Source of the DNA: Planctomyces sp. SH-PL62
GTDB lineage: Bacteria; Planctomycetota; Planctomycetia; Isosphaerales; Isosphaeraceae
Assembly: GCF_001610895.1 (NCBI RefSeq)
Contig: NZ_CP011273.1
Span: 744,001 to 808,000, forward strand
Length of the DNA stretch: 64,000 nucleotides
Direction of reading: 5' to 3'
In this document: positions 1-64,000 of the stretch, one piece after another
Position numbering within the stretch: the first letter of the stretch is position 1
How the letters are laid out: every line of letters begins with the position of its first letter
The notes under the pieces: model-generated
Databases searched by the model: none
The model's input: only the letters and a program-made list of their open reading frames with translations
Told to the model about the DNA's origin: nothing
Translations under genes and position numbers: made by a program

Positions 1-120
1 CCGGTCCGACCGTAATTTCCACGCCCCGCGACGGTTCAACCGAGAATGAAAGGCCGCGGCGCGGCGAGGGGTCCCGAGCCATCGGGAGCCCGGGCCGCCC
101 CGGCCGCAGGGAGGTGTTCG

Positions 121-1251
121 GTGCTCTCAAGGGATTCATTCCGCTCGCGGCAGGCTCGTCGAGCGCGCCGCCGGATCGGGCTGGCCGCGCCGGAGCGGCT
201 GGAAGACCGGCAGTTGATGGCCTACAGCGGCCTCGGGTTCTCGCTGGCCGACCTGTCGGTCACGGGCCAGTCGGCGACGACCGCCTCCTGGGGGGGGCCG
301 CTGACCCTCCAGGTCACGCTCCAGAACGTCGGCGCCAGCACGATCATCGAGCCCACCTCGCTGGTCCCCGCGTCCCAGGTGCAGGTCGGCCCCGACGGCT
401 TGAACGTGCCGTCGTACTACACGCCGAGCCAGTCCGACGCCCCGGACACGACGGTCGGGGTCTTCCTCGTCCCCCGGGGCCGGGGCCTCGCGAGCGGCGT
501 ACAGGTCGGCGTGATCGAGGCGCCGTCGCTGTCGCAGAACAACATCGAGCAGTTCGAAGCGACGGTGACGCTCCCGGATCGCCCCGCCGGATTCCCGGCC
601 TCGGGCGGCTACACGATCCGCCTGGTCGCCAACTTCGACCGCTCGGTGCTGGAGTCGAACTACCGCAACAACGTCAGCCCGCCGCTGGACGTCCGGATCA
701 CCCCGACGCCGGCGACCCCGGCGATCCGCGCGATCACGTTCGACGCGCCCGGCGGGCTGGTCCCCGGCCAGGTGATCGCCCCGTACATCCAGATCGCCAA
801 CCTGGGCGCGGCGGCGTTGACCTCGGATCTCGAAGTCGCGGTGGTGGCGTCCACCACGCCGGACTTCAACCTGGGGAGCACGGTCGTCTCGCTCTACACG
901 ATCGGCGGCGGCGTCCCGGGCCTGAATTCGCTCCCGCTCCCCAACGCCGCCCGCCACGGTCGGGGCTTCCGCGCCCTCCAGCGCAACAACATCATCACGC
1001 CCAGGTCGAACGTCATCGCCATCCAGGGGACGAACGTGGCCCTGCCGACGAGCCCGGCCAGCTACTTCGTCGGCATCGTGATCGACCCGTTCAACAAGCT
1101 CAACCTGCCGAACCAGCCGGCGAACCGCCTGGATCTGCCGCAGCGGGTCTCCACCGTCTCCGGCGACGTCGCGCCGGGCGGGGTCGTGGGCGGGGCGAGC
1201 CCGTTCGCTTTCGAGAACCCGGTCAACGGCCTGCCGATCGGGATCGTCTGA
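121..1251 (+). CDS. Exported CARDB-like hypothetical protein
   Basis: About 376 residues from a GTG start at 121, chosen because an AGGGAGG ribosome-binding site lies about six bases upstream; an in-frame ATG at 46 has no such site. The N-terminus is very basic and carries RLEDRQLMA, which resembles the short leader motif of many planctomycete exported proteins. After it come two similar beta-rich segments (roughly residues 35-165 and 195-330) with phrases such as LQNVGAS and IANLGAAAL, typical of CARDB-like cell-adhesion domains. No catalytic motif is visible. It is probably a surface or secreted structural protein. The function is inferred from the fold only; no specific ligand can be named. 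Confidence 0.7.
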   Translation: MLSRDSFRSRQARRARRRIGLAAPERLEDRQLMAYSGLGFSLADLSVTGQSATTASWGGPLTLQVTLQNVGASTIIEPTSLVPASQVQVGPDGLNVPSYYTPSQSDAPDTTVGVFLVPRGRGLASGVQVGVIEAPSLSQNNIEQFEATVTLPDRPAGFPASGGYTIRLVANFDRSVLESNYRNNVSPPLDVRITPTPATPAIRAITFDAPGGLVPGQVIAPYIQIANLGAAALTSDLEVAVVASTTPDFNLGSTVVSLYTIGGGVPGLNSLPLPNAARHGRGFRALQRNNIITPRSNVIAIQGTNVALPTSPASYFVGIVIDPFNKLNLPNQPANRLDLPQRVSTVSGDVAPGGVVGGASPFAFENPVNGLPIGIV

Positions 1252-1304
1252 TCCGACCGGCTCGCAGAGAGGGCGGCGGGGCGGAGCAGGGGGGCGACCC
1301 TCCC

Positions 1305-1334
1305 TTGACCCCGCTCCGCCGCCGTTCCTAGAAT
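1305..1334 (+). promoter_or_regulatory. Sigma-70-like promoter for the HD-domain exonuclease
   Basis: TTGACC at 1305-1310 and TAGAAT at 1329-1334 with an 18-base spacer, about 75 bases before the ATG at 1410. Seen by eye only. Confidence 0.5.
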
Positions 1335-1409
1335 CGAGCCCGTGTCGCGGCGCCCCGCCCGGCGTTCCCCCCGTCCCGCCTTCCCCTCCGTGCCGAGCCG
1401 ATCCATCTC

Positions 1410-2408
1410 ATGAGCCGTCGCTACGTCAATCAACTTTCGCACGGGGATTCGGTCGACGAGGCGTTCCTGGTCGCCGACAAACAGCTTCGCGCCAACCGCC
1501 AGGGGAACCTCTATCTCCAGCTCGAACTCCGGGACAAGACCGGGAGCGTCGGCGCGCGACTCTGGAACGCCACCGAGGAGCTCGCCCGCACCTTCGAGCC
1601 GGGCGACTTCCTGCTGGTCCGCGGCAAGACCCAGATCTTCCAGGGCTCGCTCCAGATCATCCTCACCCACATCGACGTCCTGGGCGCCGATCGGGTCGAG
1701 CCCGAGGACTTCCTCCCCCAGAGCTCGCAGAACGTCGCCAAGCTGTACGCCCGCCTCCGCGAGCTGCTGCTGGCGATGCACGAGCCCCACCTCCGCGCCC
1801 TGGTCGAGTGCTTCCTGATCGACGAGGAGTTCGTGGCGAAGTTCACCGCCGCCCCCGCCGGCATCAAGAACCACCACGCCTACCAGGGGGGGCTGCTGGA
1901 GCACGTCGTCACGATGCTCAACGTGGCCGACCGGATCCTGGAGTTCTACCCCGAGGTCGATCGCGATCTCCTCCTGACCGGCGTCTTCCTCCACGACATC
2001 GGCAAGACCGCCGAACTCTCGTACGACCGGGCCTTCGCCTACACCGACGAGGGCCAACTCGTCGGCCACCTCGTCATGGGCGTCGAGCTGCTCCGCGACA
2101 AGGTCGAGCGCACCGAGGACCTGACCGGCGAGCCCTTCCCCAACGAGCTGCTCCTGCGACTGAAGCACATGATCGTCAGCCACCACGGCGCCCTGGAATA
2201 CGGCAGCCCCAAACTGCCGATGACCCTGGAAGCCGTGGCCCTGCACTACCTGGACAACCTCGACGCCAAGATCCACACTTTCGGCCGCGAGATCCGCGAC
2301 GACCCCGTCCGCGAGTCCACCTGGACCCCCTTCCAGCAGAGCCTCGGCCGCCGCCTCTTCAAGGGAACCCCCGCCCGCGCCGCCGGCGATTCGGCCGACG
2401 ACGCCTGA
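1410..2408 (+). CDS. OB-fold plus HD-domain 3'-5' exoribonuclease (YhaM-like)
   Basis: 332 residues, close to the usual length of the YhaM family. The first ~95 residues look like an OB-fold nucleic-acid-binding domain (for example GSVGARLWNATEELA). The HD phosphohydrolase core follows, with NHHAYQGGLLEHV around residue 152, the HDIGKTAEL metal-binding signature around residue 194 and a downstream SHHG. This is the layout of Firmicutes YhaM/CBF1, which shortens RNA and single-stranded DNA from the 3' end. It would act in the cytoplasm in RNA turnover, and RNase R lies only 2 kb downstream. A promoter-like sequence precedes it. The family is clear; the exact substrate is inferred. Confidence 0.85.
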   Translation: MSRRYVNQLSHGDSVDEAFLVADKQLRANRQGNLYLQLELRDKTGSVGARLWNATEELARTFEPGDFLLVRGKTQIFQGSLQIILTHIDVLGADRVEPEDFLPQSSQNVAKLYARLRELLLAMHEPHLRALVECFLIDEEFVAKFTAAPAGIKNHHAYQGGLLEHVVTMLNVADRILEFYPEVDRDLLLTGVFLHDIGKTAELSYDRAFAYTDEGQLVGHLVMGVELLRDKVERTEDLTGEPFPNELLLRLKHMIVSHHGALEYGSPKLPMTLEAVALHYLDNLDAKIHTFGREIRDDPVRESTWTPFQQSLGRRLFKGTPARAAGDSADDA

Positions 2409-2458
2409 CCCGCCCCCGCGGTGGAAGAAAGCCGCGGGTGAACGCCTCCATCCGATCC

Positions 2459-2600
2459 CTTCCCCCCTCGCGGGGGAAGGTGGTCCGCAGGGCCGGATGA
2501 GGGGGAAGACGAGCGAGACGGCCGTCGTCATCAAGTCCGGCCGGATCGCGAATCCCGACGGCCTTCGTGCTGGTCTTCCCCGCGAGGGGGGAAGACCGTC
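2459..2600. repeat. Fold-back intergenic repeat, copy 1
   Basis: Copy 1 of a dispersed palindromic element. The left arm starts with a CCCCTCGCGGGGGAAGGTGG core and continues through CCGCAGGGCCGGATGAGGGG; the right arm (from about 2567) is its inverted counterpart ending in a GCGAGGGGGGAAGA core. It sits between two convergent genes. Other copies are at 6826-6994 and 22211-22362. Confidence 0.8.
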
Positions 2601-2655
2601 GTTCGTGAGGAGGCCGCAGACTTCACGGCCCACGCCGGCCTGGGGATGCGCCGGC

Positions 2656-2687
2656 ATCCCTTTCTCCCTCGCGAGGGAGAAAGGGAT
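2656..2687. repeat. Perfect 32-bp palindrome between convergent genes
   Basis: Every base from 2656 to 2687 pairs with its mirror partner, centred on TCGCGA. It lies just before the converging stop codon at 2702 and could serve as a bidirectional terminator hairpin, although no long T-run follows on either strand. Confidence 0.7.
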
Positions 2688-2701
2688 TCAAGGCCGGTTC
2701 G

Positions 2702-4159
2702 TCACTCGGTCCAGAGGGAGTTGATGAGCTCGACCGTGCGGTCGGTGAGCACCTGGCCGCCTTCGGGGCCGACCGCGTTGCTCTCGGCGATGGCGCTGTA
2801 GCCGCCGCCGTGGACGGCGGGCTCAGTGGGGAGGTAGGTGCCCGGCCCGGCGAGCTGGATCAGGAAGGTCTGGAGGGCTCGGCTGCGGGCCTTCATCTGG
2901 ATGCCGTACTGGGTGAAGAGTTCGAACGGGTTGGTCGCCAGGGCGACGTCCCCCAGGCGAAGGATGTGGATCTCGACCCGGTAGGGCTCGGTCGTCCCGG
3001 CCTGCTGCTTCTTGTAGCGGTCGACGACCTCCTGATGCCACAGCATGATCCGCCGGTCGGCCGGGTTCTTGGAGAGCCGCTCGACGTTCGCGGCGGCCGA
3101 GGCGGCGTCGGACTCGGAGACGATCCGGGGAGGGAGGTCCAGCGAATCCACCTTGTGGACCAGCGGAGCGCCGGAGATCTGCTCCTGCCGGGCCCCTTCA
3201 TACGCCACTTCCCACGCGGCGACGAGCCTCGCGGCGAGTTCCTGAAGCCGGGTGCGGTTGCGGAAGTTGCGCATCCGCTCCTCGGCGCGCTTGCGGTACA
3301 TCAGGTGGGGCGACTGGTCGCCCGACGCGCCGGTCCAGCCCAGGATGTGGAGATCGGCGCCGTGGCGGTCGCGCAGGGCCTCGCGGACCTCGTGCCAGAA
3401 GTCGGCGTTGATGGAGGATTCCCCCTCGACCTCCTGGGACGGGCAGGCGAGGTTCACGGCCGTGGCCCGGAGCTTGCCGTCCGCGTCCCAGACGAAGAGG
3501 ACCTCGACCCCGTGGTCCTCGGGTCCCTCGATGCCCCGGAAGTCGGGCCGGTCGGTGGCCCCGTACATCTGGGCGTGGCCGTCGGCGTAGATCGCCCGAC
3601 GGTTCTGGGCGATCACGGCGTGCCCCAGGCCCCAGCCGACCTTGCTCGGCGTCCGCGCCTCCCACGCCTGGACGGCGGCGTCGGCCACGCGGTCGACAAG
3701 GAACGCCGCGTATTCGCCGGGCTGCATCACGCCGTCCTTGGGGATCTCATAGAACCCTTCCTCCATCACCGGGGCGGTGTGGGTGTGGGTCGCGCTGAGG
3801 ATGAGCTTGCGCGGGTCGAAGCCGGGGATCCGCTCCTGGACCCGCCGCCGCGACTGCTCGATGATCGTGGCCGGGATCGTCACCACGTCGCACGAGACGA
3901 GGATGGCCTGGTCGAGAGCCTTCTCGCCGTCGCGCGACTCCAACGCCAGGGCGGTCGCCGTGACGGGGCTGCCCACGCTTTTCGAGATCCTCGTGTGCAT
4001 CTGGCCGGAGAGGGCGACGGGCCGATCGGGGGTGATGCTCACCGTGGCCCCCCCCGCGTACAGCTCGCTCGCCGCGACGGTCGGCGACGCGTACGACGCC
4101 ATCAGCCCGACGACCATCAGTCCCGCGCGGATCGGCCGCCCCGATTTCGTGATCTTCAT
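2702..4159 (-). CDS. Secreted neutral/alkaline ceramidase-like protein
   Basis: 485 residues from an ATG at 4159 with AGGAG six bases upstream. A signal peptide covers about residues 1-31 (hydrophobic LMVVGLMASYASPTVAA). The mature part opens with LYAGGATVSITPDRPVALSG, the conserved opening of the neutral ceramidase N-terminal domain, and contains LSATHTHTAP, which carries the metal-binding histidines of that family. A C-terminal ceramidase domain like that of the long enzymes is not evident, so it is a short single-domain version common in planctomycetes. It is likely periplasmic or secreted and hydrolyses an amide or related bond; the true substrate is unknown. It converges with the exonuclease gene. 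Confidence 0.75.
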   Translation of the reverse strand: MKITKSGRPIRAGLMVVGLMASYASPTVAASELYAGGATVSITPDRPVALSGQMHTRISKSVGSPVTATALALESRDGEKALDQAILVSCDVVTIPATIIEQSRRRVQERIPGFDPRKLILSATHTHTAPVMEEGFYEIPKDGVMQPGEYAAFLVDRVADAAVQAWEARTPSKVGWGLGHAVIAQNRRAIYADGHAQMYGATDRPDFRGIEGPEDHGVEVLFVWDADGKLRATAVNLACPSQEVEGESSINADFWHEVREALRDRHGADLHILGWTGASGDQSPHLMYRKRAEERMRNFRNRTRLQELAARLVAAWEVAYEGARQEQISGAPLVHKVDSLDLPPRIVSESDAASAAANVERLSKNPADRRIMLWHQEVVDRYKKQQAGTTEPYRVEIHILRLGDVALATNPFELFTQYGIQMKARSRALQTFLIQLAGPGTYLPTEPAVHGGGYSAIAESNAVGPEGGQVLTDRTVELINSLWTE

Positions 4160-4398
4160 GTGCTGGCTCCTGCATTCGAAGAGGACGCGCCCGGACCGAT
4201 CGGCCCGAGGGCCGCCAAGGCCGCCCGGACCGGTTGTAAACGCACGGTGGGGCCCACGCAACCCGTCGGCGAACCCCTGGCGAGTCCTTTCGTCGCTTGG
4301 TTCCCGGCCGAGGAGCGGCGGCGCGGGAGGCTCGGCGGTGGTATCATAGAGGGGAGTCTTCCCGATCGTCTCCGAACGCGCCTGAGGTCGTCCGCACC

Positions 4399-6801
4399 AT
4401 GTCCAGCTTCACCGAACGCGTGCTCAAGCTCGTGGCCGAGCCGTCGTACAAGCCCCGGACGCTCAAGGCGCTCTCGCGGCACTTCAAGATCGAGCCCGAC
4501 GACTACCCGGCGTTCCGGGCCGAGGTCAAGGGGCTGATCCGGGAGGGGAAGCTGGAGCTCGGCCGCGACAAGTCGCTCAGCAAGGCCGAGACCTCGGGGG
4601 CGATCATCGGCCTGTTCCGCCGCTCGCCGAAGGGGTTCGGCTTCGTCCGCCCGCACGGCCTGAAGGCCAGGGAAGACCAGATCTACATCCCCGCCGAGGC
4701 CGCCGGCGACGCCTCCAGCGGCGACGAGGTCGCCGTCCGGCTCGTCAAGAAGTCGCGTCGCGAGGGGATGAACGTCGAAGGGCGGGTCATCCAGATCGTC
4801 GCCCGCGCCAGCGCCGCCTTCGTCGGGACCTACCGCGAGGAGGGGGGTGCCGGCTACGTCAAGGTCGACGGCACGAACTTCCACGACCTCGTCTACGTCG
4901 GCGACCCCGGCGCGAAGGGCGCCCGGCCCGGCGACAAGGTCGCCATCGAGATCGTCCGCTACCCCACCCCTTACACCGAGGGCGAAGGGGTCGTCACGGA
5001 GATCCTCGGCGAGCGCGGCGCGCCCGGCGTCGACACCCTCACCGTCATCCGAGCGTTCAACATCCCCGACGTCTTCCCCGACTCCGTCCTCGAAGAGGCC
5101 CGCGAGCTGGCCAAGGAGTTCAACGAGGACGACGTCTCCGGCCGCGAGGACGCGCGCGGGCTCTTGACCGTCACCATCGACCCCGCCACCGCCCGCGACT
5201 TCGACGACGCCATCTCGCTCTCCCGCGACGAGAACGGCTACTGGTCGCTGGCCGTCCACATCGCCGACGTCTCCCACTTCGTCCGTCCCGGCTCCGAGAT
5301 CGACGACGTCGCGCGCAAGCGGGGGACCAGCGTCTATCTGCCGGACCGCGTCATCCCGATGCTGCCGGAGATCCTCTCGAACAGCCTCGCCAGCCTCCAG
5401 GCGCACCACACCCGATACACCCTGAGCGCCTTTCTGGAGTTCACGCCCGAGGGCGTCCTCACCTCCAAGCGGTTCGCCCGCACGGCGATCAAGGTCGACC
5501 ACCGCTTCGCCTACGAGCAGGCGTACGCCGTGATGCAGAACCCCGCCGGGGAGCACGAAGGGGTCGCGCCCGAGGTCGTCAAGATGGTCGTCGAGATGCT
5601 CGAACTGGCGATGATCCTCCGTCGCCGCCGGTTCGCCCGAGGGGCCCTGGAGCTGAACCTCCCAGAAGTGGAGATCGAACTCGACGCGCAGGGGAAGGTC
5701 TCGGGCGCCCACCTGGCGGTCAACGACGAGAGCCACCAGGTCATCGAGGACTTCATGCTGGCGGCCAACGAGACCGCGGCTTCCCACCTGACCGAGAATC
5801 ACGTCGGATTTCTGCGCCGGGTCCACCCCGACCCCGAGCCGAACAAGCTCGCCGAGTTCGCCGACTTCGCCCGCAGCCTGGGCTTCGCGATCGACCTTCC
5901 GCAGAGCCGCTTCGAACTCCAGCGCGTGCTCGACGAGGCGAAGGGGAAGCCCGAGGAGTACGCCGTCCATTACGGCCTCCTCCGCAGCCTGAAGCAGGCC
6001 ACCTACACGCCCGAGCATGAGACCCACTACGCGCTGGCCAGCGAGGACTACTGCCACTTCACGTCGCCGATCCGGCGCTATCCCGACCTCCAGGTCCATC
6101 GCCAGATCACGGCCCTGCTCGCGGGGAAGAAGCCCCGGAGCAACCTCGACGAGCTGGCCGTGCTCGCCGAGCACTGCACCCGCACCGAGCGCCGGGCCGA
6201 GACCGCCGAGCGCGAGCTGATCCGGGTCAAGCTGCTGACCCACCTGGAGGGACGGATCGGCGAGGCCTTCCACGCGATCGTCGTCGGCGTCGAGGACTTC
6301 GGCCTCTTCTGCCGCCTCGTCGAATTCCCGATCGAGGGCCTGCTGCACGTCACCAGCCTGGCCGACGACTTCTACTATCTGGAAGCCGGCACCCACACCC
6401 TCATCGGCCGTCGCGGCGGCGCCCGCCATCGCCTCGGCGATCGGATCGAGGTCCGGGTGGCTCGCGTGGACGTCGACCGCCGCGAGCTGGACCTCGTCCT
6501 CGCCGACACGCCCGTCTCCCGGACCCGTTCCGGCAAGGGCCAGGCCCGACGATCCGACTCCGTCCCCGCGCCGAGATCCAGGCCGTCCGCCCCGCGGCCC
6601 TCGCGGGCCCAGGAACCCGCCCCCGCCGTCCCCCCCGAATACGCCGACGTCTTCGAGTCGGACCCCGACACCGACTCCGCCCCCGACGAGGCGTCGCCCG
6701 TCGACTCCGGCAAGAAGCGGCCCAAGCTCAAGCCCGGCAAGGGTGCCAAAGGCAAGGCCGCCAAGGGCAAGTCCGCCAAGAAGCCGAAGAAGAAGCGCTG
6801 A
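4399..6801 (+). CDS. rnr: Ribonuclease R
   Basis: 800 residues from the ATG at 4399. A winged-helix-like N-terminus (to ~65) is followed by cold-shock-type RNA-binding domains (~65-215), the RNB catalytic domain (~240-590) and an S1 domain (~620-705). The catalytic signature TIDPATARDFDDAISL near residues 258-273 holds the metal-binding aspartates. The last ~90 residues are disordered and end in a Lys/Gly-rich tail (repeats like KGAKGKAAKGKSAK), as in other RNase R proteins, where such tails bind RNA or ribosomes. It degrades structured RNA processively from the 3' end. A fold-back repeat lies directly downstream. Confidence 0.95.
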   Translation: MSSFTERVLKLVAEPSYKPRTLKALSRHFKIEPDDYPAFRAEVKGLIREGKLELGRDKSLSKAETSGAIIGLFRRSPKGFGFVRPHGLKAREDQIYIPAEAAGDASSGDEVAVRLVKKSRREGMNVEGRVIQIVARASAAFVGTYREEGGAGYVKVDGTNFHDLVYVGDPGAKGARPGDKVAIEIVRYPTPYTEGEGVVTEILGERGAPGVDTLTVIRAFNIPDVFPDSVLEEARELAKEFNEDDVSGREDARGLLTVTIDPATARDFDDAISLSRDENGYWSLAVHIADVSHFVRPGSEIDDVARKRGTSVYLPDRVIPMLPEILSNSLASLQAHHTRYTLSAFLEFTPEGVLTSKRFARTAIKVDHRFAYEQAYAVMQNPAGEHEGVAPEVVKMVVEMLELAMILRRRRFARGALELNLPEVEIELDAQGKVSGAHLAVNDESHQVIEDFMLAANETAASHLTENHVGFLRRVHPDPEPNKLAEFADFARSLGFAIDLPQSRFELQRVLDEAKGKPEEYAVHYGLLRSLKQATYTPEHETHYALASEDYCHFTSPIRRYPDLQVHRQITALLAGKKPRSNLDELAVLAEHCTRTERRAETAERELIRVKLLTHLEGRIGEAFHAIVVGVEDFGLFCRLVEFPIEGLLHVTSLADDFYYLEAGTHTLIGRRGGARHRLGDRIEVRVARVDVDRRELDLVLADTPVSRTRSGKGQARRSDSVPAPRSRPSAPRPSRAQEPAPAVPPEYADVFESDPDTDSAPDEASPVDSGKKRPKLKPGKGAKGKAAKGKSAKKPKKKR

Positions 6802-6825
6802 GCCCCGCCCATATCCAACGTCCTT

Positions 6826-6994
6826 CGCCCCTCGCGGGGGAAGGTGGCCCGCAGGGCCGGATGAGGGGGAAGACGAGCACGAGAATCCGTCGGCGTTACG
6901 GTCGGCTGGATCGCGAATCCCGACGCCTCGTGTGCTGGTCCTCCCCCTCATCTGACCCCTTCGGGGTCTGTCTTCCCCCGCGAGGGGGGAAGAC
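6826..6994. repeat. Fold-back intergenic repeat, copy 2
   Basis: The best preserved copy. The left arm (6826-6882) and the right arm (6931-6994) share the same ends in opposite orientation, but each carries its own small internal hairpin: CCCGCAGGG on the left and ACCCCTTCGGGGT on the right. It lies between rnr and groES. A shorter CCCTTCCCCCGCGAGTCGGG remnant follows near 7024. Confidence 0.85.
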
Positions 6995-7049
6995 TGTCGG
7001 CGATCCGATTCTGGGCCGTGAAGCCCTTCCCCCGCGAGTCGGGAAGGCG

Positions 7050-7237
7050 TGAGGGCGACGGCCCGGCTTGATCGTCGGAGCGAGTCGGCCGTGGCCGACG
7101 GCGGGCCGTGCGGTCTGCCAAAATGACATGGAATCGCCGGAGGATACGCCGTCCGGCAGGGAAGGGCTGCACTGGAGGGTGGCGGCGGCAAGTTTCAAGT
7201 CTATCCAGGTAAATCACTTGCGTCCCAACTTGGGAGT
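7050..7237. other. Intergenic stretch upstream of groES
   Basis: No supported gene. It is the upstream part of the groES leader region. I looked for a CIRCE inverted repeat (the HrcA site usual at groE operons) and saw none. Confidence 0.5.
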
Positions 7238-7253
7238 CGGCACACGTCTTGCT
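7238..7253 (+). promoter_or_regulatory. Candidate sigma-54 promoter of groES-groEL
   Basis: CGGCAC, five bases, then TTGCT. The invariant GG (7239-7240) and GC (7251-7252) are exactly 12 bases apart, as in the -24/-12 consensus TGGCAC-N5-TTGC; only the leading T differs. Transcription would start near 7264, leaving a leader of about 110 bases. Sigma-54 control of groE is inferred. Confidence 0.5.
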
Positions 7254-7372
7254 TATGGGCAGGGGCAAGTCATGGTGTCGCGCGGGCCGCATCTCAGGGT
7301 AGGCCGGGCGAAGGGCCCGTCGCGAGGTCGAGACGGGATTGAAGCAAGACGTCGAAGAGGAGCTCAGGACCG

Positions 7373-7663
7373 ATGAATCTGAAGCCGTTGGGAGATCGCG
7401 TGGTCGTCGAGCGGGAAGAGGCCAAGGGGACCACCGCCGGCGGGATCGTGCTGCCGGAGACCGCCAAGGACAAGCCCCAGAAGGGGAAGGTCGTTTCGGT
7501 GGGCGAAGGCCGCGTGACGAAGGACGGCAAGCGTCGCGAGCTTCAGGTCAAGCCCGGCGACGTCGTGATCTTCACCTCGTACGCGGGCGAGGAATTCAAG
7601 CTCGACGGCGACAAGAAGGTCCTGCTCATGCGCGAGGACGACATCCTCGCGGTCGTCGGCTGA
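7373..7663 (+). CDS. groES: Co-chaperonin GroES
   Basis: 96 residues, standard for the family. It starts NLKPLGDRVVVER and has the mobile-loop sequence EEAKGTTAGGIVLPETAK that docks to GroEL, then the conserved VSVGEGRV region and C-terminal LLMREDDILAVV. It caps the GroEL ring during ATP-driven protein folding. GroEL follows after 78 bases, so the two form one operon, probably driven by the sigma-54-like element upstream. Confidence 0.97.
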   Translation: MNLKPLGDRVVVEREEAKGTTAGGIVLPETAKDKPQKGKVVSVGEGRVTKDGKRRELQVKPGDVVIFTSYAGEEFKLDGDKKVLLMREDDILAVVG

Positions 7664-7741
7664 TTCTAGCGGACCGGACGGCCCCGGCCGGACCAACATC
7701 ACGAGATCGATTCCTTCCTTCGTTGTGGAGATGAAGCCAAC

Positions 7742-9367
<1,626 letters not shown>

Positions 9368-9404
9368 TCGACCCCGTCGATCGATCCATCCGCGAGCAAA
9401 CCCG

Positions 9405-9438
9405 AACGGGGGCCGGCCACGGCCCCCGTTTCTTTTTT
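9405..9438 (+). terminator. Intrinsic terminator of groES-groEL
   Basis: Perfect 10-bp stem (9405-9414 with 9421-9430), six-base loop GGCCAC, followed by TCTTTTTT. Confidence 0.9.
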
Positions 9439-9801
9439 GACCGTCCCGAATTTCGCCTCGCGCCCTGACAGGGTGATGCTCGTGATCCCCCGAGGCACGG
9501 ACTCGCATTTCCAGAATCGGGACGTCTCGCGAACCGTCCTCACCTCGCGAAGTTCCTCGCCGCGACCCTTGAGCCGTCGTTCGGGCAGCGGTTCGCCGTC
9601 ACCGCCGAGCCGAAGCCCGAAGCCCTCCATCGGGTCGTGAAGGAGCTCGAGCCACCCAGCAAGAGGCGTCGCGAGAGGACCCCGAAGTCGACGAGGGCTT
9701 CCGTCCGAGTCGGCCGGAAGCCCTGGAATCAGCGCTATTTAGGCTTCGGTCGGCCGAGTCGTCGCTTGGCTCATCGCCGGGACGAGTCGAGGACGCGAGC
9801 G
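9439..9801. other. Intergenic stretch, no supported gene
   Basis: Short open frames exist on both strands but none shows a ribosome-binding site, a recognisable motif or a believable composition. Nothing else was seen. Confidence 0.5.
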
Positions 9802-10527
<726 letters not shown>

Positions 10528-10660
10528 GAGGGTCTCCTTTCGTAGCCGGCTGAACGCAATCCGGGGTTCCGGGAGACACGGTCTTCCGAACCCTGTCGCC
10601 ATTGTCTCTCTTACCCCCATTCCGTGGAATAAGGCTGTACGTGATTTCTTGATTTACTGG

Positions 10661-10688
10661 CGATTCAATATCTAAAAATCTTGAATCG
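10661..10688. repeat. AT-rich inverted repeat between EF-hand gene and ars cluster
   Basis: CGATTCAA (10661-10668) and TTGAATCG (10681-10688) form perfect 8-base arms around a 12-base AT-rich centre, in an otherwise GC-rich region. It lies 134 bases upstream of the EF-hand start and downstream of the ars cluster. It could be an operator or a weak terminator. Confidence 0.55.
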
Positions 10689-10832
10689 AGAGGGTCGTGA
10701 AATCCGCCTCGTCGGGAAGCGCAGGGGCCTCTCGACTCCCCCCGCCTTCACTTCGACATGCTTCGGCAACGCCCCGGGAAGCCGAACGCGAGGCCGACGC
10801 ACCGGGTCGACGGAACCCCCGGGCAGCGGGCG

Positions 10833-11105
10833 TCACCTGTCCTGGACCGCCGTTTCCAGGGCCGGCTTCGCCATCGACGGCTTGTAACCGTCGTCGAAAT
10901 CCTCGCACTCCAGGCACCGGTCCCCTCGGTCCATGTCCGCTGGGACGGAGCGAGGACCGCCCCCTTCGCGGATGGAAGCGAGCTCTTCCGTCGAGTAGCC
11001 GAAGGCTTCCGCCACGGCCCTGACGCCCGCTTGGTCGTTCGACGGCCCGCTCGTCGCGACCGAACCTTACCTCGACCGAACCACCTCGACGACTTCTTGC
11101 GTCAT
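10833..11105 (-). pseudogene. arsM: Broken arsenite methyltransferase (arsM) remnant
   Basis: From an ATG at 11105 the frame reads MTQEVVEVVRSR, then TAA (11067-11069), then [32 protein letters not shown]. The second part is the typical N-terminus of bacterial ArsM, in which the stop codon replaces a conserved Tyr (RYG). After residue ~47 similarity is lost: the usual glycine-rich SAM-binding domain is absent and the frame closes at 10833. It starts 43 bases after the thioredoxin gene with a plausible GAGG site, so it was the last gene of the ars operon. Identification rests on family memory, not on a search. Confidence 0.7.
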
Positions 11106-11147
11106 CCTTCGTTCCTCTTCTCGGGCTAGGCGGACCTCGCTCGTCGT

Positions 11148-11384
11148 TCAACCGATGAGCTTCCGGATTTCGTCCGGGCTCAACACCCGGCCGCAGGCCT
11201 TCACCTCGCCGTCGACGGCGAGGGCCGGCAGGGCCCGGACGCCGTCGAAGGCGAGGATGTCGGCGATCTCCTGCACCTTGACCACTTCGCCTTCGACCCC
11301 TGCGTCCGTCACCGCCTGCTCGGCGTTGGCCGCGAGCGTCCTGCACTTCGAGCAACCGGCGCCCAGGACCTGGATCTTCCTCAT
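11148..11384 (-). CDS. Small thioredoxin-family protein of the ars operon
   Basis: 78 residues with the redox motif GCSKC (Cys11, Cys14) near the N-terminus and a cis-Pro region VRALPALAVDG, matching the small TM0996/MTH895-type thioredoxin-like family. The start is an ATG at 11384 with GGAGG upstream, and it overlaps the arsA stop codon in an ATGA arrangement, so the two are translationally coupled. Such proteins are frequent in arsenic operons, where a thiol reductant for arsenate reduction or ArsA/ArsD chemistry is plausible. That role is inferred from context. Confidence 0.85.
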   Translation of the reverse strand: MRKIQVLGAGCSKCRTLAANAEQAVTDAGVEGEVVKVQEIADILAFDGVRALPALAVDGEVKACGRVLSPDEIRKLIG

Positions 11385-13159
11385 CGCAACGCCTCCTGTT
11401 TTCGAACGCGTTCGGACTCCGGCTCCGACGGGAGCCCGGCCCCGTCGGATTGCCAGGGGACCAGGGCCGTGCGGGGGCTCAGGCTCTCGGTGACCTCGCG
11501 GAGGAAGGCCCGCTCGTGGAGCTTGCGCGACCTGAGCACGACGTCGGTAATGGGCAGGGGGCTCAAGCTCTGGTTGACGACCCAGGCGAAGGGCGTGATG
11601 CCCGCGCGCAAGAGGTCGCGCTGGAGCGAGGCCGCCTCGTGGACGGGAGTCGCCTCGGGCAGGGTTACGATCAGGACCTTGGTGAACTCGGCGTCGCGGA
11701 GCCGCGGCAAAAGTTCGCGGACCGACTCGGGCATGGCGCTCAGGTTCCGCAGGACGTCGCGGTGATAGGCCTCGGTGGCGTCCAGCAGGAGGAGCGTGTG
11801 CCCGGTGGGAGCCGTGTCGAGCACGACGAATCCGGCTTTCCCGCGGTCGACGGTGCGGGCGAAGGCGCGGAAGACCGCGATTTCCTCGGTGCACGGGGAT
11901 CGCAGGTCCTCCTCAAGGAGGGCCTTGCCCTGCTCGTCGAGGTCCTTGCCCGCCGTCGCCATCACCTCGGCCGTGTAATCCGCCGTCTCCTTCGCCGGGT
12001 CGATACGGCTCACCGAAAGGTTGGGCACGCGGGAGCCGAGCGTCTGGTCGAGATGGGCCGCCGGGTCCGTGGTCGACAGGTGCACCGTGTGGCCGAGCCG
12101 GGCGAGGGTCACCGCCAGTCGTGTGGCGACGGTGGTCTTGCCGACCCCGCCCTTGCCCATGGTCAAGATGACGCCGCGGCCTCCGCGTGTGAGCTCGGGG
12201 ATGAGCGAGTCGAGCGGCGGCGGTAGGCCTTGCGAGCCCTGTTCGCCCGGCGGGGTCGGGGCGGGGCCGCCGAACGAGTCGGGGGCGTTGAGGGCGCGCA
12301 ACGCCGACACCCCCACCAAGCCGTAGGGGAGGAGCCGCACCTCATGCCGAGGGAGGCGGGCCAAGCCTTCCGGCAGCTCCATCAACGCCGCCCGGCCTCG
12401 GGCCTCCATCGCGGCGGCCGTGGCGTCGCTCGAGTCGCTCGCGCGGAAGACGCCGTTCAAGACGAGCCGTTGATTCTTGACGCCCAGCTCCGCGAGCTCG
12501 CGGCTCGAGCGGTCCGCCTCGAGAAGGGCCGCCTTCTCGGGCCGACTGACGAGCACGAGGGTCGTCGCGTCGCCGTCGGCCAGGACTTTCAACGCCGCTT
12601 CGTAGAGGGCCCGCTGGGCCGCGAGCCCCGAGAGCGGCCCCAGGCACGAGTTTCCCCCCACGTTCGCGTCGAAGAAGACGGTCCAGGCCGCCGGCAGTCT
12701 CAGGAGCCTCAGCGTGTGGCCCGTCGGGGCGGTGTCGAAGAGGACGTGGTCGTACTCGGCGGTGGCCGAGGCGTCGCCCAGGAGCTTCGAGAACTCGTCG
12801 AACGCCGCGATTTCCGTGGTGCAGGCCCCCGAGAACTGCTCCTCCATGCTCCGCACGGAGGCGTCGGGGAGGACGCCGCGATACGGGCCCACCATTCGCT
12901 CGCGGTAGGCGTGCGCCGCGGCCTCGGGGTCGATGTTCATGGCGAACAGGTTCGCCACCCCCGGCACCGGCGCGGGGGCCGTGCCCAGCTCGACGCCGAA
13001 GACCTCTCCTAGGTTCGAGGCCGGGTCCGTGCTCACCAGCAACACCCGCTTGCCGCCTTCGGCGAGCCCCACGGCCGTGGCACTGGCGACCGACGTCTTG
13101 CCGACCCCCCCCTTGCCGGTGAAGAACAGATTTCGCGTCACGGGACCGGGAACGATCAT
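11381..13159 (-). CDS. arsA: Arsenite pump-driving ATPase ArsA
   Basis: 592 residues with two homologous ATPase halves. P-loops GKGGVGKT lie at about residues 15-22 and again near 335, and both halves carry DTAPTGHT. The three arsenite-sensing cysteines of ArsA are present at positions close to the E. coli numbering: GACTTEIAAF (~113), NSCLGPL (~171) and PCTEEIAVF (~420). ArsA normally energises the ArsB/Acr3 efflux channel with ATP. No such channel gene is visible in this window, which is unusual. The ATG at 13159 has GGAGGTG just upstream, 16 bases after arsD. Confidence 0.95.
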   Translation of the reverse strand: MIVPGPVTRNLFFTGKGGVGKTSVASATAVGLAEGGKRVLLVSTDPASNLGEVFGVELGTAPAPVPGVANLFAMNIDPEAAAHAYRERMVGPYRGVLPDASVRSMEEQFSGACTTEIAAFDEFSKLLGDASATAEYDHVLFDTAPTGHTLRLLRLPAAWTVFFDANVGGNSCLGPLSGLAAQRALYEAALKVLADGDATTLVLVSRPEKAALLEADRSSRELAELGVKNQRLVLNGVFRASDSSDATAAAMEARGRAALMELPEGLARLPRHEVRLLPYGLVGVSALRALNAPDSFGGPAPTPPGEQGSQGLPPPLDSLIPELTRGGRGVILTMGKGGVGKTTVATRLAVTLARLGHTVHLSTTDPAAHLDQTLGSRVPNLSVSRIDPAKETADYTAEVMATAGKDLDEQGKALLEEDLRSPCTEEIAVFRAFARTVDRGKAGFVVLDTAPTGHTLLLLDATEAYHRDVLRNLSAMPESVRELLPRLRDAEFTKVLIVTLPEATPVHEAASLQRDLLRAGITPFAWVVNQSLSPLPITDVVLRSRKLHERAFLREVTESLSPRTALVPWQSDGAGLPSEPESERVRKQEALR

Positions 13160-13175
13160 CGCGCACCTCCGAAAG

Positions 13176-13586
13176 TCAGCAGCACCGACCCGAGCTTCCA
13201 GTAGCCCCGCCGATGTCGACGACGCGGGGGGAACAACATGAGGAGGCCGCTTCCTTCGGTGCTTCGCCTACCGCTTCCGCAGCAGCGAGGCCGGAGAGAC
13301 GGGCGAACTCGGCGCGGTCCGGGTAGGTCCCGCGTGAGACGACCTCGCCGTCGACCAGGACCAGCGGCAGGCAGTCGTTGCCGTGCTCGCGGAGGGCGGC
13401 GGTCACCGTCGGGTTCGAGGCGAAGGCCTGCGGCTGCTGGGCCAGGTTGTAGCGTTCGACCTCGACCCCCTGACGCTTCAGCCAGTCGAGATCGGCGGAC
13501 ACCCGCGGCAAGGTCGGGTCGACCGCGGGGCCGCAGACGCCGGTCGAGCAGCACATCGGGGGGTCGTAAACGGCGAGCTTGGTCAT
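13176..13586 (-). CDS. arsD: Arsenite metallochaperone/regulator ArsD
   Basis: 136 residues. The functional cysteines of ArsD are at Cys12-Cys13 and Cys18 in PPMCCSTGVC, and further Cys pairs lie near the C-terminus (SSCCSP and the final CC). ArsD hands arsenite to ArsA and can act as a weak second repressor. It lies directly upstream of arsA. The start at 13586 has AGGAGA upstream. An ArsR-type operator lies 25 bases before the start, and a terminator separates it from arsR, so arsD-arsA-thioredoxin probably form their own transcription unit. Confidence 0.95.
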   Translation of the reverse strand: MTKLAVYDPPMCCSTGVCGPAVDPTLPRVSADLDWLKRQGVEVERYNLAQQPQAFASNPTVTAALREHGNDCLPLVLVDGEVVSRGTYPDRAEFARLSGLAAAEAVGEAPKEAASSCCSPRVVDIGGATGSSGRCC

Positions 13587-13610
13587 GGGACTCTCCTGAT
13601 GGGTTCGTTA

Positions 13611-13626
13611 ATCGTCGATTGACGAT
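13611..13626. promoter_or_regulatory. ArsR-type operator in front of arsD
   Basis: ATCGT-N6-ACGAT, the same inverted arms and spacing as the site overlapping the arsR promoter at 14000-14015. It lies between the arsR terminator and the arsD start. Confidence 0.7.
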
Positions 13627-13636
13627 GAAAACGAGC

Positions 13637-13666
13637 AAAAAAACTCCGGCGTCTCAAAGCCCGGAG
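13637..13666 (-). terminator. Intrinsic terminator after arsR
   Basis: On the minus strand CTCCGG (13666-13661) pairs with CCGGAG (13649-13644), followed directly by seven T. The arsR stop codon (13654) lies in the loop. Confidence 0.75.
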
Positions 13667-13980
13667 ATTAGGTTCTTGAGCCGCTCCAGGACCTTCGGTT
13701 CCACGCAGTAGCAGACCCGCGGCCCATCGATCGTGCCCCGGACGAGCCCCGACTCCTTGAGCAGCTTGAGGTGCTGAGAGACGGTCGATTGGGCGAGCGG
13801 CAGGTGCTCGACGATGTCGCCGCACATGCACGAGTCCTGCAAGAGCAGGAAGCGGACGATCTGGACGCGGGCCGGGTGGCCCAGCGCCTTGGCGAGCGTG
13901 GCCAGCTCCACGTCGGACCGTCCGACCTCCTCGGTCGAGACGTTACGACCCTTGACGGTTGAGCAGCACTTGTCGTCCAC
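13654..13980 (-). CDS. arsR: Arsenite-responsive repressor ArsR
   Basis: 108 residues of the ArsR/SmtB winged-helix family. It starts at a GTG (13980) with AAGGAGG six bases upstream. The DNA-recognition helix is around [17 protein letters not shown]. Metalloid-binding cysteines are visible as Cys51-x-Cys53 in DSCMCGDI, matching the classic helix-3 arsenite site; additional Cys pairs occur at 5-6 and in VCYC. It would release DNA when arsenite binds. Two identical-looking operators flank the gene, one over its own promoter and one before arsD. Confidence 0.93.
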
Positions 13981-13998
13981 AGGCGCCTCCTTTTCTCT

Positions 13999-14039
13999 TA
14001 TCGTTAATCTACGATAGGCGATTTATGCGTCTCTGTCAA
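13999..14039 (-). promoter_or_regulatory. arsR promoter with overlapping operator
   Basis: On the minus strand TTGACA (14039-14034), a 17-base spacer and TATCGT (14016-14011). The -10 is the first arm of a perfect inverted repeat, TATCGT-N6-ACGATA (13999-14016), so repressor binding would block RNA polymerase. It is 20 bases upstream of the GTG start. Confidence 0.8.
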
Positions 14040-14334
14040 GTCCCTGAGATCGGCGGCATCCTGCACGTGCCCCTAACCGGCTGGAAGCCAAGAAGTTCGG
14101 GGATGGTCGCCGAGGTCTCGACGCCGGAGGAAGAACGGCCCCGGGGATCCGGGCGGTCGGTTTTTGATGCGTCCCACCCTCGACGTGAACCCGACCACGC
14201 GGGACGTCCGGCTTTCGGGATGGAATCGGGGAGCCAGGCCGGGGCTGAACGTGCGAGGATGCGGGAGAGCCGACGCGCCCCCGGTGGGTGGGGGGCGTCG
14301 TGCGGCCGATCGTCACCCGAACCACGGACTTGCC

Positions 14335-15252
14335 ATGAGGATCGTCAGCCTGCTCCCTTCGCTCACTGAACTGGTCCATTCGCTGGGGAGGGGAGGAGAC
14401 CTCGTCGGCGTCACACACGAGTGCGACTATCCGACGGGCGTGGAGGCGCTTCCCTGGTTGACGCGGAGCCGCATCCCGACGGCCGCGTCGAGCGCCCAGA
14501 TCGACGCCCTGGTGGCCTCGGAGCAGGGGGGGCTTTACACGCTCGACGAGGCGAAGCTCGCCGAGGTCGCGCCCGACCTGATCCTGACGCAGGAGCAGTG
14601 CGACGTCTGCGCCGTCAACGAGGCCGTCGTCAGGCGCTCGGCCATGAAGCTGCCGAGCCCGCCTCACGTCGAGAGCGTCGATCCCCGCTCGCTCGACGGC
14701 GTCTTCGCGATGTTCCGCCGGGTCGGCGAGCTGCTCGACCGGCGCGACGAGGCCGAGGCGCTCGTCGCCGGGTTCGCCGAGACGACCCGAGCCATCGCCT
14801 CCCGCCTCGATCCGGCCCGCCCGAAGCCTCGCGTCCTGCTCCTCGAATGGATCGACCCGCCGTACGGTTCCGGGCACTGGAACCCGGAGATCATCGCGAG
14901 GGCGGGGGGCGTCGAGGTGATCGGCCGGGCCGGCGAGCGTTCGCGACGGGTCGCCTGGGAGGAGGTCGCGGCGGCCGAGCCGGACGTCATCCTCGTCTCG
15001 CTCTGCGGCTTCCCGCTCGGCCGGGCGGAGTTCGAGCTGCAAGCCGTCGTCGAGCTTCCCGAATGGCGGGGACTCCCGGCGGTCCGCGACGGCCGGGTCG
15101 CCGTGGTCGACGGCTCGGCCTATTTCTCGCGTCCCGGCCCCCGACTGGAGACGAGCCTGCGGATCGCCGCCGCCGCGATCCACCCGACCCTCTGCCGCGA
15201 CCTGGCCCCGCCCGAGGGGGACGGCTGGTGGTTCCTCGCGCCGCGGCCCTGA
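14335..15252 (+). CDS. BtuF-like cobalamin/iron-chelate binding protein without signal peptide
   Basis: 305 residues starting MRIVSLLPSLTELVHSLG, the typical opening of the BtuF/FepB-type ligand-binding fold (COG0614). Two lobes are visible: one to ~135 and one from ~165 with VLLLEWIDPPYGSGHWNPEII. No signal peptide, lipobox or TM segment precedes the domain, and no ABC permease or ATPase is nearby, so it is not an ordinary periplasmic transporter component. A cytoplasmic corrinoid-binding or repurposed role is possible. No cobalamin riboswitch was seen upstream. The family call is solid; the ligand is inferred. Confidence 0.8.
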   Translation: MRIVSLLPSLTELVHSLGRGGDLVGVTHECDYPTGVEALPWLTRSRIPTAASSAQIDALVASEQGGLYTLDEAKLAEVAPDLILTQEQCDVCAVNEAVVRRSAMKLPSPPHVESVDPRSLDGVFAMFRRVGELLDRRDEAEALVAGFAETTRAIASRLDPARPKPRVLLLEWIDPPYGSGHWNPEIIARAGGVEVIGRAGERSRRVAWEEVAAAEPDVILVSLCGFPLGRAEFELQAVVELPEWRGLPAVRDGRVAVVDGSAYFSRPGPRLETSLRIAAAAIHPTLCRDLAPPEGDGWWFLAPRP

Positions 15253-15359
15253 AGAGACTCGAGCGTTTCGAAACGCGAACCGGCCGCCGCGAGCCCTGGA
15301 GCTTGCGACGGCCGGTCGAGGTGAACAGGTCGGCTCAGGGCCGATCGCGTCGGATCAAA

Positions 15360-16985
<1,626 letters not shown>

Positions 16986-17508
16986 GGGAAAACGCCCTTC
17001 CGTTCGAATGGCCCGGGAGAGCCGCACGCCGCGGCCGTCCGCATGATGAAGGGGTGGGAAGCAGGCCGCCGGTCGGGCCGGGGGCCTGGCGTCGCACCAT
17101 CGCGGACACGGCTCAGGTTGATCGTCGTCCCGGAAAGATCGTGTGAGGACTCCGCGATACTCGATAACCGCGACAACCGGCGACGCCCGCCGGGTGGGTC
17201 GGGGGACGGCCGCGGCGGCCGGCCCGCCCTCGGCGGACGGATTCGGATTGGGTCGAAGCTCAGCGCCTGCGTGATCAGGTCTAGGGAGAGAGGATCCGGG
17301 ACGCGTTCATGACGCGGCGGAACCGTCTCATCACTTTCCAGTTTAACAGACGATTTCCAGCCGGCTCCTATTCGCACCGATTCTCCAGTCCCCCGGCGGC
17401 GGTTCTAACGTCCGAGGCCGCGTGAGACGGTCGGCGAGTCCCGGCGGGTTGCGTCGCCGGGTCGTCGTGCGGGAGTCTTGCGGGCGGGAGGACGGTCGGG
17501 CGATCCGG
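16986..17508. other. Intergenic stretch, no supported gene
   Basis: 523 bases upstream of the Gly/Met-rich gene and downstream of the EF-P-like gene. No motif-bearing ORF, tRNA or clear hairpin was found. Confidence 0.5.
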
Positions 17509-18078
17509 TCAGCTGGCGCGGCCGAGGTACTCGCCGGTCCGGGTGTCGACCCGGACGAGGGCGCCGGGCTCCATGTGCTCGGGGACCTGGATGGTGTGCC
17601 CGGTCGAGAGGGTCGCAGGCTTGGTTCGGCCGGTCGCCGAGTTGCCCCGGACTCCCGGCGCGGTGTCGGCGACGGTCATCTCGACGGTGTCGGGCAGGTC
17701 GATGGCGATGATCTCCTCATCGACCACCAGCGCCTCGACCCCTTCCATGTTCTCGATCAGGAACGGCAACTGGTCGGCCAGGTCGTCGGCCCGGAAGGTG
17801 AACTGCGAGAAGTCGGCCGAGTCCATGAAATGGAGCTCGTCGGCGTCCCGGTAGAGGTACTGGATCGGCTTGCGCTCGAAGCTCGACTCGTTGAGGGCGT
17901 CGGTCCCCCGGTACGACTTCTCGACCCGGTTCTTGGTCTTGAGGTTGCGGGCCTTGACCTTGTAGAGCGTCGCGGCGCCCCGGGCCGAAGGCGTCTGGAC
18001 CTGGATCTGCTCGATCATGTGGGGGGCGCCGTCGATCTCGACGACCATCCGACGCTTGAAATCCTTGGCGGGCACCAC
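17509..18078 (-). CDS. yeiP: Elongation factor P-like protein EfpL/YeiP
   Basis: 189 residues from a GTG at 18078. I prefer this start because it gives the normal YeiP length and has an AAGGGAG site upstream; a longer frame opens at 18162 with no ribosome-binding site. The loop TPSARGAATLYKVKARN and the C-terminal RTKPATLSTGHTIQVPEHMEPG and YLGRA strongly match YeiP rather than canonical EF-P. Like YeiP it has Arg instead of the modified Lys at the tip of domain I. Three OB-like domains rescue ribosomes stalled on difficult motifs. No EF-P modification genes are nearby. Confidence 0.9.
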   Translation of the reverse strand: MVPAKDFKRRMVVEIDGAPHMIEQIQVQTPSARGAATLYKVKARNLKTKNRVEKSYRGTDALNESSFERKPIQYLYRDADELHFMDSADFSQFTFRADDLADQLPFLIENMEGVEALVVDEEIIAIDLPDTVEMTVADTAPGVRGNSATGRTKPATLSTGHTIQVPEHMEPGALVRVDTRTGEYLGRAS

Positions 18079-18440
18079 GGCGGGAAGACTCCCTTGGACG
18101 GGGACGAAAGGTGGGGCGACGACCGGCCCCATCGGCCGGCGACGGTCGGACATTTTACCCATGCGCCGGGAGGGCGGTCAAAACCGGCTCGTGGACCGGC
18201 TGCGTGCCCCGAAGGTTGCAATCCGCGTTTCCACGCCGCATCCGCGCGTTGTTTTTTTGGCATGATCGGAAGAAATCGTCGATCTGAAGCACGGCAGCCC
18301 CGATAATCGCGAACCCAATCTTGTCCGCTTGCGTGCGAATGTGGTCGAACGCGCAAGCACCCCGGTTCGCTTCATACCATCCTTTCATTCCGATCGTGAA
18401 TCGAATAGCAGGTACGAGGACCTAACGGGAGATCTTATTG
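18079..18440. other. Intergenic stretch between divergent genes
   Basis: It holds the alternative N-terminal extension of the EF-P-like gene (to 18162) and the leader of the PEP-CTERM gene. A run of seven T at 18251-18257 is present. No further gene is supported. Confidence 0.5.
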
Positions 18441-19022
18441 ATGAGCATGAGGATGATTCGGTACGCCATCGCCGTGGTCGCGCTCGCGACCTTGTCCGTC
18501 GGGCGCGGCGAGGCCGGGATGGTGACGTTCGAGTTCGCGGGGGGGAGCGGCGCGTCCGCGTTCACGGGGACGTTCTGGTACGATCTGGACACGCCGGACC
18601 TGATCCCGAGCCCGAACTCGGGCATTTACGAGCCCTCGGCCGCCTTCCCCATGGGCTTCAGCGTCGTGGGGCCCACCGGCTCCTACTCGGCGGTCGCCGA
18701 CACCGGGACGATCGTGGTCACGCACTACGGCTCGATCGAGATCAACCTGTTCAGCAGCGACGGCGGCGAGTTCTACCTGAACGGCGTGAGCGACCAGTGG
18801 CTGCCCGGCGGCCCGGACGACCTCCCGGCGAGCTTCGACCTCTCGTCGAGCATGTTCCCTCCCACGGTCGCCGTCATCGTGAGGCGTCTCGGCCTGCGTG
18901 AGGAAGGCGAGGTGACGTCGTTGAGGGTCGCCACGACACCCGTGCCAGAGCCGGCTTCCCTGGCGATGGCGACGGTCGGGGCCCTCGGCCTGCTCGCGCT
19001 CGCCCGAAGGCGTTCGGCCTGA
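18441..19022 (+). CDS. PEP-CTERM sorting domain protein
   Basis: 193 residues from the ATG at 18441, with GGGAGA eight bases upstream. A signal peptide covers about residues 1-27. The C-terminus is a textbook PEP-CTERM tripartite signal: VPEPAS, a hydrophobic helix ([15 protein letters not shown]) and RRRS. Such proteins are processed by an exosortase and released to the cell surface or matrix. The middle ~140 residues are beta-rich and unrecognised. No exosortase gene is in the window. Confidence 0.88.
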
Positions 19023-19109
19023 CGACGCCCGCGGACCGACATCCCGACGGACGCCGGAGAGCGGCCCCAGCGGTCGCTCCCGCCGTCTCGCCCACCGGCC
19101 CGCTTCGCC

Positions 19110-19139
19110 TTGTCTCGGGCCGCCTGGATCTGGTATTAA
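19110..19139 (+). promoter_or_regulatory. Candidate promoter of ahcY
   Basis: TTGTCT (19110-19115) and TATTAA (19134-19139), 18-base spacer, about 65 bases upstream of the SAH riboswitch. Confidence 0.5.
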
Positions 19140-19203
19140 GGAAAGCGTTCGGAAGATGTTCCAAGACGGAGGCCCGTCGACAGTCGGCGGGCCGACGCCA
19201 TTC

Positions 19204-19288
19204 CCATCGAGGGGCGCTGCGACGGTACGCTTGGGCGTTCCTGCCAGGCTCGATGGGGTGGATCTTCCGATCTGCAACGGCGCCCGTT
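19204..19288 (+). ncRNA. SAH riboswitch upstream of ahcY
   Basis: The element matches the S-adenosylhomocysteine riboswitch in both sequence and structure. P1 is a perfect 8-bp pairing of CCATCGAG (19204-19211) with CTCGATGG (19249-19256). The conserved GGGCGCTGC core follows P1, and CCAGG precedes its 3' strand. The 3' segment GCAACGGCGCCC supplies GCGCCC (19280-19285), which pairs perfectly with GGGCGC (19212-19217) to form the pseudoknot. It ends about 23 bases before the ahcY GTG, so SAH would raise expression of the enzyme that removes it, either through access to the AGGAGA site at 19298-19303 or by antitermination. Confidence 0.92.
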
Positions 19289-19311
19289 CATCGTTTCAGG
19301 AGACTTTGAAC

Positions 19312-20736
<1,425 letters not shown>

Positions 20737-20874
20737 TCGGCATCCCTGGGCGGCGGAGGGGCCAGGCGCCCCGCCGCCGCGCCCTCCAGGCCGCACGCCC
20801 CGTAGCCGCGCCGCGGCGCCGGGGCGTCGCGCATTCCCCCATCCCCCCGTCCCCTTCCGAGGAATAGATCCGAG

Positions 20875-22176
<1,302 letters not shown>

Positions 22177-22210
22177 GGTCCCTCCCAAACTCCGGCCTCG
22201 GGCCGTTCAC

Positions 22211-22362
22211 GTCCTTCCCCCCTCGCGGGGGAAGGTGGCCCGCAGGGCCGGATGAGGGGGAGACGAGCACGATGGCCGCCGGCGTCATCTGAGGCCGGCC
22301 TGCGAGATCCGAGGGCGTCCGTGCTCCTCTCCCCCATCCGACCCCTGTGGGGGGGGAGGCGT
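22211..22362. repeat. Fold-back intergenic repeat, copy 3
   Basis: The left arm shares the CCTCGCGGGGGAAGGTGGCC core and the following CGCAGGGCCGGATGAGGGG with the other copies; the right arm (from about 22320) is shorter and more diverged. Again it lies between convergent genes. Confidence 0.8.
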
Positions 22363-22398
22363 CGGATTGATCGCTTTTCGACATGGCACCAAGCGAGT

Positions 22399-23454
22399 TC
22401 ACTCCGCGCGGCGGATCGTCTCGGCGAGGATCGCGATCGACGTGGCCTCGCCCGTCGCCCCGCTCCGATCGGGCTTCCCTTCCTCCCCGCGTCGAATCTC
22501 GACGAAATGGGCGACGCCTCCGTCATTCGACTGGGCCGACCACAGCCGCTTCCTCATGCCATCGACAGACGCGCCGATCTCCGCCTCCATCCCCATCAAG
22601 CGGATCGCGTAGAGCAGCACGCCCAGCTTGAACGACGCATTCCGGCACGACGGACGCACGCCCTTCCGGAATCGTTCCCAGTCCTCTCTGTCGGCGTGAT
22701 CGACGAGGATGCCGGAGTCGGCGTCCCAGAAGATCGGGTCGTCAGGACCGTCCTTGCGAACCACGCCGACGATGCGGCGGCGGGCCTCCTCGGTGCGTCC
22801 CTTCCAGAAGTCGTGGAGCGCCTGATAGACCGCGTGCTCCGCGAACAGCGTCGGATGGCCCGCCTCGTATCCCGCATCCCAGCGCTGGCGCATGACCCGG
22901 ACGTCGACGGTCCGTCCCCCCGCCACGGGAAAGACCCCCAGCGAATGGCCATGCACGGGGTCCTCGTCGTCGGAACGATGGAGCATCCGCTCGACGGGGT
23001 GGAACAGCACGTCCTGGAGCCCGTTCCCGGTCCAGTCCAGGGATTGCAGGGTTCGCGACAACTCGGCCGACGCGGCGGCGTCGATGGGCCGGAGCGCCTC
23101 GGCCGACCAGAGGGTGTCGGTGATGAGATAGCCCGCAAGCCGCTTCGGGTCGTCGGGGTCGAGCGTCGGATCATTCCAGGCGACGACGTGCAAGGGCCGC
23201 GCCTCGCCCGGCCGCTCGAAGCTCACGACGTGGCGCTTGAGCCACCCCGCCGCCCGGATCGTCCGGTCGTGCGTGATCGGGTTTTCGGGGACCTGGAAGG
23301 CGACGGCATCGCGCGGTTCCAGGGCCGTCGCGGTCGCGACCGTCGCGAGCAGGGCCAGAAACGCCAGCGGCCGGAGCCCGCCCGGAAAGGCGCGGCCCGG
23401 CCGACGATGGGCGGGGGAGGGAGGTTTCAAGGTCGACTCCGCGAGCGGACTCAT
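22399..23454 (-). CDS. Exported hypothetical protein
   Basis: 351 residues. An n-region rich in Arg/Pro is followed by the hydrophobic LRPLAFLALLATVATATA, consistent with a signal peptide. The mature part is mostly helical and ends with WSAQSNDGGVAHFVE and GEATSIAILAE; the DGG and repeated helices are reminiscent of alpha/alpha-toroid proteins, but I cannot assign a family. The ATG at 23454 forms an ATGA overlap with the stop codon expected for the upstream HEAT-repeat gene if one base is missing there, suggesting that both are in one operon. Confidence 0.7.
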   Translation of the reverse strand: MSPLAESTLKPPSPAHRRPGRAFPGGLRPLAFLALLATVATATALEPRDAVAFQVPENPITHDRTIRAAGWLKRHVVSFERPGEARPLHVVAWNDPTLDPDDPKRLAGYLITDTLWSAEALRPIDAAASAELSRTLQSLDWTGNGLQDVLFHPVERMLHRSDDEDPVHGHSLGVFPVAGGRTVDVRVMRQRWDAGYEAGHPTLFAEHAVYQALHDFWKGRTEEARRRIVGVVRKDGPDDPIFWDADSGILVDHADREDWERFRKGVRPSCRNASFKLGVLLYAIRLMGMEAEIGASVDGMRKRLWSAQSNDGGVAHFVEIRRGEEGKPDRSGATGEATSIAILAETIRRAE

Positions 23455-24532
23455 CCGGGAATCGGCGACGGCGGCGGGGGGGGACGCGGTCGCCGTCGGC
23501 CGGCGCTGCGTCGTCGAACTCGTCCGGTCCTTCGAGCGGGAGCGCCTCGGTCCGGGCCTTGGGCTTCCACTGGAGTGGCGCGTCAGCGCCCGGCGCGGGG
23601 GGCTTCGGAACCGGCCGCCGCGAGGTCGCCGGGGCGGCCGACGAGGCGGTGCGCGAGCGGGGCTCGACCCAGGATTCGACGACCGTCCCGGTCTCGACGG
23701 GGGGTGGCGAAGCGGCGACCACCGCGCGGTGGCTGCGGGCGACGTGGAGCGCCTGCGCCGCGGCGTCGCGGACGGCGTCCTTCTTCTCGTAGACGACGCA
23801 ACGCCCGAGGACGGCCTCGGCCTCCGGGCCGCCGATCTGGCCGAGGGCCGTCGCGGCGGCGGTGCGGACGCCGGTGTTCCAGTCGTTCTTGAGCGCGTCC
23901 GTCAGCGCCGGGATTCCGCGAGGGTCGCCCAGCAGGCCGAGCGATTCAGCCGCCTCGCGCCGGGTGCCGCCGTGCAGGCTCTGGAGTCGCTGGGCCGCCA
24001 GCGCGACCGGATCGAGCGGGTCGACGGGCGCGGCGACGACGACCGGTTGCTCGACGACGACCGGCGGGGGAGCGGCGATGTAAGCCGGCTGCTCGACGAC
24101 CATGACGGGCGGCGAGGCCACCACGACAGGCGGCGAGACCGCCGCGCGGACCAGCGGCGCGGCGATCGCGGCACCGGTCAGCGCCCCCAGCCCGAACGAG
24201 ACCGCCGGCCAGGCACCGGACCCGCCGTGCGAATGGCGAGGAGGCCCGTACCACGGCGAGGGGCCGCCGTATCTCGGCCCAGGCCCGCCCCGAAACCCCG
24301 GCGCGGCCGAGGCGTGGACGCTCCGCTCCAGCGTCCCTCCCGGTCGGCTGACCTGAAGCCGGCGGTCGATCTGCCCCCCGCCCCGGCTGACCGACAGGTT
24401 GCGCTCGAGCGTCCGACCGCCCGGCCCGGTGACCGAGACGTTCCGCTCGCGGCTGACCGACTGCGCCGTCGCGTCCCCGACCACGCACCAGCCGACGAAT
24501 CCACCCAAAGCGAGATTCAGCCACCGGCTCAA
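23171..24532 (-). CDS. Exported HEAT-repeat protein with probable 3' frameshift
   Basis: The open frame is 453 codons from a TTG at 24532, preceded by GGGAGGTG seven bases away. A signal peptide ends near VVGDATAQ. Residues ~15-65 hold short Arg/Gly repeats (LERNLSVS, IDRRLQVS, LERSVHAS). HEAT-like repeats occupy about 165-260 (REAAESLGLLGDPRGIPALTDAL, RTAAATALGQIG). The last ~95 residues are Arg/Pro-rich and overlap the next gene by 284 bases. One extra base in the C8 run (G8 at 23476-23483 on the plus strand) would end the protein at a TGA overlapping the next ATG (23454-23451). The real C-terminus is therefore probably near 23451. Confidence 0.65.
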   Translation of the reverse strand: MSRWLNLALGGFVGWCVVGDATAQSVSRERNVSVTGPGGRTLERNLSVSRGGGQIDRRLQVSRPGGTLERSVHASAAPGFRGGPGPRYGGPSPWYGPPRHSHGGSGAWPAVSFGLGALTGAAIAAPLVRAAVSPPVVVASPPVMVVEQPAYIAAPPPVVVEQPVVVAAPVDPLDPVALAAQRLQSLHGGTRREAAESLGLLGDPRGIPALTDALKNDWNTGVRTAAATALGQIGGPEAEAVLGRCVVYEKKDAVRDAAAQALHVARSHRAVVAASPPPVETGTVVESWVEPRSRTASSAAPATSRRPVPKPPAPGADAPLQWKPKARTEALPLEGPDEFDDAAPADGDRVPPRRRRRFPDESARGVDLETSLPRPSSAGPRLSGRAPAAGVSGPARDGRDRDGPGTARCRRLPGPRKPDHARPDDPGGGVAQAPRRELRAAGRGAALARRRLE

Positions 24533-24984
24533 GACTCACCTCCCTGCGCTCAGGAACTTCGCCCTCGCCATCCCATCACAGTCGGCGATCGGCCGTCCCG
24601 TCCGTGAGCGATTGTCGCCGCCCCGTCCGTTTTGTGAAGTTCAATCCGCGAGGAGACCCAGGCGGCAGCCGCCGTTCGCGATCGCGGGATAAGGTGCATC
24701 CTCTAGATTGCGGGGTTGCGCTCCGGCGTGCCACCGGGGTTGCTGGATTCCGGAGGTTTTCCCAGGAGGAGTGGAGACGTCGTCGATGGGTCCGCCCAGA
24801 CCATGCGAGGGATTCCTCCCCGCTTCAATGCGACCGAAGCACCATGAAAAACGCCGAACGAACCCAATCTCGGACGGCTAAAAATGGCGATAAAAGCATT
24901 GGGATCATGGTCTTGCGTCGATTGGCTTCGGTTTCCCGGTGGCCGAACGAACCCAATCGCGGCCCACCGGGACCAACACCGGAA
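24533..24984. other. Intergenic stretch with short direct repeats
   Basis: No supported gene. The 17-base sequence GCCGAACGAACCCAATC occurs twice, at 24853-24869 and 24942-24958. Confidence 0.6.
24853..24958. repeat. Pair of 17-base direct repeats (AACGAACCCAAT type)
   Basis: Two exact copies 89 bases apart in non-coding DNA. When translated such repeats give ERTQ or NEPN strings, which I recall from many planctomycete hypothetical ORFs; that link is from memory. Confidence 0.7.
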
Positions 24985-25959
24985 TCAAGCCTCGTCGCCG
25001 CTCGCGCCGGCGGTCGCGAGGAGGAGGCGGCGGGCGTTTTCGGCGAGCAGGAGCGGGGCGGTCTCCGGCGGGAAGGTCTGGGCGACCCAGGCTTCGAGCT
25101 TCTCGACGTCGGCCAGTTCGGCGGGGACGGTCTCGAGCCCGAGGTAGTCGGTCGCGACGCCGATCCCTTCGTAACCGGCCCGGCCTCGGAAGGGGAGGGC
25201 GGCCAGGTCTTCGATGGCGGCGCGGAAGGCTTCGACCGTGGGGCCGGGACTGACGCCGAGGGTCACGCCCAGCGCCCGGAGTCGGCGGGGCAGGTCGGGG
25301 CCGAGGGGTTCGACAGGGCCGTGCGAATGCATGAGGGGGAGCCGATCCGACCGGCCCGCGTCGGCCTCGAACCAGTCGAGGATCTCGCCGATGGCGCGGG
25401 CATTCGCGCCGGACAGGTCCAGGGCCGGTCGGGGACCTTCGGCCGGGGCCAGGTCGAGGAGCCGTTCCAGGAAGGCGCGGCCCAGCTCGGTCAGGCCGCG
25501 GTCGTCGCCGGGCTCGCGCGAGCCGCCGAGGAGGCCCGAGGCCGCGTCGATGGGCCGAAAGACGCGGACCCCGCGTTCGAGCAGGCTCGGGAGCCGATCG
25601 AGATCGGCGGTCGTGCGGACGAGATGGCCGAGGCCGTCGACGGCGAGCGAGCCCCAGCAGAGGAAGCCTTCGGGCTCGGCCCGCCAGCGGGCGGCGTCGT
25701 CCGGGCGGCCGAGCAGGCGGCCGGAGAACTCGGCCTCGTGGCGGGCGATCATCTCGCCCAGGGCGCGCCAGGGATCGGCCTGCCCGGCCCAGTCGGACGG
25801 CTTGCGGCGGCAGACCAGCACGGCCAGCGAGGTCCCCATCAGGTAGCCGTCCAGGCGAGGCACCCGGCCGGGGATCTCGGCGTAGGCGGAGGGGTCGTAC
25901 TGGCTGCTCTCGGCGGCGTACTGGAGGGCCCAGTCGCACCGCAGGTCGATCAATCGCAT
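24985..25959 (-). CDS. M19 dipeptidase-like protein, metal site largely lost
   Basis: 324 residues from the ATG at 25959 (a TTG 18 bases earlier is the alternative). The fold resembles membrane dipeptidase (peptidase M19): DLRCDW near the start corresponds to the DxHxD opening, GLTELGRAFLERL to the GLT-fGre helix, DLSGANARAI to DlSH, MHSHGP to the SHS motif and GVATDYLG to the late Asp motif. However, the first His is Arg, the bridging Glu is not evident, and the DlSH histidine is Gly, so only part of the zinc site remains. It is cytoplasmic (no signal peptide) and lies 21 bases after the preceding gene. Probably a non-peptidase homologue. Confidence 0.7.
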   Translation of the reverse strand: MRLIDLRCDWALQYAAESSQYDPSAYAEIPGRVPRLDGYLMGTSLAVLVCRRKPSDWAGQADPWRALGEMIARHEAEFSGRLLGRPDDAARWRAEPEGFLCWGSLAVDGLGHLVRTTADLDRLPSLLERGVRVFRPIDAASGLLGGSREPGDDRGLTELGRAFLERLLDLAPAEGPRPALDLSGANARAIGEILDWFEADAGRSDRLPLMHSHGPVEPLGPDLPRRLRALGVTLGVSPGPTVEAFRAAIEDLAALPFRGRAGYEGIGVATDYLGLETVPAELADVEKLEAWVAQTFPPETAPLLLAENARRLLLATAGASGDEA

Positions 25960-25980
25960 GGACGTCTCGCCGATCAACGA

Positions 25981-27591
25981 TCAGGGGGCTTCCGGCGGGG
26001 CCTGGGGGACGCGTTCCAGGAACCGGGCGACCGACCGCCGGAGGTCTCCCCAGCGTATCACGTCCCACGCCCGGCCGCCCTCCCAGCCCCCCCGCCAGAC
26101 GACGGGGGCGGACTCCGCCAGCGTGGCCGCCAGCGGCGAGGCCGGGTCGTCGCCGCCCGGAATCGGCAGCCCCGCGCGGCCCGGCCAGAAGACGCCCGCC
26201 CGCCCGACCGGCCGACTTTCGTCCCCGCCGATGAGCCCCGCGACCGATCGTTCGGGAGCCTGGGCCGATTTCAGGGCCGTCGCGACGGCCCCCTCACCCC
26301 AGCCGACCAGCACCGTCGTCCCGCTCGCGACCGCCTCGACGGGGCGTCCCGACGCCCGGCCCAGCGTCGCGACCGCCTCGGCGGGGCCGTTCGCCGGCCT
26401 CGATCCGCCGAACAGCGGCGCCAGGGGGAGCACGACGCGTCTCAGGATCGAATCGGCGTCTTCCGATCGGTCCGTGTGCAGGGCGAGGAGGGCCCCCGAG
26501 GTCGTCCCCGGCTTCTCCGGGTCGGCGAAGGTCGCGAGGCTCGCCCCGCGAAGCAACGGCCAGAGGTCCGCTTCAAGCCGGACGCCCCGGACGGTCGCCA
26601 GCAGGTTGAGCCGGACGCGGAGCGGCTGGAGCTGCGCCCGCGCGGGGTCGGCCCGATCGATGCGATCGACCACGTCGAACAGGGCGTCGCGGAACGCCGG
26701 CTCGCGGCCCAGCGCCAGGGCGACCGCCGCCTGCGTCGAATCCGACGGCATCCAGGCCAGCCATGCCGGGTCGATCGGCGGCGTCTTCAGCAGCGCGGTG
26801 GGCCGGGCCGGATCGAACCGCGAGGCCAGGTCGAGGCCCAGGTGATCGTCGCGCAGGCTCAGGAACCCGACGACCGCCTCCAGGCCGGTCGACTTCGCCG
26901 CCGCGAGCAATCGGGACGGATTCGGGGCGGCCCGGAAATCGCCCGGCAGGCGGCCCGGCTCGAAGACCAGGCGGAAGCCGGAATCCTCGGCCGTGAGCGG
27001 GAGCAGGTCGGTGGGCTCCTCTTTCGGTCCGAGGGGGGCTCGCAGCCGGGCGAGGGCCTCGGCCAGCTCGGGCCGACGGCTGCCGAAGACCGTCCCGCCC
27101 GGCGACACGGCGGCCATCGCCGCGCCCGGACCTCCCAGCCGTTGGACGGCCAGCGGCGGCTCGCCCAGCGGGGGCTCGTCGGCCCCCCCGGAGAGCCGGA
27201 GCGAGGTGACTAGGGCGGCGATCTCGCCGCCGTCGTGGGGGACCGTTGCGAACCACTGCCAGCCATCGGCGAGGTCGAGGCCGGCGACCAGCTCGGCGTC
27301 CTGGAACGCCCGCCACTCGGCGGTCATCTCGGGGTTGAACATCGCCGCGACCGCCTGGATCGGCTTCCCCAGCGCGTTGGCGTCTCCCGTCGCGCGCCGC
27401 CAGGCCGCCATCGCCGCCGCCGGATGCGCCGCGCGGGAGCCTTCGAACAGCCGGATGACCGCCTCGGCCTGCTGATCCGGCCGCACCGCCCGTACCACGA
27501 TGGCCGGTTCCACGGCCCCGTCTTCCGCGAGGGCCGCCGTCGCGACCAACAGCAGCGCCAGCGTCGCCAGCTTTCCGCGTCCACGCCCCAT
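25981..27591 (-). CDS. Exported hypothetical protein
   Basis: 536 residues from the ATG at 27591, chosen because it opens directly into a signal peptide (GKLATLALLLVATAALAEDG). A much longer frame upstream runs through the tRNA-Cys gene and is not real. The mature sequence is Ala/Arg/Pro-rich with scattered phrases such as GWQWFATVPHDGGE and LAWMPSDSTQAAVALALG. I recognise no family; similar large exported proteins without known function are frequent in Isosphaeraceae. The M19-like gene follows after 21 bases in the same direction, so they are likely co-transcribed. Confidence 0.65.
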   Translation of the reverse strand: MGRGRGKLATLALLLVATAALAEDGAVEPAIVVRAVRPDQQAEAVIRLFEGSRAAHPAAAMAAWRRATGDANALGKPIQAVAAMFNPEMTAEWRAFQDAELVAGLDLADGWQWFATVPHDGGEIAALVTSLRLSGGADEPPLGEPPLAVQRLGGPGAAMAAVSPGGTVFGSRRPELAEALARLRAPLGPKEEPTDLLPLTAEDSGFRLVFEPGRLPGDFRAAPNPSRLLAAAKSTGLEAVVGFLSLRDDHLGLDLASRFDPARPTALLKTPPIDPAWLAWMPSDSTQAAVALALGREPAFRDALFDVVDRIDRADPARAQLQPLRVRLNLLATVRGVRLEADLWPLLRGASLATFADPEKPGTTSGALLALHTDRSEDADSILRRVVLPLAPLFGGSRPANGPAEAVATLGRASGRPVEAVASGTTVLVGWGEGAVATALKSAQAPERSVAGLIGGDESRPVGRAGVFWPGRAGLPIPGGDDPASPLAATLAESAPVVWRGGWEGGRAWDVIRWGDLRRSVARFLERVPQAPPEAP

Positions 27592-27890
27592 GCGTCGTCC
27601 CACCCTCAATGAATCGTCCCTCACGCCGTCCCCTGGTTTCAGTCCGGCCATTCTACCGGCCCCTCCGCCGCTTTCCCAGGAATCGACGTCGTCGCGCGAA
27701 CTTGAAATCGGTGCGGCGGGTCTCTTGAAAGCCAGGCGGACGACGCAACGCTCACAGAGGAGATCGCCGATCATGGCTCGCTCGAAACGCCGAACCGACC
27801 TCGCCCGACGCGCTCGGATCGAGGGGGCGTCGCTACCATCCCCAGGCTGTCCCGCTCTTTGACAATTCGAACGCTGATCCATCTCAAAAC

Positions 27891-27961
27891 GACGCTGGAG
27901 CCAGACGGCCAGGCGACCGGCTGCAACCCGGTAGATGTGGGTTCGACTCCCACCAGCGTCT
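27891..27961 (+). tRNA. tRNA-Cys (GCA)
   Basis: Acceptor GACGCTG/CAGCGTC is perfect; anticodon stem ACCGG/CCGGT encloses CTGCAAC with anticodon GCA; T-arm GTGGG-TTCGACT-CCCAC. The discriminator U fits tRNA-Cys. CCA is not encoded. Confidence 0.95.
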
Positions 27962-28069
27962 CTTTTCAAGCAAGCTGTCGGCCTCGTCGGCCCCACGGCG
28001 CGCCCTCCCCGCTATGCGGTCGGCGGGGCGCGTCCCGCGCGGGGGATTTCAAACGAGGGCGAGGCCGTT

Positions 28070-28143
28070 GCAGTGGTAGCTCAACTGGATAGAGCATCAG
28101 ACTAAGAATCTGAGTGTCGCAGGTTCGAATCCTGCCCACAGCC
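28070..28143 (+). tRNA. tRNA-like gene with AAG anticodon and short variable loop
   Basis: A full cloverleaf can be drawn. The acceptor GCAGTGG pairs with CCACAGC except for an A-A mismatch at 3-70. D-stem GCTC/GAGC, anticodon stem TCAGA/TCTGA with loop CTAAGAA, variable loop GTGTC, T-arm GCAGG-TTCGAAT-CCTGC. By position the anticodon is AAG (Leu), but the five-base variable loop is class I, while tRNA-Leu is class II. The isotype is therefore unclear: it may be a pseudo-tRNA or an atypical decoder. Confidence 0.65.
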
Positions 28144-28544
28144 GACGCGCCGGGCGACCGGCGCGTCTCCCAGAGACGCTCACAACGTCTTTGACCATGT
28201 CGCCCGAGGGGGGCGGTCGGCCGATCGGTCGGCCCTCGACGACGCCGCGAGGCGGGTCGCGGGCGGCGCCGACGGTCGCCTCGCGGCCCTGGCGGATTCC
28301 GCCCCGAACGGACGCCGGCGACGGCGTCGCGAAGGACGGCGATCGAGCGTGTCGACGGGACCCCGGCGCGAGCCGGACCCACGACCCGTTCGGTCCCGCG
28401 CCGAGCGACGCCCGGCCCGACTCCCGTCGAGGCTCAAGCCAGGCCCCGCGGCCCGACGCGTGATCGTCGGTCGATCCGTCCCTCGAAGGCTCTCCACCCC
28501 CTTGCCAATCCAGGTTTCTTCTTATGAACGATCCCTGACATCAG
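28144..28544. other. Intergenic stretch, no supported gene
   Basis: Between the tRNA-like gene and the SPFH gene. No ribosome-binding site plus motif combination was found on either strand. Confidence 0.5.
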
Positions 28545-28565
28545 CGCCCGGGCTCGACCCGGGCG
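28545..28565 (+). promoter_or_regulatory. Hairpin abutting the SPFH-gene ribosome-binding site
   Basis: CGCCCGGG and CCCGGGCG form a perfect 8-bp stem with loop CTCGA. The GGGAGG ribosome-binding site begins at the last base of the stem, so the hairpin could modulate translation. Confidence 0.5.
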
Positions 28566-28577
28566 GGAGGCTCCGTC

Positions 28578-29684
28578 ATGTTCGGCATCAAGCGCATCAA
28601 GGTCCGCAGCTTCGAGATGGGCCTCCACTTCCGCGACGGCGAGTTCCGGGGCCTGATCACCCCCGGCGACCACTGGCTCTTCGACCCCCTCGGGCGGGTC
28701 GACGTCCAGGTCGTGTCGCGCCGGGCGCCGTTCCTGATCCATGAGAAGCTCGACCTCATCGCCGGCTCGGGCGCGCTGAAGGGCTACGCGCAGGTGATCG
28801 ACCTGCACGACGCCCAGCGCGGCCTGGTCTGGATCGACGGCCGGTTCGCCTCGCTCCTCCCCTCAGGATTGCACGCCTACTGGCTGGAACCCCGACGGGT
28901 GCGCGTGGAGGTGGTCGACGTCGGTTCGCCCCGGTTCGAGCATGAGGAGGCGAAGGTCGTGCTCCGCAACGTCGCGGCTCTCGCCTGGCTGGAGACCGGG
29001 GCGGTGGGCCGGGGCTGCGTGGGTGTCCTGTTCCTCGACGGCCGGTTCGCCGGCGCGCTGGAGCCTGGCCCCTGGGCCTTCTGGCGAGGCGCGGCCGACG
29101 TCCGGGTGGTCGAGGTCGATCTCCGCGAGGCGACCCTGGACGTGGCCGGCCAGGAGATCATGAGCGCGGACAAGGTCTCGCTGCGGATCAACGCCCTGGC
29201 GACCTACCGCGTGGTCGACCCCCGCAAGGCCGTCTGCGCCGTCGACGACTTCAAGCAGGCCCTCTACCGCGAGGCCCAGCTCGCCCTGCGGGCGGTCGTC
29301 GGCGGCCGCGAGCTCGACGCCTTGCTCGCGGACAAGCAGGCCGTGGCCGTCGAGGCCGCCGGGTTGCTCGCCCCCCGCGCCGCCGAACTCGGCGTGGAGG
29401 TCGCCGCCCTGGCCGTCCGCGACCTGATCCTCCCCGGCGACATGAAGGAGCTGATGAACAAGGTGACTGAAGCCCGAAAGGCCGCCGAGGCCGACCTCAT
29501 CACCCGTCGCGAGGAGACCGCCGCCCTCCGCAGCCAGGCCAACACGGCCCGCCTACTCGCCGACAACCCGACCCTCATGCGGCTCCGCGAACTCGAGGTC
29601 CTGGAGAAGATCGCCGCCTGCGGAAAGCTGAACGTGGTGCTCGGCGACGGTCGCCTCTCCGACAAGGTCCTCAACGCCATTTGA
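28578..29684 (+). CDS. SPFH/Band 7 (slipin-like) protein
   Basis: 368 residues. An N-terminal segment (~1-135) with FGIKRIKVRSFEMGLHFRDGEF is followed by the SPFH domain, including LREATLDVAGQEIMSADKVSLRINALATYRVVDP and DLILPGDMKELMNKVTEARKAAEADLITRREETAALRSQANTARLL, the slipin-type coiled coil. No clear N-terminal TM helix is present, so membrane association would be peripheral. SPFH proteins scaffold membrane microdomains and often pair with NfeD or proteases; no such partner is adjacent. A rho-independent terminator starts at its stop codon. Confidence 0.85.
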   Translation: MFGIKRIKVRSFEMGLHFRDGEFRGLITPGDHWLFDPLGRVDVQVVSRRAPFLIHEKLDLIAGSGALKGYAQVIDLHDAQRGLVWIDGRFASLLPSGLHAYWLEPRRVRVEVVDVGSPRFEHEEAKVVLRNVAALAWLETGAVGRGCVGVLFLDGRFAGALEPGPWAFWRGAADVRVVEVDLREATLDVAGQEIMSADKVSLRINALATYRVVDPRKAVCAVDDFKQALYREAQLALRAVVGGRELDALLADKQAVAVEAAGLLAPRAAELGVEVAALAVRDLILPGDMKELMNKVTEARKAAEADLITRREETAALRSQANTARLLADNPTLMRLRELEVLEKIAACGKLNVVLGDGRLSDKVLNAI

Positions 29685-29726
29685 CCGGCCGGCCGCCACG
29701 CCTCGTGCGTCGGTCGGCCGGTTTTG
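29684..29726 (+). terminator. Terminator after SPFH gene
   Basis: CCGGCCGGCC (29685-29694) pairs with GGTCGGCCGG (29712-29721) with one G-U pair, then TTTTG. Confidence 0.7.
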
Positions 29727-29980
29727 CGCCTACTCAGGCGGTGTTTCGCGGTCGCTACACGTGCTGCCTATTCGTACCGCGGATCTCCGGCGAAGGTGTT
29801 ATTTGAACCCAATTCGAACGTGGGAGCCGCCAGAATCTGACATCGTGCAGCATGGTTAAGATACGACGAATGAATTTGGTGAACATCAGGTTGGACTGAA
29901 CATTTTGATCCTGTAGAGTGCTCGCCTCAATCGTACCAAGCAAGAGACGATTGGAATGGGCAGCATCCAGGAGTGTCTCC

Positions 29981-30637
29981 ATGCGTTTGCGTGATTTAGC
30001 GTCGACTCGATTCCGCCTTGCGGGTGCGAAACTGCTGGCGATATTGGCCCTCACGGCGAGCTTGTCCGCCCCGGCGACCGCCGAGGAGATTTCCTTTAAT
30101 TGGGATGCGGACCCGTTCGAGAACTGGGTCAGCTGGGAGGTTCCCGAGCCGACAGACGTCCATGTTCTCCTTGGCTCTCTCTCCCTGGGACCGCACTGGT
30201 ACTTCGGCGGTATCGAGGTCGACGCCCCCGCGAACATCCTCGGCGAAAGCCTGGCGTATATCCCGTCCCGTCGGCCCCAGTTCGAGTGGTTCACCGCGGA
30301 CGACGGCCGAAGCGCCGGCGGCATCATGGGGATCTTTCTGCCGAGTCCGGGGACGCACGCAGGCGTCTTCGATCGGGTCTTCCTTCCTGACGGCTCGTCG
30401 CGACAGGCGGCGATTCGCGTCTCCGCAACCTATCGGAACTGGGACGATCCGGAGGACCCCCGGAACGAGTACCACAGGACCTTGACCCTCCCCATCTCCA
30501 TCACGATCTACGCCTCGGCCGACAATCCGGCCATCGTCCCCGAGCCCTCCTCGATCGCTTCGGCCGCCCTTGCGATCGTCGGCCTCGGAGGCTTCGCCGC
30601 CCGTCGGCGAATCCGCCGGAACCGACGTGCGGGTTGA
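29981..30637 (+). CDS. PEP-CTERM sorting domain protein
   Basis: 218 residues from the ATG at 29981 with AGGAG eight bases upstream. A long signal peptide (LAGAKLLAILALTASLSAPATA) begins the protein. The C-terminus has VPEPSS, a hydrophobic helix (IASAALAIVGLGGFAA) and RRRIRRNRR, the exosortase sorting signal. The middle is beta-rich with no known domain. It has the same architecture as the 18.4-kb protein but no clear sequence similarity outside the sorting signal. Confidence 0.85.
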   Translation: MRLRDLASTRFRLAGAKLLAILALTASLSAPATAEEISFNWDADPFENWVSWEVPEPTDVHVLLGSLSLGPHWYFGGIEVDAPANILGESLAYIPSRRPQFEWFTADDGRSAGGIMGIFLPSPGTHAGVFDRVFLPDGSSRQAAIRVSATYRNWDDPEDPRNEYHRTLTLPISITIYASADNPAIVPEPSSIASAALAIVGLGGFAARRRIRRNRRAG

Positions 30638-30653
30638 TTGCCCCCCTGTTTTT

Positions 30654-30694
30654 CACCCGGGTGTTATTGACCTTGAATTTCGCCCGGGTAAAAT
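30654..30694 (+). promoter_or_regulatory. Promoter of DUF2239 gene with CCCGGGT boxes
   Basis: TTGACC (30667-30672) and TAAAAT (30689-30694) with a 16-base spacer. The palindrome CACCCGGGTG (30654-30663) lies just before the -35, and a second CCCGGGT (30683-30689) touches the -10. The two boxes look like operator half-sites. Confidence 0.6.
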
Positions 30695-30734
30695 CCCTCC
30701 GTCTGGTGACTTTTCCCAGAGGGAGGGGGCTGTA

Positions 30735-31298
30735 ATGGACGCGGAACGAAACCGGAGTTGCACGGCGTTCGAGGGGACGAAACGACTGGTCGGGGGGAGC
30801 GTGGTCGATGTGGCCGCCGCGGTCAAGCGTCGGCTCGACTCCGGCGCGTCGGATCCGATGCTCCTGTTCGACGACGTGACGGGGGAGCAGTTCGAGCTCG
30901 ATTTCCAGGGGACTCCGGAAGAGGTCCTGGGGAGGCTGGGGCCGGCGGCCGACGCGCCGAAGGGGCCGGGGAGACCCAAACTCGGGGTCGTCGCGCGTGA
31001 GGTGACGCTCCTGCCCCGGCACTGGGAATGGCTCGGCGAGCAACCGGGCGGGGCGTCGGTCGCGCTTCGGAAGCTCGTCGACGAGGCCCGCAAGGCCCAC
31101 GTCGACAAGGACCGAGTCCGCAAGGGCCGCGACGCCGCCTACCGGTTCCTCGTCGCGATGGGCGGCAACCTCGCGGGCTTCGAGGAGGCCAACCGCGCCT
31201 TGTTCGCGGGCGATCCCGAGAAGTTCGCCGCCGAGACCGAGGCGTGGCCCGTCGACGTCCGAGATTACGCCCGGACTCTGGCCCGAGCCGCCTTCTGA
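30735..31298 (+). CDS. DUF2239 family protein
   Basis: 187 residues from the ATG at 30735, with GGAGGGGG upstream. The hallmark GRPKLGVVAREVTLLPRHWEW and the following QPGGASVALRKLVDEARK identify DUF2239, a family of unknown function found in many soil and freshwater bacteria. The C-terminal half is helical (DAAYRFLVAMGGNLAGFEEANRALF). The protein is cytoplasmic. A well-formed promoter with repeated CCCGGGT boxes precedes it, which suggests regulated expression. Confidence 0.9.
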   Translation: MDAERNRSCTAFEGTKRLVGGSVVDVAAAVKRRLDSGASDPMLLFDDVTGEQFELDFQGTPEEVLGRLGPAADAPKGPGRPKLGVVAREVTLLPRHWEWLGEQPGGASVALRKLVDEARKAHVDKDRVRKGRDAAYRFLVAMGGNLAGFEEANRALFAGDPEKFAAETEAWPVDVRDYARTLARAAF

Positions 31299-31383
31299 CA
31301 GATGTCTCTTGACTCGGCCCCGCCGGCCTATGACGCTTGTCCTTGAGGATGAACTTCGGGACCAACGTGGAAGGAGGCGGGGC

Positions 31384-34152
31384 ATGGTCAAAGCGCGTAT
31401 ATGGTGGGCGGTCCTGGTCGGAGCGATGCTCGGGGGTGAGGCGGTCGGCGAGCCCCTCCAGGGGTCGGTCGCGGCCGAGAACGGCAAACCGGCGGCCGGC
31501 GCGCGGGTCTGGGCCGCGAGGCTATGGATCCAGCAGCTCGACCGCGTCGAGGCGGTCGCCGGCGACGAGGGGAATTTCACGCTGGAACTCGCGCCCGGGA
31601 CCTGGTTGCTCAACGCGAGCCTGGGCGATCAGGGCCTCGGGCGATTCCAGACGGCCGAAGTGCAGGCGGGGCGCGAGCCTGATCCCGCCAGGCTGCGGCT
31701 GTCTCCGCAAGGCCTCCTTCGCGGTCGGCTGATCGAGGCCGAGTCGGGTAGGCCGATCGCGGGGGCCCGGTTCGTGCTGGACGACGGCCGCGACCCGACG
31801 ACCGATCAGGATGGTCGGTTCGAGGTCCCCGCCCTGGGCCGAGAGAACTCCCACGAGGCGTTCGTCGTCGCCCCTGGGCGCGAGCGCAAGCGGGTGCTGT
31901 TCGAGATGTCCGAGGGGCCGACGACCGACCTGGAAGTCCCCATCCCGCGCGGGGCGAAGGTCGTCGGCCGCGTCCTCGACCTCGACGGTCGACCGGTCCC
32001 GGACGCGCGGGTCGGCCGCTCGACGTCGGGCTCGGGCCTCTCGCTCACGGGCCTCTGGGTCCGGGCCGACGCGGAAGGCCGATTCGAGTACGACGGCGTG
32101 GTCTCCGACCGCTCCACCTGGCTCGGGGCCGCCGCGCCGGGGTTCCAGGACGCCGAGCGGAGCGCCTTCCGGACCGGGGCGGACGATCCGCCGTTCGCCC
32201 TGGATTTTCGGCTCGCCCGCAAGCCTTCGGCCGACGCCCCGAAGCCCGCCGCCGAGGCCGTCGCCAAGGCGTCCCCGCCGCCGGCCGAGGCCCCGAACCG
32301 TCGCCACGTCGTCGGCGTCGCGCTCGGTCCCGACGGCCGGCCGGTCGTCGGCGCCTCGGCGCGATGGGGCGTCGACCGATCGAACGAGACGATCGAGACC
32401 CGGACCGACGAGCGGGGGAGGTTCCGGCTGGCGTTCGTCCCCGTCGAGGCGGGCGTCGTCTGCGTCCTGCCCGCCGACGGCGCCCTCGCGCCGGGACTCG
32501 CGCAGGTGCCCGCCGTGGGCGACCAGGAAGTAAAGGTGGAACTGGCGAAGGGGCTCACGCTCAAGGGGATCGTCCACGACTCCCAGGGCGAGCCGTTCGC
32601 GGGCGTGATGGTCCTGCCCACCGTCGACGTCCCCGGCCAGCGGCAGATGGCCCTCTTCGAACGCCGCACCGAGACCGACGCCGAAGGGCGGTTCGACGTT
32701 TCCGGCCTCCCCGCCGAAGGGGTGAAGTTCACCTTCCTCCGCCAAGGCGTGAGCGACCTGCGCGACCAGGAGTTGCCGCTCGATCGGGATGCGGACGTCT
32801 TGATGTCGGCCGCGGGAGCGATCCGGGGCAAGGTCGTCGGCCCGGATGGGGAGCCCGTGCGGAACTTCCGCGTGCTGCTGAACGGGCCTCGGGAACGGAA
32901 GCCCGACGACGTCTTCGGCGGCTTCTTCGCGGGCTTCTGCGGCATCGGCCTGAGCTACACGTCCGACGACGGCTCATTCCTGATCCGCAACCTGGGCGCG
33001 AACTCCGTCCAGCGGGTGACGGTCCTGGCGTCCGGCTTCGGCGAAGTCTCCATCGATCGCGTGATCGCCGAGCCGCTCGACCGCCTGCCCGCCGATCGGG
33101 CCGTCGCGTTCTCCCTCCCGAAGCCGCACGCGCTCCGCGTCCGGGCCGTTGAAGTGGGGACCGAGAAGCCGGTCGCCGGCGTCCGTGCGGCCGTGATCCT
33201 GGAGGACCCGGCGGTCGACGCGAATTTCGCCTGGGGCTACCACGACTCCGCCTGGGGCGATTCGGTCCAGGCGCGCGGCGACGCCCAGGGGGTCGCGGAT
33301 TTCACCCCCCTCTCATTCGCCGAGGGGACGATCACCGTGCAGGCGCCGGGCTACGGCCGTCGCCACGTCGGCTGGCGCGACGGGGCCGAGGAGGTCGTCG
33401 TCGAGCTGACGCCCGAGGCGGTCGTCTCCGGCGAGCTTCGAGATTCCGGGACCGGCCGTCCCCTGGAGTCGGCCGTGGTCAACCTCGCCCTCGTAGGCGG
33501 CGGCCAGGTGAGCACGACCGTCGAGCCCGCCGACGCCGGCCGCTTCCGGGTCGACGGCCTCCCTCCTGGCGAGTACGGCCTGTCGATCTCCGTCCCCTTC
33601 GGTCCGACGCTCCACACCGAGCGCCTGACCCTCAAGGCCGGTCAGGAGGCCCGGCGCGACCTGAAGCTCTCGCGCGAGGAGGCCGCCGCCGCGATGGCCA
33701 GGCCCCGTCCGGCCGCTCCCCGCTTCAAGCTCGGCGACGCCGCGCCCGACTTCGAAGCCAGGACCCTCGACGACAAGCCGACGGCGCTCAAGGAGTTCCG
33801 GGGCAAGTTCGTCCTGCTCGACTTCTGGGCGACCTGGTGCGGCCCCTGCGTCGCCGAGGCCCCGCACCTGCAAGCCGTCCACGAGGCGTTCGGCGACGAC
33901 CCCCGGTTCGCGATGATCAGCCTCAGCCTCGACGCCACTCGGGCCGAGGTCGTCAAGTTCCTGAAGGACAAGCCCCAGCCCTGGACCCAGGTCTTCCTCG
34001 GCGACTGGTCGACCGACGAGGTCACCAAGACGTACGGCGTGGACGGCATCCCCGCGATCTTCCTGCTCGACCCCGACGGCAAGATCGTCGCCCAGGATCT
34101 CCGAGGCGCGAAGATCAAGGAGGCCGTCGCGCGGGCGCTCGAAAAGGAGTGA
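31384..34152 (+). CDS. Exported carboxypeptidase-regulatory-like repeats fused to TlpA-type thioredoxin
   Basis: 922 residues from the ATG at 31384 with AGGAGG seven bases upstream. A signal peptide ends near GEAVGE. Residues ~25-780 contain about six beta-sandwich units of the carboxypeptidase regulatory-like type (phrases such as GRPIAGARFVLDDG, GRPVPDARVG, GEPFAGVMVLP, GRPLESAVVNL). The last ~145 residues are a redoxin domain with LLDFWATWCGPCVAEAPHLQ, including the WCGPC active site, and a GIPAIFLLDPDGKIV cis-Pro region. It is probably a periplasmic thiol oxidoreductase presented on a long stalk. Such fusions recur in planctomycetes; substrates are unknown. Confidence 0.85.
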   Translation: MVKARIWWAVLVGAMLGGEAVGEPLQGSVAAENGKPAAGARVWAARLWIQQLDRVEAVAGDEGNFTLELAPGTWLLNASLGDQGLGRFQTAEVQAGREPDPARLRLSPQGLLRGRLIEAESGRPIAGARFVLDDGRDPTTDQDGRFEVPALGRENSHEAFVVAPGRERKRVLFEMSEGPTTDLEVPIPRGAKVVGRVLDLDGRPVPDARVGRSTSGSGLSLTGLWVRADAEGRFEYDGVVSDRSTWLGAAAPGFQDAERSAFRTGADDPPFALDFRLARKPSADAPKPAAEAVAKASPPPAEAPNRRHVVGVALGPDGRPVVGASARWGVDRSNETIETRTDERGRFRLAFVPVEAGVVCVLPADGALAPGLAQVPAVGDQEVKVELAKGLTLKGIVHDSQGEPFAGVMVLPTVDVPGQRQMALFERRTETDAEGRFDVSGLPAEGVKFTFLRQGVSDLRDQELPLDRDADVLMSAAGAIRGKVVGPDGEPVRNFRVLLNGPRERKPDDVFGGFFAGFCGIGLSYTSDDGSFLIRNLGANSVQRVTVLASGFGEVSIDRVIAEPLDRLPADRAVAFSLPKPHALRVRAVEVGTEKPVAGVRAAVILEDPAVDANFAWGYHDSAWGDSVQARGDAQGVADFTPLSFAEGTITVQAPGYGRRHVGWRDGAEEVVVELTPEAVVSGELRDSGTGRPLESAVVNLALVGGGQVSTTVEPADAGRFRVDGLPPGEYGLSISVPFGPTLHTERLTLKAGQEARRDLKLSREEAAAAMARPRPAAPRFKLGDAAPDFEARTLDDKPTALKEFRGKFVLLDFWATWCGPCVAEAPHLQAVHEAFGDDPRFAMISLSLDATRAEVVKFLKDKPQPWTQVFLGDWSTDEVTKTYGVDGIPAIFLLDPDGKIVAQDLRGAKIKEAVARALEKE

Positions 34153-34216
34153 CCCGACGATTCGGCCGCCTCCCCCTGGCTTCGGGAGGAGGCGGCCGAT
34201 CCGGCGTGCGGCGGGC

Positions 34217-35446
34217 TCAGACGATCTCTTCGGTCGCGGGGTCCCAGCGGACGGTCGTGCCGCGGCGGTAGGCTTCGATGGCCATGCGGCAGGCGACGGC
34301 GGTGCGGAAGCCCAGCTCGAAGGGGGAGTTCGGCTCGCTCCGGCTGCGGACGCAGTCGAAGAAGTTCTGGAGGTGCAGCCCGGTGGGGTTCTTGAAGCTC
34401 CCCTCGGGGGCGTCCCGCTCCACCTTCTTGCCGTTCGGGACGACGTGCATCAGGTCGGCCAGCGAGTGGACCAGGGTCCCCTTGGTGCCGAACAGCAGGT
34501 TGCGGCCCTCGCCGTAGAAGCCGTTGCCGAACATCGAGGTGAAGGTGAAGAGGAGGTTCTCCGGGTGCTTCATCGTCACCTGGAAGGCGTCGGGCGGGTT
34601 CATCCTGGGGGACTGGAAGTTGCCGCCGGTGGAGCTGACGGTCTCGGGGATCGAGAGGTCGAGCGCGGCGAACCAGAAGGCCGCGATGTGGACCATGTTC
34701 TCGTAGACGTTGCCGCCGGAGTAGTCCCAGTAGAACCGCCAGTTGAACAGCCGGTCGGCGTCGAACGGGACTCGCTTGGCGTCCCCCTGGAAGGCGTTCC
34801 AGTCGACCTGCGAGGCGTCGAAGTCCTTGGGGACTTCTCGGGTCCAGCCGCCGTACGGGGTCTGGCGGAAGTGGTGGGTCTCCAGCAGCGAGATCGCCCC
34901 CAGTTCGCCCGCCTTCACCTGTTCGCGGACCTTCTGCACGCCGCCGCTGGAATTCCACTGGAGCCCGACCTGGACGACCCGGCCCGAGCCGTCGAGCGCG
35001 TTGCGCATCTGGCGCGCGTGCTCGGCGTTGAAGGCCATGGTCTTCTCTTGATAGACGTCCTTGCCGGCCCCGACGGCGTCGACGAAATGGCGGGCGTGGA
35101 GGTGCTGGGGCGTGGCGATGAGGACGGCGTCGATCGACGCATCGTCGAGCAGCTTGCGGTGGTCCTGCATCGTCGCGACGTCGGGCGCGATCTTCCTGGC
35201 CTCGTCGAACCGGCCGGTGTAGGCGTCGGCGACGGCGACGACCTCGACGTTGGGGCAGGTCAGGGCCGCCTTGAGGATCTCCTTGCCCCGCGACCCGGCC
35301 CCGATGAGGCCGAACCGGATCCGGTCGTTGGCCCCGATGACCCGGCCGGCCCCCCCCCCGGAGGTCGCGGCCGAAACCCTCGCCGACGCGCCCGCGAGCG
35401 CCGCGCCCGCCGCCAACGTCCCCAGGAAATCGCGACGATTCGACAT
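34217..35446 (-). CDS. Tat-exported Gfo/Idh/MocA family oxidoreductase
   Basis: 409 residues. It opens with NRRDFLGTLAAGAALAGASA, a twin-arginine signal. The Rossmann fold follows at about residues 40-160: IRFGLIGAGSRGKEIL, VVAVADAY and later VYQEKTMAFN, which holds the catalytic-type EK-pair. The C-terminal domain ends with a short AIEAYRRG segment. These secreted NAD(P)-dependent oxidoreductases are greatly expanded in planctomycetes and are thought to act on sugars or sugar derivatives. It is convergent with the thioredoxin-fusion gene and divergent from the small protein at 35.6 kb. Substrate not predictable. Confidence 0.9.
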   Translation of the reverse strand: MSNRRDFLGTLAAGAALAGASARVSAATSGGGAGRVIGANDRIRFGLIGAGSRGKEILKAALTCPNVEVVAVADAYTGRFDEARKIAPDVATMQDHRKLLDDASIDAVLIATPQHLHARHFVDAVGAGKDVYQEKTMAFNAEHARQMRNALDGSGRVVQVGLQWNSSGGVQKVREQVKAGELGAISLLETHHFRQTPYGGWTREVPKDFDASQVDWNAFQGDAKRVPFDADRLFNWRFYWDYSGGNVYENMVHIAAFWFAALDLSIPETVSSTGGNFQSPRMNPPDAFQVTMKHPENLLFTFTSMFGNGFYGEGRNLLFGTKGTLVHSLADLMHVVPNGKKVERDAPEGSFKNPTGLHLQNFFDCVRSRSEPNSPFELGFRTAVACRMAIEAYRRGTTVRWDPATEEIV

Positions 35447-35648
35447 GAACAGGCTCCGATTGAGGAAGGGGTTGGCCCCGAGGGGTCGAGTCCGAAACAG
35501 CCCCCATCATACCGACTTCGCCCATCGTCGCCCGTCCACGGCCGGGACTTGAGGAATTTTCGGGATTCGCGTGGACGGATCCATGCGATTCGTTAGGATG
35601 CCCGCGTTGGATTCTCGCCGAAGTCGTTTTACCAAGGAGGGTGAAACC

Positions 35649-35915
35649 ATGAAGCGGCCTTTCGCTCTGGGCGATCTCGTGGCCTTTCAGACCACCACCG
35701 GACGCGCCTCGCAAGGGATCGTGATCCACCGGATCGTCGAGAAACGCCAGCCGACGATCTTCCTCATCGAATGCGACGACCACCGCCGGGCCTTCCGGTT
35801 CGAAACCGAGCTCTCCCTGCTCGCCGCCGCCGAGACCGACGAAGCCGCCGCCCTGCCGCGCTTCGAGTCGGCCGCCGCCGTCCACGCCTTCGCCTCCGTC
35901 GGCGCCGACGACTGA
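35649..35915 (+). CDS. Small hypothetical protein
   Basis: 88 residues from the ATG at 35649, with an excellent AAGGAGG site seven bases upstream. It is a compact soluble protein (KRPFALGDLVAFQTTTGRAS, then RIVEKRQPTIFLIECDD and an acidic Ala-rich tail) with a beta-barrel feel at the start. No known family. The strong ribosome-binding site argues that it is real. Confidence 0.65.
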   Translation: MKRPFALGDLVAFQTTTGRASQGIVIHRIVEKRQPTIFLIECDDHRRAFRFETELSLLAAAETDEAAALPRFESAAAVHAFASVGADD

Positions 35916-36221
35916 TCGATCGATACACCCCGCTCGCGATCGGTCGCCCCCGTCGAACGCCGGAATCGCATCGGCCAGGCGAGCCCATCGCGAGACCCCT
36001 TCCAAACCTCCCGCCGAGGCCCACCGACTTCGGCGTCGCAAAAAATCCCGTTCCGGCGCCGAGAGCCGTCCGGTCGCCCGCCGTCGTCCGGGTCGGACGC
36101 CTGATTGGCGGTGGCGTCGGGCCGCGGCATCGGCTCTAATCGCGGTGACCGACGACGCATGGGGCCCGGCGGCGACCGGTTCGCCGACGGCCCTCGTCGT
36201 CCGTGGACGCGAGGCCGAGCC
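35916..36221. other. Intergenic stretch, no supported gene
   Basis: About 300 bases between the small protein and the DUF1501 gene. A TCTAAT near 36134 could be a -10 element; nothing firmer. Confidence 0.4.
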
Positions 36222-37628
36222 ATGCTGGACCTGTACGATCGGGATGCCCGACTCAATCGCCGATCCTTCCTGCGCATCGGCGGCACGGCCGCGATCGGCG
36301 CCGGGGGGCTGAGCCTGTCGGACCTGGCCTCGCTGCGGGCCCGGGCTGAGACGATCCCGGGCGTGCTGACGGGGAAGTCGGTCATCTTCCTCTTCCTGCA
36401 CGGCGGGCCGAGCCAGTTCGAGACGTTCGACCCCAAGATGAACATGCCGGACCGGATCCGGAGCGCCACGGGCGAACTCGCCACGAGCCTGCCGGGGGTC
36501 ACCTTCGGGCGGTCGTTCCCCGGCCTGGCCGCGAGGGCCGATCGGCTCAACATCGTCCGGTCGTACGTGCCGGGCGACGCCAACCACGACCTGAAGCCGC
36601 TGGTCGGCCGCGACAGCTTCGGTTCGAATCTCGGCTCGGTGTACTCGCGGGTCGCCGGCGCCAACGACCCTGGGACCGGGATGCCGACCAACGTCGTCCT
36701 CTTCCCCCGCGCCGTCGACCCCTCGGCGCGGCCCGTCACGACGAGCTTCGGCCGGTTCAACGCGACCGGCCCGCTCTCCGCGGCCCACGCCCCGTTCGAC
36801 CCTAGCCAGGGGGGAGACGCCGCCGGCTCCCTGAGCCTGGCCTTCCCCCGCGAGCGGCTCGACGACCGCCGCGCCCTGCTCGCCTCGCTGGACGGGCTGG
36901 CGCGCCGGCTCGACAGCGACCGGACGCTCGAAGGGGTCGAGGGGATGTGGGACCAGGCCTGCCGGCTCCTCAACGGCGGGCTGGCCGAGGCGTTCGACCT
37001 GGGCCGGGAAGACCCCCGGCTCGTGGCCCGATACGACACCGCGCCCCTGGTCAAGCCCGACGCCATCGACAAGAAGTGGAAGAACCACAGGAACTACGCC
37101 GACAACGCCAGATCGCTGGGCAAGCTGCTGCTGCTCGCCCGCCGCCTCTGCGAGCGCGGCTGCGGGTTCGTCACGGTGACGACCAACTTCGTCTGGGACA
37201 TGCACGCCGACGAGAACAACGCCACGATGGAAGAGGGGATGCGCTACATGGGCCCCCCGCTCGACCACGCCCTCTCCGCGTTCGTCGACGACCTGCACGC
37301 CCGAGGGCTCGACGAGAAGATCCTGCTCGTCGCCTGCGGCGAGATGGGCCGATCGCCCCGGATCAACGGCCAGGGAGGGCGCGACCACTGGGGGAACCTC
37401 GGCCCCCTGCTCCTGACCGGCGGGGGCCTCCCCTCCGGCCAGGTGATCGGCCTCTCCAATCGAGACGGCTCCGCGCCGCAGTCGCAGGCCGTCACCGCCC
37501 GCCACCTGATCGCCACCATCATGCACACCCTGTTCGACGTCGCCCAGCTCCGCCTCGTCCCCAGCCTCCCCCGCGAGTTCTCCCAGACCATGATCGGCTG
37601 GGAACCGATCCCCGGGCTCTTCGCCTGA
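36222..37628 (+). CDS. DUF1501 family Tat-exported protein
   Basis: 468 residues from the ATG at 36222. A Tat signal (LNRRSFLRIGGTAAIGAGGLSL) leads into the sulfatase-like DUF1501 fold: KSVIFLFLHGGPSQFETFDPK, later TTNFVWDMHADE and CGEMGRSPRINGQGGRDHWG. This family is hugely expanded in planctomycetes and is related to alkaline phosphatase/sulfatase folds; catalytic activity has not been established. DUF1501 genes often pair with a DUF1549/DUF1553 cytochrome-like partner, which is absent here, so this is a stand-alone member. Confidence 0.92.
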   Translation: MLDLYDRDARLNRRSFLRIGGTAAIGAGGLSLSDLASLRARAETIPGVLTGKSVIFLFLHGGPSQFETFDPKMNMPDRIRSATGELATSLPGVTFGRSFPGLAARADRLNIVRSYVPGDANHDLKPLVGRDSFGSNLGSVYSRVAGANDPGTGMPTNVVLFPRAVDPSARPVTTSFGRFNATGPLSAAHAPFDPSQGGDAAGSLSLAFPRERLDDRRALLASLDGLARRLDSDRTLEGVEGMWDQACRLLNGGLAEAFDLGREDPRLVARYDTAPLVKPDAIDKKWKNHRNYADNARSLGKLLLLARRLCERGCGFVTVTTNFVWDMHADENNATMEEGMRYMGPPLDHALSAFVDDLHARGLDEKILLVACGEMGRSPRINGQGGRDHWGNLGPLLLTGGGLPSGQVIGLSNRDGSAPQSQAVTARHLIATIMHTLFDVAQLRLVPSLPREFSQTMIGWEPIPGLFA

Positions 37629-37661
37629 GGCGGGCCGTCGGGCTCTCGCCCCGGGGGGCGT

Positions 37662-38576
37662 TCAGAACTTCAGCAGCCCCAGCGCCATGCCGACGGCCAG
37701 GCCGGAGAGGTGGGCCATGTTGGCGACGGGGCCGACGGCGCCGGTCATGCAGAGGACGAGCCAGCCGAGGAGGATGACGGTGTTGGTGGAGTCGATGCGG
37801 AGCCCTTCCTCCGGGTGGTTCTCGCCCATCATCCAGACGTAGCCGAAGAGGGCGTAGTTGACGCCCGAGAGGCCGCCGAAGGTGTAGAAACGGGTCCCGT
37901 CCGGGTTGGCGTGGAGTCGCTCCATGTAGAGGTACTCGGCGAGGTTCGACAGGACGGCCGAGCCGACGATCAGGGCCAGGAGCTTCCAGCGCCCGCGACG
38001 GAGCTCGATGGCCGTCCCCAGGGTCATCGTCCACCAGCAGTTGAACAGGATGTGCAACGGCGAGAAGTGGAGGAACATCGGCGTCACCAGCCGCCAGACC
38101 TGTCCGGCGAGGATGTCGGTGAGGCCCTGGTGGGGACGGAGGTCGGGCGGGCCCTTGAACCAGTCGAAGAAGCTGAGCGCGGTGACCGTCCTGACCCGGT
38201 ACGCCGTGTTCTGGAGCAGGAAGACGATGATCGCGATCGCGACGGTGATCGTCGTGATCGGGCGGCGGCGGAAGGTCGGGGCGGTCCATAGCTCGCCGGC
38301 GTCGCGGTCGTTCTTGCGGAACTCGCGGTCGAGCTTCGCCTCTTTCTTGCGGGTCTCGCGGGCCGCCCGGGCGGTCTCCCGGAACCTCGCATCGCCCGGC
38401 GCGGCGAGGTAGGCTTCCAACTCCTCGCGGGCCCTGGCGACGTGGTCCTCGTCGATGATCCAGACCGCCCAGCCGTCGGGTCGCCGGTCGAACCGGGACT
38501 TCATGCCGAGACCCAGCAGGTGGTCTTCCAGCACGTCGGGGTCGAAGTTTTTGGGGAGTTCGCCGATCTGGCGCAA
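37662..38576 (-). CDS. Rhomboid intramembrane serine protease (GlpG-like)
   Basis: 304 residues from a TTG at 38576 with AAGGA upstream. The first ~105 residues form a soluble cytoplasmic domain like that of GlpG. The membrane core has six TM segments, starting at ITTITVAIAIIVFLLQ, with HILFNCWWTMTLG carrying the conserved His/Asn region, the catalytic Ser in GGLSGVNYALFG (about Ser237) and the catalytic His in ANMAHLSGLAVGM (about His289). It cleaves TM helices of membrane proteins. It is convergent with the DUF1501 gene. Confidence 0.92.
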   Translation of the reverse strand: MRQIGELPKNFDPDVLEDHLLGLGMKSRFDRRPDGWAVWIIDEDHVARAREELEAYLAAPGDARFRETARAARETRKKEAKLDREFRKNDRDAGELWTAPTFRRRPITTITVAIAIIVFLLQNTAYRVRTVTALSFFDWFKGPPDLRPHQGLTDILAGQVWRLVTPMFLHFSPLHILFNCWWTMTLGTAIELRRGRWKLLALIVGSAVLSNLAEYLYMERLHANPDGTRFYTFGGLSGVNYALFGYVWMMGENHPEEGLRIDSTNTVILLGWLVLCMTGAVGPVANMAHLSGLAVGMALGLLKF

Positions 38577-38757
38577 GGCTGAGTCCTTCCGTCGTCGAGC
38601 CGCGGGGGAGGGCGGGGAAAGGCGCGATTATCGCAAGTCCGAGGGCGTCCTCCCAGAGCCTTTCGCAGGCCTCGCCGCGCGGTTGGCGGGCGGGCTTCAC
38701 GCGCGTTAGGATTGGAGACGCCTCAAGTCAGCCCGTCGTCGCGGAGATCCACCGGCC

Positions 38758-39594
38758 ATGCCCAACGCCCCGTCGCTGTACCGCCTGGTGATCTTCGACG
38801 CGATCGAAGATCCCAAAGAGCTGCGCGAGCTGATCTGCAAGACGACCGGCGCACACCCGACCGACGCGGTCCAGTGGCTCGCCCGGACGCCCGGCCTCTG
38901 GCCCTGGCCGCTCGACGAGGCGACGACGAAGGCCCTGCTGGACGGCCTGTACGAGTTCGGGATCGCGGCCGAGGCGCGACGGCTGGACCAGTTCCCCGAA
39001 CTCGGCGCCCCGAGGACCATCCACCGCGCCGCCTGCCTGGACGAAGGGCTGCGGATCGAGGGCCTGCGCGGCGAGCCGACGCACTGGGTCCCCTGGGAGC
39101 GCGTCGAGCTGGTCTGCGCGGGGAGGATCGGCGGCGACGAGGCCGGCGGCTCGCCCCAGCCGCGATGGCCGTCGGCCGTGGTGTCGGGCGTGCGGGCGCT
39201 CGCCCTGCGCAAGCCCCGGCCGCTGAACCTCCGCTCCGCGAGGACCGTCCGCGAGCCGGTCGCCGAGGTCCTGGTGGTTCGCAACGAACCCCGCGTCACG
39301 TTCCGGTTCGTCGAGAACCAGATGAACTTCGCCTACCTGGGCGATCGCCTTCGCGGGTCCGCCGCTGAGAACTTCCCTCTCTTCCTGGCCGACCTTTGCG
39401 ACAAGGCGAAGGGGGCCTACCTTAGCGATTCGACCCGATCGCTGATCGAGGCCCGCGACCCCGGCGAGCACGATTTCCCTACCTCGCAGGCCCTGCTGGA
39501 GCACGCCACGATCCAACTCCTCTGGTCGTGGTATCGCCGCGACCGCCAGGCCTGGAATGAGAAGCTGGAAGAGAACGAAGGCGAGGCCTCCTGA
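38758..39594 (+). CDS. Conserved hypothetical protein
   Basis: 278 residues from the ATG at 38758. No signal peptide, TM segment or catalytic motif. The N-terminal ~80 residues (LYRLVIFDAIEDPKELRELI) look like a small domain for binding or regulation, followed by a beta-rich middle (HWVPWERVELVCAG) and a C-terminal helical part ending in acidic residues. It may be specific to planctomycetes; no function can be proposed. Confidence 0.7.
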   Translation: MPNAPSLYRLVIFDAIEDPKELRELICKTTGAHPTDAVQWLARTPGLWPWPLDEATTKALLDGLYEFGIAAEARRLDQFPELGAPRTIHRAACLDEGLRIEGLRGEPTHWVPWERVELVCAGRIGGDEAGGSPQPRWPSAVVSGVRALALRKPRPLNLRSARTVREPVAEVLVVRNEPRVTFRFVENQMNFAYLGDRLRGSAAENFPLFLADLCDKAKGAYLSDSTRSLIEARDPGEHDFPTSQALLEHATIQLLWSWYRRDRQAWNEKLEENEGEAS

Positions 39595-39878
39595 TCTCCC
39601 GAGTCCCCGTTCAGCCGCACCCCGCCCCCTCCCCGCCTTCCCCAGGATCCTTCCTAATTACGCGGTTCAGCCCCTTGACATGTGGGCGTCCGTGGTCCAC
39701 GGTATCTGACCCCGATGAACTTCGTTTATCGGAGTGTCCGCGCGGTTTGGCTACGATCGCGACCTGGGTTCGATCCGGGCCTGGTTCGCGCCTCATCGTC
39801 CAGACGTGCGCAGTTACGCGTTGATTCGAGTTCGCCGGGTGGGCAGAGTCCCCGGCGCAGATGGGAGCTGTCGGTCGA

Positions 39879-40067
39879 ATGATGAGCATGAAGCGCAGCC
39901 TGGCCCTCGCCGTCGTGACGGCCGCGATCACGTCCGTCGGCTGCAGCGGCGGCGATTACATCCCCCTGGCCAAGGTGGAGGACTCCAAGGAGCAGCCTTC
40001 CAGCGGCGCGGTCCCGAAGAAGCCCGGCGGTGTCGCCGGGAGCCCGACGACTCCGGTCTACAAGTGA
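39879..40067 (+). CDS. Small lipoprotein-like peptide upstream of DUF1559 gene
   Basis: 62 residues from the ATG at 39879, with GGGAG about 11 bases upstream; two later in-frame ATGs are possible starts. A short signal (LALAVVTAAITSVGC) ends in a Cys followed by SGG, a plausible lipobox. The mature part is ~40 polar residues rich in Pro and Lys. Small lipoproteins of this type commonly accompany DUF1559 genes in planctomycetes, and one follows 158 bases later. Confidence 0.65.
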   Translation: MMSMKRSLALAVVTAAITSVGCSGGDYIPLAKVEDSKEQPSSGAVPKKPGGVAGSPTTPVYK

Positions 40068-40225
40068 TCTCCAGAGCCTCTTGACCCGCATGCGGATCGA
40101 CCAGGCCGGCCCACGAGATCCCGCACGGGATGCTTCGGCCCATCGCGTTCGACCCCACCGCGGGCGGTTCGTCCCTCCCGCCCTCTCTCGCACCGAACCA
40201 GGAAGCCCAGGAGAATTTGTTTAAG

Positions 40226-41341
40226 ATGACTCCGACGATCGATCGGCCGCGGAACAGCCGCGGCTTCACGCTGATTGAATTGCTGGTGGTGATCGCGATC
40301 ATCGCCGTCCTCATCGCGTTGCTCCTTCCCGCCGTGCAGTCGGCTCGCGAGGCCGCTCGCCGCGCCCAGTGCACGAACAACCTCAAGCAGATGGGGTTGG
40401 CCCTCCATAACTATCATTCCGCGATCGGTAGTTTCCCCCCGGGCGGCAACAGGCCCGGCCTCTTGACCGGCGAGCCCGGCCACGCCTGGGGTTGCTGGAG
40501 CGCCCACGCGATGATGTTGCCTTACATGGAGCAGCAGCCGCTGTACAGCTCGATCAACTTCAACGTCGCGAGCGTCGGCGACAGCACCATGGGGAATCAT
40601 TTCAACACCACGTCGGTGACGAGCGTGATCGGCGCCTTCCTGTGCCCATCCTCGCCGAAATTCCCGGGCGGGGCCGACTTTTACGGCCGCCCGTTCCCCG
40701 GCAACAACTACTTCGTCTCGGTCGGGTCGAGCCTGAACCAGTACGGGCGAGGCGGCTACTACGGCCCCGGTCCCAACGGCCCGTTCGAGGTGCTCGGCGG
40801 CGTCTTCTCCACGGCGGACATCACCGACGGCACGTCCAACACCATCTTCATGGGCGAGTGGCGCACCGGCGACAACGATGCGAACAAGTTGTCCGTCCCG
40901 CAGGACATCATCGCCACCTCCGGCTATCCGCCGAACATGGCGGACGGCTCGCCGCTCATGAACATGCCCGCCGGCGGCGCATCGCTGAACCAGTGGCTTT
41001 CGAGCACCTGCGTCTCCCAGGCGACGGCCAGCGTGGGCACGGACAAGAACGTCAGCCTCATCGGGCAGAAGTGGTGCCAGGGGTTGTTCGCCAGCGCCGT
41101 GGGCAACGTCCTGACCCCGCCCAACTCCAACTATCCCAACTGCACGATCTGGGTGTGGGGCGGCGACACCGACGGCACCGCCGGCGGCAACGTCGGCCTG
41201 AGCAGCTTCCACTCCGGCGGCGCCAACGTGCTGTTCGGGGACGGCTCGGTCCGGTTCCTGAAGTCCACGACCAACCAGCTCGTCCTCTGGGGCCTCGGCT
41301 CGCGGAACCAGGGCGAGGTCATCAGCTCGGACGCCTACTGA
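40226..41341 (+). CDS. DUF1559 pilin-like secreted protein
   Basis: 371 residues from the ATG at 40226, AGGAGA upstream. A type IV pilin-like leader and helix ([20 protein letters not shown]) is followed by [23 protein letters not shown], the DUF1559 signature. The C-terminus has [18 protein letters not shown], the His-x9-Asp-Gly motif of this family. These proteins are exported through a pilin-type prepilin peptidase route and are one of the largest families in planctomycetes; their role is unknown, perhaps a pseudopilus or surface matrix. A strong terminator follows. Confidence 0.95.
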
Positions 41342-41394
41342 GTGATCGACGGCGTCCCCGAGCCCTTTCGCGGACGCCGCCCGCTCTCGATCAT

Positions 41395-41438
41395 CGCCCC
41401 GCCCGCGGACCGTTTCGGTGCTGCGGGCGGGGCGTTTT
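41395..41438 (+). terminator. Terminator after DUF1559 gene
   Basis: A perfect 12-bp stem, CGCCCCGCCCGC (41395-41406) with GCGGGCGGGGCG (41423-41434), then TTTT. Confidence 0.85.
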
Positions 41439-41745
41439 CGTGGACGCCCGGGGGCCACCCGTCGCGGTGTCCCTCCACCGATATTATGGGGGGACTTCGC
41501 CCGGACTCTGGTCTTCTTCCCAAAATCGAGGGGGATTGCTAGACTCGATCCTCAGCCATGGCTGTCGGCTCGCGCGTCTGAGTCCCCGCCGGGGCCCGCC
41601 ACGTCCCCCTGCCGCGAGGTGGGCCGGCTCGACCGGTTTGGGAGGTGTTCGCGACGGATTCCAACAGGTCTTGCATCCGGGGCGCCGCCGACTTCGAGCC
41701 GGCCGAGACGGCGTCCGAGGCCGCATCGGTAGGAGACGATCGAAC
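41439..41745. other. metK leader region
   Basis: No gene supported. No SAM riboswitch of the classes I can recognise by eye was found; TAGACT near 41540 is a possible -10 element. Confidence 0.4.
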
Positions 41746-42948
41746 GTGTCACAGAAAGACCGCTACCTGTTCACCAGCGAGTCCGTGTCGATGGGCCATC
41801 CCGACAAGATGGCCGACCAGATCTCCGACGGGATCCTGGACGCCATCCTGGAGCAAGACCCCCACGCCCGGGTCGCCTGCGAGTCGCTCCTGACGACCGG
41901 CCTCGTGGTGCTGGCGGGCGAGATCACCACCAAGGCGATGGTCGACTACCCGACGATCGTCCGTCAGGTGGTCCGGGACATCGGCTACACCTCGAGCGAT
42001 CAGGGCTTCGACGGCACCACCTGCGCCGTGATGGTGGCCCTCGGCAAGCAGTCGCCGGACATCGCCATGGGCGTGAACGAGGACGCCGACAAGGGCAAGG
42101 ACGTCGGAGCCGGCGACCAGGGCATGATGTTCGGCTTCGCCTGCAACGAGACGCCCGAGCTGATGCCGCTGCCGATCGCGCTGGCGCACCGGGTCATCAA
42201 CAAGATCACCGAGCTCCGGCAGAACGGCACGATCCCCTGGCTCCGCCCCGACGCCAAGAGCCAGGTCTCGGTGGAGTACGAAGGCTACACGCCGATCCGG
42301 GTCGACACCGTGGTGGTCTCCACCCAGCACGATCCGGGCGTGACCCACGAGGAGATCTGCAAGCGGGTGCAGGCCGAGGTCATCGACCCGTGCATCCCGA
42401 CCGAGCTGATCTCGGGCAAGATCACCTACCACATCAATCCGACGGGCAACTTCGTGATCGGCGGCCCGCACGGCGACTCGGGCGTCACCGGGCGGAAGAT
42501 CATCGTCGACACCTACGGCGGCATGGGTCGCCACGGCGGCGGCGCCTTCAGCGGCAAGGACCCCACAAAGGTCGACCGCTCGGCCGCCTACATGGCCCGC
42601 TACGTCGCCAAGAACATCGTCGCCGCCGGCCTGGCCGAGCGCTGCGAGATCCAGCTCGCCTACGCCATCGGCGTCTCCGAGCCGGTCAGCATCCACGTCG
42701 ACACCTTCGGGACCGGCACGATCGCCGATTCGAAGATCGCCGAGCTGGTGCGCAAGACGTTCCCGCTGACCCCGGCGGGCATCATCAAGCACCTCGACCT
42801 GCGCAAGCCGATCTACCGGAAGACCGCCAGCGGCGGCCACTTCGGTCGGACCGACGCCGACTTCACCTGGGAGCGGACCGACAAGGCCGACGCCCTCCGC
42901 AGCGCCGCCGCGTCCGCCGCCCCGGCGGCCGTCGCCGCCGCCGTCTGA
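41746..42948 (+). CDS. metK: S-adenosylmethionine synthetase
   Basis: 400 residues from a GTG at 41746 with AGGAGA upstream; a frame open further upstream is not needed. The hallmark motifs are all present: [20 protein letters not shown] at the start, [12 protein letters not shown] (ATP/Met site), [21 protein letters not shown] and [19 protein letters not shown]. It makes SAM from methionine and ATP. The C-terminus is an Ala-rich tail. Together with the riboswitch-controlled ahcY at 19-20 kb it provides two steps of the methyl cycle, though the two are 21 kb apart and separately controlled. Confidence 0.97.
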
Positions 42949-43070
42949 CCCGGTCGGTCGATCGATCGACCCGAACCCCTCGACGGCGATCGAGGACGGC
43001 CGCCCTGGCGCGGCCTCCCGATCGCCGTCGCGCCGTCTCGCACCTCTCGCCAATCCAGGATCCTCCCACG

Positions 43071-44297
43071 ATGCCCCCCCTTGAACTGGAAGCCGCCGCC
43101 GCGAGGGCTTTCAAGGCCGAGTACGGCGCGGAGGCGGAAATCGCCGCCCGCGCCCCCGGCCGCGTCGAACTGCTGGGCAACCACACCGACTACAACGGCG
43201 GACTCGTCATGGCCGCCGCCGTCGACCGCTACACCGCCGTCGTCGGTCGGGCCCGTCCCGGGCGCGAAGGCCGGGTCTACGCCGCCAACTTCGAGGGCTC
43301 CGCGCGCTTCCCCCTCGCCGACGTCACCCGGGGCGAGGTCGGCACCTGGCCGAACTACGTCAAGGGGGTGGTCTGGGCGATGCAGGAGGCCCTGGGTGCC
43401 GAGCTGACGAACGGCTTCGAAATCGCCGTGGCCGGGGAAGTCCCCCTCGGCGCCGGGCTTTCCTCCTCGGCGAGTCTCCAGGCGTCGGTCGCCTTCTTCC
43501 TGCTCCAGGCCGGCGTCGCGCCGGGCAAGACGATCGACCAGTACGTCGGCGAAACGTCCGACGTCGCGCGGATGGACCTCGCGATGGTCCTCCGACGCTC
43601 GGAGAACGCTTTCGTCGGCGTCTCCTCGGGCCTGCTCGACCAGTTCTCCAGCCTCTTCGGCCGTCAGGACCACGCCCTGTTCCTGGATTGCCAGTCGCTT
43701 GAGTTCGCCCGAGTGCCGCTGGGCTCGCCCGGTCCGGCGATCGTGGTCTGCGATTCCAAGACCTCGCGACGACTGGCCGACGGCATGTACAACCGCCGCT
43801 TCGCCGAGTGCAACGCCGTCGTCGACTTCTTCAAGGCGAGGAAAGGCGATTCCGTCGCCCTGCTTCGCGACGTCTCCCTCGCCGAGCTGGAAGAAAGCTG
43901 GGACGCGCTCGATGCGACCTGCCGCAAGCGGGCCCGGCACGTCTTGACGGAGAATCAGCGGGTGCGCGAGGGCGTCGCCGCGCTCCGCGCCGGCGATCTC
44001 GTGGGCTTCGGCAAGTTGATCTCCGCCTCCCACGCCTCCAGCCGCGACGACTTCGAGAACAGCTCCCCGGCGCTCGACGCGCTGGTCGAGGCCGCGGAGG
44101 AGGCCCCGGGATTCCTCGGCGGCAAGCTCTCGGGCGCGGGCTGGGCCGGCTGCACGGTCAATCTCGTCGAGGCCGACAAGGCTGAGGAGTTCACCGAGGC
44201 CGTCCGCCGCGGTTACTTCCAACGCCAGAACCTGGAAGCCGACGTTCACATCTGCCGCGCCGCCGAAGGCGCGTCGAGCCGACCGCTCGAAGGCTGA
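43071..44297 (+). CDS. galK: Galactokinase
   Basis: 408 residues from the ATG at 43071. It shows the GHMP-kinase layout: RAPGRVELLGNHTDYNGG (galactokinase signature, sugar binding), GEVPLGAGLSSSASLQASVA (GHMP ATP-binding motif) and GGKLSGAGWAGCTVNLV (third motif). It phosphorylates galactose at C1 in the Leloir pathway. Other gal genes are not adjacent; DUF2784 and a membrane protein follow. Related GHMP sugar kinases are possible, but the first motif favours galactokinase. Confidence 0.88.
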   Translation: MPPLELEAAAARAFKAEYGAEAEIAARAPGRVELLGNHTDYNGGLVMAAAVDRYTAVVGRARPGREGRVYAANFEGSARFPLADVTRGEVGTWPNYVKGVVWAMQEALGAELTNGFEIAVAGEVPLGAGLSSSASLQASVAFFLLQAGVAPGKTIDQYVGETSDVARMDLAMVLRRSENAFVGVSSGLLDQFSSLFGRQDHALFLDCQSLEFARVPLGSPGPAIVVCDSKTSRRLADGMYNRRFAECNAVVDFFKARKGDSVALLRDVSLAELEESWDALDATCRKRARHVLTENQRVREGVAALRAGDLVGFGKLISASHASSRDDFENSSPALDALVEAAEEAPGFLGGKLSGAGWAGCTVNLVEADKAEEFTEAVRRGYFQRQNLEADVHICRAAEGASSRPLEG

Positions 44298-44345
44298 CGG
44301 CCCACCAGGGCTCCGTTGGACGGCCTCATCTTCAAGGAGTCTCGG

Positions 44346-44789
44346 ATGGGCCCGGTCGTCCTCGCGAAACTGTCCGACGAGCCCTTGATCAGCCCGATCT
44401 TCCTCGCGAACCTGATCGCCCTGGTGCATTTCGCCTGGGTGGCGTTCCTGGTGCTCGGGCTGCTCGCGATCCTGCTGGGGATCGCGTTCCGCTGGGAATG
44501 GGTGCGCAACAAGTGGTTCCGGCTGATCCACCTGGGGATGATCGTGATCGTCGTCGGCGAGTCGCTCGCGGGCGTTCCCTGCCCGCTGACGGTCTGGGAG
44601 CACCGCCTCCGCGTCCATGCCGGCCAGACCACGACCGAGGGCGATTTCATCGCCTACTGGGTCCACCGCATCATGTTCTTCCAGGCCGAGCCGTGGGTGT
44701 TCACGGTCGTCTACCTCGGCTTCGGGCTCGCCGTACTGGGGGTCTGGATCGTCGCCCCGCCGCGATGGAGGGCCGGCGATGCTGCGTGA
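44346..44789 (+). CDS. DUF2784 membrane protein
   Basis: 147 residues from the ATG at 44346, AAGGAG six bases upstream. Four TM segments; the second half of the DUF2784 family pattern is clear (LANLIALVHFAWVAFLVLGL, then GVPCPLTVWEHRLR). The family is a small inner-membrane protein of unknown function. It overlaps the next gene by 11 bases, so they are translationally coupled. Confidence 0.85.
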   Translation: MGPVVLAKLSDEPLISPIFLANLIALVHFAWVAFLVLGLLAILLGIAFRWEWVRNKWFRLIHLGMIVIVVGESLAGVPCPLTVWEHRLRVHAGQTTTEGDFIAYWVHRIMFFQAEPWVFTVVYLGFGLAVLGVWIVAPPRWRAGDAA

Positions 44790-45513
44790 CAACCTCGCGA
44801 ACTTGGGGCCCCCGCGGTTCCCGTTCCTCGAGGCCTCGCTGGCGGGGCTGTTGTTGGGCCTGGCCGATATCCACATCGCCTCCGAGGGGGCATGGGCGAC
44901 CTGGCTCTATGCGGCCTTTGCGACCGGCGTCGCCCTGGGCTTTCGCCACGCCGGGCGCGCCTGGCGATGCTGGCTACCGCTCGGGATCAGCCCGTATTTG
45001 GTCCAGTTGGGGGCGATCGCGTACGGCTACGGCCCGCCCTACGTCGGAGAGTATTCGTACGAGGCCCGTGGGGCCCTTTTCATGGTCGTCCCCGCGACGA
45101 TCAGCCTCGGCCTCGGCTCCCTCATACGAGCCGGATACGCCTCGTACGGACGATATCCCCGGCCGAATGGCGAGCCGATCGCCATCATCCCACAGACGAG
45201 GCGCGAGCTGGCCGCATCCGTCGCGGGCGTGGCGACCTACGTGCTCGTCATGTACTGGGCGCTATACGCCTCGCAGACGGTCTATGCAGTCGGCTACGAC
45301 GAGGCGCGATTCCGACAGATCGTGATCGGGATGTCGGCGGACGACGTGGAAGAATTGATGGGCCCTCCGTTGCGGAAGGGCCGTTGGAGCAGCGGGACCG
45401 AGGTGTGGTTCTACACGCTGGGTTGCAGCGAGACCAGCAGCTACTGGCGGCGCTGGGTCCACCTGGAGGCCGGACGTGTTGATGCCATAGAGGGTGACTA
45501 CTGGAATGACTGA
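44779..45513 (+). CDS. Membrane protein with C-terminal BamE-like domain
   Basis: 244 residues from the ATG at 44779, GGAGGG upstream. The first ~160 residues have several TM segments (SLAGLLLGLADI, WATWLYAAFATGVALGF and others). The last ~70 residues, IVIGMSADDVEELMGPPLRKGRWSSGTEVWFYTLG, resemble the BamE/SmpA fold (G-M-s-x-d-V-x-x-l-x-G-x-P). In other proteins this fold serves as a small protein-protein interaction module. It is coupled to DUF2784 by overlap. Its function is unknown. Confidence 0.6.
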   Translation: MLRDNLANLGPPRFPFLEASLAGLLLGLADIHIASEGAWATWLYAAFATGVALGFRHAGRAWRCWLPLGISPYLVQLGAIAYGYGPPYVGEYSYEARGALFMVVPATISLGLGSLIRAGYASYGRYPRPNGEPIAIIPQTRRELAASVAGVATYVLVMYWALYASQTVYAVGYDEARFRQIVIGMSADDVEELMGPPLRKGRWSSGTEVWFYTLGCSETSSYWRRWVHLEAGRVDAIEGDYWND

Positions 45514-45543
45514 TCGTTCTCGACCATCGAGCACTCCCCGCCC

Positions 45544-45978
45544 ATGACCGATGCGATCCGGACCTTTTTCACCATCGGTTACGGCGGAAGGCCGCCGGAC
45601 GAGTTCGTGGGCCTGTTGCGGGCGCACGGCGTGGAGACGGTGGCCGACGTCCGGCTTCGTCCCGACCGGGCGAGCCTGGGGGCGTACACGAAGGCGAAGA
45701 CGGCGGACAAGGGGATCGAGAAGCTGCTGGCCGACGCCGGGATCGGCTATCGGTCGTTCCCGGAGCTGGGGAACGTCTTCCTGGACATGGACGACTGGAC
45801 GGCCCCGTACGGCGAGTTGGTCGAGCGCGCGGGCGACCTGCTGACCCGTCGGCTGGTGGCGTTGCCGGGGACGTTTTGCCTGTTGTGCGCCGAGAAGCGC
45901 GTCGCCGAGTGCCATCGCGGGGCCGTCGCCGCGTACCTGGCGGCACGCGGCGGCTGGCGAGTGGAACACATCGAATGA
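45544..45978 (+). CDS. DUF488 family protein
   Basis: 144 residues. FTIGYGGRPPDEFVGLLRAHGVETVADVRLRP and CLLCAEKRVAECHRG are the two signatures of DUF488, including the C-x-x-C...C-H motif. These are small cytoplasmic proteins of unknown biochemistry, often in operons with DNA repair or phosphate genes. It ends 15 bases before the convergent phoU. Confidence 0.92.
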   Translation: MTDAIRTFFTIGYGGRPPDEFVGLLRAHGVETVADVRLRPDRASLGAYTKAKTADKGIEKLLADAGIGYRSFPELGNVFLDMDDWTAPYGELVERAGDLLTRRLVALPGTFCLLCAEKRVAECHRGAVAAYLAARGGWRVEHIE

Positions 45979-45993
45979 CCGCGAGAGGCCGTG

Positions 45994-46701
45994 TCAGGCC
46001 GGGTCTGAGTGGCGGATGATGGTCCCTTCCTGGAGGAAGACGACCGTCTGGGCGATGCCCGTGGCGTGATCGGCGATGCGTTCGAGGTTGCGGGCGGAGT
46101 TGAGCAGGAGGAGCCAGCCGTCGAGCTGATCGGCGCGGGCGGCGAGTTGGTCCTTGAGCTGGCGTCGGACGGCGCGATAGCTCTCGTCGATCACCTGGTC
46201 GCCGATGATGACCTCGCGGGCCTTGGTCGAGTCGATCTCCACGAGGGCGACGTAGGACGCCTTGACGTGGACCAGGACGTCGCGGGCGAGGTCCTTGAGC
46301 GAGTCGGGGGGGGCGAGCTCGGGGAACTTGCGGCCGAGCTTCCGGACGCGGCGGGCGACGCGGAGGGCCAGGTCGGCGATCCGCTCCCAGTCGCGGTTGA
46401 CCTTCAGGATGGTCGCCATCCGTCGCAGGTCGGACGCCACGGGCTCGAACAGGGCGAGGACGCGCAGGCATTCCTGCTCGATCCGCACCTCCTTGCGGTC
46501 GGTCTCCTCTTCCTCTTCCTTCACCTCGGAGACCAGATCGATCCGGCCGTCGCAGACCGCCTGCACGCTCTTGTCGAGCGAGCCGATGACGGTCTGTCCC
46601 AGCGCCAGCAGTTCGGCCCAGACGGCGTCCTGCTCGCGAAACGCGTGACGAGGCACGCCGCCCGTCGCGGCCCGCCCTTCCTGAGATCGGCTCGACGCCA
46701 T
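45994..46701 (-). CDS. phoU: Phosphate uptake regulator PhoU
   Basis: 235 residues from the ATG at 46701 with AGGAGGG seven bases upstream. Two PhoU three-helix repeats are visible: LLALGQTVIGSLDKSVQAV...RIEQECLRVLALFEPVASDLRRMATILKVNRDWERIADLA and VHVKASYVALVEIDST...LLNSARNLERIADHATGIAQ. Both keep the E/D-rich metal sites. PhoU represses the Pho regulon and links PstSCAB to PhoR. The pst genes are not in the window. Confidence 0.92.
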   Translation of the reverse strand: MASSRSQEGRAATGGVPRHAFREQDAVWAELLALGQTVIGSLDKSVQAVCDGRIDLVSEVKEEEEETDRKEVRIEQECLRVLALFEPVASDLRRMATILKVNRDWERIADLALRVARRVRKLGRKFPELAPPDSLKDLARDVLVHVKASYVALVEIDSTKAREVIIGDQVIDESYRAVRRQLKDQLAARADQLDGWLLLLNSARNLERIADHATGIAQTVVFLQEGTIIRHSDPA

Positions 46702-46924
46702 GAATCGCCCTCCTGGTGAATAAGATCCGCGGGGACGGGACCGGGCCACGGCGCGGCGGGATCCGACCGATTTTTGACAGCGTTCATTGTTTTCGTCAGG
46801 CGGGACGGATTCAAGCCCGAAACCCCGTCGACGCCGTCGCTTCCTGGGGCCGACGCCGATTCTGGACGTCGCCGACGCCGGGACGGCGGCAGGGGGGAAC
46901 GGCGAGCCGAGGTCGTCCGTCGGC

Positions 46925-48259
46925 TCAGCAGAAGGGCTTCAGCGCCCGTCGCATGGAGCCGGCGTCGGGAAGTCGTTCGTCGGGATTGCGGGCCAGGCAA
47001 CGGCCGACGACGGCGGCGAGGCCGCGCGGGACGTCCGGGCGGCGGTCGAGGATCGGGATGGGATGATCCTCCAGCAGCATCTTGATCAGGTCGCCGCCCC
47101 CCTCGACGTCGTCGTAGATGAACTGGGTGGTCAGCAGGTAGTAGAGGGTGGCGGCCGTCGCGTAGAGGTCGGCCTGGGGGCGGACGGTCTTGAACTCGGT
47201 CATCTGCTCCGGGGGCATGAACGGGATCGTCCCGCGCATCTCGCCGGAGAACGTCAGGCCGGAGAGGCCGACGCTGCGGAAGCTCTTGGCCAGGCCGAAA
47301 TCGGAGATCTTGGCCACCGAGCCCTCCGGGGTCTGGCCGATCAGGATGTTCTCGGGCTTGATGTCGCGGTGGACGAACCCGCCGGTGTGGGCGTGCTCCA
47401 GCCCCTTGAGGATCTGGCAGGCCAGCCGACAGGCCTGGTCGGTGGGATACCGGCCGGGGTCCATCTTGGCGAGGGCTTCCAGGTTCGGGCCGGCCACGTA
47501 CTCCATCGCGAACCAGAACTGCCCCCGCGTCATCCCCTGCTCATACCACTCGACGATGTTGGGATGGCGGAGTTGGCTGATGACGGACATCTCTCGCTGG
47601 AAGCGTTCGATGGCGGCGCGGGTGGTGGCGACCTCGGGCGTGATCAGCTTCAGCGCGACCATTTTACCGCTGGTGATGTTGCGGGCCTGGTAGACCACCC
47701 CCATGGCGCCGCGGCCGAGCTCGCGGATCGTCGCGTAATGAGGGACCGGCTGGGGGACGGCGGCGGCCTCGGTTCGACAGGCCGTGCACCACCACTCGAC
47801 CGGCTCGTCGAGCCCGGACACGCCCCCGCTGCTGACCGTGAGGTTCATGGGCGCCGGGCAGCCGCACCCGGTGCAGACGATCGGCTCGCGGGTGGGGATG
47901 GCGACGCTGGAGGAAGGGGATCGAGGCTTCTGGGAAGCCCGTCCCGGCTCCACGACGATCCGAAAGAGGCTCTTACCCGCGGCGATCAGATCGCCGGAGG
48001 CCAGCCTCGCCCGTTCGATCCGTTCGCTGTTCACGAAGGTCCCGTTGGTGCTCTCCAGATCCCGCAGCTCGCACCGGGGCGGGTTGATCTCGATGAGGAA
48101 ATGGTCCCTGGAGAGGGCCGCATCGTTGATCGGACAATGGACGAACTGGGAGCGCCCGACGATGAACGTGTCGTGCCGGTCGAACACGAACGTCCGACCC
48201 GACCTTGGGCCTTTCAGCACTTCCAGGATCACGCGCATATCGGCATTCCGTGAGATCAT
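46925..48259 (-). CDS. FHA-domain serine/threonine protein kinase
   Basis: 444 residues from the ATG at 48259 (GAAGGG upstream; a GTG at 48274 and an ATG at 48238 are alternatives). An FHA phosphothreonine-binding domain occupies about residues 10-105 (VGRSQFVHCPINDAALSRDHFLIEI). A Cys-rich ribbon follows (CTGCGCPAP ... WWCTACRTE). The Hanks-type kinase domain (~165-440) has GRGAMGVVYQARN, the catalytic HRDIKPENIL, DFGLAKS and the APE-like MPPEQM. The order FHA, ribbon, kinase suggests self-docking after autophosphorylation. It is cytoplasmic, with no TM segment. Confidence 0.93.
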   Translation of the reverse strand: MISRNADMRVILEVLKGPRSGRTFVFDRHDTFIVGRSQFVHCPINDAALSRDHFLIEINPPRCELRDLESTNGTFVNSERIERARLASGDLIAAGKSLFRIVVEPGRASQKPRSPSSSVAIPTREPIVCTGCGCPAPMNLTVSSGGVSGLDEPVEWWCTACRTEAAAVPQPVPHYATIRELGRGAMGVVYQARNITSGKMVALKLITPEVATTRAAIERFQREMSVISQLRHPNIVEWYEQGMTRGQFWFAMEYVAGPNLEALAKMDPGRYPTDQACRLACQILKGLEHAHTGGFVHRDIKPENILIGQTPEGSVAKISDFGLAKSFRSVGLSGLTFSGEMRGTIPFMPPEQMTEFKTVRPQADLYATAATLYYLLTTQFIYDDVEGGGDLIKMLLEDHPIPILDRRPDVPRGLAAVVGRCLARNPDERLPDAGSMRRALKPFC

Positions 48260-48662
48260 CCGAGCCCTTCGCACCCACAGGGGGCGAGATCACACGCTTC
48301 GGAGCGATCCCGGCCATTCGTCCTGGTCGTTCACTCGACGAAACGGGAGCGGCTTCCGCTACTGGATACGCCTCTCGCGGCGGGAAGGGACATCGTACGC
48401 GATCGGCCGAGGGGCCTGGCCCTGCCGGGCGACGATGTCCGATCCACGCCTCGACGTGGGGGATTCGAACGTTTGCGTAAGTCGCCGCAACGTCGTCTCC
48501 CTTTTCATAGTATCCCGATGTCACGTGATCGGACCGTGAAACGCTTATTTTCTCAACTCAGGCAAGCATTCATCGTCCCGAATCGTGGGGAATGGCGATC
48601 GGACGGCCGGCCCCCGTCCTCCATTCGGGAGGCTGCCCGATTCGCGGGACCTCGGTCCGGCG
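48260..48662. other. Intergenic stretch, no supported gene
   Basis: 403 bases between the kinase start and the next minus-strand gene. It contains the palindrome TCACGTGA near 48522, of unclear meaning. Nothing else was seen. Confidence 0.4.
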
Positions 48663-50387
48663 TCAAGGCGCAGGCGATGGCTGCGTCGACTCGTTGGGCG
48701 AGGCCGACGCGCCGGGCGCCGGTTCGGAGGGGCCGAACGTGAAGCTTTTGATGATCGATTCCGCCTGGTCCCGGAACGGGACGTGGGGATCGCGAGTCGT
48801 CATGGCCGTCACGATCAGGGTTTCATTGCGGGTGAACTGGACGATGTAGCGATCCAGATAGATCCGGTTGCCCCGGACCGCCGGAGCCGCGCCGGCGGGC
48901 TTCAGGGCGGCCTCGATCCGGTAGACCTTGCGTGCCAGCGGGCCCCAGACGTCCTCCTTCAACCAGCCGGAGTCGCCCATCAGGACTTCCTGGCCCTGGG
49001 CCCGCCACTGCTCGGCGAGCGCCTTGCGCTGCTCTTGCGGGTCGGTGACGAGGCGGTCCTGCGAGGCGTCGCCGGACTTGGCCGCGAGGGCGATCGAGAT
49101 CACATCCTGGCCGTCGAACCGGCGGTCGACCAGGTCGACGCCTCCTTCGGGGTAGGCTCGCGCGATCCGAAGCCCCTGGGGATGGGCCAGGTGGAACCGG
49201 CCCTCGGGATCGTCGTACGTCACCCAGGTATGGGCCTCGTCGTCGGGGGGGGCGTCGGGGGCCACCAGGGGGAGCGTCGCCTCGGGTCCCATCGCCGACG
49301 GCCCGACTCGACGCGCGACGATCAACTCGCGCGTTTGCGTCTGGTTGAGCCGACCGGTCTCGTCGTCGGGCAGGGGGGTGGTCAGGACTTCCGCCATCCG
49401 AATCTCGGAGATCCAGCCTTCGGCGTCGATGACCCCCGCCTGCTCCCGAGGCTCGGGGACGGCGGGCTGGGCCGGTTTGGCGGGAGCGAAGACGAAGTGG
49501 ACTCGCGCATTCATCGCGACCGGTCCATCCAGCACGTTGAGCTGCCCCTTGACCTCGAAGACCGCCGTCATCGTGCCGGCGTCGGTCGCCGAGCCGCGGA
49601 CGTCGGTCAACTCGGCCTCCACGTCGTAGCCATCCTCCAGGGGCGTTTCGCCCAGCAGGACCGCCACTGAAGACCTGGGGACGGGCCAGTGATCGCCGAC
49701 CCGACGGGGAGTGGTCGGCAGCAGGGTCGCGAGTTGGGGGAGGAACGGGTTTCTGGTGATCCGATCGAACTCGACCTGACGGAGCACCCGACCGTCGGTC
49801 AAGTTATAGAGCTCGATGGGCTTGCCGGGCTTGAGCCGATACCAGAGGCTCAACTGCTCCAGCAGTTTGGGGTTCTGGTACTGCCGGCGCATCGGCAGGG
49901 TCGTGGTGATCAGGGCGCGATCGTACCGCCGCACCACGTCGGTGGCCGTCCGGTTCGGGGCCGCCTTCATGACGCGCTCGGTGTAGATCGACTGGAGCGT
50001 GGTCTCGGCGCGGTCGGGGGCGCCCTGGGGCTTTTCGCGGGCCACCTTGATCTTCTCGCGGACGCCCACCTGATACTGGGTCATCCATTCCGGGCGCGTC
50101 GGATCGGGGGTCTCGGTATATCGCTCGCCGAAGCGATATCGAAGGCTCAACGGCTGGACCTCGCCCTGCTTGGCCGCGTCGTCGGGGGACTCCGCGGTCG
50201 GTGCGGCCTCGTCGGCCGCCGGGACGGGAGTCGAAGCCGGCTCAGGGGCCTGCGCGGTCGCGAAGCTTGGGTGGAGGCCGACGACCAGGACCCAGGAGAA
50301 AGCCGTCGTCAGGAATCCCCAGGAGTTGCCCGCGCCTCGTCCCGGCTCGCGCCGGAACGGCCCCCGTCTTCGCGTCTCGCCCATCAT
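48663..50387 (-). CDS. Exported hypothetical protein with PsbP-like C-terminus
   Basis: 574 residues from the ATG at 50387 with GAAGGGA upstream. A long signal/anchor (FLTTAFSWVLVVGLHPSFATA) is followed by a Pro/Ala-rich linker. A middle domain (~85-390) contains YRFGERYTETPDPTRPEWM and a beta-rich core. The C-terminal ~150 residues, RFHLAHPQGLRIARAYPEGGVDL and ETLIVTAMTTRDPHVPFRDQAESIIKSFTF, look like the Mog1/PsbP-type fold. The neighbour upstream (50509-51912) has the same layout, so they are probably paralogues in one operon. Function unknown. Confidence 0.65.
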   Translation of the reverse strand: MMGETRRRGPFRREPGRGAGNSWGFLTTAFSWVLVVGLHPSFATAQAPEPASTPVPAADEAAPTAESPDDAAKQGEVQPLSLRYRFGERYTETPDPTRPEWMTQYQVGVREKIKVAREKPQGAPDRAETTLQSIYTERVMKAAPNRTATDVVRRYDRALITTTLPMRRQYQNPKLLEQLSLWYRLKPGKPIELYNLTDGRVLRQVEFDRITRNPFLPQLATLLPTTPRRVGDHWPVPRSSVAVLLGETPLEDGYDVEAELTDVRGSATDAGTMTAVFEVKGQLNVLDGPVAMNARVHFVFAPAKPAQPAVPEPREQAGVIDAEGWISEIRMAEVLTTPLPDDETGRLNQTQTRELIVARRVGPSAMGPEATLPLVAPDAPPDDEAHTWVTYDDPEGRFHLAHPQGLRIARAYPEGGVDLVDRRFDGQDVISIALAAKSGDASQDRLVTDPQEQRKALAEQWRAQGQEVLMGDSGWLKEDVWGPLARKVYRIEAALKPAGAAPAVRGNRIYLDRYIVQFTRNETLIVTAMTTRDPHVPFRDQAESIIKSFTFGPSEPAPGASASPNESTQPSPAP

Positions 50388-50508
50388 GAATGGCGTCCCT
50401 TCATGTTGAAGAACCCGGTGTCGTCGGGATCGCTTCCCCCGTTCCACCATAGCTTTCCGGTCCAGCTCGGGGGAACCCCACGGGTTTTTTCATGGGCGGG
50501 ACCGCCGT

Positions 50509-51912
50509 TCAACGCCCCACGGCAAGCGGCGGATCGTTCCACTGGAGCGATCCGATGATCCTCTCGTCTTCCTGGCCGAAGGCCGGCGCGTCGGAGTCGA
50601 TGAGGGTGAACGTCGCCAGGAGTTGCTCCCCCCGGGGGCTGGCGATGAGGTAGTAGTACCACAGGAGCCCCAGGTCGTCCTGGCGGCCCTGGACGCCCAG
50701 CTTGTAGCGGAAGCCTCCTTCCGGGTCGCCCTCGACCTCCCCCGCGCCGAGGAACTGACTGAAGCGGCCCTTGAGCGCGCGCTTCACGTCCTCGCGGAAC
50801 GACTCGACGTCCTGGTGCTTCCCCTTACCGGCCGGAGGGCCGTAAACGAGGTTGCACTGGGCCGTCACCCGGCCCTTCTCATACCGTTTGAGAACCACCA
50901 GCTTCTTGTCGTCCCAGTAGATGTGCCAGTTTCGCTCGTGGAGCAAGTTGTAGCGACCGTCCGGCGCGATCAGCTGGAGCAGCAGCCTCCCCGGCGTCAG
51001 ATCGGGGGAAAGCGCCGCCAGCGAGGCGTCGGACAGTTCCGAAGGAACCTCGATCCCCGCGCGCCGGGCGATCGTCAACGTGCTCTTGAGATCGAGCCCC
51101 GCCTCGACCGCCCCCGGCTGGCGACTCTCCGTCCGGTTCAACTCCAGGCCGTCGATCAACCCCGCCTTGCGGTCGAAGGTGAACCAGCCCTCGCAGGTCA
51201 AGGTCCCCTCGGCACCCAGGACCGAACCTTTGACTTCCCCCTTGAGGCCGATCCTGACGCGATCGTCGGCCACCGACTCGATCACGCCTTCGACCGTCGT
51301 CGAGGTGATCGCGTCATATCCGGTGAGGGCCCAGAGGGCCGATTTGCGGATCGGCCAGGACTTGCCCTGAGCCGTCGGCCCCTCGGGCAAGAGATCCGTC
51401 AGGCAGAGCGAATCGCCCAGGCTCTCCACCAACTCCAACTCGCCGCGAGTCAGCGAGCCGGAAGGGCTCGCCACCGTCACGGCGCCGTCCGGGACGCGCC
51501 GCTCGGCGATCAGAAGCGACAACTCCGGGCGCAGCTCCAGGGCCGCGGGCCGGACCTCGCCGTTGATCGCCGAGGCCGCCTGACGCACCAGCCGCAGCGA
51601 ACGCCGCTGCGGTCCCTTCAGGAGCCGCTCCCGATAAACCATCCGGGTCTGGATGTCGACGTCCAGCGGCTTGGGCATCTTCGCGTCGGGCGTCATCGCC
51701 TCGGGAGGAAGCGGCGGCCGGTACAGCCCGCTCGCCTTCAATTCGATCCGGCAGGCGGTCACCTCGTCCGGGGACGCGGTTTCCTCAAGGACGATCGCAT
51801 CATCCACGACCGATCCGAAGACCCCCGTCCATGCCCCGGCGACCAGCGCGATTCCCAGGAATCGCGCCGGCAGCCGCTTCAGTTCGCTCGCCCGAAGCCC
51901 GCTCCGGCCCAT
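50509..51912 (-). CDS. Exported hypothetical protein, paralogue of the downstream gene
   Basis: 467 residues from the ATG at 51912 with GGGAGG seven bases upstream. A signal peptide (ARFLGIALVAGAWTGVFGS) is followed by a middle domain with WFTFDRKAGLIDGLELNRTESRQ and then a C-terminal segment RYNLLHERNWHIYWDDKKLVVLKR ... EQLLATFTLIDSDAPAFGQEDERIIGSLQW. Its domain order and several phrases parallel the 574-residue protein downstream, and both are on the minus strand 121 bases apart. They likely form an operon of two duplicated exported proteins. No family name can be given. Confidence 0.65.
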   Translation of the reverse strand: MGRSGLRASELKRLPARFLGIALVAGAWTGVFGSVVDDAIVLEETASPDEVTACRIELKASGLYRPPLPPEAMTPDAKMPKPLDVDIQTRMVYRERLLKGPQRRSLRLVRQAASAINGEVRPAALELRPELSLLIAERRVPDGAVTVASPSGSLTRGELELVESLGDSLCLTDLLPEGPTAQGKSWPIRKSALWALTGYDAITSTTVEGVIESVADDRVRIGLKGEVKGSVLGAEGTLTCEGWFTFDRKAGLIDGLELNRTESRQPGAVEAGLDLKSTLTIARRAGIEVPSELSDASLAALSPDLTPGRLLLQLIAPDGRYNLLHERNWHIYWDDKKLVVLKRYEKGRVTAQCNLVYGPPAGKGKHQDVESFREDVKRALKGRFSQFLGAGEVEGDPEGGFRYKLGVQGRQDDLGLLWYYYLIASPRGEQLLATFTLIDSDAPAFGQEDERIIGSLQWNDPPLAVGR

Positions 51913-52637
51913 CTTCGACCTCCCCCGGCGGACGTCCGCGATCCGTTCCGGAAAATTCTCGACCGATCCATGAAGGGTCCGCCCGGCGAAACCCGCGACC
52001 ATTATGGGGAGCAGCCACTGCCTGTCAATTTCGGGCCGTCGCCCGGATTTCCGACTTCGCACGGCCCCGCTCCCCCAAGCGTTCCGACCACGCTTGCAAG
52101 AATTCCGATGATCCGACGAATGACTTCCCATTTCCGTGTCCCAGACCCGGCGGCCCCCCGTCTTCCCAGATGATCAACCCGGTGGAGGCGGTAACCAGGG
52201 GAAAACCAGCGAACACGAAGTCCCATTCTTTCGTCTGGTCAGACAGAGCCATCGCATCGCCACCCCTCGACCGCAAGGATTTGGACCTCGGTACAGGATT
52301 TGCAAGATTCCGGGCTAGATATCTGAAAGGAGGAGCGCGGCGACCCTGGACCACGACCGGATCTTTCATCGATAAGAACGATCCTCGCGAAAATATCGAT
52401 CACTATCCGCGGGACGAACGTATTAGAGAGTGTGATGTGTCCGAAGATCGCGAACGCGGAACATCCTGATCGGTCCACCGAGGTGGTTGGGCACGCTACG
52501 GCGGTTTATCGCGAACGTCGCCCTGGGCGGGTTGATCGCGACCAATAATAGTGGCCGGGTGGATGCACGGCCGAATCGGTAAATCGACGACGATTTGGAG
52601 TGGAAATCGTCCAGGTTTTCCTTCGCGGAGGTGGGAT
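51913..52637. other. Long leader/intergenic region before the sigma factor gene
   Basis: 725 bases, less GC-biased than the rest of the window, so most likely a divergent promoter region. No gene, tRNA or hairpin with a T-run was found. It would serve the sigma factor gene on one side and the exported protein gene on the other. Confidence 0.5.
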
Positions 52638-54317
52638 ATGGGACGAATGTACTGCCACCCCGCGATGAAGCAACTCAAGGACCAGCAAACGCGATACGCT
52701 CCCCGAGAGCGGCGGCTCGAACAAGTTGAACGGGCCGAGCAACTCCTGGGCGAGATCGAGCAGACCAAACGCTACCCCTACGACTACCTCTGCTTCCGCA
52801 TCACCGGCTTCCGGCCCGACAACGGGTCGGTCCTGATGCTGGAGGGGGACGAGGCGCGACGCGACCTCCGGCAGTTTGTGGAGGATCTCTCGGCGACGAT
52901 CCGGCAACCGGTCGAGCAGGCGGCCGAACCGGTGCTAACCGTCGACGAGGTGAGCAAGAGATTCAACGTCTCCACGCGGACGGTGACGCGCTGGCGACGA
53001 CAGGGCCTGGTGGCACGTCGCTTCGTGATCGACGGGCGGGCCAAAGTCGGATTTCTGGAATCCAGCCTTCAACGGTTCGTGGCCGAGCATCGCGGCCAGG
53101 TGGAACGTGGCTCGAAATTTCGGCAACTGACCGACGCGGAACGCGATGAAATCATCCGCCGCGCCCGTCGCATGTCGCAATTTCGGTCGGGCGAGGTCGG
53201 CCTGATCGAAGTCGCGCGGAGGATCGCTAGGAAAATGGCACGCTCGACCGAGACGGTGAGACTAACCCTCAAGGCGTACGATCGCGAACATCCGGATCGG
53301 GCGATCTTCGGCCCCTCCACGACGCCGCTCGACGACGACATGAAGGCCAAGATCTATCTTCGACACCGCATGGGCGTCTCCGCCGAGAACCTGGCGGTCG
53401 AGTCCGGCCGCACGCGATCCAGCATCTATCGCATCATCAACGAGGTCCGCGCAAAGCGGATCCTCGAGACCAAACTCGAATTCATCGGCAACGACACGTT
53501 CGCGGAGCCCAAGGCCAAGGCCGTGATCCTGGCCCCCCTCCCCGCGCCCGCGGACGGTAAGGCCCCGCGCCGGCCCAAAGCCCCCAAGGGACTGCCGCCT
53601 TACCTCGCCAGCCTGTACGAAGTGCCGCTCCTGGACCGCGAACAGGAAGCCCATTTGTTCCGCCAGATGAACTATCTGAAGAGCGAAGCCGTCAAGCTCC
53701 GCGAGAAGCTCGACCCGGCCAAGGCCAAAACCGCCGCCCTTGATAAGATCGACGCCCTCCAGGAACAGGCCCTGGCCGTCAAGAACCAGATCATTCGCGC
53801 CAACCTGCGGCTCGTCGTCTCGATCGCCAAGCGACACGTCGGACCTTCGAACAACTTCTTCGAGCTGGTCTCCGACGGCAATATGAGCCTCATCCGCGCC
53901 GTCGAAAAGTTCGACTACGCCCGAGGCAACAAATTCAGCACCTACGCCTCGTGGGCGATCATGAAGAACTACGCCCGGACCATCCCCGAAGAGAATTACC
54001 GCCGTGATCGGTTCGTCACCGGCCACGAGGAGATGTTCGAAGCCGCCGCCGACAACCGAATCGACGAGCACGAATACGAAAGCGCCCTGAAGCGCATGCA
54101 AGAGGCGATCCGAGGCATGCTCGACCGACTGGACGATCGCGAGAAGCTGATCATCACCAGTCGGTTCGGACTCGGCGGCACTTCCGAGCGGACCCTGGAA
54201 CAGCTCGGCCGCGAACTCGGCATCACCAAGGAACGCGTCCGCCAGATCGAATCCCGAGGCGTCGACAAGCTCCGCCGAATCGCCGGCGAACAGAAACTCG
54301 ACCTCCCGATGCTCTGA
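52638..54317 (+). CDS. Sigma-70 family factor with N-terminal helix-turn-helix extension
   Basis: 559 residues from the ATG at 52638, with GGAGGTG six bases upstream. The C-terminal part is a group 1/2-type sigma factor: region 1.2 (LPPYLASLYEVPLLDREQEA, ~320-340), region 2 (NLRLVVSIAKRHVG ... RGNKFSTYASWAIMKNYAR, ~388-442), a short region 3 and region 4 (TLEQLGRELGITKERVRQIESRGVDKLR, ~520-550). The first ~310 residues are not a normal region 1.1. They contain VLTVDEVSKRFNVSTRTVTRWRRQGL (MerR/excisionase-like HTH, ~100-125) and a second HTH-like stretch ([24 protein letters not shown], ~195-220), plus SAENLAVESGRTRSSIYRIINEV (~255-280). This is probably a global regulator. Confidence 0.88.
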   Translation: MGRMYCHPAMKQLKDQQTRYAPRERRLEQVERAEQLLGEIEQTKRYPYDYLCFRITGFRPDNGSVLMLEGDEARRDLRQFVEDLSATIRQPVEQAAEPVLTVDEVSKRFNVSTRTVTRWRRQGLVARRFVIDGRAKVGFLESSLQRFVAEHRGQVERGSKFRQLTDAERDEIIRRARRMSQFRSGEVGLIEVARRIARKMARSTETVRLTLKAYDREHPDRAIFGPSTTPLDDDMKAKIYLRHRMGVSAENLAVESGRTRSSIYRIINEVRAKRILETKLEFIGNDTFAEPKAKAVILAPLPAPADGKAPRRPKAPKGLPPYLASLYEVPLLDREQEAHLFRQMNYLKSEAVKLREKLDPAKAKTAALDKIDALQEQALAVKNQIIRANLRLVVSIAKRHVGPSNNFFELVSDGNMSLIRAVEKFDYARGNKFSTYASWAIMKNYARTIPEENYRRDRFVTGHEEMFEAAADNRIDEHEYESALKRMQEAIRGMLDRLDDREKLIITSRFGLGGTSERTLEQLGRELGITKERVRQIESRGVDKLRRIAGEQKLDLPML

Positions 54318-54649
54318 GCCGAGCCTCGCGGATGGGGTGCAACGAATCGAAAACTCACGGCCGGACCCGGATCGAGCTCCCGCTCCTCCGCGTCCGGCCG
54401 TCCCTCATTACAGCACAGATTCAACGCAATCCCCGGTCAAAGAGCAGCGGTGACCCTCAGAACCCCTCGAAGGGAAGGAAGGGATCGGCGAGGCGAGGTC
54501 CAAAAGGCGAATTCCAAACCCTTCATCTCACACGCGTTGGGTGCTTTGGAGACGGATTTTCCCGCCCCCCCCTTGCTCGAGGGAAGGGGACTCGCTACAT
54601 TGATCCAACGCGCCGACCGTGCCTCGCCGGACTCGGTTCGAGAATGAGC
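54318..54649. other. Intergenic stretch, no supported gene
   Basis: Between the sigma factor gene and the tRNA promoter. It contains short Cs/Gs-rich runs (for example near 54563) but no gene. Confidence 0.4.
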
Positions 54650-54677
54650 TTGAAACCGGTAGGCCGCCCGATATAAT
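54650..54677 (+). promoter_or_regulatory. Promoter of the tRNA-tuf cluster
   Basis: TTGAAA (54650-54655), a 16-base spacer and a perfect TATAAT (54672-54677), 24 bases before the tRNA-Thr. Probably the main promoter of the cluster. Confidence 0.85.
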
Positions 54678-54700
54678 GGGATTTTCCCGGCCTCAACGCC

Positions 54701-54773
54701 GCTGGCGTAGCTCAACCGGCAGAGCAACGGTTTTGTAAACCGTAGGTTGTGAGTTCGACTCTCACCGCCAGCT
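54701..54773 (+). tRNA. tRNA-Thr (TGT)
   Basis: Acceptor GCTGGCG/CGCCAGC; anticodon stem ACGGT/ACCGT around TTTGTAA; anticodon TGT; T-arm GTGAG-TTCGACT-CTCAC. It is the first gene of the tRNA-tuf cluster. Confidence 0.96.
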
Positions 54774-54851
54774 CTACTGGATGGAGCTTCTCAAGTGGTA
54801 GGATCCCCGGACGGCACGATTCTCGGATCGCGACGGCAGGGACGGAATGAC

Positions 54852-54933
54852 GGGTGGATACCCAAGTGGCTAAAGGGGCCAGACTGTAAATCTGGTGGTT
54901 CTACCTTCGCAGGTTCGAATCCTGCTCCACCCA
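54852..54933 (+). tRNA. tRNA-Tyr (GTA)
   Basis: Acceptor GGGTGGA/TCCACCC; anticodon stem CCAGA/TCTGG around CTGTAAA, anticodon GTA; long class II variable arm as expected for bacterial tRNA-Tyr; discriminator A. Confidence 0.96.
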
Positions 54934-55008
54934 CTCGATGTGAATCGTCGTCAGCTAGGAAGGGAGCTCGAGGGACAAAGAGAAATTCAGCCGGGATGAG
55001 GGTTCTAC

Positions 55009-55079
55009 GCGGGTGTAGCTCAATGGTAGAGTCCCTGCCTTCCAAGCAGGCTGTGTGGGTTCGATTCCCATCACCCGCT
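55009..55079 (+). tRNA. tRNA-Gly (TCC)
   Basis: Acceptor GCGGGTG/CACCCGC; anticodon stem CCTGC/GCAGG around CTTCCAA; anticodon TCC; discriminator U. Confidence 0.96.
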
Positions 55080-55169
55080 CTGCTCCGGCGAAATCGACCG
55101 ATCCGACGACTCAGGTCGCCGGGTCCATGCGAGCTCTTTTCCTCACGCTAAGACGTTCATCGCGAACAC

Positions 55170-55242
<73 letters not shown>

Positions 55243-55402
55243 TTCGGGTCGGTCGCCCGTGATCGGGCGTTGAGGAGTTTGCCCTGCGACCAGCCCCGGT
55301 CGTGGGGAGGCCGTCCGAAACGGACCTGGCCGGCGGGTGGGGCTTGGTGATGGATCCCCGCCGAAGACTTGACTTCGAGAATGCCGAAAAGGCGCTGAGC
55401 AC

Positions 55403-56614
55403 ATGGCCAAGGAAACTTTCACCAGAACCAAGCCTCACGTCAACGTGGGCACGATCGGGCACATCGACCACGGCAAGACCACGCTGACGGCCGCCCTGCT
55501 GGCTGTGCTGGCCGCGCGCGGTCAGGCCAAGAGCAAGTCGTACTCCGACATCGCCAAGGGCGGCACGGTCCGCGACGCCACCAAGACGGTGACGATCGCC
55601 GTCTCGCACGTCGAGTATGAGAGCGACAAGCGTCACTACGCTCACATCGACTGCCCGGGTCACGCCGACTACATCAAGAACATGATCACCGGCGCCGCCC
55701 AGATGGACGGGGCGATCCTGGTGGTCTCCGCGGCCGACGGCCCGATGCCTCAGACCCGCGAGCATATCCTTCTGGCTCGTCAGGTCGGCGTGCCGGCCCT
55801 GGTCGTGTTCCTCAACAAGATCGACCTGGTCGACGACGAGGAACTTCTGGAGCTGGTCGAGCTCGAGCTTCGCGAGATGCTCAGCCACTACAAGTTCCCC
55901 GGCGATGAGATCCCCATCGTCCGCGGCAGTAGCCGGCCGGCCCTCGAGAATCCCGCCGATCCGGTCGCGGCCAAGCCGATCCTCGACCTCGTCGCGGCGA
56001 TGGACGAGTACATCCCGGACCCGGTCCGTGAGATCGACAAGCCGTTCCTGATGCCGATCGAAGACGTTTTCTCGATCAAGGGTCGCGGCACCGTGGGCAC
56101 CGGCCGCGTCGAGCGTGGTCGAGTCAAGGTGGGCGAGGCCATCGAGATCATCGGTTTCGGCGTCAAGAAGCCGACCACCGTCACCGGCGTCGAGATGTTC
56201 CAGAAGACGCTCGACGAAGGCGTCGCTGGCGACAACGTCGGCGTTCTCCTCCGCGGCGTGGAAAAGAACGATCTCGAACGCGGGCAGGTGCTATGCAAGC
56301 CGGGCTCGATCACGCCCCACACGAAGTTCGAGGCCGAGGTCTACGTCCTCAGCAAAGAAGAGGGCGGACGCCACACCCCGTTCTTCAAGGGTTACCGTCC
56401 CCAGTTCTACATCCGCACCACCGACGTCACCGGTTCGATCCTCAACCTGCTGTCCGAAGACGGCAGCGAGGCCGAGATGTGCATGCCGGGCGACAACATC
56501 AAGATGACGGTCGAGCTGGGCAGCCCGATCGCCATGGAAGATGCTCTCCGCTTCGCCATCCGCGAAGGCGGCAAGACGGTCGGTGCCGGCGTCGTGACCA
56601 AGATCCTCGAGTGA
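55403..56614 (+). CDS. tuf: Elongation factor Tu
   Basis: 403 residues. P-loop GHIDHGKT at 19-26, DCPGH and NKID are normal, and domains II and III are intact ([34 protein letters not shown]). The switch I/G2 element is unusual: where EF-Tu normally has RGITI, this protein reads K61-T62-V63-T64-I65 in [14 protein letters not shown]. The magnesium-coordinating Thr64 is kept, but the Arg, Gly and Ile before it are not. It carries aminoacyl-tRNA to the ribosome. It follows the four-tRNA cluster, the classic tufB-type context, and is followed by rpmG. Confidence 0.96.
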
Positions 56615-56621
56615 TCTCGAT

Positions 56622-56643
56622 GCGGAGGGGCCCCGGCCCCTCC
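56622..56643 (+). terminator. Hairpin after tuf
   Basis: CGGAGGGG and CCCCTCCG form a perfect 8-bp stem around CCCCGG; only TTT follows at a short distance, so it may be an attenuator rather than a full terminator. Confidence 0.5.
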
Positions 56644-56874
56644 GACGTTTGCTCGACCGCCGCTTCCTAGAATCGCGACGGTCCTCCTCGTCCGACGGTT
56701 CATCCGGCCGGGAGGACCGCCGCAACGTCCTTGCGACGTGGTTTCGATGTCCGATTACAAGGTGCGGACGCCCGGCTCGCCCACAGAGACGGGGCATCGG
56801 GTTCCGCACCGCGAGTGTTCCAGGAGAAGTCCGGCGGAGTCCGAATCGACGGCCGGAACCGGGGTTTTATCGCG

Positions 56875-57027
56875 ATGCGTGAATACGTCTGGCTCGAATG
56901 CACGGCTTGCGGCGAGAAGAATTACCGCGTCCAGAAGGAGACCCGCGGGGCCGACCGTCTGGAACTGAAGAAGTATTGCAGCCGTGAGCGCAAGCACACG
57001 GCGCACAAGGAATCGCGCAAGAAGTAA
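56875..57027 (+). CDS. rpmG: 50S ribosomal protein L33
   Basis: 50 residues from the ATG at 56875. It contains VWLECTACGEKNYRVQKETR with the CxxC pair and ends KKYCSRERKHTAHKESRKK, so a zinc-binding ('C+') form is likely, since a second Cys lies near the C-terminus. L33 sits on the 50S subunit near the E site. The order tuf-rpmG-tRNA-Trp-secE-nusG is conserved in many bacteria. Confidence 0.95.
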   Translation: MREYVWLECTACGEKNYRVQKETRGADRLELKKYCSRERKHTAHKESRKK

Positions 57028-57159
57028 CACGGCGGATTCGAGAGCCGGGATCTCTCGGAGCGGAACTTCAACGCGAGAACGGCGGCTTCGTCGGTCCTAT
57101 TCCTGAGGGTGCCGACGGTAGCCGTGGACGAATTCCTCGAGACATCCTCCCGACCCACA

Positions 57160-57232
57160 CGAGCGTAGCTCAATTGGCAGAGCACCGGTTTCCAAAACCG
57201 GCGGTTGGGGGTTCGATTCCCTCCGCTCGTGC
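57160..57232 (+). tRNA. tRNA-Trp (CCA)
   Basis: Acceptor ACGAGCG/CGCTCGT; anticodon stem CCGGT/ACCGG around TTCCAAA; anticodon CCA; discriminator G, as expected for tRNA-Trp. Confidence 0.96.
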
Positions 57233-57426
57233 TTCGACCGCCGCCCTGGAGCAAGGCGGCGGTCACCTTGGGGATGGGGCGATAAGTCCGGCGAAAGTTC
57301 GGCCTTGCGGCCCTTCTCGTCCCGGTCGTCCGTCGCACGGTCCTCTCGGGGCGCGCCTCATCCATCCGCCCCGATCACCGGCCTGCTGGAGCCTGCGGTT
57401 TCCCCATTCCGAATGGAACGGTCGAC

Positions 57427-57951
57427 ATGGGTAAAGTGAAAGACGAAGTGTCGGGGCAGAAACCGACCAAGACCCCCCAAGGGAAGCCGAAGGGAGGGTC
57501 GCTCGGAGCCCTCTCCCAGTTCATGGGTAATTTCTTCAGCGCCAAACTGTACAAGCCCAAGCAGGGCTGGTACGCCCGCCTCTACACTGGGCTGGCGTTG
57601 GGATTGCTCGCTGCCGGAGGGGTCTGGAACGCCTATCAGGCATCCCTCGATTACTCGCCGGGCTGGCGTCTCGGCATCCCGGCCGTGCTGGCCGCGATAC
57701 TCGGTTGGGTCGTCTTCCGGGTGGTCCAGTATCCGGTCTTCGCCGAGTTCCTGATCGCTACCGAAGCCGAGATGAACAAAGTCTCCTGGACCACCAAGGA
57801 CGATCTTTACCGGTCAACGCTGGTTGTGCTCGCGACCGTGCTGCTTCTCGCCGTTTACCTCTTCGTCGTGGACTGGTTCTGGTTGTTCCTCCTGCGAATG
57901 ATCGGCGTTCTTCAGTTCAGCGGAGCCGGCGGGTTCGGTTCGACCTCCTGA
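57427..57951 (+). CDS. secE: Preprotein translocase subunit SecE
   Basis: 174 residues, longer than the single-TM SecE of many bacteria. An N-terminal polar region precedes two TM helices (LYTGLALGLLAAGGVW and IPAVLAAILGWVVFRVV), and the conserved SecE core is at the C-terminal end: TEAEMNKVSWTTKDDLYRSTLVVLATVLLLAVYLFVVDW. This three-TM layout resembles E. coli SecE. It clamps the two halves of SecY in the Sec channel. It precedes nusG as usual. Confidence 0.92.
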   Translation: MGKVKDEVSGQKPTKTPQGKPKGGSLGALSQFMGNFFSAKLYKPKQGWYARLYTGLALGLLAAGGVWNAYQASLDYSPGWRLGIPAVLAAILGWVVFRVVQYPVFAEFLIATEAEMNKVSWTTKDDLYRSTLVVLATVLLLAVYLFVVDWFWLFLLRMIGVLQFSGAGGFGSTS

Positions 57952-58198
57952 CGGCCATCCCCTCGTGGATACGCCGATCCAGCCCCCGTCCGAATACGCA
58001 TCGCCCGTCGATCCGCATTCTGGACTTCCGGAGCCTGCCGATCTGGTGTATGGTAGTGGATTCCCCACCTCTCGCCCCGTTCCTGGACGATCGCAGCAGG
58101 TGGCGACCCGTGACCGATGATCGGCGCCGACGGAATCGAACGCCCCGGTCTCGACCCTCCCCTCGACCTGTACTCTGAAACGCGCCGTATTACGTTCC

Positions 58199-59011
58199 AT
58201 GAGCCAACCGACGCACGAGTTCGACGAATCGACCCCGCCCCACGAGACGCCCGAGACCCCCTCGGTGGAAGACGCCTCGTTGGATGACCCGGCGGTCGAA
58301 GTGGAGGAAGAGACCCCGGACGGTGGTGCCGCCCGCGGCCGCTCGAGGCTCGCCCCGCCCTCCCAGGCATCCTCCGCGCAACCGGATCCTCATGACGAGG
58401 ACGAAGATGACGGCGAGACGACGCCCGAAGTGGATCCCGACGCGGACCCGCCGCCGGAACTCGTCTGGTACGTCCTCAAAGTCCAGAGTTCGCGTGAGGA
58501 CAGGATCTCCGAAGCGCTTCAGCGTCGGGTCAAGATCCAGGGCCTCGAGCGCTACTTCGGCGTGACGCCCGAGGGAAAACCGAGGATCGTCGTTCCGACG
58601 GAGAAGATCACCGAGATTCGGAACAACAAGAAGCGGATCGTCGAACGCAAGACGTATCCCGGCTACATCATGGTGCAGATGGAGCTGAACGAGAAAACCT
58701 GGTTTCTGATCCGGGAGACTCCCGGGGTGGGCGACTTCGTGGGGGCCCATGGGACGCCCACGAAGATGACCGAGACCGAGGTCAATCAGATGCTCAACCA
58801 CCAGGAAGAGCAGACCACCGCCAAGTCGCCGACCGTCCGCATCGACGTCGAGCGCGGCGACCGCGTGAAGATCAAGGAAGGTTCGTTCGAGAACTTCGAG
58901 GGGACCGTGGAAGAGGTCATCGAGGGGCGAGGCCTGGTGAAGGTGATGCTCATCATCTTCAACCGCCCGACTCCCGTCGATCTCGAGTACTGGCAGCTCG
59001 AACGGCTCTGA
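58199..59011 (+). CDS. nusG: Transcription antitermination factor NusG
   Basis: 270 residues. The normal NusG core starts only at about residue 88: LVWYVLKVQSSREDRISEAL (NGN domain, RNA polymerase binding) and the C-terminal KOW domain GDRVKIKEGSFENFEGTVEEV (~218-240). The first ~85 residues are an acidic, disordered extension rich in Asp, Glu and Pro. Usual NusG is ~180 residues. NusG couples transcription to translation and Rho. The extension may be a planctomycete feature. Confidence 0.95.
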   Translation: MSQPTHEFDESTPPHETPETPSVEDASLDDPAVEVEEETPDGGAARGRSRLAPPSQASSAQPDPHDEDEDDGETTPEVDPDADPPPELVWYVLKVQSSREDRISEALQRRVKIQGLERYFGVTPEGKPRIVVPTEKITEIRNNKKRIVERKTYPGYIMVQMELNEKTWFLIRETPGVGDFVGAHGTPTKMTETEVNQMLNHQEEQTTAKSPTVRIDVERGDRVKIKEGSFENFEGTVEEVIEGRGLVKVMLIIFNRPTPVDLEYWQLERL

Positions 59012-59108
59012 GCGGCCTCCCTCGCGACCCTGAATCGGGTCGCGCGAGGGATCGAATCGCAAGCGAGAACGATCAAAGCAAGAGACCCCAGGGGAGCGAG
59101 AATCCGCG

Positions 59109-59534
59109 ATGGCCAAGGTGATGACGGCGAAGGTCAAGCTGCAGTGTCCGGGGGGTCAGGCCACCCCCGCGCCCCCGGTCGGGCCCGCGCTCGGTCAACA
59201 CGGCGTGAACATCGGTCAGTTCGTGATGCAGTTCAACGAACGGACCAAGGAGATGAAGGGGACGATCATCCCCATCGAGATCACGATCTACTCGGATCGT
59301 TCTTTCGAGTTCATCACCAAGAGCCCCCCGGCGGCCGTGCTCCTGAAGCAGGCCGCTGGTATCGCCTCGGGCTCGGCCGTTCCCAACAAGACGAAGGTTG
59401 GAAGCGTCACCTCCGAGCAGGTTCGGAAGATCGCCGAGACCAAGTTCCAGGATTTGAACGCTCGCGACCTCGACCATGCTTGTCGGGTCGTCGCCGGCAC
59501 CGCCCGGAGCATGGGCGTCGAGATCAAGGACTGA
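59109..59534 (+). CDS. rplK: 50S ribosomal protein L11
   Basis: 141 residues, the standard length. It contains [26 protein letters not shown], the thiostrepton/23S rRNA-binding N-terminal domain, and the C-terminal [21 protein letters not shown]. It forms the L11 stalk base on the GTPase centre with L10/L12. It follows nusG by 97 bases. Confidence 0.97.
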
Positions 59535-59760
59535 TTACGCTGACGGATTCGAGTCGATTCGCCGCCGTGAGGGGAATGGCTTCTCGCGGCGATTGATCGA
59601 TCGGGAATGCGACGACGAAATGTTGTTCGCATTCCTCGCGTCCCGGCCCCGCTGGGACGCCGACCGGCCGATCCAGGCGCGACCGCCCGCCGACGGCCGA
59701 GTGTGGTATTGATGACGAAGGCGGCAGCTCTCCCGTGAGGAGGGCGAAAGGGGTGATGAC

Positions 59761-60441
59761 TTGGCTTTCCGGTCCAAACGATATCGGGCGCTGACGGGGA
59801 AGGTGAAAGACACCGCCGTCCTATCGCTCGCCGAGGCGGTGAAGATCCTCAAGGGATTCAACACCACCAAGTTCAACCAGACCATCGAGGTCTCGACCCA
59901 CCTGGGGATCGACCCTAGGCAGAGCGACCAGAACGTCCGCGGTTCCGTGGCGTTGCCGCACGGCATCGGCAAGGAGGTCCGGGTCGCGGTGTTCGCCCAG
60001 GGCGACAACGCCGAGAAGGCCCGGGCGGCCGGGGCCGACATCGTCGGTGCCGACGACCTTGCGCAGAAGATCAAGGGGGGCGTGATGGACTTCGACGTCG
60101 CCCTGGCGACGCCCGACATGATGGGCGTCGTCGGTCCGCTGGGACGTGTGCTCGGCCCTCGCGGCCTGATGCCCTCGCCCCGGTCCGGCACCGTGACGAC
60201 CGACATCGCCTCGGCGGTGCGGGAGTTCAAGGCCGGCAAGATCGAGTTCCGCAACGACAAGGGGGGCAACGTGGCGGTCCCGGTCGGGAAGATCAACTTC
60301 TCGGAGGACCAGCTCGTCGAGAATATTAACGCCTTCCTCGCGTATCTGCGGACCATCAAGCCGGCGACCTCGAAGGGGACGTACATCCAGACGATCACCG
60401 TCTCGGCCACGATGAGCCCCGGGATCCGGGTTTCCGCCTGA
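59761..60441 (+). CDS. rplA: 50S ribosomal protein L1
   Basis: 226 residues from a TTG at 59761, preceded by AAAGGGGTGA; the ATG at 59757 is out of frame. Motifs [28 protein letters not shown]-like (here [20 protein letters not shown]) and [21 protein letters not shown] are present. L1 forms the mobile stalk at the E site and represses its own operon in many bacteria. A 226-base gap after rplK is unusually long and carries no gene. Confidence 0.96.
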
Positions 60442-60514
60442 TCGGGCCCACTCCTGATCGACGGTTGCGTCGAAACTTATCGAACACGACGAGACGGAAA
60501 CCACGGTCCCAGCC

Positions 60515-61075
60515 ATGAGCAAATACGTAAAAGAATTGATGATGGATCAGCTCCGCGACGAGCTGTCGGGGAGCCGGTCGATGCTGATCATCGACTTCAA
60601 GGGGCTGGACGCGGTCAGCGAACACCAGTTCCGAATGGACCTCCGCAAGAAGTCGATCAAGGTTCGGACGCTGAAGAACACTCTGGCGCGCCGGGTCCTG
60701 ACGGATCTGGGCGTCGAAGGGCTGTCGCAGTTCCTCGAAGGGCCTTCGGTCCTGGTTTGGGGCGGCGCCGGTCCCGCCGAGCTCGCCAAGGAGATCTCGG
60801 CGCAGCTCAAGAAGCTGAAGAAGCCGCAGATCAAGGGTGGCGCGGTCGACGGCGTGGTGATCGGACCCGACCAGGTCGAGGACATCACCAAGCTGCCGAG
60901 TCGCGAGGAGTTGATCGGCCGCGTGGCCGCCCTGGCCCTCGCCCCGGTCACTCGGGTCGTCAGCCTGGCCAATGCTCCGGCCTCCGCCCTGTTGGGCCAG
61001 CTTCAGACGATCGTCGAGGGGGCTCCGGCCGACGAGGCCGAATCCGCGACCGACGCCGTTCCGGAAGAGGCTTGA
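60515..61075 (+). CDS. rplJ: 50S ribosomal protein L10
   Basis: 186 residues. It has the N-terminal rRNA-binding part (MLIIDFKGLDAVSEHQFRMDLRKKSIKVRTLKNTLAR) and a C-terminal helix for L12 dimers (ASALLGQLQTIVEGA). It is about 20 residues longer than E. coli L10, mainly at the acidic C-terminus. The rplL gene follows only after 183 bases, unusual for this pair. Confidence 0.95.
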   Translation: MSKYVKELMMDQLRDELSGSRSMLIIDFKGLDAVSEHQFRMDLRKKSIKVRTLKNTLARRVLTDLGVEGLSQFLEGPSVLVWGGAGPAELAKEISAQLKKLKKPQIKGGAVDGVVIGPDQVEDITKLPSREELIGRVAALALAPVTRVVSLANAPASALLGQLQTIVEGAPADEAESATDAVPEEA

Positions 61076-61258
61076 TCCAACCCCCCGGACCCGCCTTGCG
61101 GCGGGTCCTCGACCGATCATGACCCGGCGGGGGTTCCGGGGATCCCGAGCCGCCCGCCTCGCACGACCGCCTTCAATTTCACCGGGTGCGTCCCGCGACG
61201 CACGCCGACGCCTGATTCGCCGTATCTCTCGATCGAGGAAGAAAGGATCGTTCTCGCT

Positions 61259-61663
61259 ATGGCTACCGCCGAAGCCCCGACGTTCGCCGACAACATCAAG
61301 ACCCTGGGCGAGTCCATCGTTCAGCTGACCGTCCTCGAAGCCAAGGCCCTCGGCGACTACCTTGAGGTCGTCCACGGCATCAAGCCGGCCGCCGCCGCCG
61401 TCGCCGCCGCCCCGGCCGCCGCCGCCGCCCCGGCCGAGGCCGCCGCCCCGAAGACCGAGTTCGACGTCAGCCTCGAGGCCATCGGCGCGAACAAGATCAA
61501 CGTCATCAAGGTCGTCCGCGCCGCCACGGCCCTGGGGCTCAAGGAAGCCAAGGACCTGGTCGAGGCCGCCCCCAAGGACATCAAGACCGGGCTGTCGAAG
61601 GAAGACGCCGAGAAGCTCAAGAAGGAGCTCGAGGAAGCCGGCGCCACCGTCAAGCTCAAGTGA
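61259..61663 (+). CDS. rplL: 50S ribosomal protein L7/L12
   Basis: 134 residues, about 10 more than E. coli. The N-terminal dimerisation helices are followed by a long flexible Ala/Pro hinge ([19 protein letters not shown]) and the factor-binding C-terminal domain ([42 protein letters not shown]). It recruits EF-Tu and EF-G to the ribosome. It is separated from rpoB by 507 bases containing a strong hairpin. Confidence 0.97.
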
Positions 61664-61703
61664 GCGAAAGGGGGCGGACCACGTCCGTCCTCGCCATCGT
61701 CAA

Positions 61704-61736
61704 CGCCCGGGCCCTCGATCGCGAGGAGCCCGGGCG
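61704..61736 (+). promoter_or_regulatory. Attenuator/processing hairpin between rplL and rpoB
   Basis: CGCCCGGG and CCCGGGCG form an 8-bp stem, with a second inner stem CCTCG/CGAGG around ATCG. There is no T-run, so it may be an attenuator or an RNase III-type processing site, as known between rplL and rpoB in other bacteria. Confidence 0.65.
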
Positions 61737-62170
61737 CTCGATGATCTGGCATCGTCGATACGAGGGGTGTGGGCGACGGTGATCCATCCGTCCGCTCGTC
61801 GCCTCCGTCGTCCTTTCTGCAGCAGCTCTGCTCGGCCCGCGATCACGAGGTGAACGCGGCGACCTTCGGCCCGGATGACGATGCGCCACCGACGACCATC
61901 ACTGGCCGACGCCATCTCGGGCCCCGCCCGGATCGACCGCATTCCCGCGCACGCATCACCGGCCCCGTCGTCCTTATTCGAACGTCTTGAGACCCCCGAC
62001 CGATCCCCTGCTGAGTCGCCCGCGGTCCCCCGCGGGCCGTCGCCGTTTGGGGTGGTCGCCGCCCGCCGCATCCGGCCGGCTCGAATGGACTCGGGCGCGT
62101 CTCCGGCGAGACCGACGACGACCGCGACCCCGGCCCGTGCCCCTTTCTCTTCTCGAGGAGCGCGACCTTA
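61737..62170. other. Long leader region before rpoB
   Basis: 434 bases without a supported gene. A possible rpoB promoter was not identified with confidence. GAGGAG lies about a dozen bases before the rpoB ATG. Confidence 0.4.
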
Positions 62171-64000
62171 ATGCCCACTCCGACGACCGTGCGGAGGATC
62201 GTCCCCGCCCAGAAGCGGAATTTCGGACGTATCCACGACGAGTTCCCGGTCCCCGACCTCACGCAGATCCAGACGCGGAGTTACGAGCGGTTCCTCCAGG
62301 CCGACGACCCGGCCGAGAGCCGGCTCGACTCGGGCCTGGAAGGGGTTTTCCGCGAGATCTTCCCGATCGAGAGTTATGACAAGACGCTGAAGCTCGAATA
62401 CATCCGTTACGATCTGGGCAAGCCTCGCTACGACCCTGACGAGTGCCGTCAGCTTCGGCTCACGTACGGGCGTCCCCTGCACGTCTGGCTCCGGTTGAAC
62501 AAGGGGGAGACGACCCTCGAGGAATCCGTCTACCTCGGCGACATGCCGGTCATGATCGGCGGCGGCGAGTTCATCATCAACGGCGCCGAGCGCGTGGTCG
62601 TCAGCCAGCTCCACCGCTCGCCGGGCGTGGACTTCGTGGTGGAGGTCGAGTCCACCGACAAGAAGCTGCACGCCTGCCGGGTGATCCCCGAACGCGGCAG
62701 CTGGATCGAGCTGCAGGTCACCAAGAAGGACACCCTCGGCGTCCGGATCGACCAGTCGGGCAAGTTCTCGTCGATGACGCTCCTGCGCGCCATGAGTCCG
62801 GCGTTCTCGTCGGACGAGGCCATGCTCGAAGCGTTCTACGACTCGGAGGAGATCGACTCCTCGGATTCCAAGGCCGTGACCCTGCTGGAGAACAAGGTCG
62901 CCTGCGGCGACGTCGTCGACCCCAGCACGGGCGAGGTCCTCGTCGACAGCGGGGCGACGATCTCCAAGGCGCTCGCTCAGGTGCTTTCCGACGCCGGCGG
63001 CGTGGGTCCGATCCGCGTCCTCAAGGAGGCGCGCGATCCGCTGATCCTGCAGTCGCTTCAGGACGACCCCACCACGGACCACGAGAGCGCGCTGCTTCGG
63101 ATCTACCAGCGTCTGCGTCCGGGCAACCCTCCCCAGCTGGAGAAGGCCCGCGAGCTGTTCCACGAGAAATTCTTCGACACGAACCGTTACCGCCTGGGGA
63201 AGGTCGGCCGGTTCCGGATCAATCGCAAGTTCAATCAGTCGATCCCGGATGACCAGATGACCCTGGATCCGCTCGACTACGTGAATGCGATCCGGTACAT
63301 CCTTCAACTCCGCAAGGGGACGGACGCCCGGGTCCACATCGACGACATCGACCACCTGGGCAACCGCCGGCTCCGGACGATCGACGAGCTGGCCGCCGAC
63401 GAGCTCCGCAAGGGCTTCCTCAAGCTCCGTCGCACCGTTCAGGAGCGGATGAGCCTCAAGGACGCGGAGGACATGACCCCGCGCTCGCTGATCAACCCCA
63501 AGAGCATCAGTGCGGCGATCGAATATTTCTTCGGTCGCGGCGAGCTGTCTCAGGTCGTCGACCAGACGAACCCGTTGGCGCAGTTGACTCACGAGCGTCG
63601 ACTTTCGGCGCTGGGCCCCGGCGGTTTGAACCGGAAGCGGGCCGGCTTCGAGGTCCGCGACGTCCACATCTCGCACTACGGCCGCATCTGTCCGATCGAG
63701 ACGCCTGAAGGCACCAACATCGGCCTCATCAGCTCGCTGGGCATCTACGGCGGCGTCGATGAGTACGGCTTCCTGATCACCCCCTATCGCGAGATCAAGC
63801 AGGGCCGTTCGACCGATCAGGTCGTCTGGATGCGTGCCGACGAGGAGAGCGAGAATTACCTCGCGCCCGCCGACGCACCGGTCGACGACGCCGGCAAGCT
63901 GAAGGGCCCGGCGACGATCGCCCGCTACCAGACCGACTTCGTGTCGGTGCCGGTGGAGAGCATCCAGTACCAGGACATCTCGCCCAAGCAGATGGTCGGC
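62171..64000 (+). CDS. rpoB: RNA polymerase beta subunit (first 610 codons)
   Basis: Starts at the ATG at 62171 and stays open to the window end. The N-terminus [25 protein letters not shown] and [37 protein letters not shown] are standard. The rifampicin region (62171 + ~1360) reads [29 protein letters not shown], in which Asp516, His526 and Ser531 (E. coli numbering) are kept but Phe514 and Met515 are Val and Asn518 is Thr. [25 protein letters not shown] follows. Partial because the sequence stops. Confidence 0.97.

Follow-up and report, generated by a model that had tools for sequence, protein, structure and literature searches.

To gain extra specificity, sigma factors normally depend on activators that are separate proteins. 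A gene in the window (the whole 64,000-nucleotide stretch of DNA analyzed here) raises the question of whether one protein may merge the jobs of sigma factor and gene regulator. A first-pass annotation had proposed a sigma-70 factor headed by helix-turn-helix (HTH) segments through which it could select promoters. A conserved sigma factor with its own activator-like domains and without sigma3 would test which promoter contacts are needed. An HTH-headed sigma factor would also bear on the evolution of promoter selectivity, and it would be a candidate global regulator for the planctomycetes, a group in which transcription control has received little attention. Literature searches of an open-access collection brought up no paper describing such an architecture. 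We estimate at roughly 0.6 the probability that the protein is an alternative sigma-70-family factor with a regulator-like DNA-binding head of its own, whose HTH domains add promoter contacts.

Domain architecture of the sigma-70-family protein

The gene occupies positions 52638 to 54317 on the forward strand (ATG at 52638, stop codon ending at 54317) and encodes a 559-amino-acid sigma-70-family factor with N-terminal HTH domains. A Shine-Dalgarno-like GGAGGTG, read directly from the sequence (52627 to 52633, forward strand), lies 4 nt 5′ of the ATG. About 318 residues precede region 1.2, so the N-terminal extension noted earlier is real. From the N terminus, and all on the forward strand, the protein comprises an acidic domain, NTD-A, with two long helices followed by two strand-helix units (residues 8 to 90; 52659 to 52907); a BldC/MerR-like winged HTH, HTH1 (residues 98 to 152; 52929 to 53093); a three-helix HTH, HTH2 (residues 163 to 217; 53124 to 53288); a second three-helix HTH of the HTH_29 type, HTH3 (residues 232 to 279; 53331 to 53474); and a linker with a conserved F288 and IL motif (residues 280 to 318; 53475 to 53591). 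The sigma half follows, with region 1.2 (residues 319 to 356; 53592 to 53705) assigned by alignment to SigA and by conservation, region 2 (residues 365 to 450; 53730 to 53987) with an altered region 2.4 (WAIMKNYAR), a short, acidic, disordered linker where sigma3 would be (residues 451 to 476; 53988 to 54065), and region 4 (residues 477 to 551; 54066 to 54290) with a group-1-like region 4.2 (TKERVRQIE).

A Pfam search of the protein returned HTH_17 at residues 99 to 151 (27.6 bits, cut-off 27), HTH_23 at 95 to 121 (36.6 bits, cut-off 24.6), and HTH_29 at 236 to 275 (35.8 bits, cut-off 28.1). Both Sigma70_r2 (PF04542, residues 386 to 441, 50.9 bits, cut-off 24) and Sigma70_r4 (PF04545, residues 495 to 546, 63.8 bits, cut-off 24.1) were recovered, placing the protein in the sigma-70 superfamily, and regions 1.1, 1.2, and 3 had no Pfam match in it. 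The HTH domains stand above chance, with HTH_17 found in 22 and HTH_29 in 19 of 24 aligned sequences, the window's included (E ≤ 0.01). All three segments named in the first-pass annotation are thereby accounted for: the MerR/excisionase-like HTH is borne out by the HTH_17 match and a BldC-like fold in the model, the second HTH-like segment corresponds in structure models to the three-helix unit HTH2, and the SxxNLAxxxG-type segment (S248 to G257) falls within the third HTH of the models. Three features described here go beyond that annotation: an acidic domain at the N terminus, class-wide conservation, and the gene neighborhood.

Evidence for predicted DNA binding by the N-terminal HTH domains

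AlphaFold models were built from eight sequences. The full-length model reached a pLDDT of 81.3 and a pTM of 0.43, and a model of residues 1 to 289 a pLDDT of 85.1 and a pTM of 0.55; with pTM this low, the arrangement of the domains is not readable from the models. Residues 8 to 90 were modeled as a helical domain with two short strands, and residues 451 to 477 as a low-confidence stretch. HTH1 matched BldC (6ama) by sequence (E = 5.8e-4), by profile (E = 0.0022), and by structure comparison (Z = 6.5, rmsd 2.5, 54 residues, 33% identity). The best structural match was the terminase small subunit 7lwr (Z = 7.2, rmsd 2.5, 53 residues, 23% identity); all Z scores were below 8, a middling range that is common among helical folds and is flagged by the tool. 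Foldseek with the N terminus returned nothing at E ≤ 0.001. MerR itself (PF00376) scored 21.5 bits on the protein against a cut-off of 28.2, which leaves HTH1 outside that Pfam family; HTH1 belongs with the HTH_17/BldC-like winged HTHs, having passed the Pfam cut-off and kept the DNA-contact residues.

Profile alignment places TVTRW of BldC over TisRW of HTH1 and, with structural numbering, BldC Arg30 over R118. According to the portion of the BldC study consulted here, Arg30 contacts a guanine and the R30A substitution essentially abolished DNA binding (PMC5859096). In an alignment of 115 family members, the top-residue frequency was 0.99 for T115 and 0.98 for R118 and W119 in HTH1, 0.97 to 0.98 for R202, E205, and R208, and 0.96 for R265 and R271; Y46 and D76 of NTD-A were nearly invariant. 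Averaged over domains, the same frequency was 0.58 to 0.69 for NTD-A and the HTHs, 0.78 for regions 1.2 and 2, and 0.64 for region 4. Net charge was positive in 114 of 115 sequences for HTH1 and in 106 of 115 for each of HTH2 and HTH3, as against 4 of 115 for NTD-A and 0 of 115 for the linker replacing sigma3. The conserved contact residues and the charge support the prediction that HTH1 to HTH3 are DNA-binding domains. With R118 aligned to the BldC specificity residue Arg30, it is plausible that promoter choice runs through the N-terminal HTHs. Up to three of them would contribute sequence-specific contacts to promoter DNA in the style of an activator fused to sigma, and the recognition helix of HTH1 would be inserted via R118 and W119, as that of BldC is with Arg30 and Trp31. 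The acidic NTD-A may, at a guess, hold back the HTHs or act on the DNA channel in a restraining way.

The head may instead be an autoinhibitory or sensor module that replaces region 1.1, its HTHs binding proteins or folding back on the sigma part while regions 2 and 4 alone choose the promoter. Sigma region 1.1 is acidic, like NTD-A, and the pTM of 0.55 leaves the domain arrangement unfixed. Two relatives, L040 (1039 to 2181, forward strand) and L041 (1474 to 2610, reverse strand), join NTD-A (53.2 and 49.1 bits) to a sigma half without Pfam HTHs between, so NTD-A can serve a sigma factor in their absence. Against these points stand the mostly basic charge of the HTHs, the retention of the recognition-helix residues listed above, and the absence of a profile relation between NTD-A and region 1.1, and we regard an autoinhibitory head as rather unlikely. 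The notion of NTD-A as a region 1.1 was rejected (hhalign probability 0.3%). Across the four N-terminal domains this probability ranged from 0.2 to 0.9%, so the reading that would have undone the earlier proposal, an N terminus that is a region 1.1 variant, fails by profile comparison. The place of region 1.1 is taken by three HTH domains, which show conservation, a mainly basic charge, and a confident fold in the model. We favor, as before, a DNA-binding head.

Several other origins for the head were considered. VIA-align suggested that HTH2 and HTH3 are a transposed sigma3-sigma4 pair (Z = 6.9, rmsd 20). Profiles spoke against this candidate, which was rejected: against an RpoD-like alignment the best hhalign probabilities were 5.0% for HTH2, 7.7% for HTH3, and 2.7% for the two together, with region 4 as a control at 99.5%. 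For HTH1 the probability rose to 59% at the region 4.2 end of the same alignment, which we read as generic HTH likeness because BldC fits better, though a distant relation between HTH1 and region 4.2 may exist. Matches to de novo design PPR proteins were set aside as repeat-summing artefacts. A mobile origin was likewise rejected, a phage search with the N terminus (E of 1e-3) and a plasmid search with the whole protein (E of 1e-20) both being empty.

A sigma core without sigma3 and with an altered region 2.4

The first-pass annotation had called regions 1.2 to 4 normal, which proved wrong on two counts: the protein has no Pfam region 3, and its region 2.4 has changed. An actinobacterial SigA aligned across regions 1.2, 2, and 4 in phmmer. 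The Pfam library that found no region 3 (PF04539) here recovered it in the RpoD of the same genome (80.7 bits) and in a second sigma factor (44.5 bits), so its absence is not a detection problem. That RpoD carries Pfam regions 1.1, 1.2, 2, 3, and 4, and the second sigma factor regions 1.2, 2, 3, and 4. Spacing tells the same story across the family, in which sigma3 is missing throughout: Y436 and L498 are 56 to 70 residues apart in the 115 members, and a regular expression common to both groups gave 59 to 73 residues in the family (107 of 115 matched) versus 122 to 126 in RpoD-like proteins (68 of 68). After FSTY the commonest reading was ATWWIRQAITRSI in RpoD-like sequences (35 of 68) and ASWAIMKNFARTI in the family (53 of 115). 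Region 1.1 (PF03979), at 65.2 bits in the genome's own RpoD, had no match in the protein.

In sigma-70 factors generally, the −10 element is recognized by the helix of region 2.4 and the −35 element by region 4.2. In the family, the −10-reading helix has changed from ATWWIRQAITR to, mostly, ASWAIMKN(F/Y)AR, losing the WW/RQ of groups 1 and 2. In region 4.2, by contrast, all 115 of 115 sequences carry E532, R533, R535, and Q536. Having lost sigma3 and changed its −10 reader, the factor would not have the specificity of a housekeeping sigma. Regions 1.2, 2, and 4 would dock the factor on core RNA polymerase and read the promoter, and from an altered region 2.4 combined with a group-1-like region 4.2 we predict recognition of a non-TATAAT −10 together with a TTGACA-like −35. 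More broadly, we infer that the protein binds RNA polymerase and DNA, uses a non-consensus −10, and plays an activator-like role.

The protein lacks the region 3 domain that defines groups 1, 2, and 3 and the region 1.1 that defines group 1. It is clearly a sigma-70 protein, yet departs in at least one defining feature from each of groups 1 to 4, which upholds the earlier view that its architecture is unlike that of standard sigma factors. A link to MZA defence (MzaA, NF041931) was rejected at 148 bits against a cut-off of 800, the best stretch (residues 343 to 449) lying in the sigma core.

Distribution, relatives, and gene neighborhood

Within the window's class, 387 of 397 sampled genomes had a match at E ≤ 1e-40 (336 of 339 among the high-quality ones); fragments or short paralogs may account for a few of these matches. 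A draw of 199 genomes from the phylum held 12 from the class, counting the window's own, and each of the 12 had a full-length match; other classes reached E ≤ 1e-40 in 16 of 187. A profile search for the same N-terminal architecture, a check proposed with the first-pass annotation, gave a single full match per genome in 21 genomes (that of the window and 20 relatives) together with three partial matches. Named orthologs from Bythopirellula, Pirellula, Planctomycetales, and Phycisphaerales place the family in the Planctomycetota, and the class sampled is presumably Planctomycetia. Among the matches listed in a contig scan, seven near-full-length ones and an eighth, aligning from residue 233, were titled planctomycetes or Phycisphaerae, and the other 72 loci aligned from residue 270 or later. 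A contig of a Phycisphaerae metagenome-assembled genome (L078) held a piece 66% identical, in its best segment, to part of residues 233 to 546, which may reflect transfer or a binning error; the other relative assigned to Phycisphaerae (L077) was more distant, at 31%.

Not every relative carries the full head. L209 and L210, two short paralogs that belong to genus g3 of family f2, begin to align inside HTH3, at residues 239 and 253, and NTD-A was not found in them; they look as if cut from a full-length copy. The existence of these paralogs and of L040 and L041 indicates that the HTHs are not required in every relative.

Downstream of the gene on the forward strand are a TTGAAA-N16-TATAAT promoter-like site (54650 to 54677), a cluster of tRNA-Thr, -Tyr, -Gly, and -Thr (54701 to 55242), and the conserved neighbor tuf, encoding EF-Tu (55403 to 56614; gene name assigned from the sequence), followed by what we take from the translations to be rpmG, secE, nusG, and ribosomal protein genes. 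The order sigma gene, tRNA-Thr, -Tyr, -Gly, -Thr, tuf was found within about 3.5 kb downstream of the gene at 30 of the 58 orthologous loci that represent the class, some of which end early; two additional fetched loci were short paralogs. Given the promoter-like site ahead of the tRNAs, the sigma gene and tuf need not share a transcript. On the other side of the sigma gene, and divergent from it, two adjacent reverse-strand open reading frames (48663 to 50450 and 50509 to 52131) have similar-looking C-terminal parts and, judged by eye, are perhaps tandem paralogs.

Its class-wide presence, and its position beside tuf at roughly half the loci sampled, would suit a reading of the protein as the lineage's housekeeping sigma factor or as an RpoD with a variant region 1.1. 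We consider this very improbable, given the separate, five-region RpoD in the same genome and the altered region 2.4. In a second tree, moreover, the family and its short relatives grouped into one clade (27 of 27), separate from RpoD and from the RpoD-like sigma factors of the genome (FastTree support 0.897); no such clade appeared in the first tree, which was midpoint-rooted and held one badly aligned extra sigma factor. The part of a Planctopirus limnophila study consulted here names the housekeeping sigma factor as essential (PMC10632474). In Rhodopirellula baltica, the consulted part of an expression study lists RB12251 as a 567-amino-acid "RNA polymerase specialized sigma factor" with a pI of 9.4, repressed in heat, cold, and salt alongside ribosomal genes and EF-Tu (PMC2754498). 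Orthologs in our sample of 58 had a median pI of 9.48 (range 6.8 to 10.4) and lengths of 553 to 565 amino acids. RB12251 thus fits in pI and lies just above the range in length, and we treat it as a lead to a possible R. baltica ortholog.

A promoter-like element upstream of the sigma gene

Counts of tetranucleotide pairs at fixed spacing, made in the DNA upstream of orthologs, uncovered a promoter-like element. In the window it is the dyad GATC-N17-CGTA, 240 bp 5′ of the ATG (52398 to 52422, forward strand). This form recurred upstream in five of six members of the genus, the window's included, with N16 in the sixth; in the window alone its 2 matches against 1.09 expected are not above chance. 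Across 30 discovery regions at the family level, the form GAAC-N17-CGTC was present in 19, compared with a top count of 8 for any pair at N17 spacing in five shuffles, and a further 83 upstream regions yielded 20 (mean 1.0 and maximum 4 in 20 shuffles). On the reverse strand it occurred in 0 of 30 and 1 of 83 of these regions, and elsewhere in 5 of 180 gene-body and 8 of 341 downstream segments. The mostly coding window itself held 16 copies versus 6.1 expected from shuffles, so shuffles understate the background and the reverse-strand, gene-body, and downstream controls are preferred; near-identical genomes among the upstream regions mean that the counts are not independent. No tested element was detected in 51 of 115 orthologs, 3 of which entered the comparison without upstream DNA. 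In 10 members of the window's family (among loci L052 to L069), the CGTC upstream of the ortholog is part of CGTCTGTTT. In several of these the stretch belongs to an inverted repeat of the form AAACGTCTGTTT...AAACAGACGTT, with variants, that may be an operator lying over the promoter.

GAAC paired with CGTC or CGTA at 16 to 18 bp is an ECF promoter pattern. An ECF sigma factor may therefore transcribe the sigma gene from this promoter and make the protein the second step of a sigma cascade. The strand- and spacing-specific placement of the element upstream of the sigma gene agrees with such a cascade, as do the Sigma70_r2 matches in the window's 6.8-Mb genome (56, of which 55 are over the cut-off). 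The loose pattern GCGAAC-N17-CGTC also exceeded its read-backwards control in four genomes (28 versus 13, 125 versus 21, 115 versus 38, and 101 versus 17), but these counts cover whole genomes irrespective of gene starts, with individual sites listed in part for two genomes. The excess in the mostly coding window further implies that part of the GAAC-N17-CGTC surplus is background. We regard a cascade as quite possible, at somewhat under even odds.

The element might also serve autoregulation, with the N-terminal HTHs, the sigma part, or both binding upstream of their own gene. The contrast between forward and reverse strands would suit this, and so would three long versions of the element, each seen at the sigma gene with no other site in the genomes tested: GCGAACTTTTTN12CGTC in 3 of 3 genomes, TTCGCATGCGAACTTTT with at most one mismatch in 7 of 10, and GCGAACN17CGTCTGTTT in 5 of 6. 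Because these genomes were picked for orthologs bearing the element or a variant of it, what carries information is the lack of any second site. The long patterns partly reflect the descent of a single promoter. In family f2, GAAC lies mostly inside the palindrome TTCGCATGCGAA (13 of 17 match it at 10 or more of 12 positions), with a T tract after it. The bare palindrome, with at most one mismatch, had 11 further sites, 1 or 2 in each of seven f2 genomes (1 in the read-backwards control), so other targets are possible; at nine of the 11 that were inspected, the T tract was absent in all. With its A-tract and T-tract the palindrome resembles, and possibly is, a terminator-like hairpin. A group-1-like region 4.2 should not read GAAC, and the element-free orthologs count against autoregulation as well. 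D117 of HTH1 marks all f2 members (17 of 17), but being family-wide its covariation with the palindrome is confounded by descent. Taken together, these observations make autoregulation doubtful. The boldest form of our preferred reading adds it to a class-wide sigma-plus-activator protein whose three N-terminal HTHs would stand in for sigma3 at the promoter, recognize a composite promoter of unusual length, and regulate the gene that encodes them by way of an upstream element dedicated to it; in its entirety we hold this to be unlikely.

Comparison with known systems

Among characterized sigma factors, RpoD/SigA of group 1 is nearest. Regions 1.2, 2, and 4 are shared, TKERVRQIE of the window's protein stands beside TRERVRQIE of the genome's own RpoD, and the best sequence and structure matches were SigA/HrdB-type chains; in contrast to these, the protein is without region 1.1 and sigma3, has an altered region 2.4, and carries a 318-residue, HTH-rich N terminus. 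ECF sigma factors (group 4) consist of regions 2 and 4 only, in about 200 amino acids, with a short linker and no sigma3. The lack of sigma3 and the short acidic linker between regions 2 and 4 recall this layout, but 559 amino acids, a region 1.2 (by alignment rather than Pfam), a group-1-like region 4.2, and N-terminal HTHs place the protein outside the ECF group. N-terminal extensions covered in the consulted part of an ECF review, with transmembrane helices and DUF2275 in ECF36, are unlike the HTH-headed layout (PMC8999054). Cyanobacterial sigma-70 factors with accessory domains share the plan of a sigma core plus an N-terminal accessory domain but belong to another lineage, and the portion of their description consulted here held no HTH accessory domain (PMC11119718).

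For the single domains, phage terminase small subunits (7lwr, 7lw0, and 6hn7, the last with a Foldseek probability of 0.97 and E = 0.56) share the fold of HTH1 and are DNA-packaging proteins without a sigma part. HTH2-HTH3 weakly resembles the bipartite DNA-binding domain of Tc3 transposase (1u78; E = 0.31, probability 0.60), and HTH3 resembles a resolvase HTH by profile (E = 0.022); these relations are statistically not firm, the folds being generic three-helix HTHs. A further parallel to HTH1 is BldC, the MerR-like winged HTH of Streptomyces, in which Arg30, Trp31, and Thr27 are the counterparts of R118, W119, and T115. BldC, in the consulted part of its description, is a free 68-residue protein (PMC5859096), whereas HTH1 is fused to a sigma factor together with two further HTHs.
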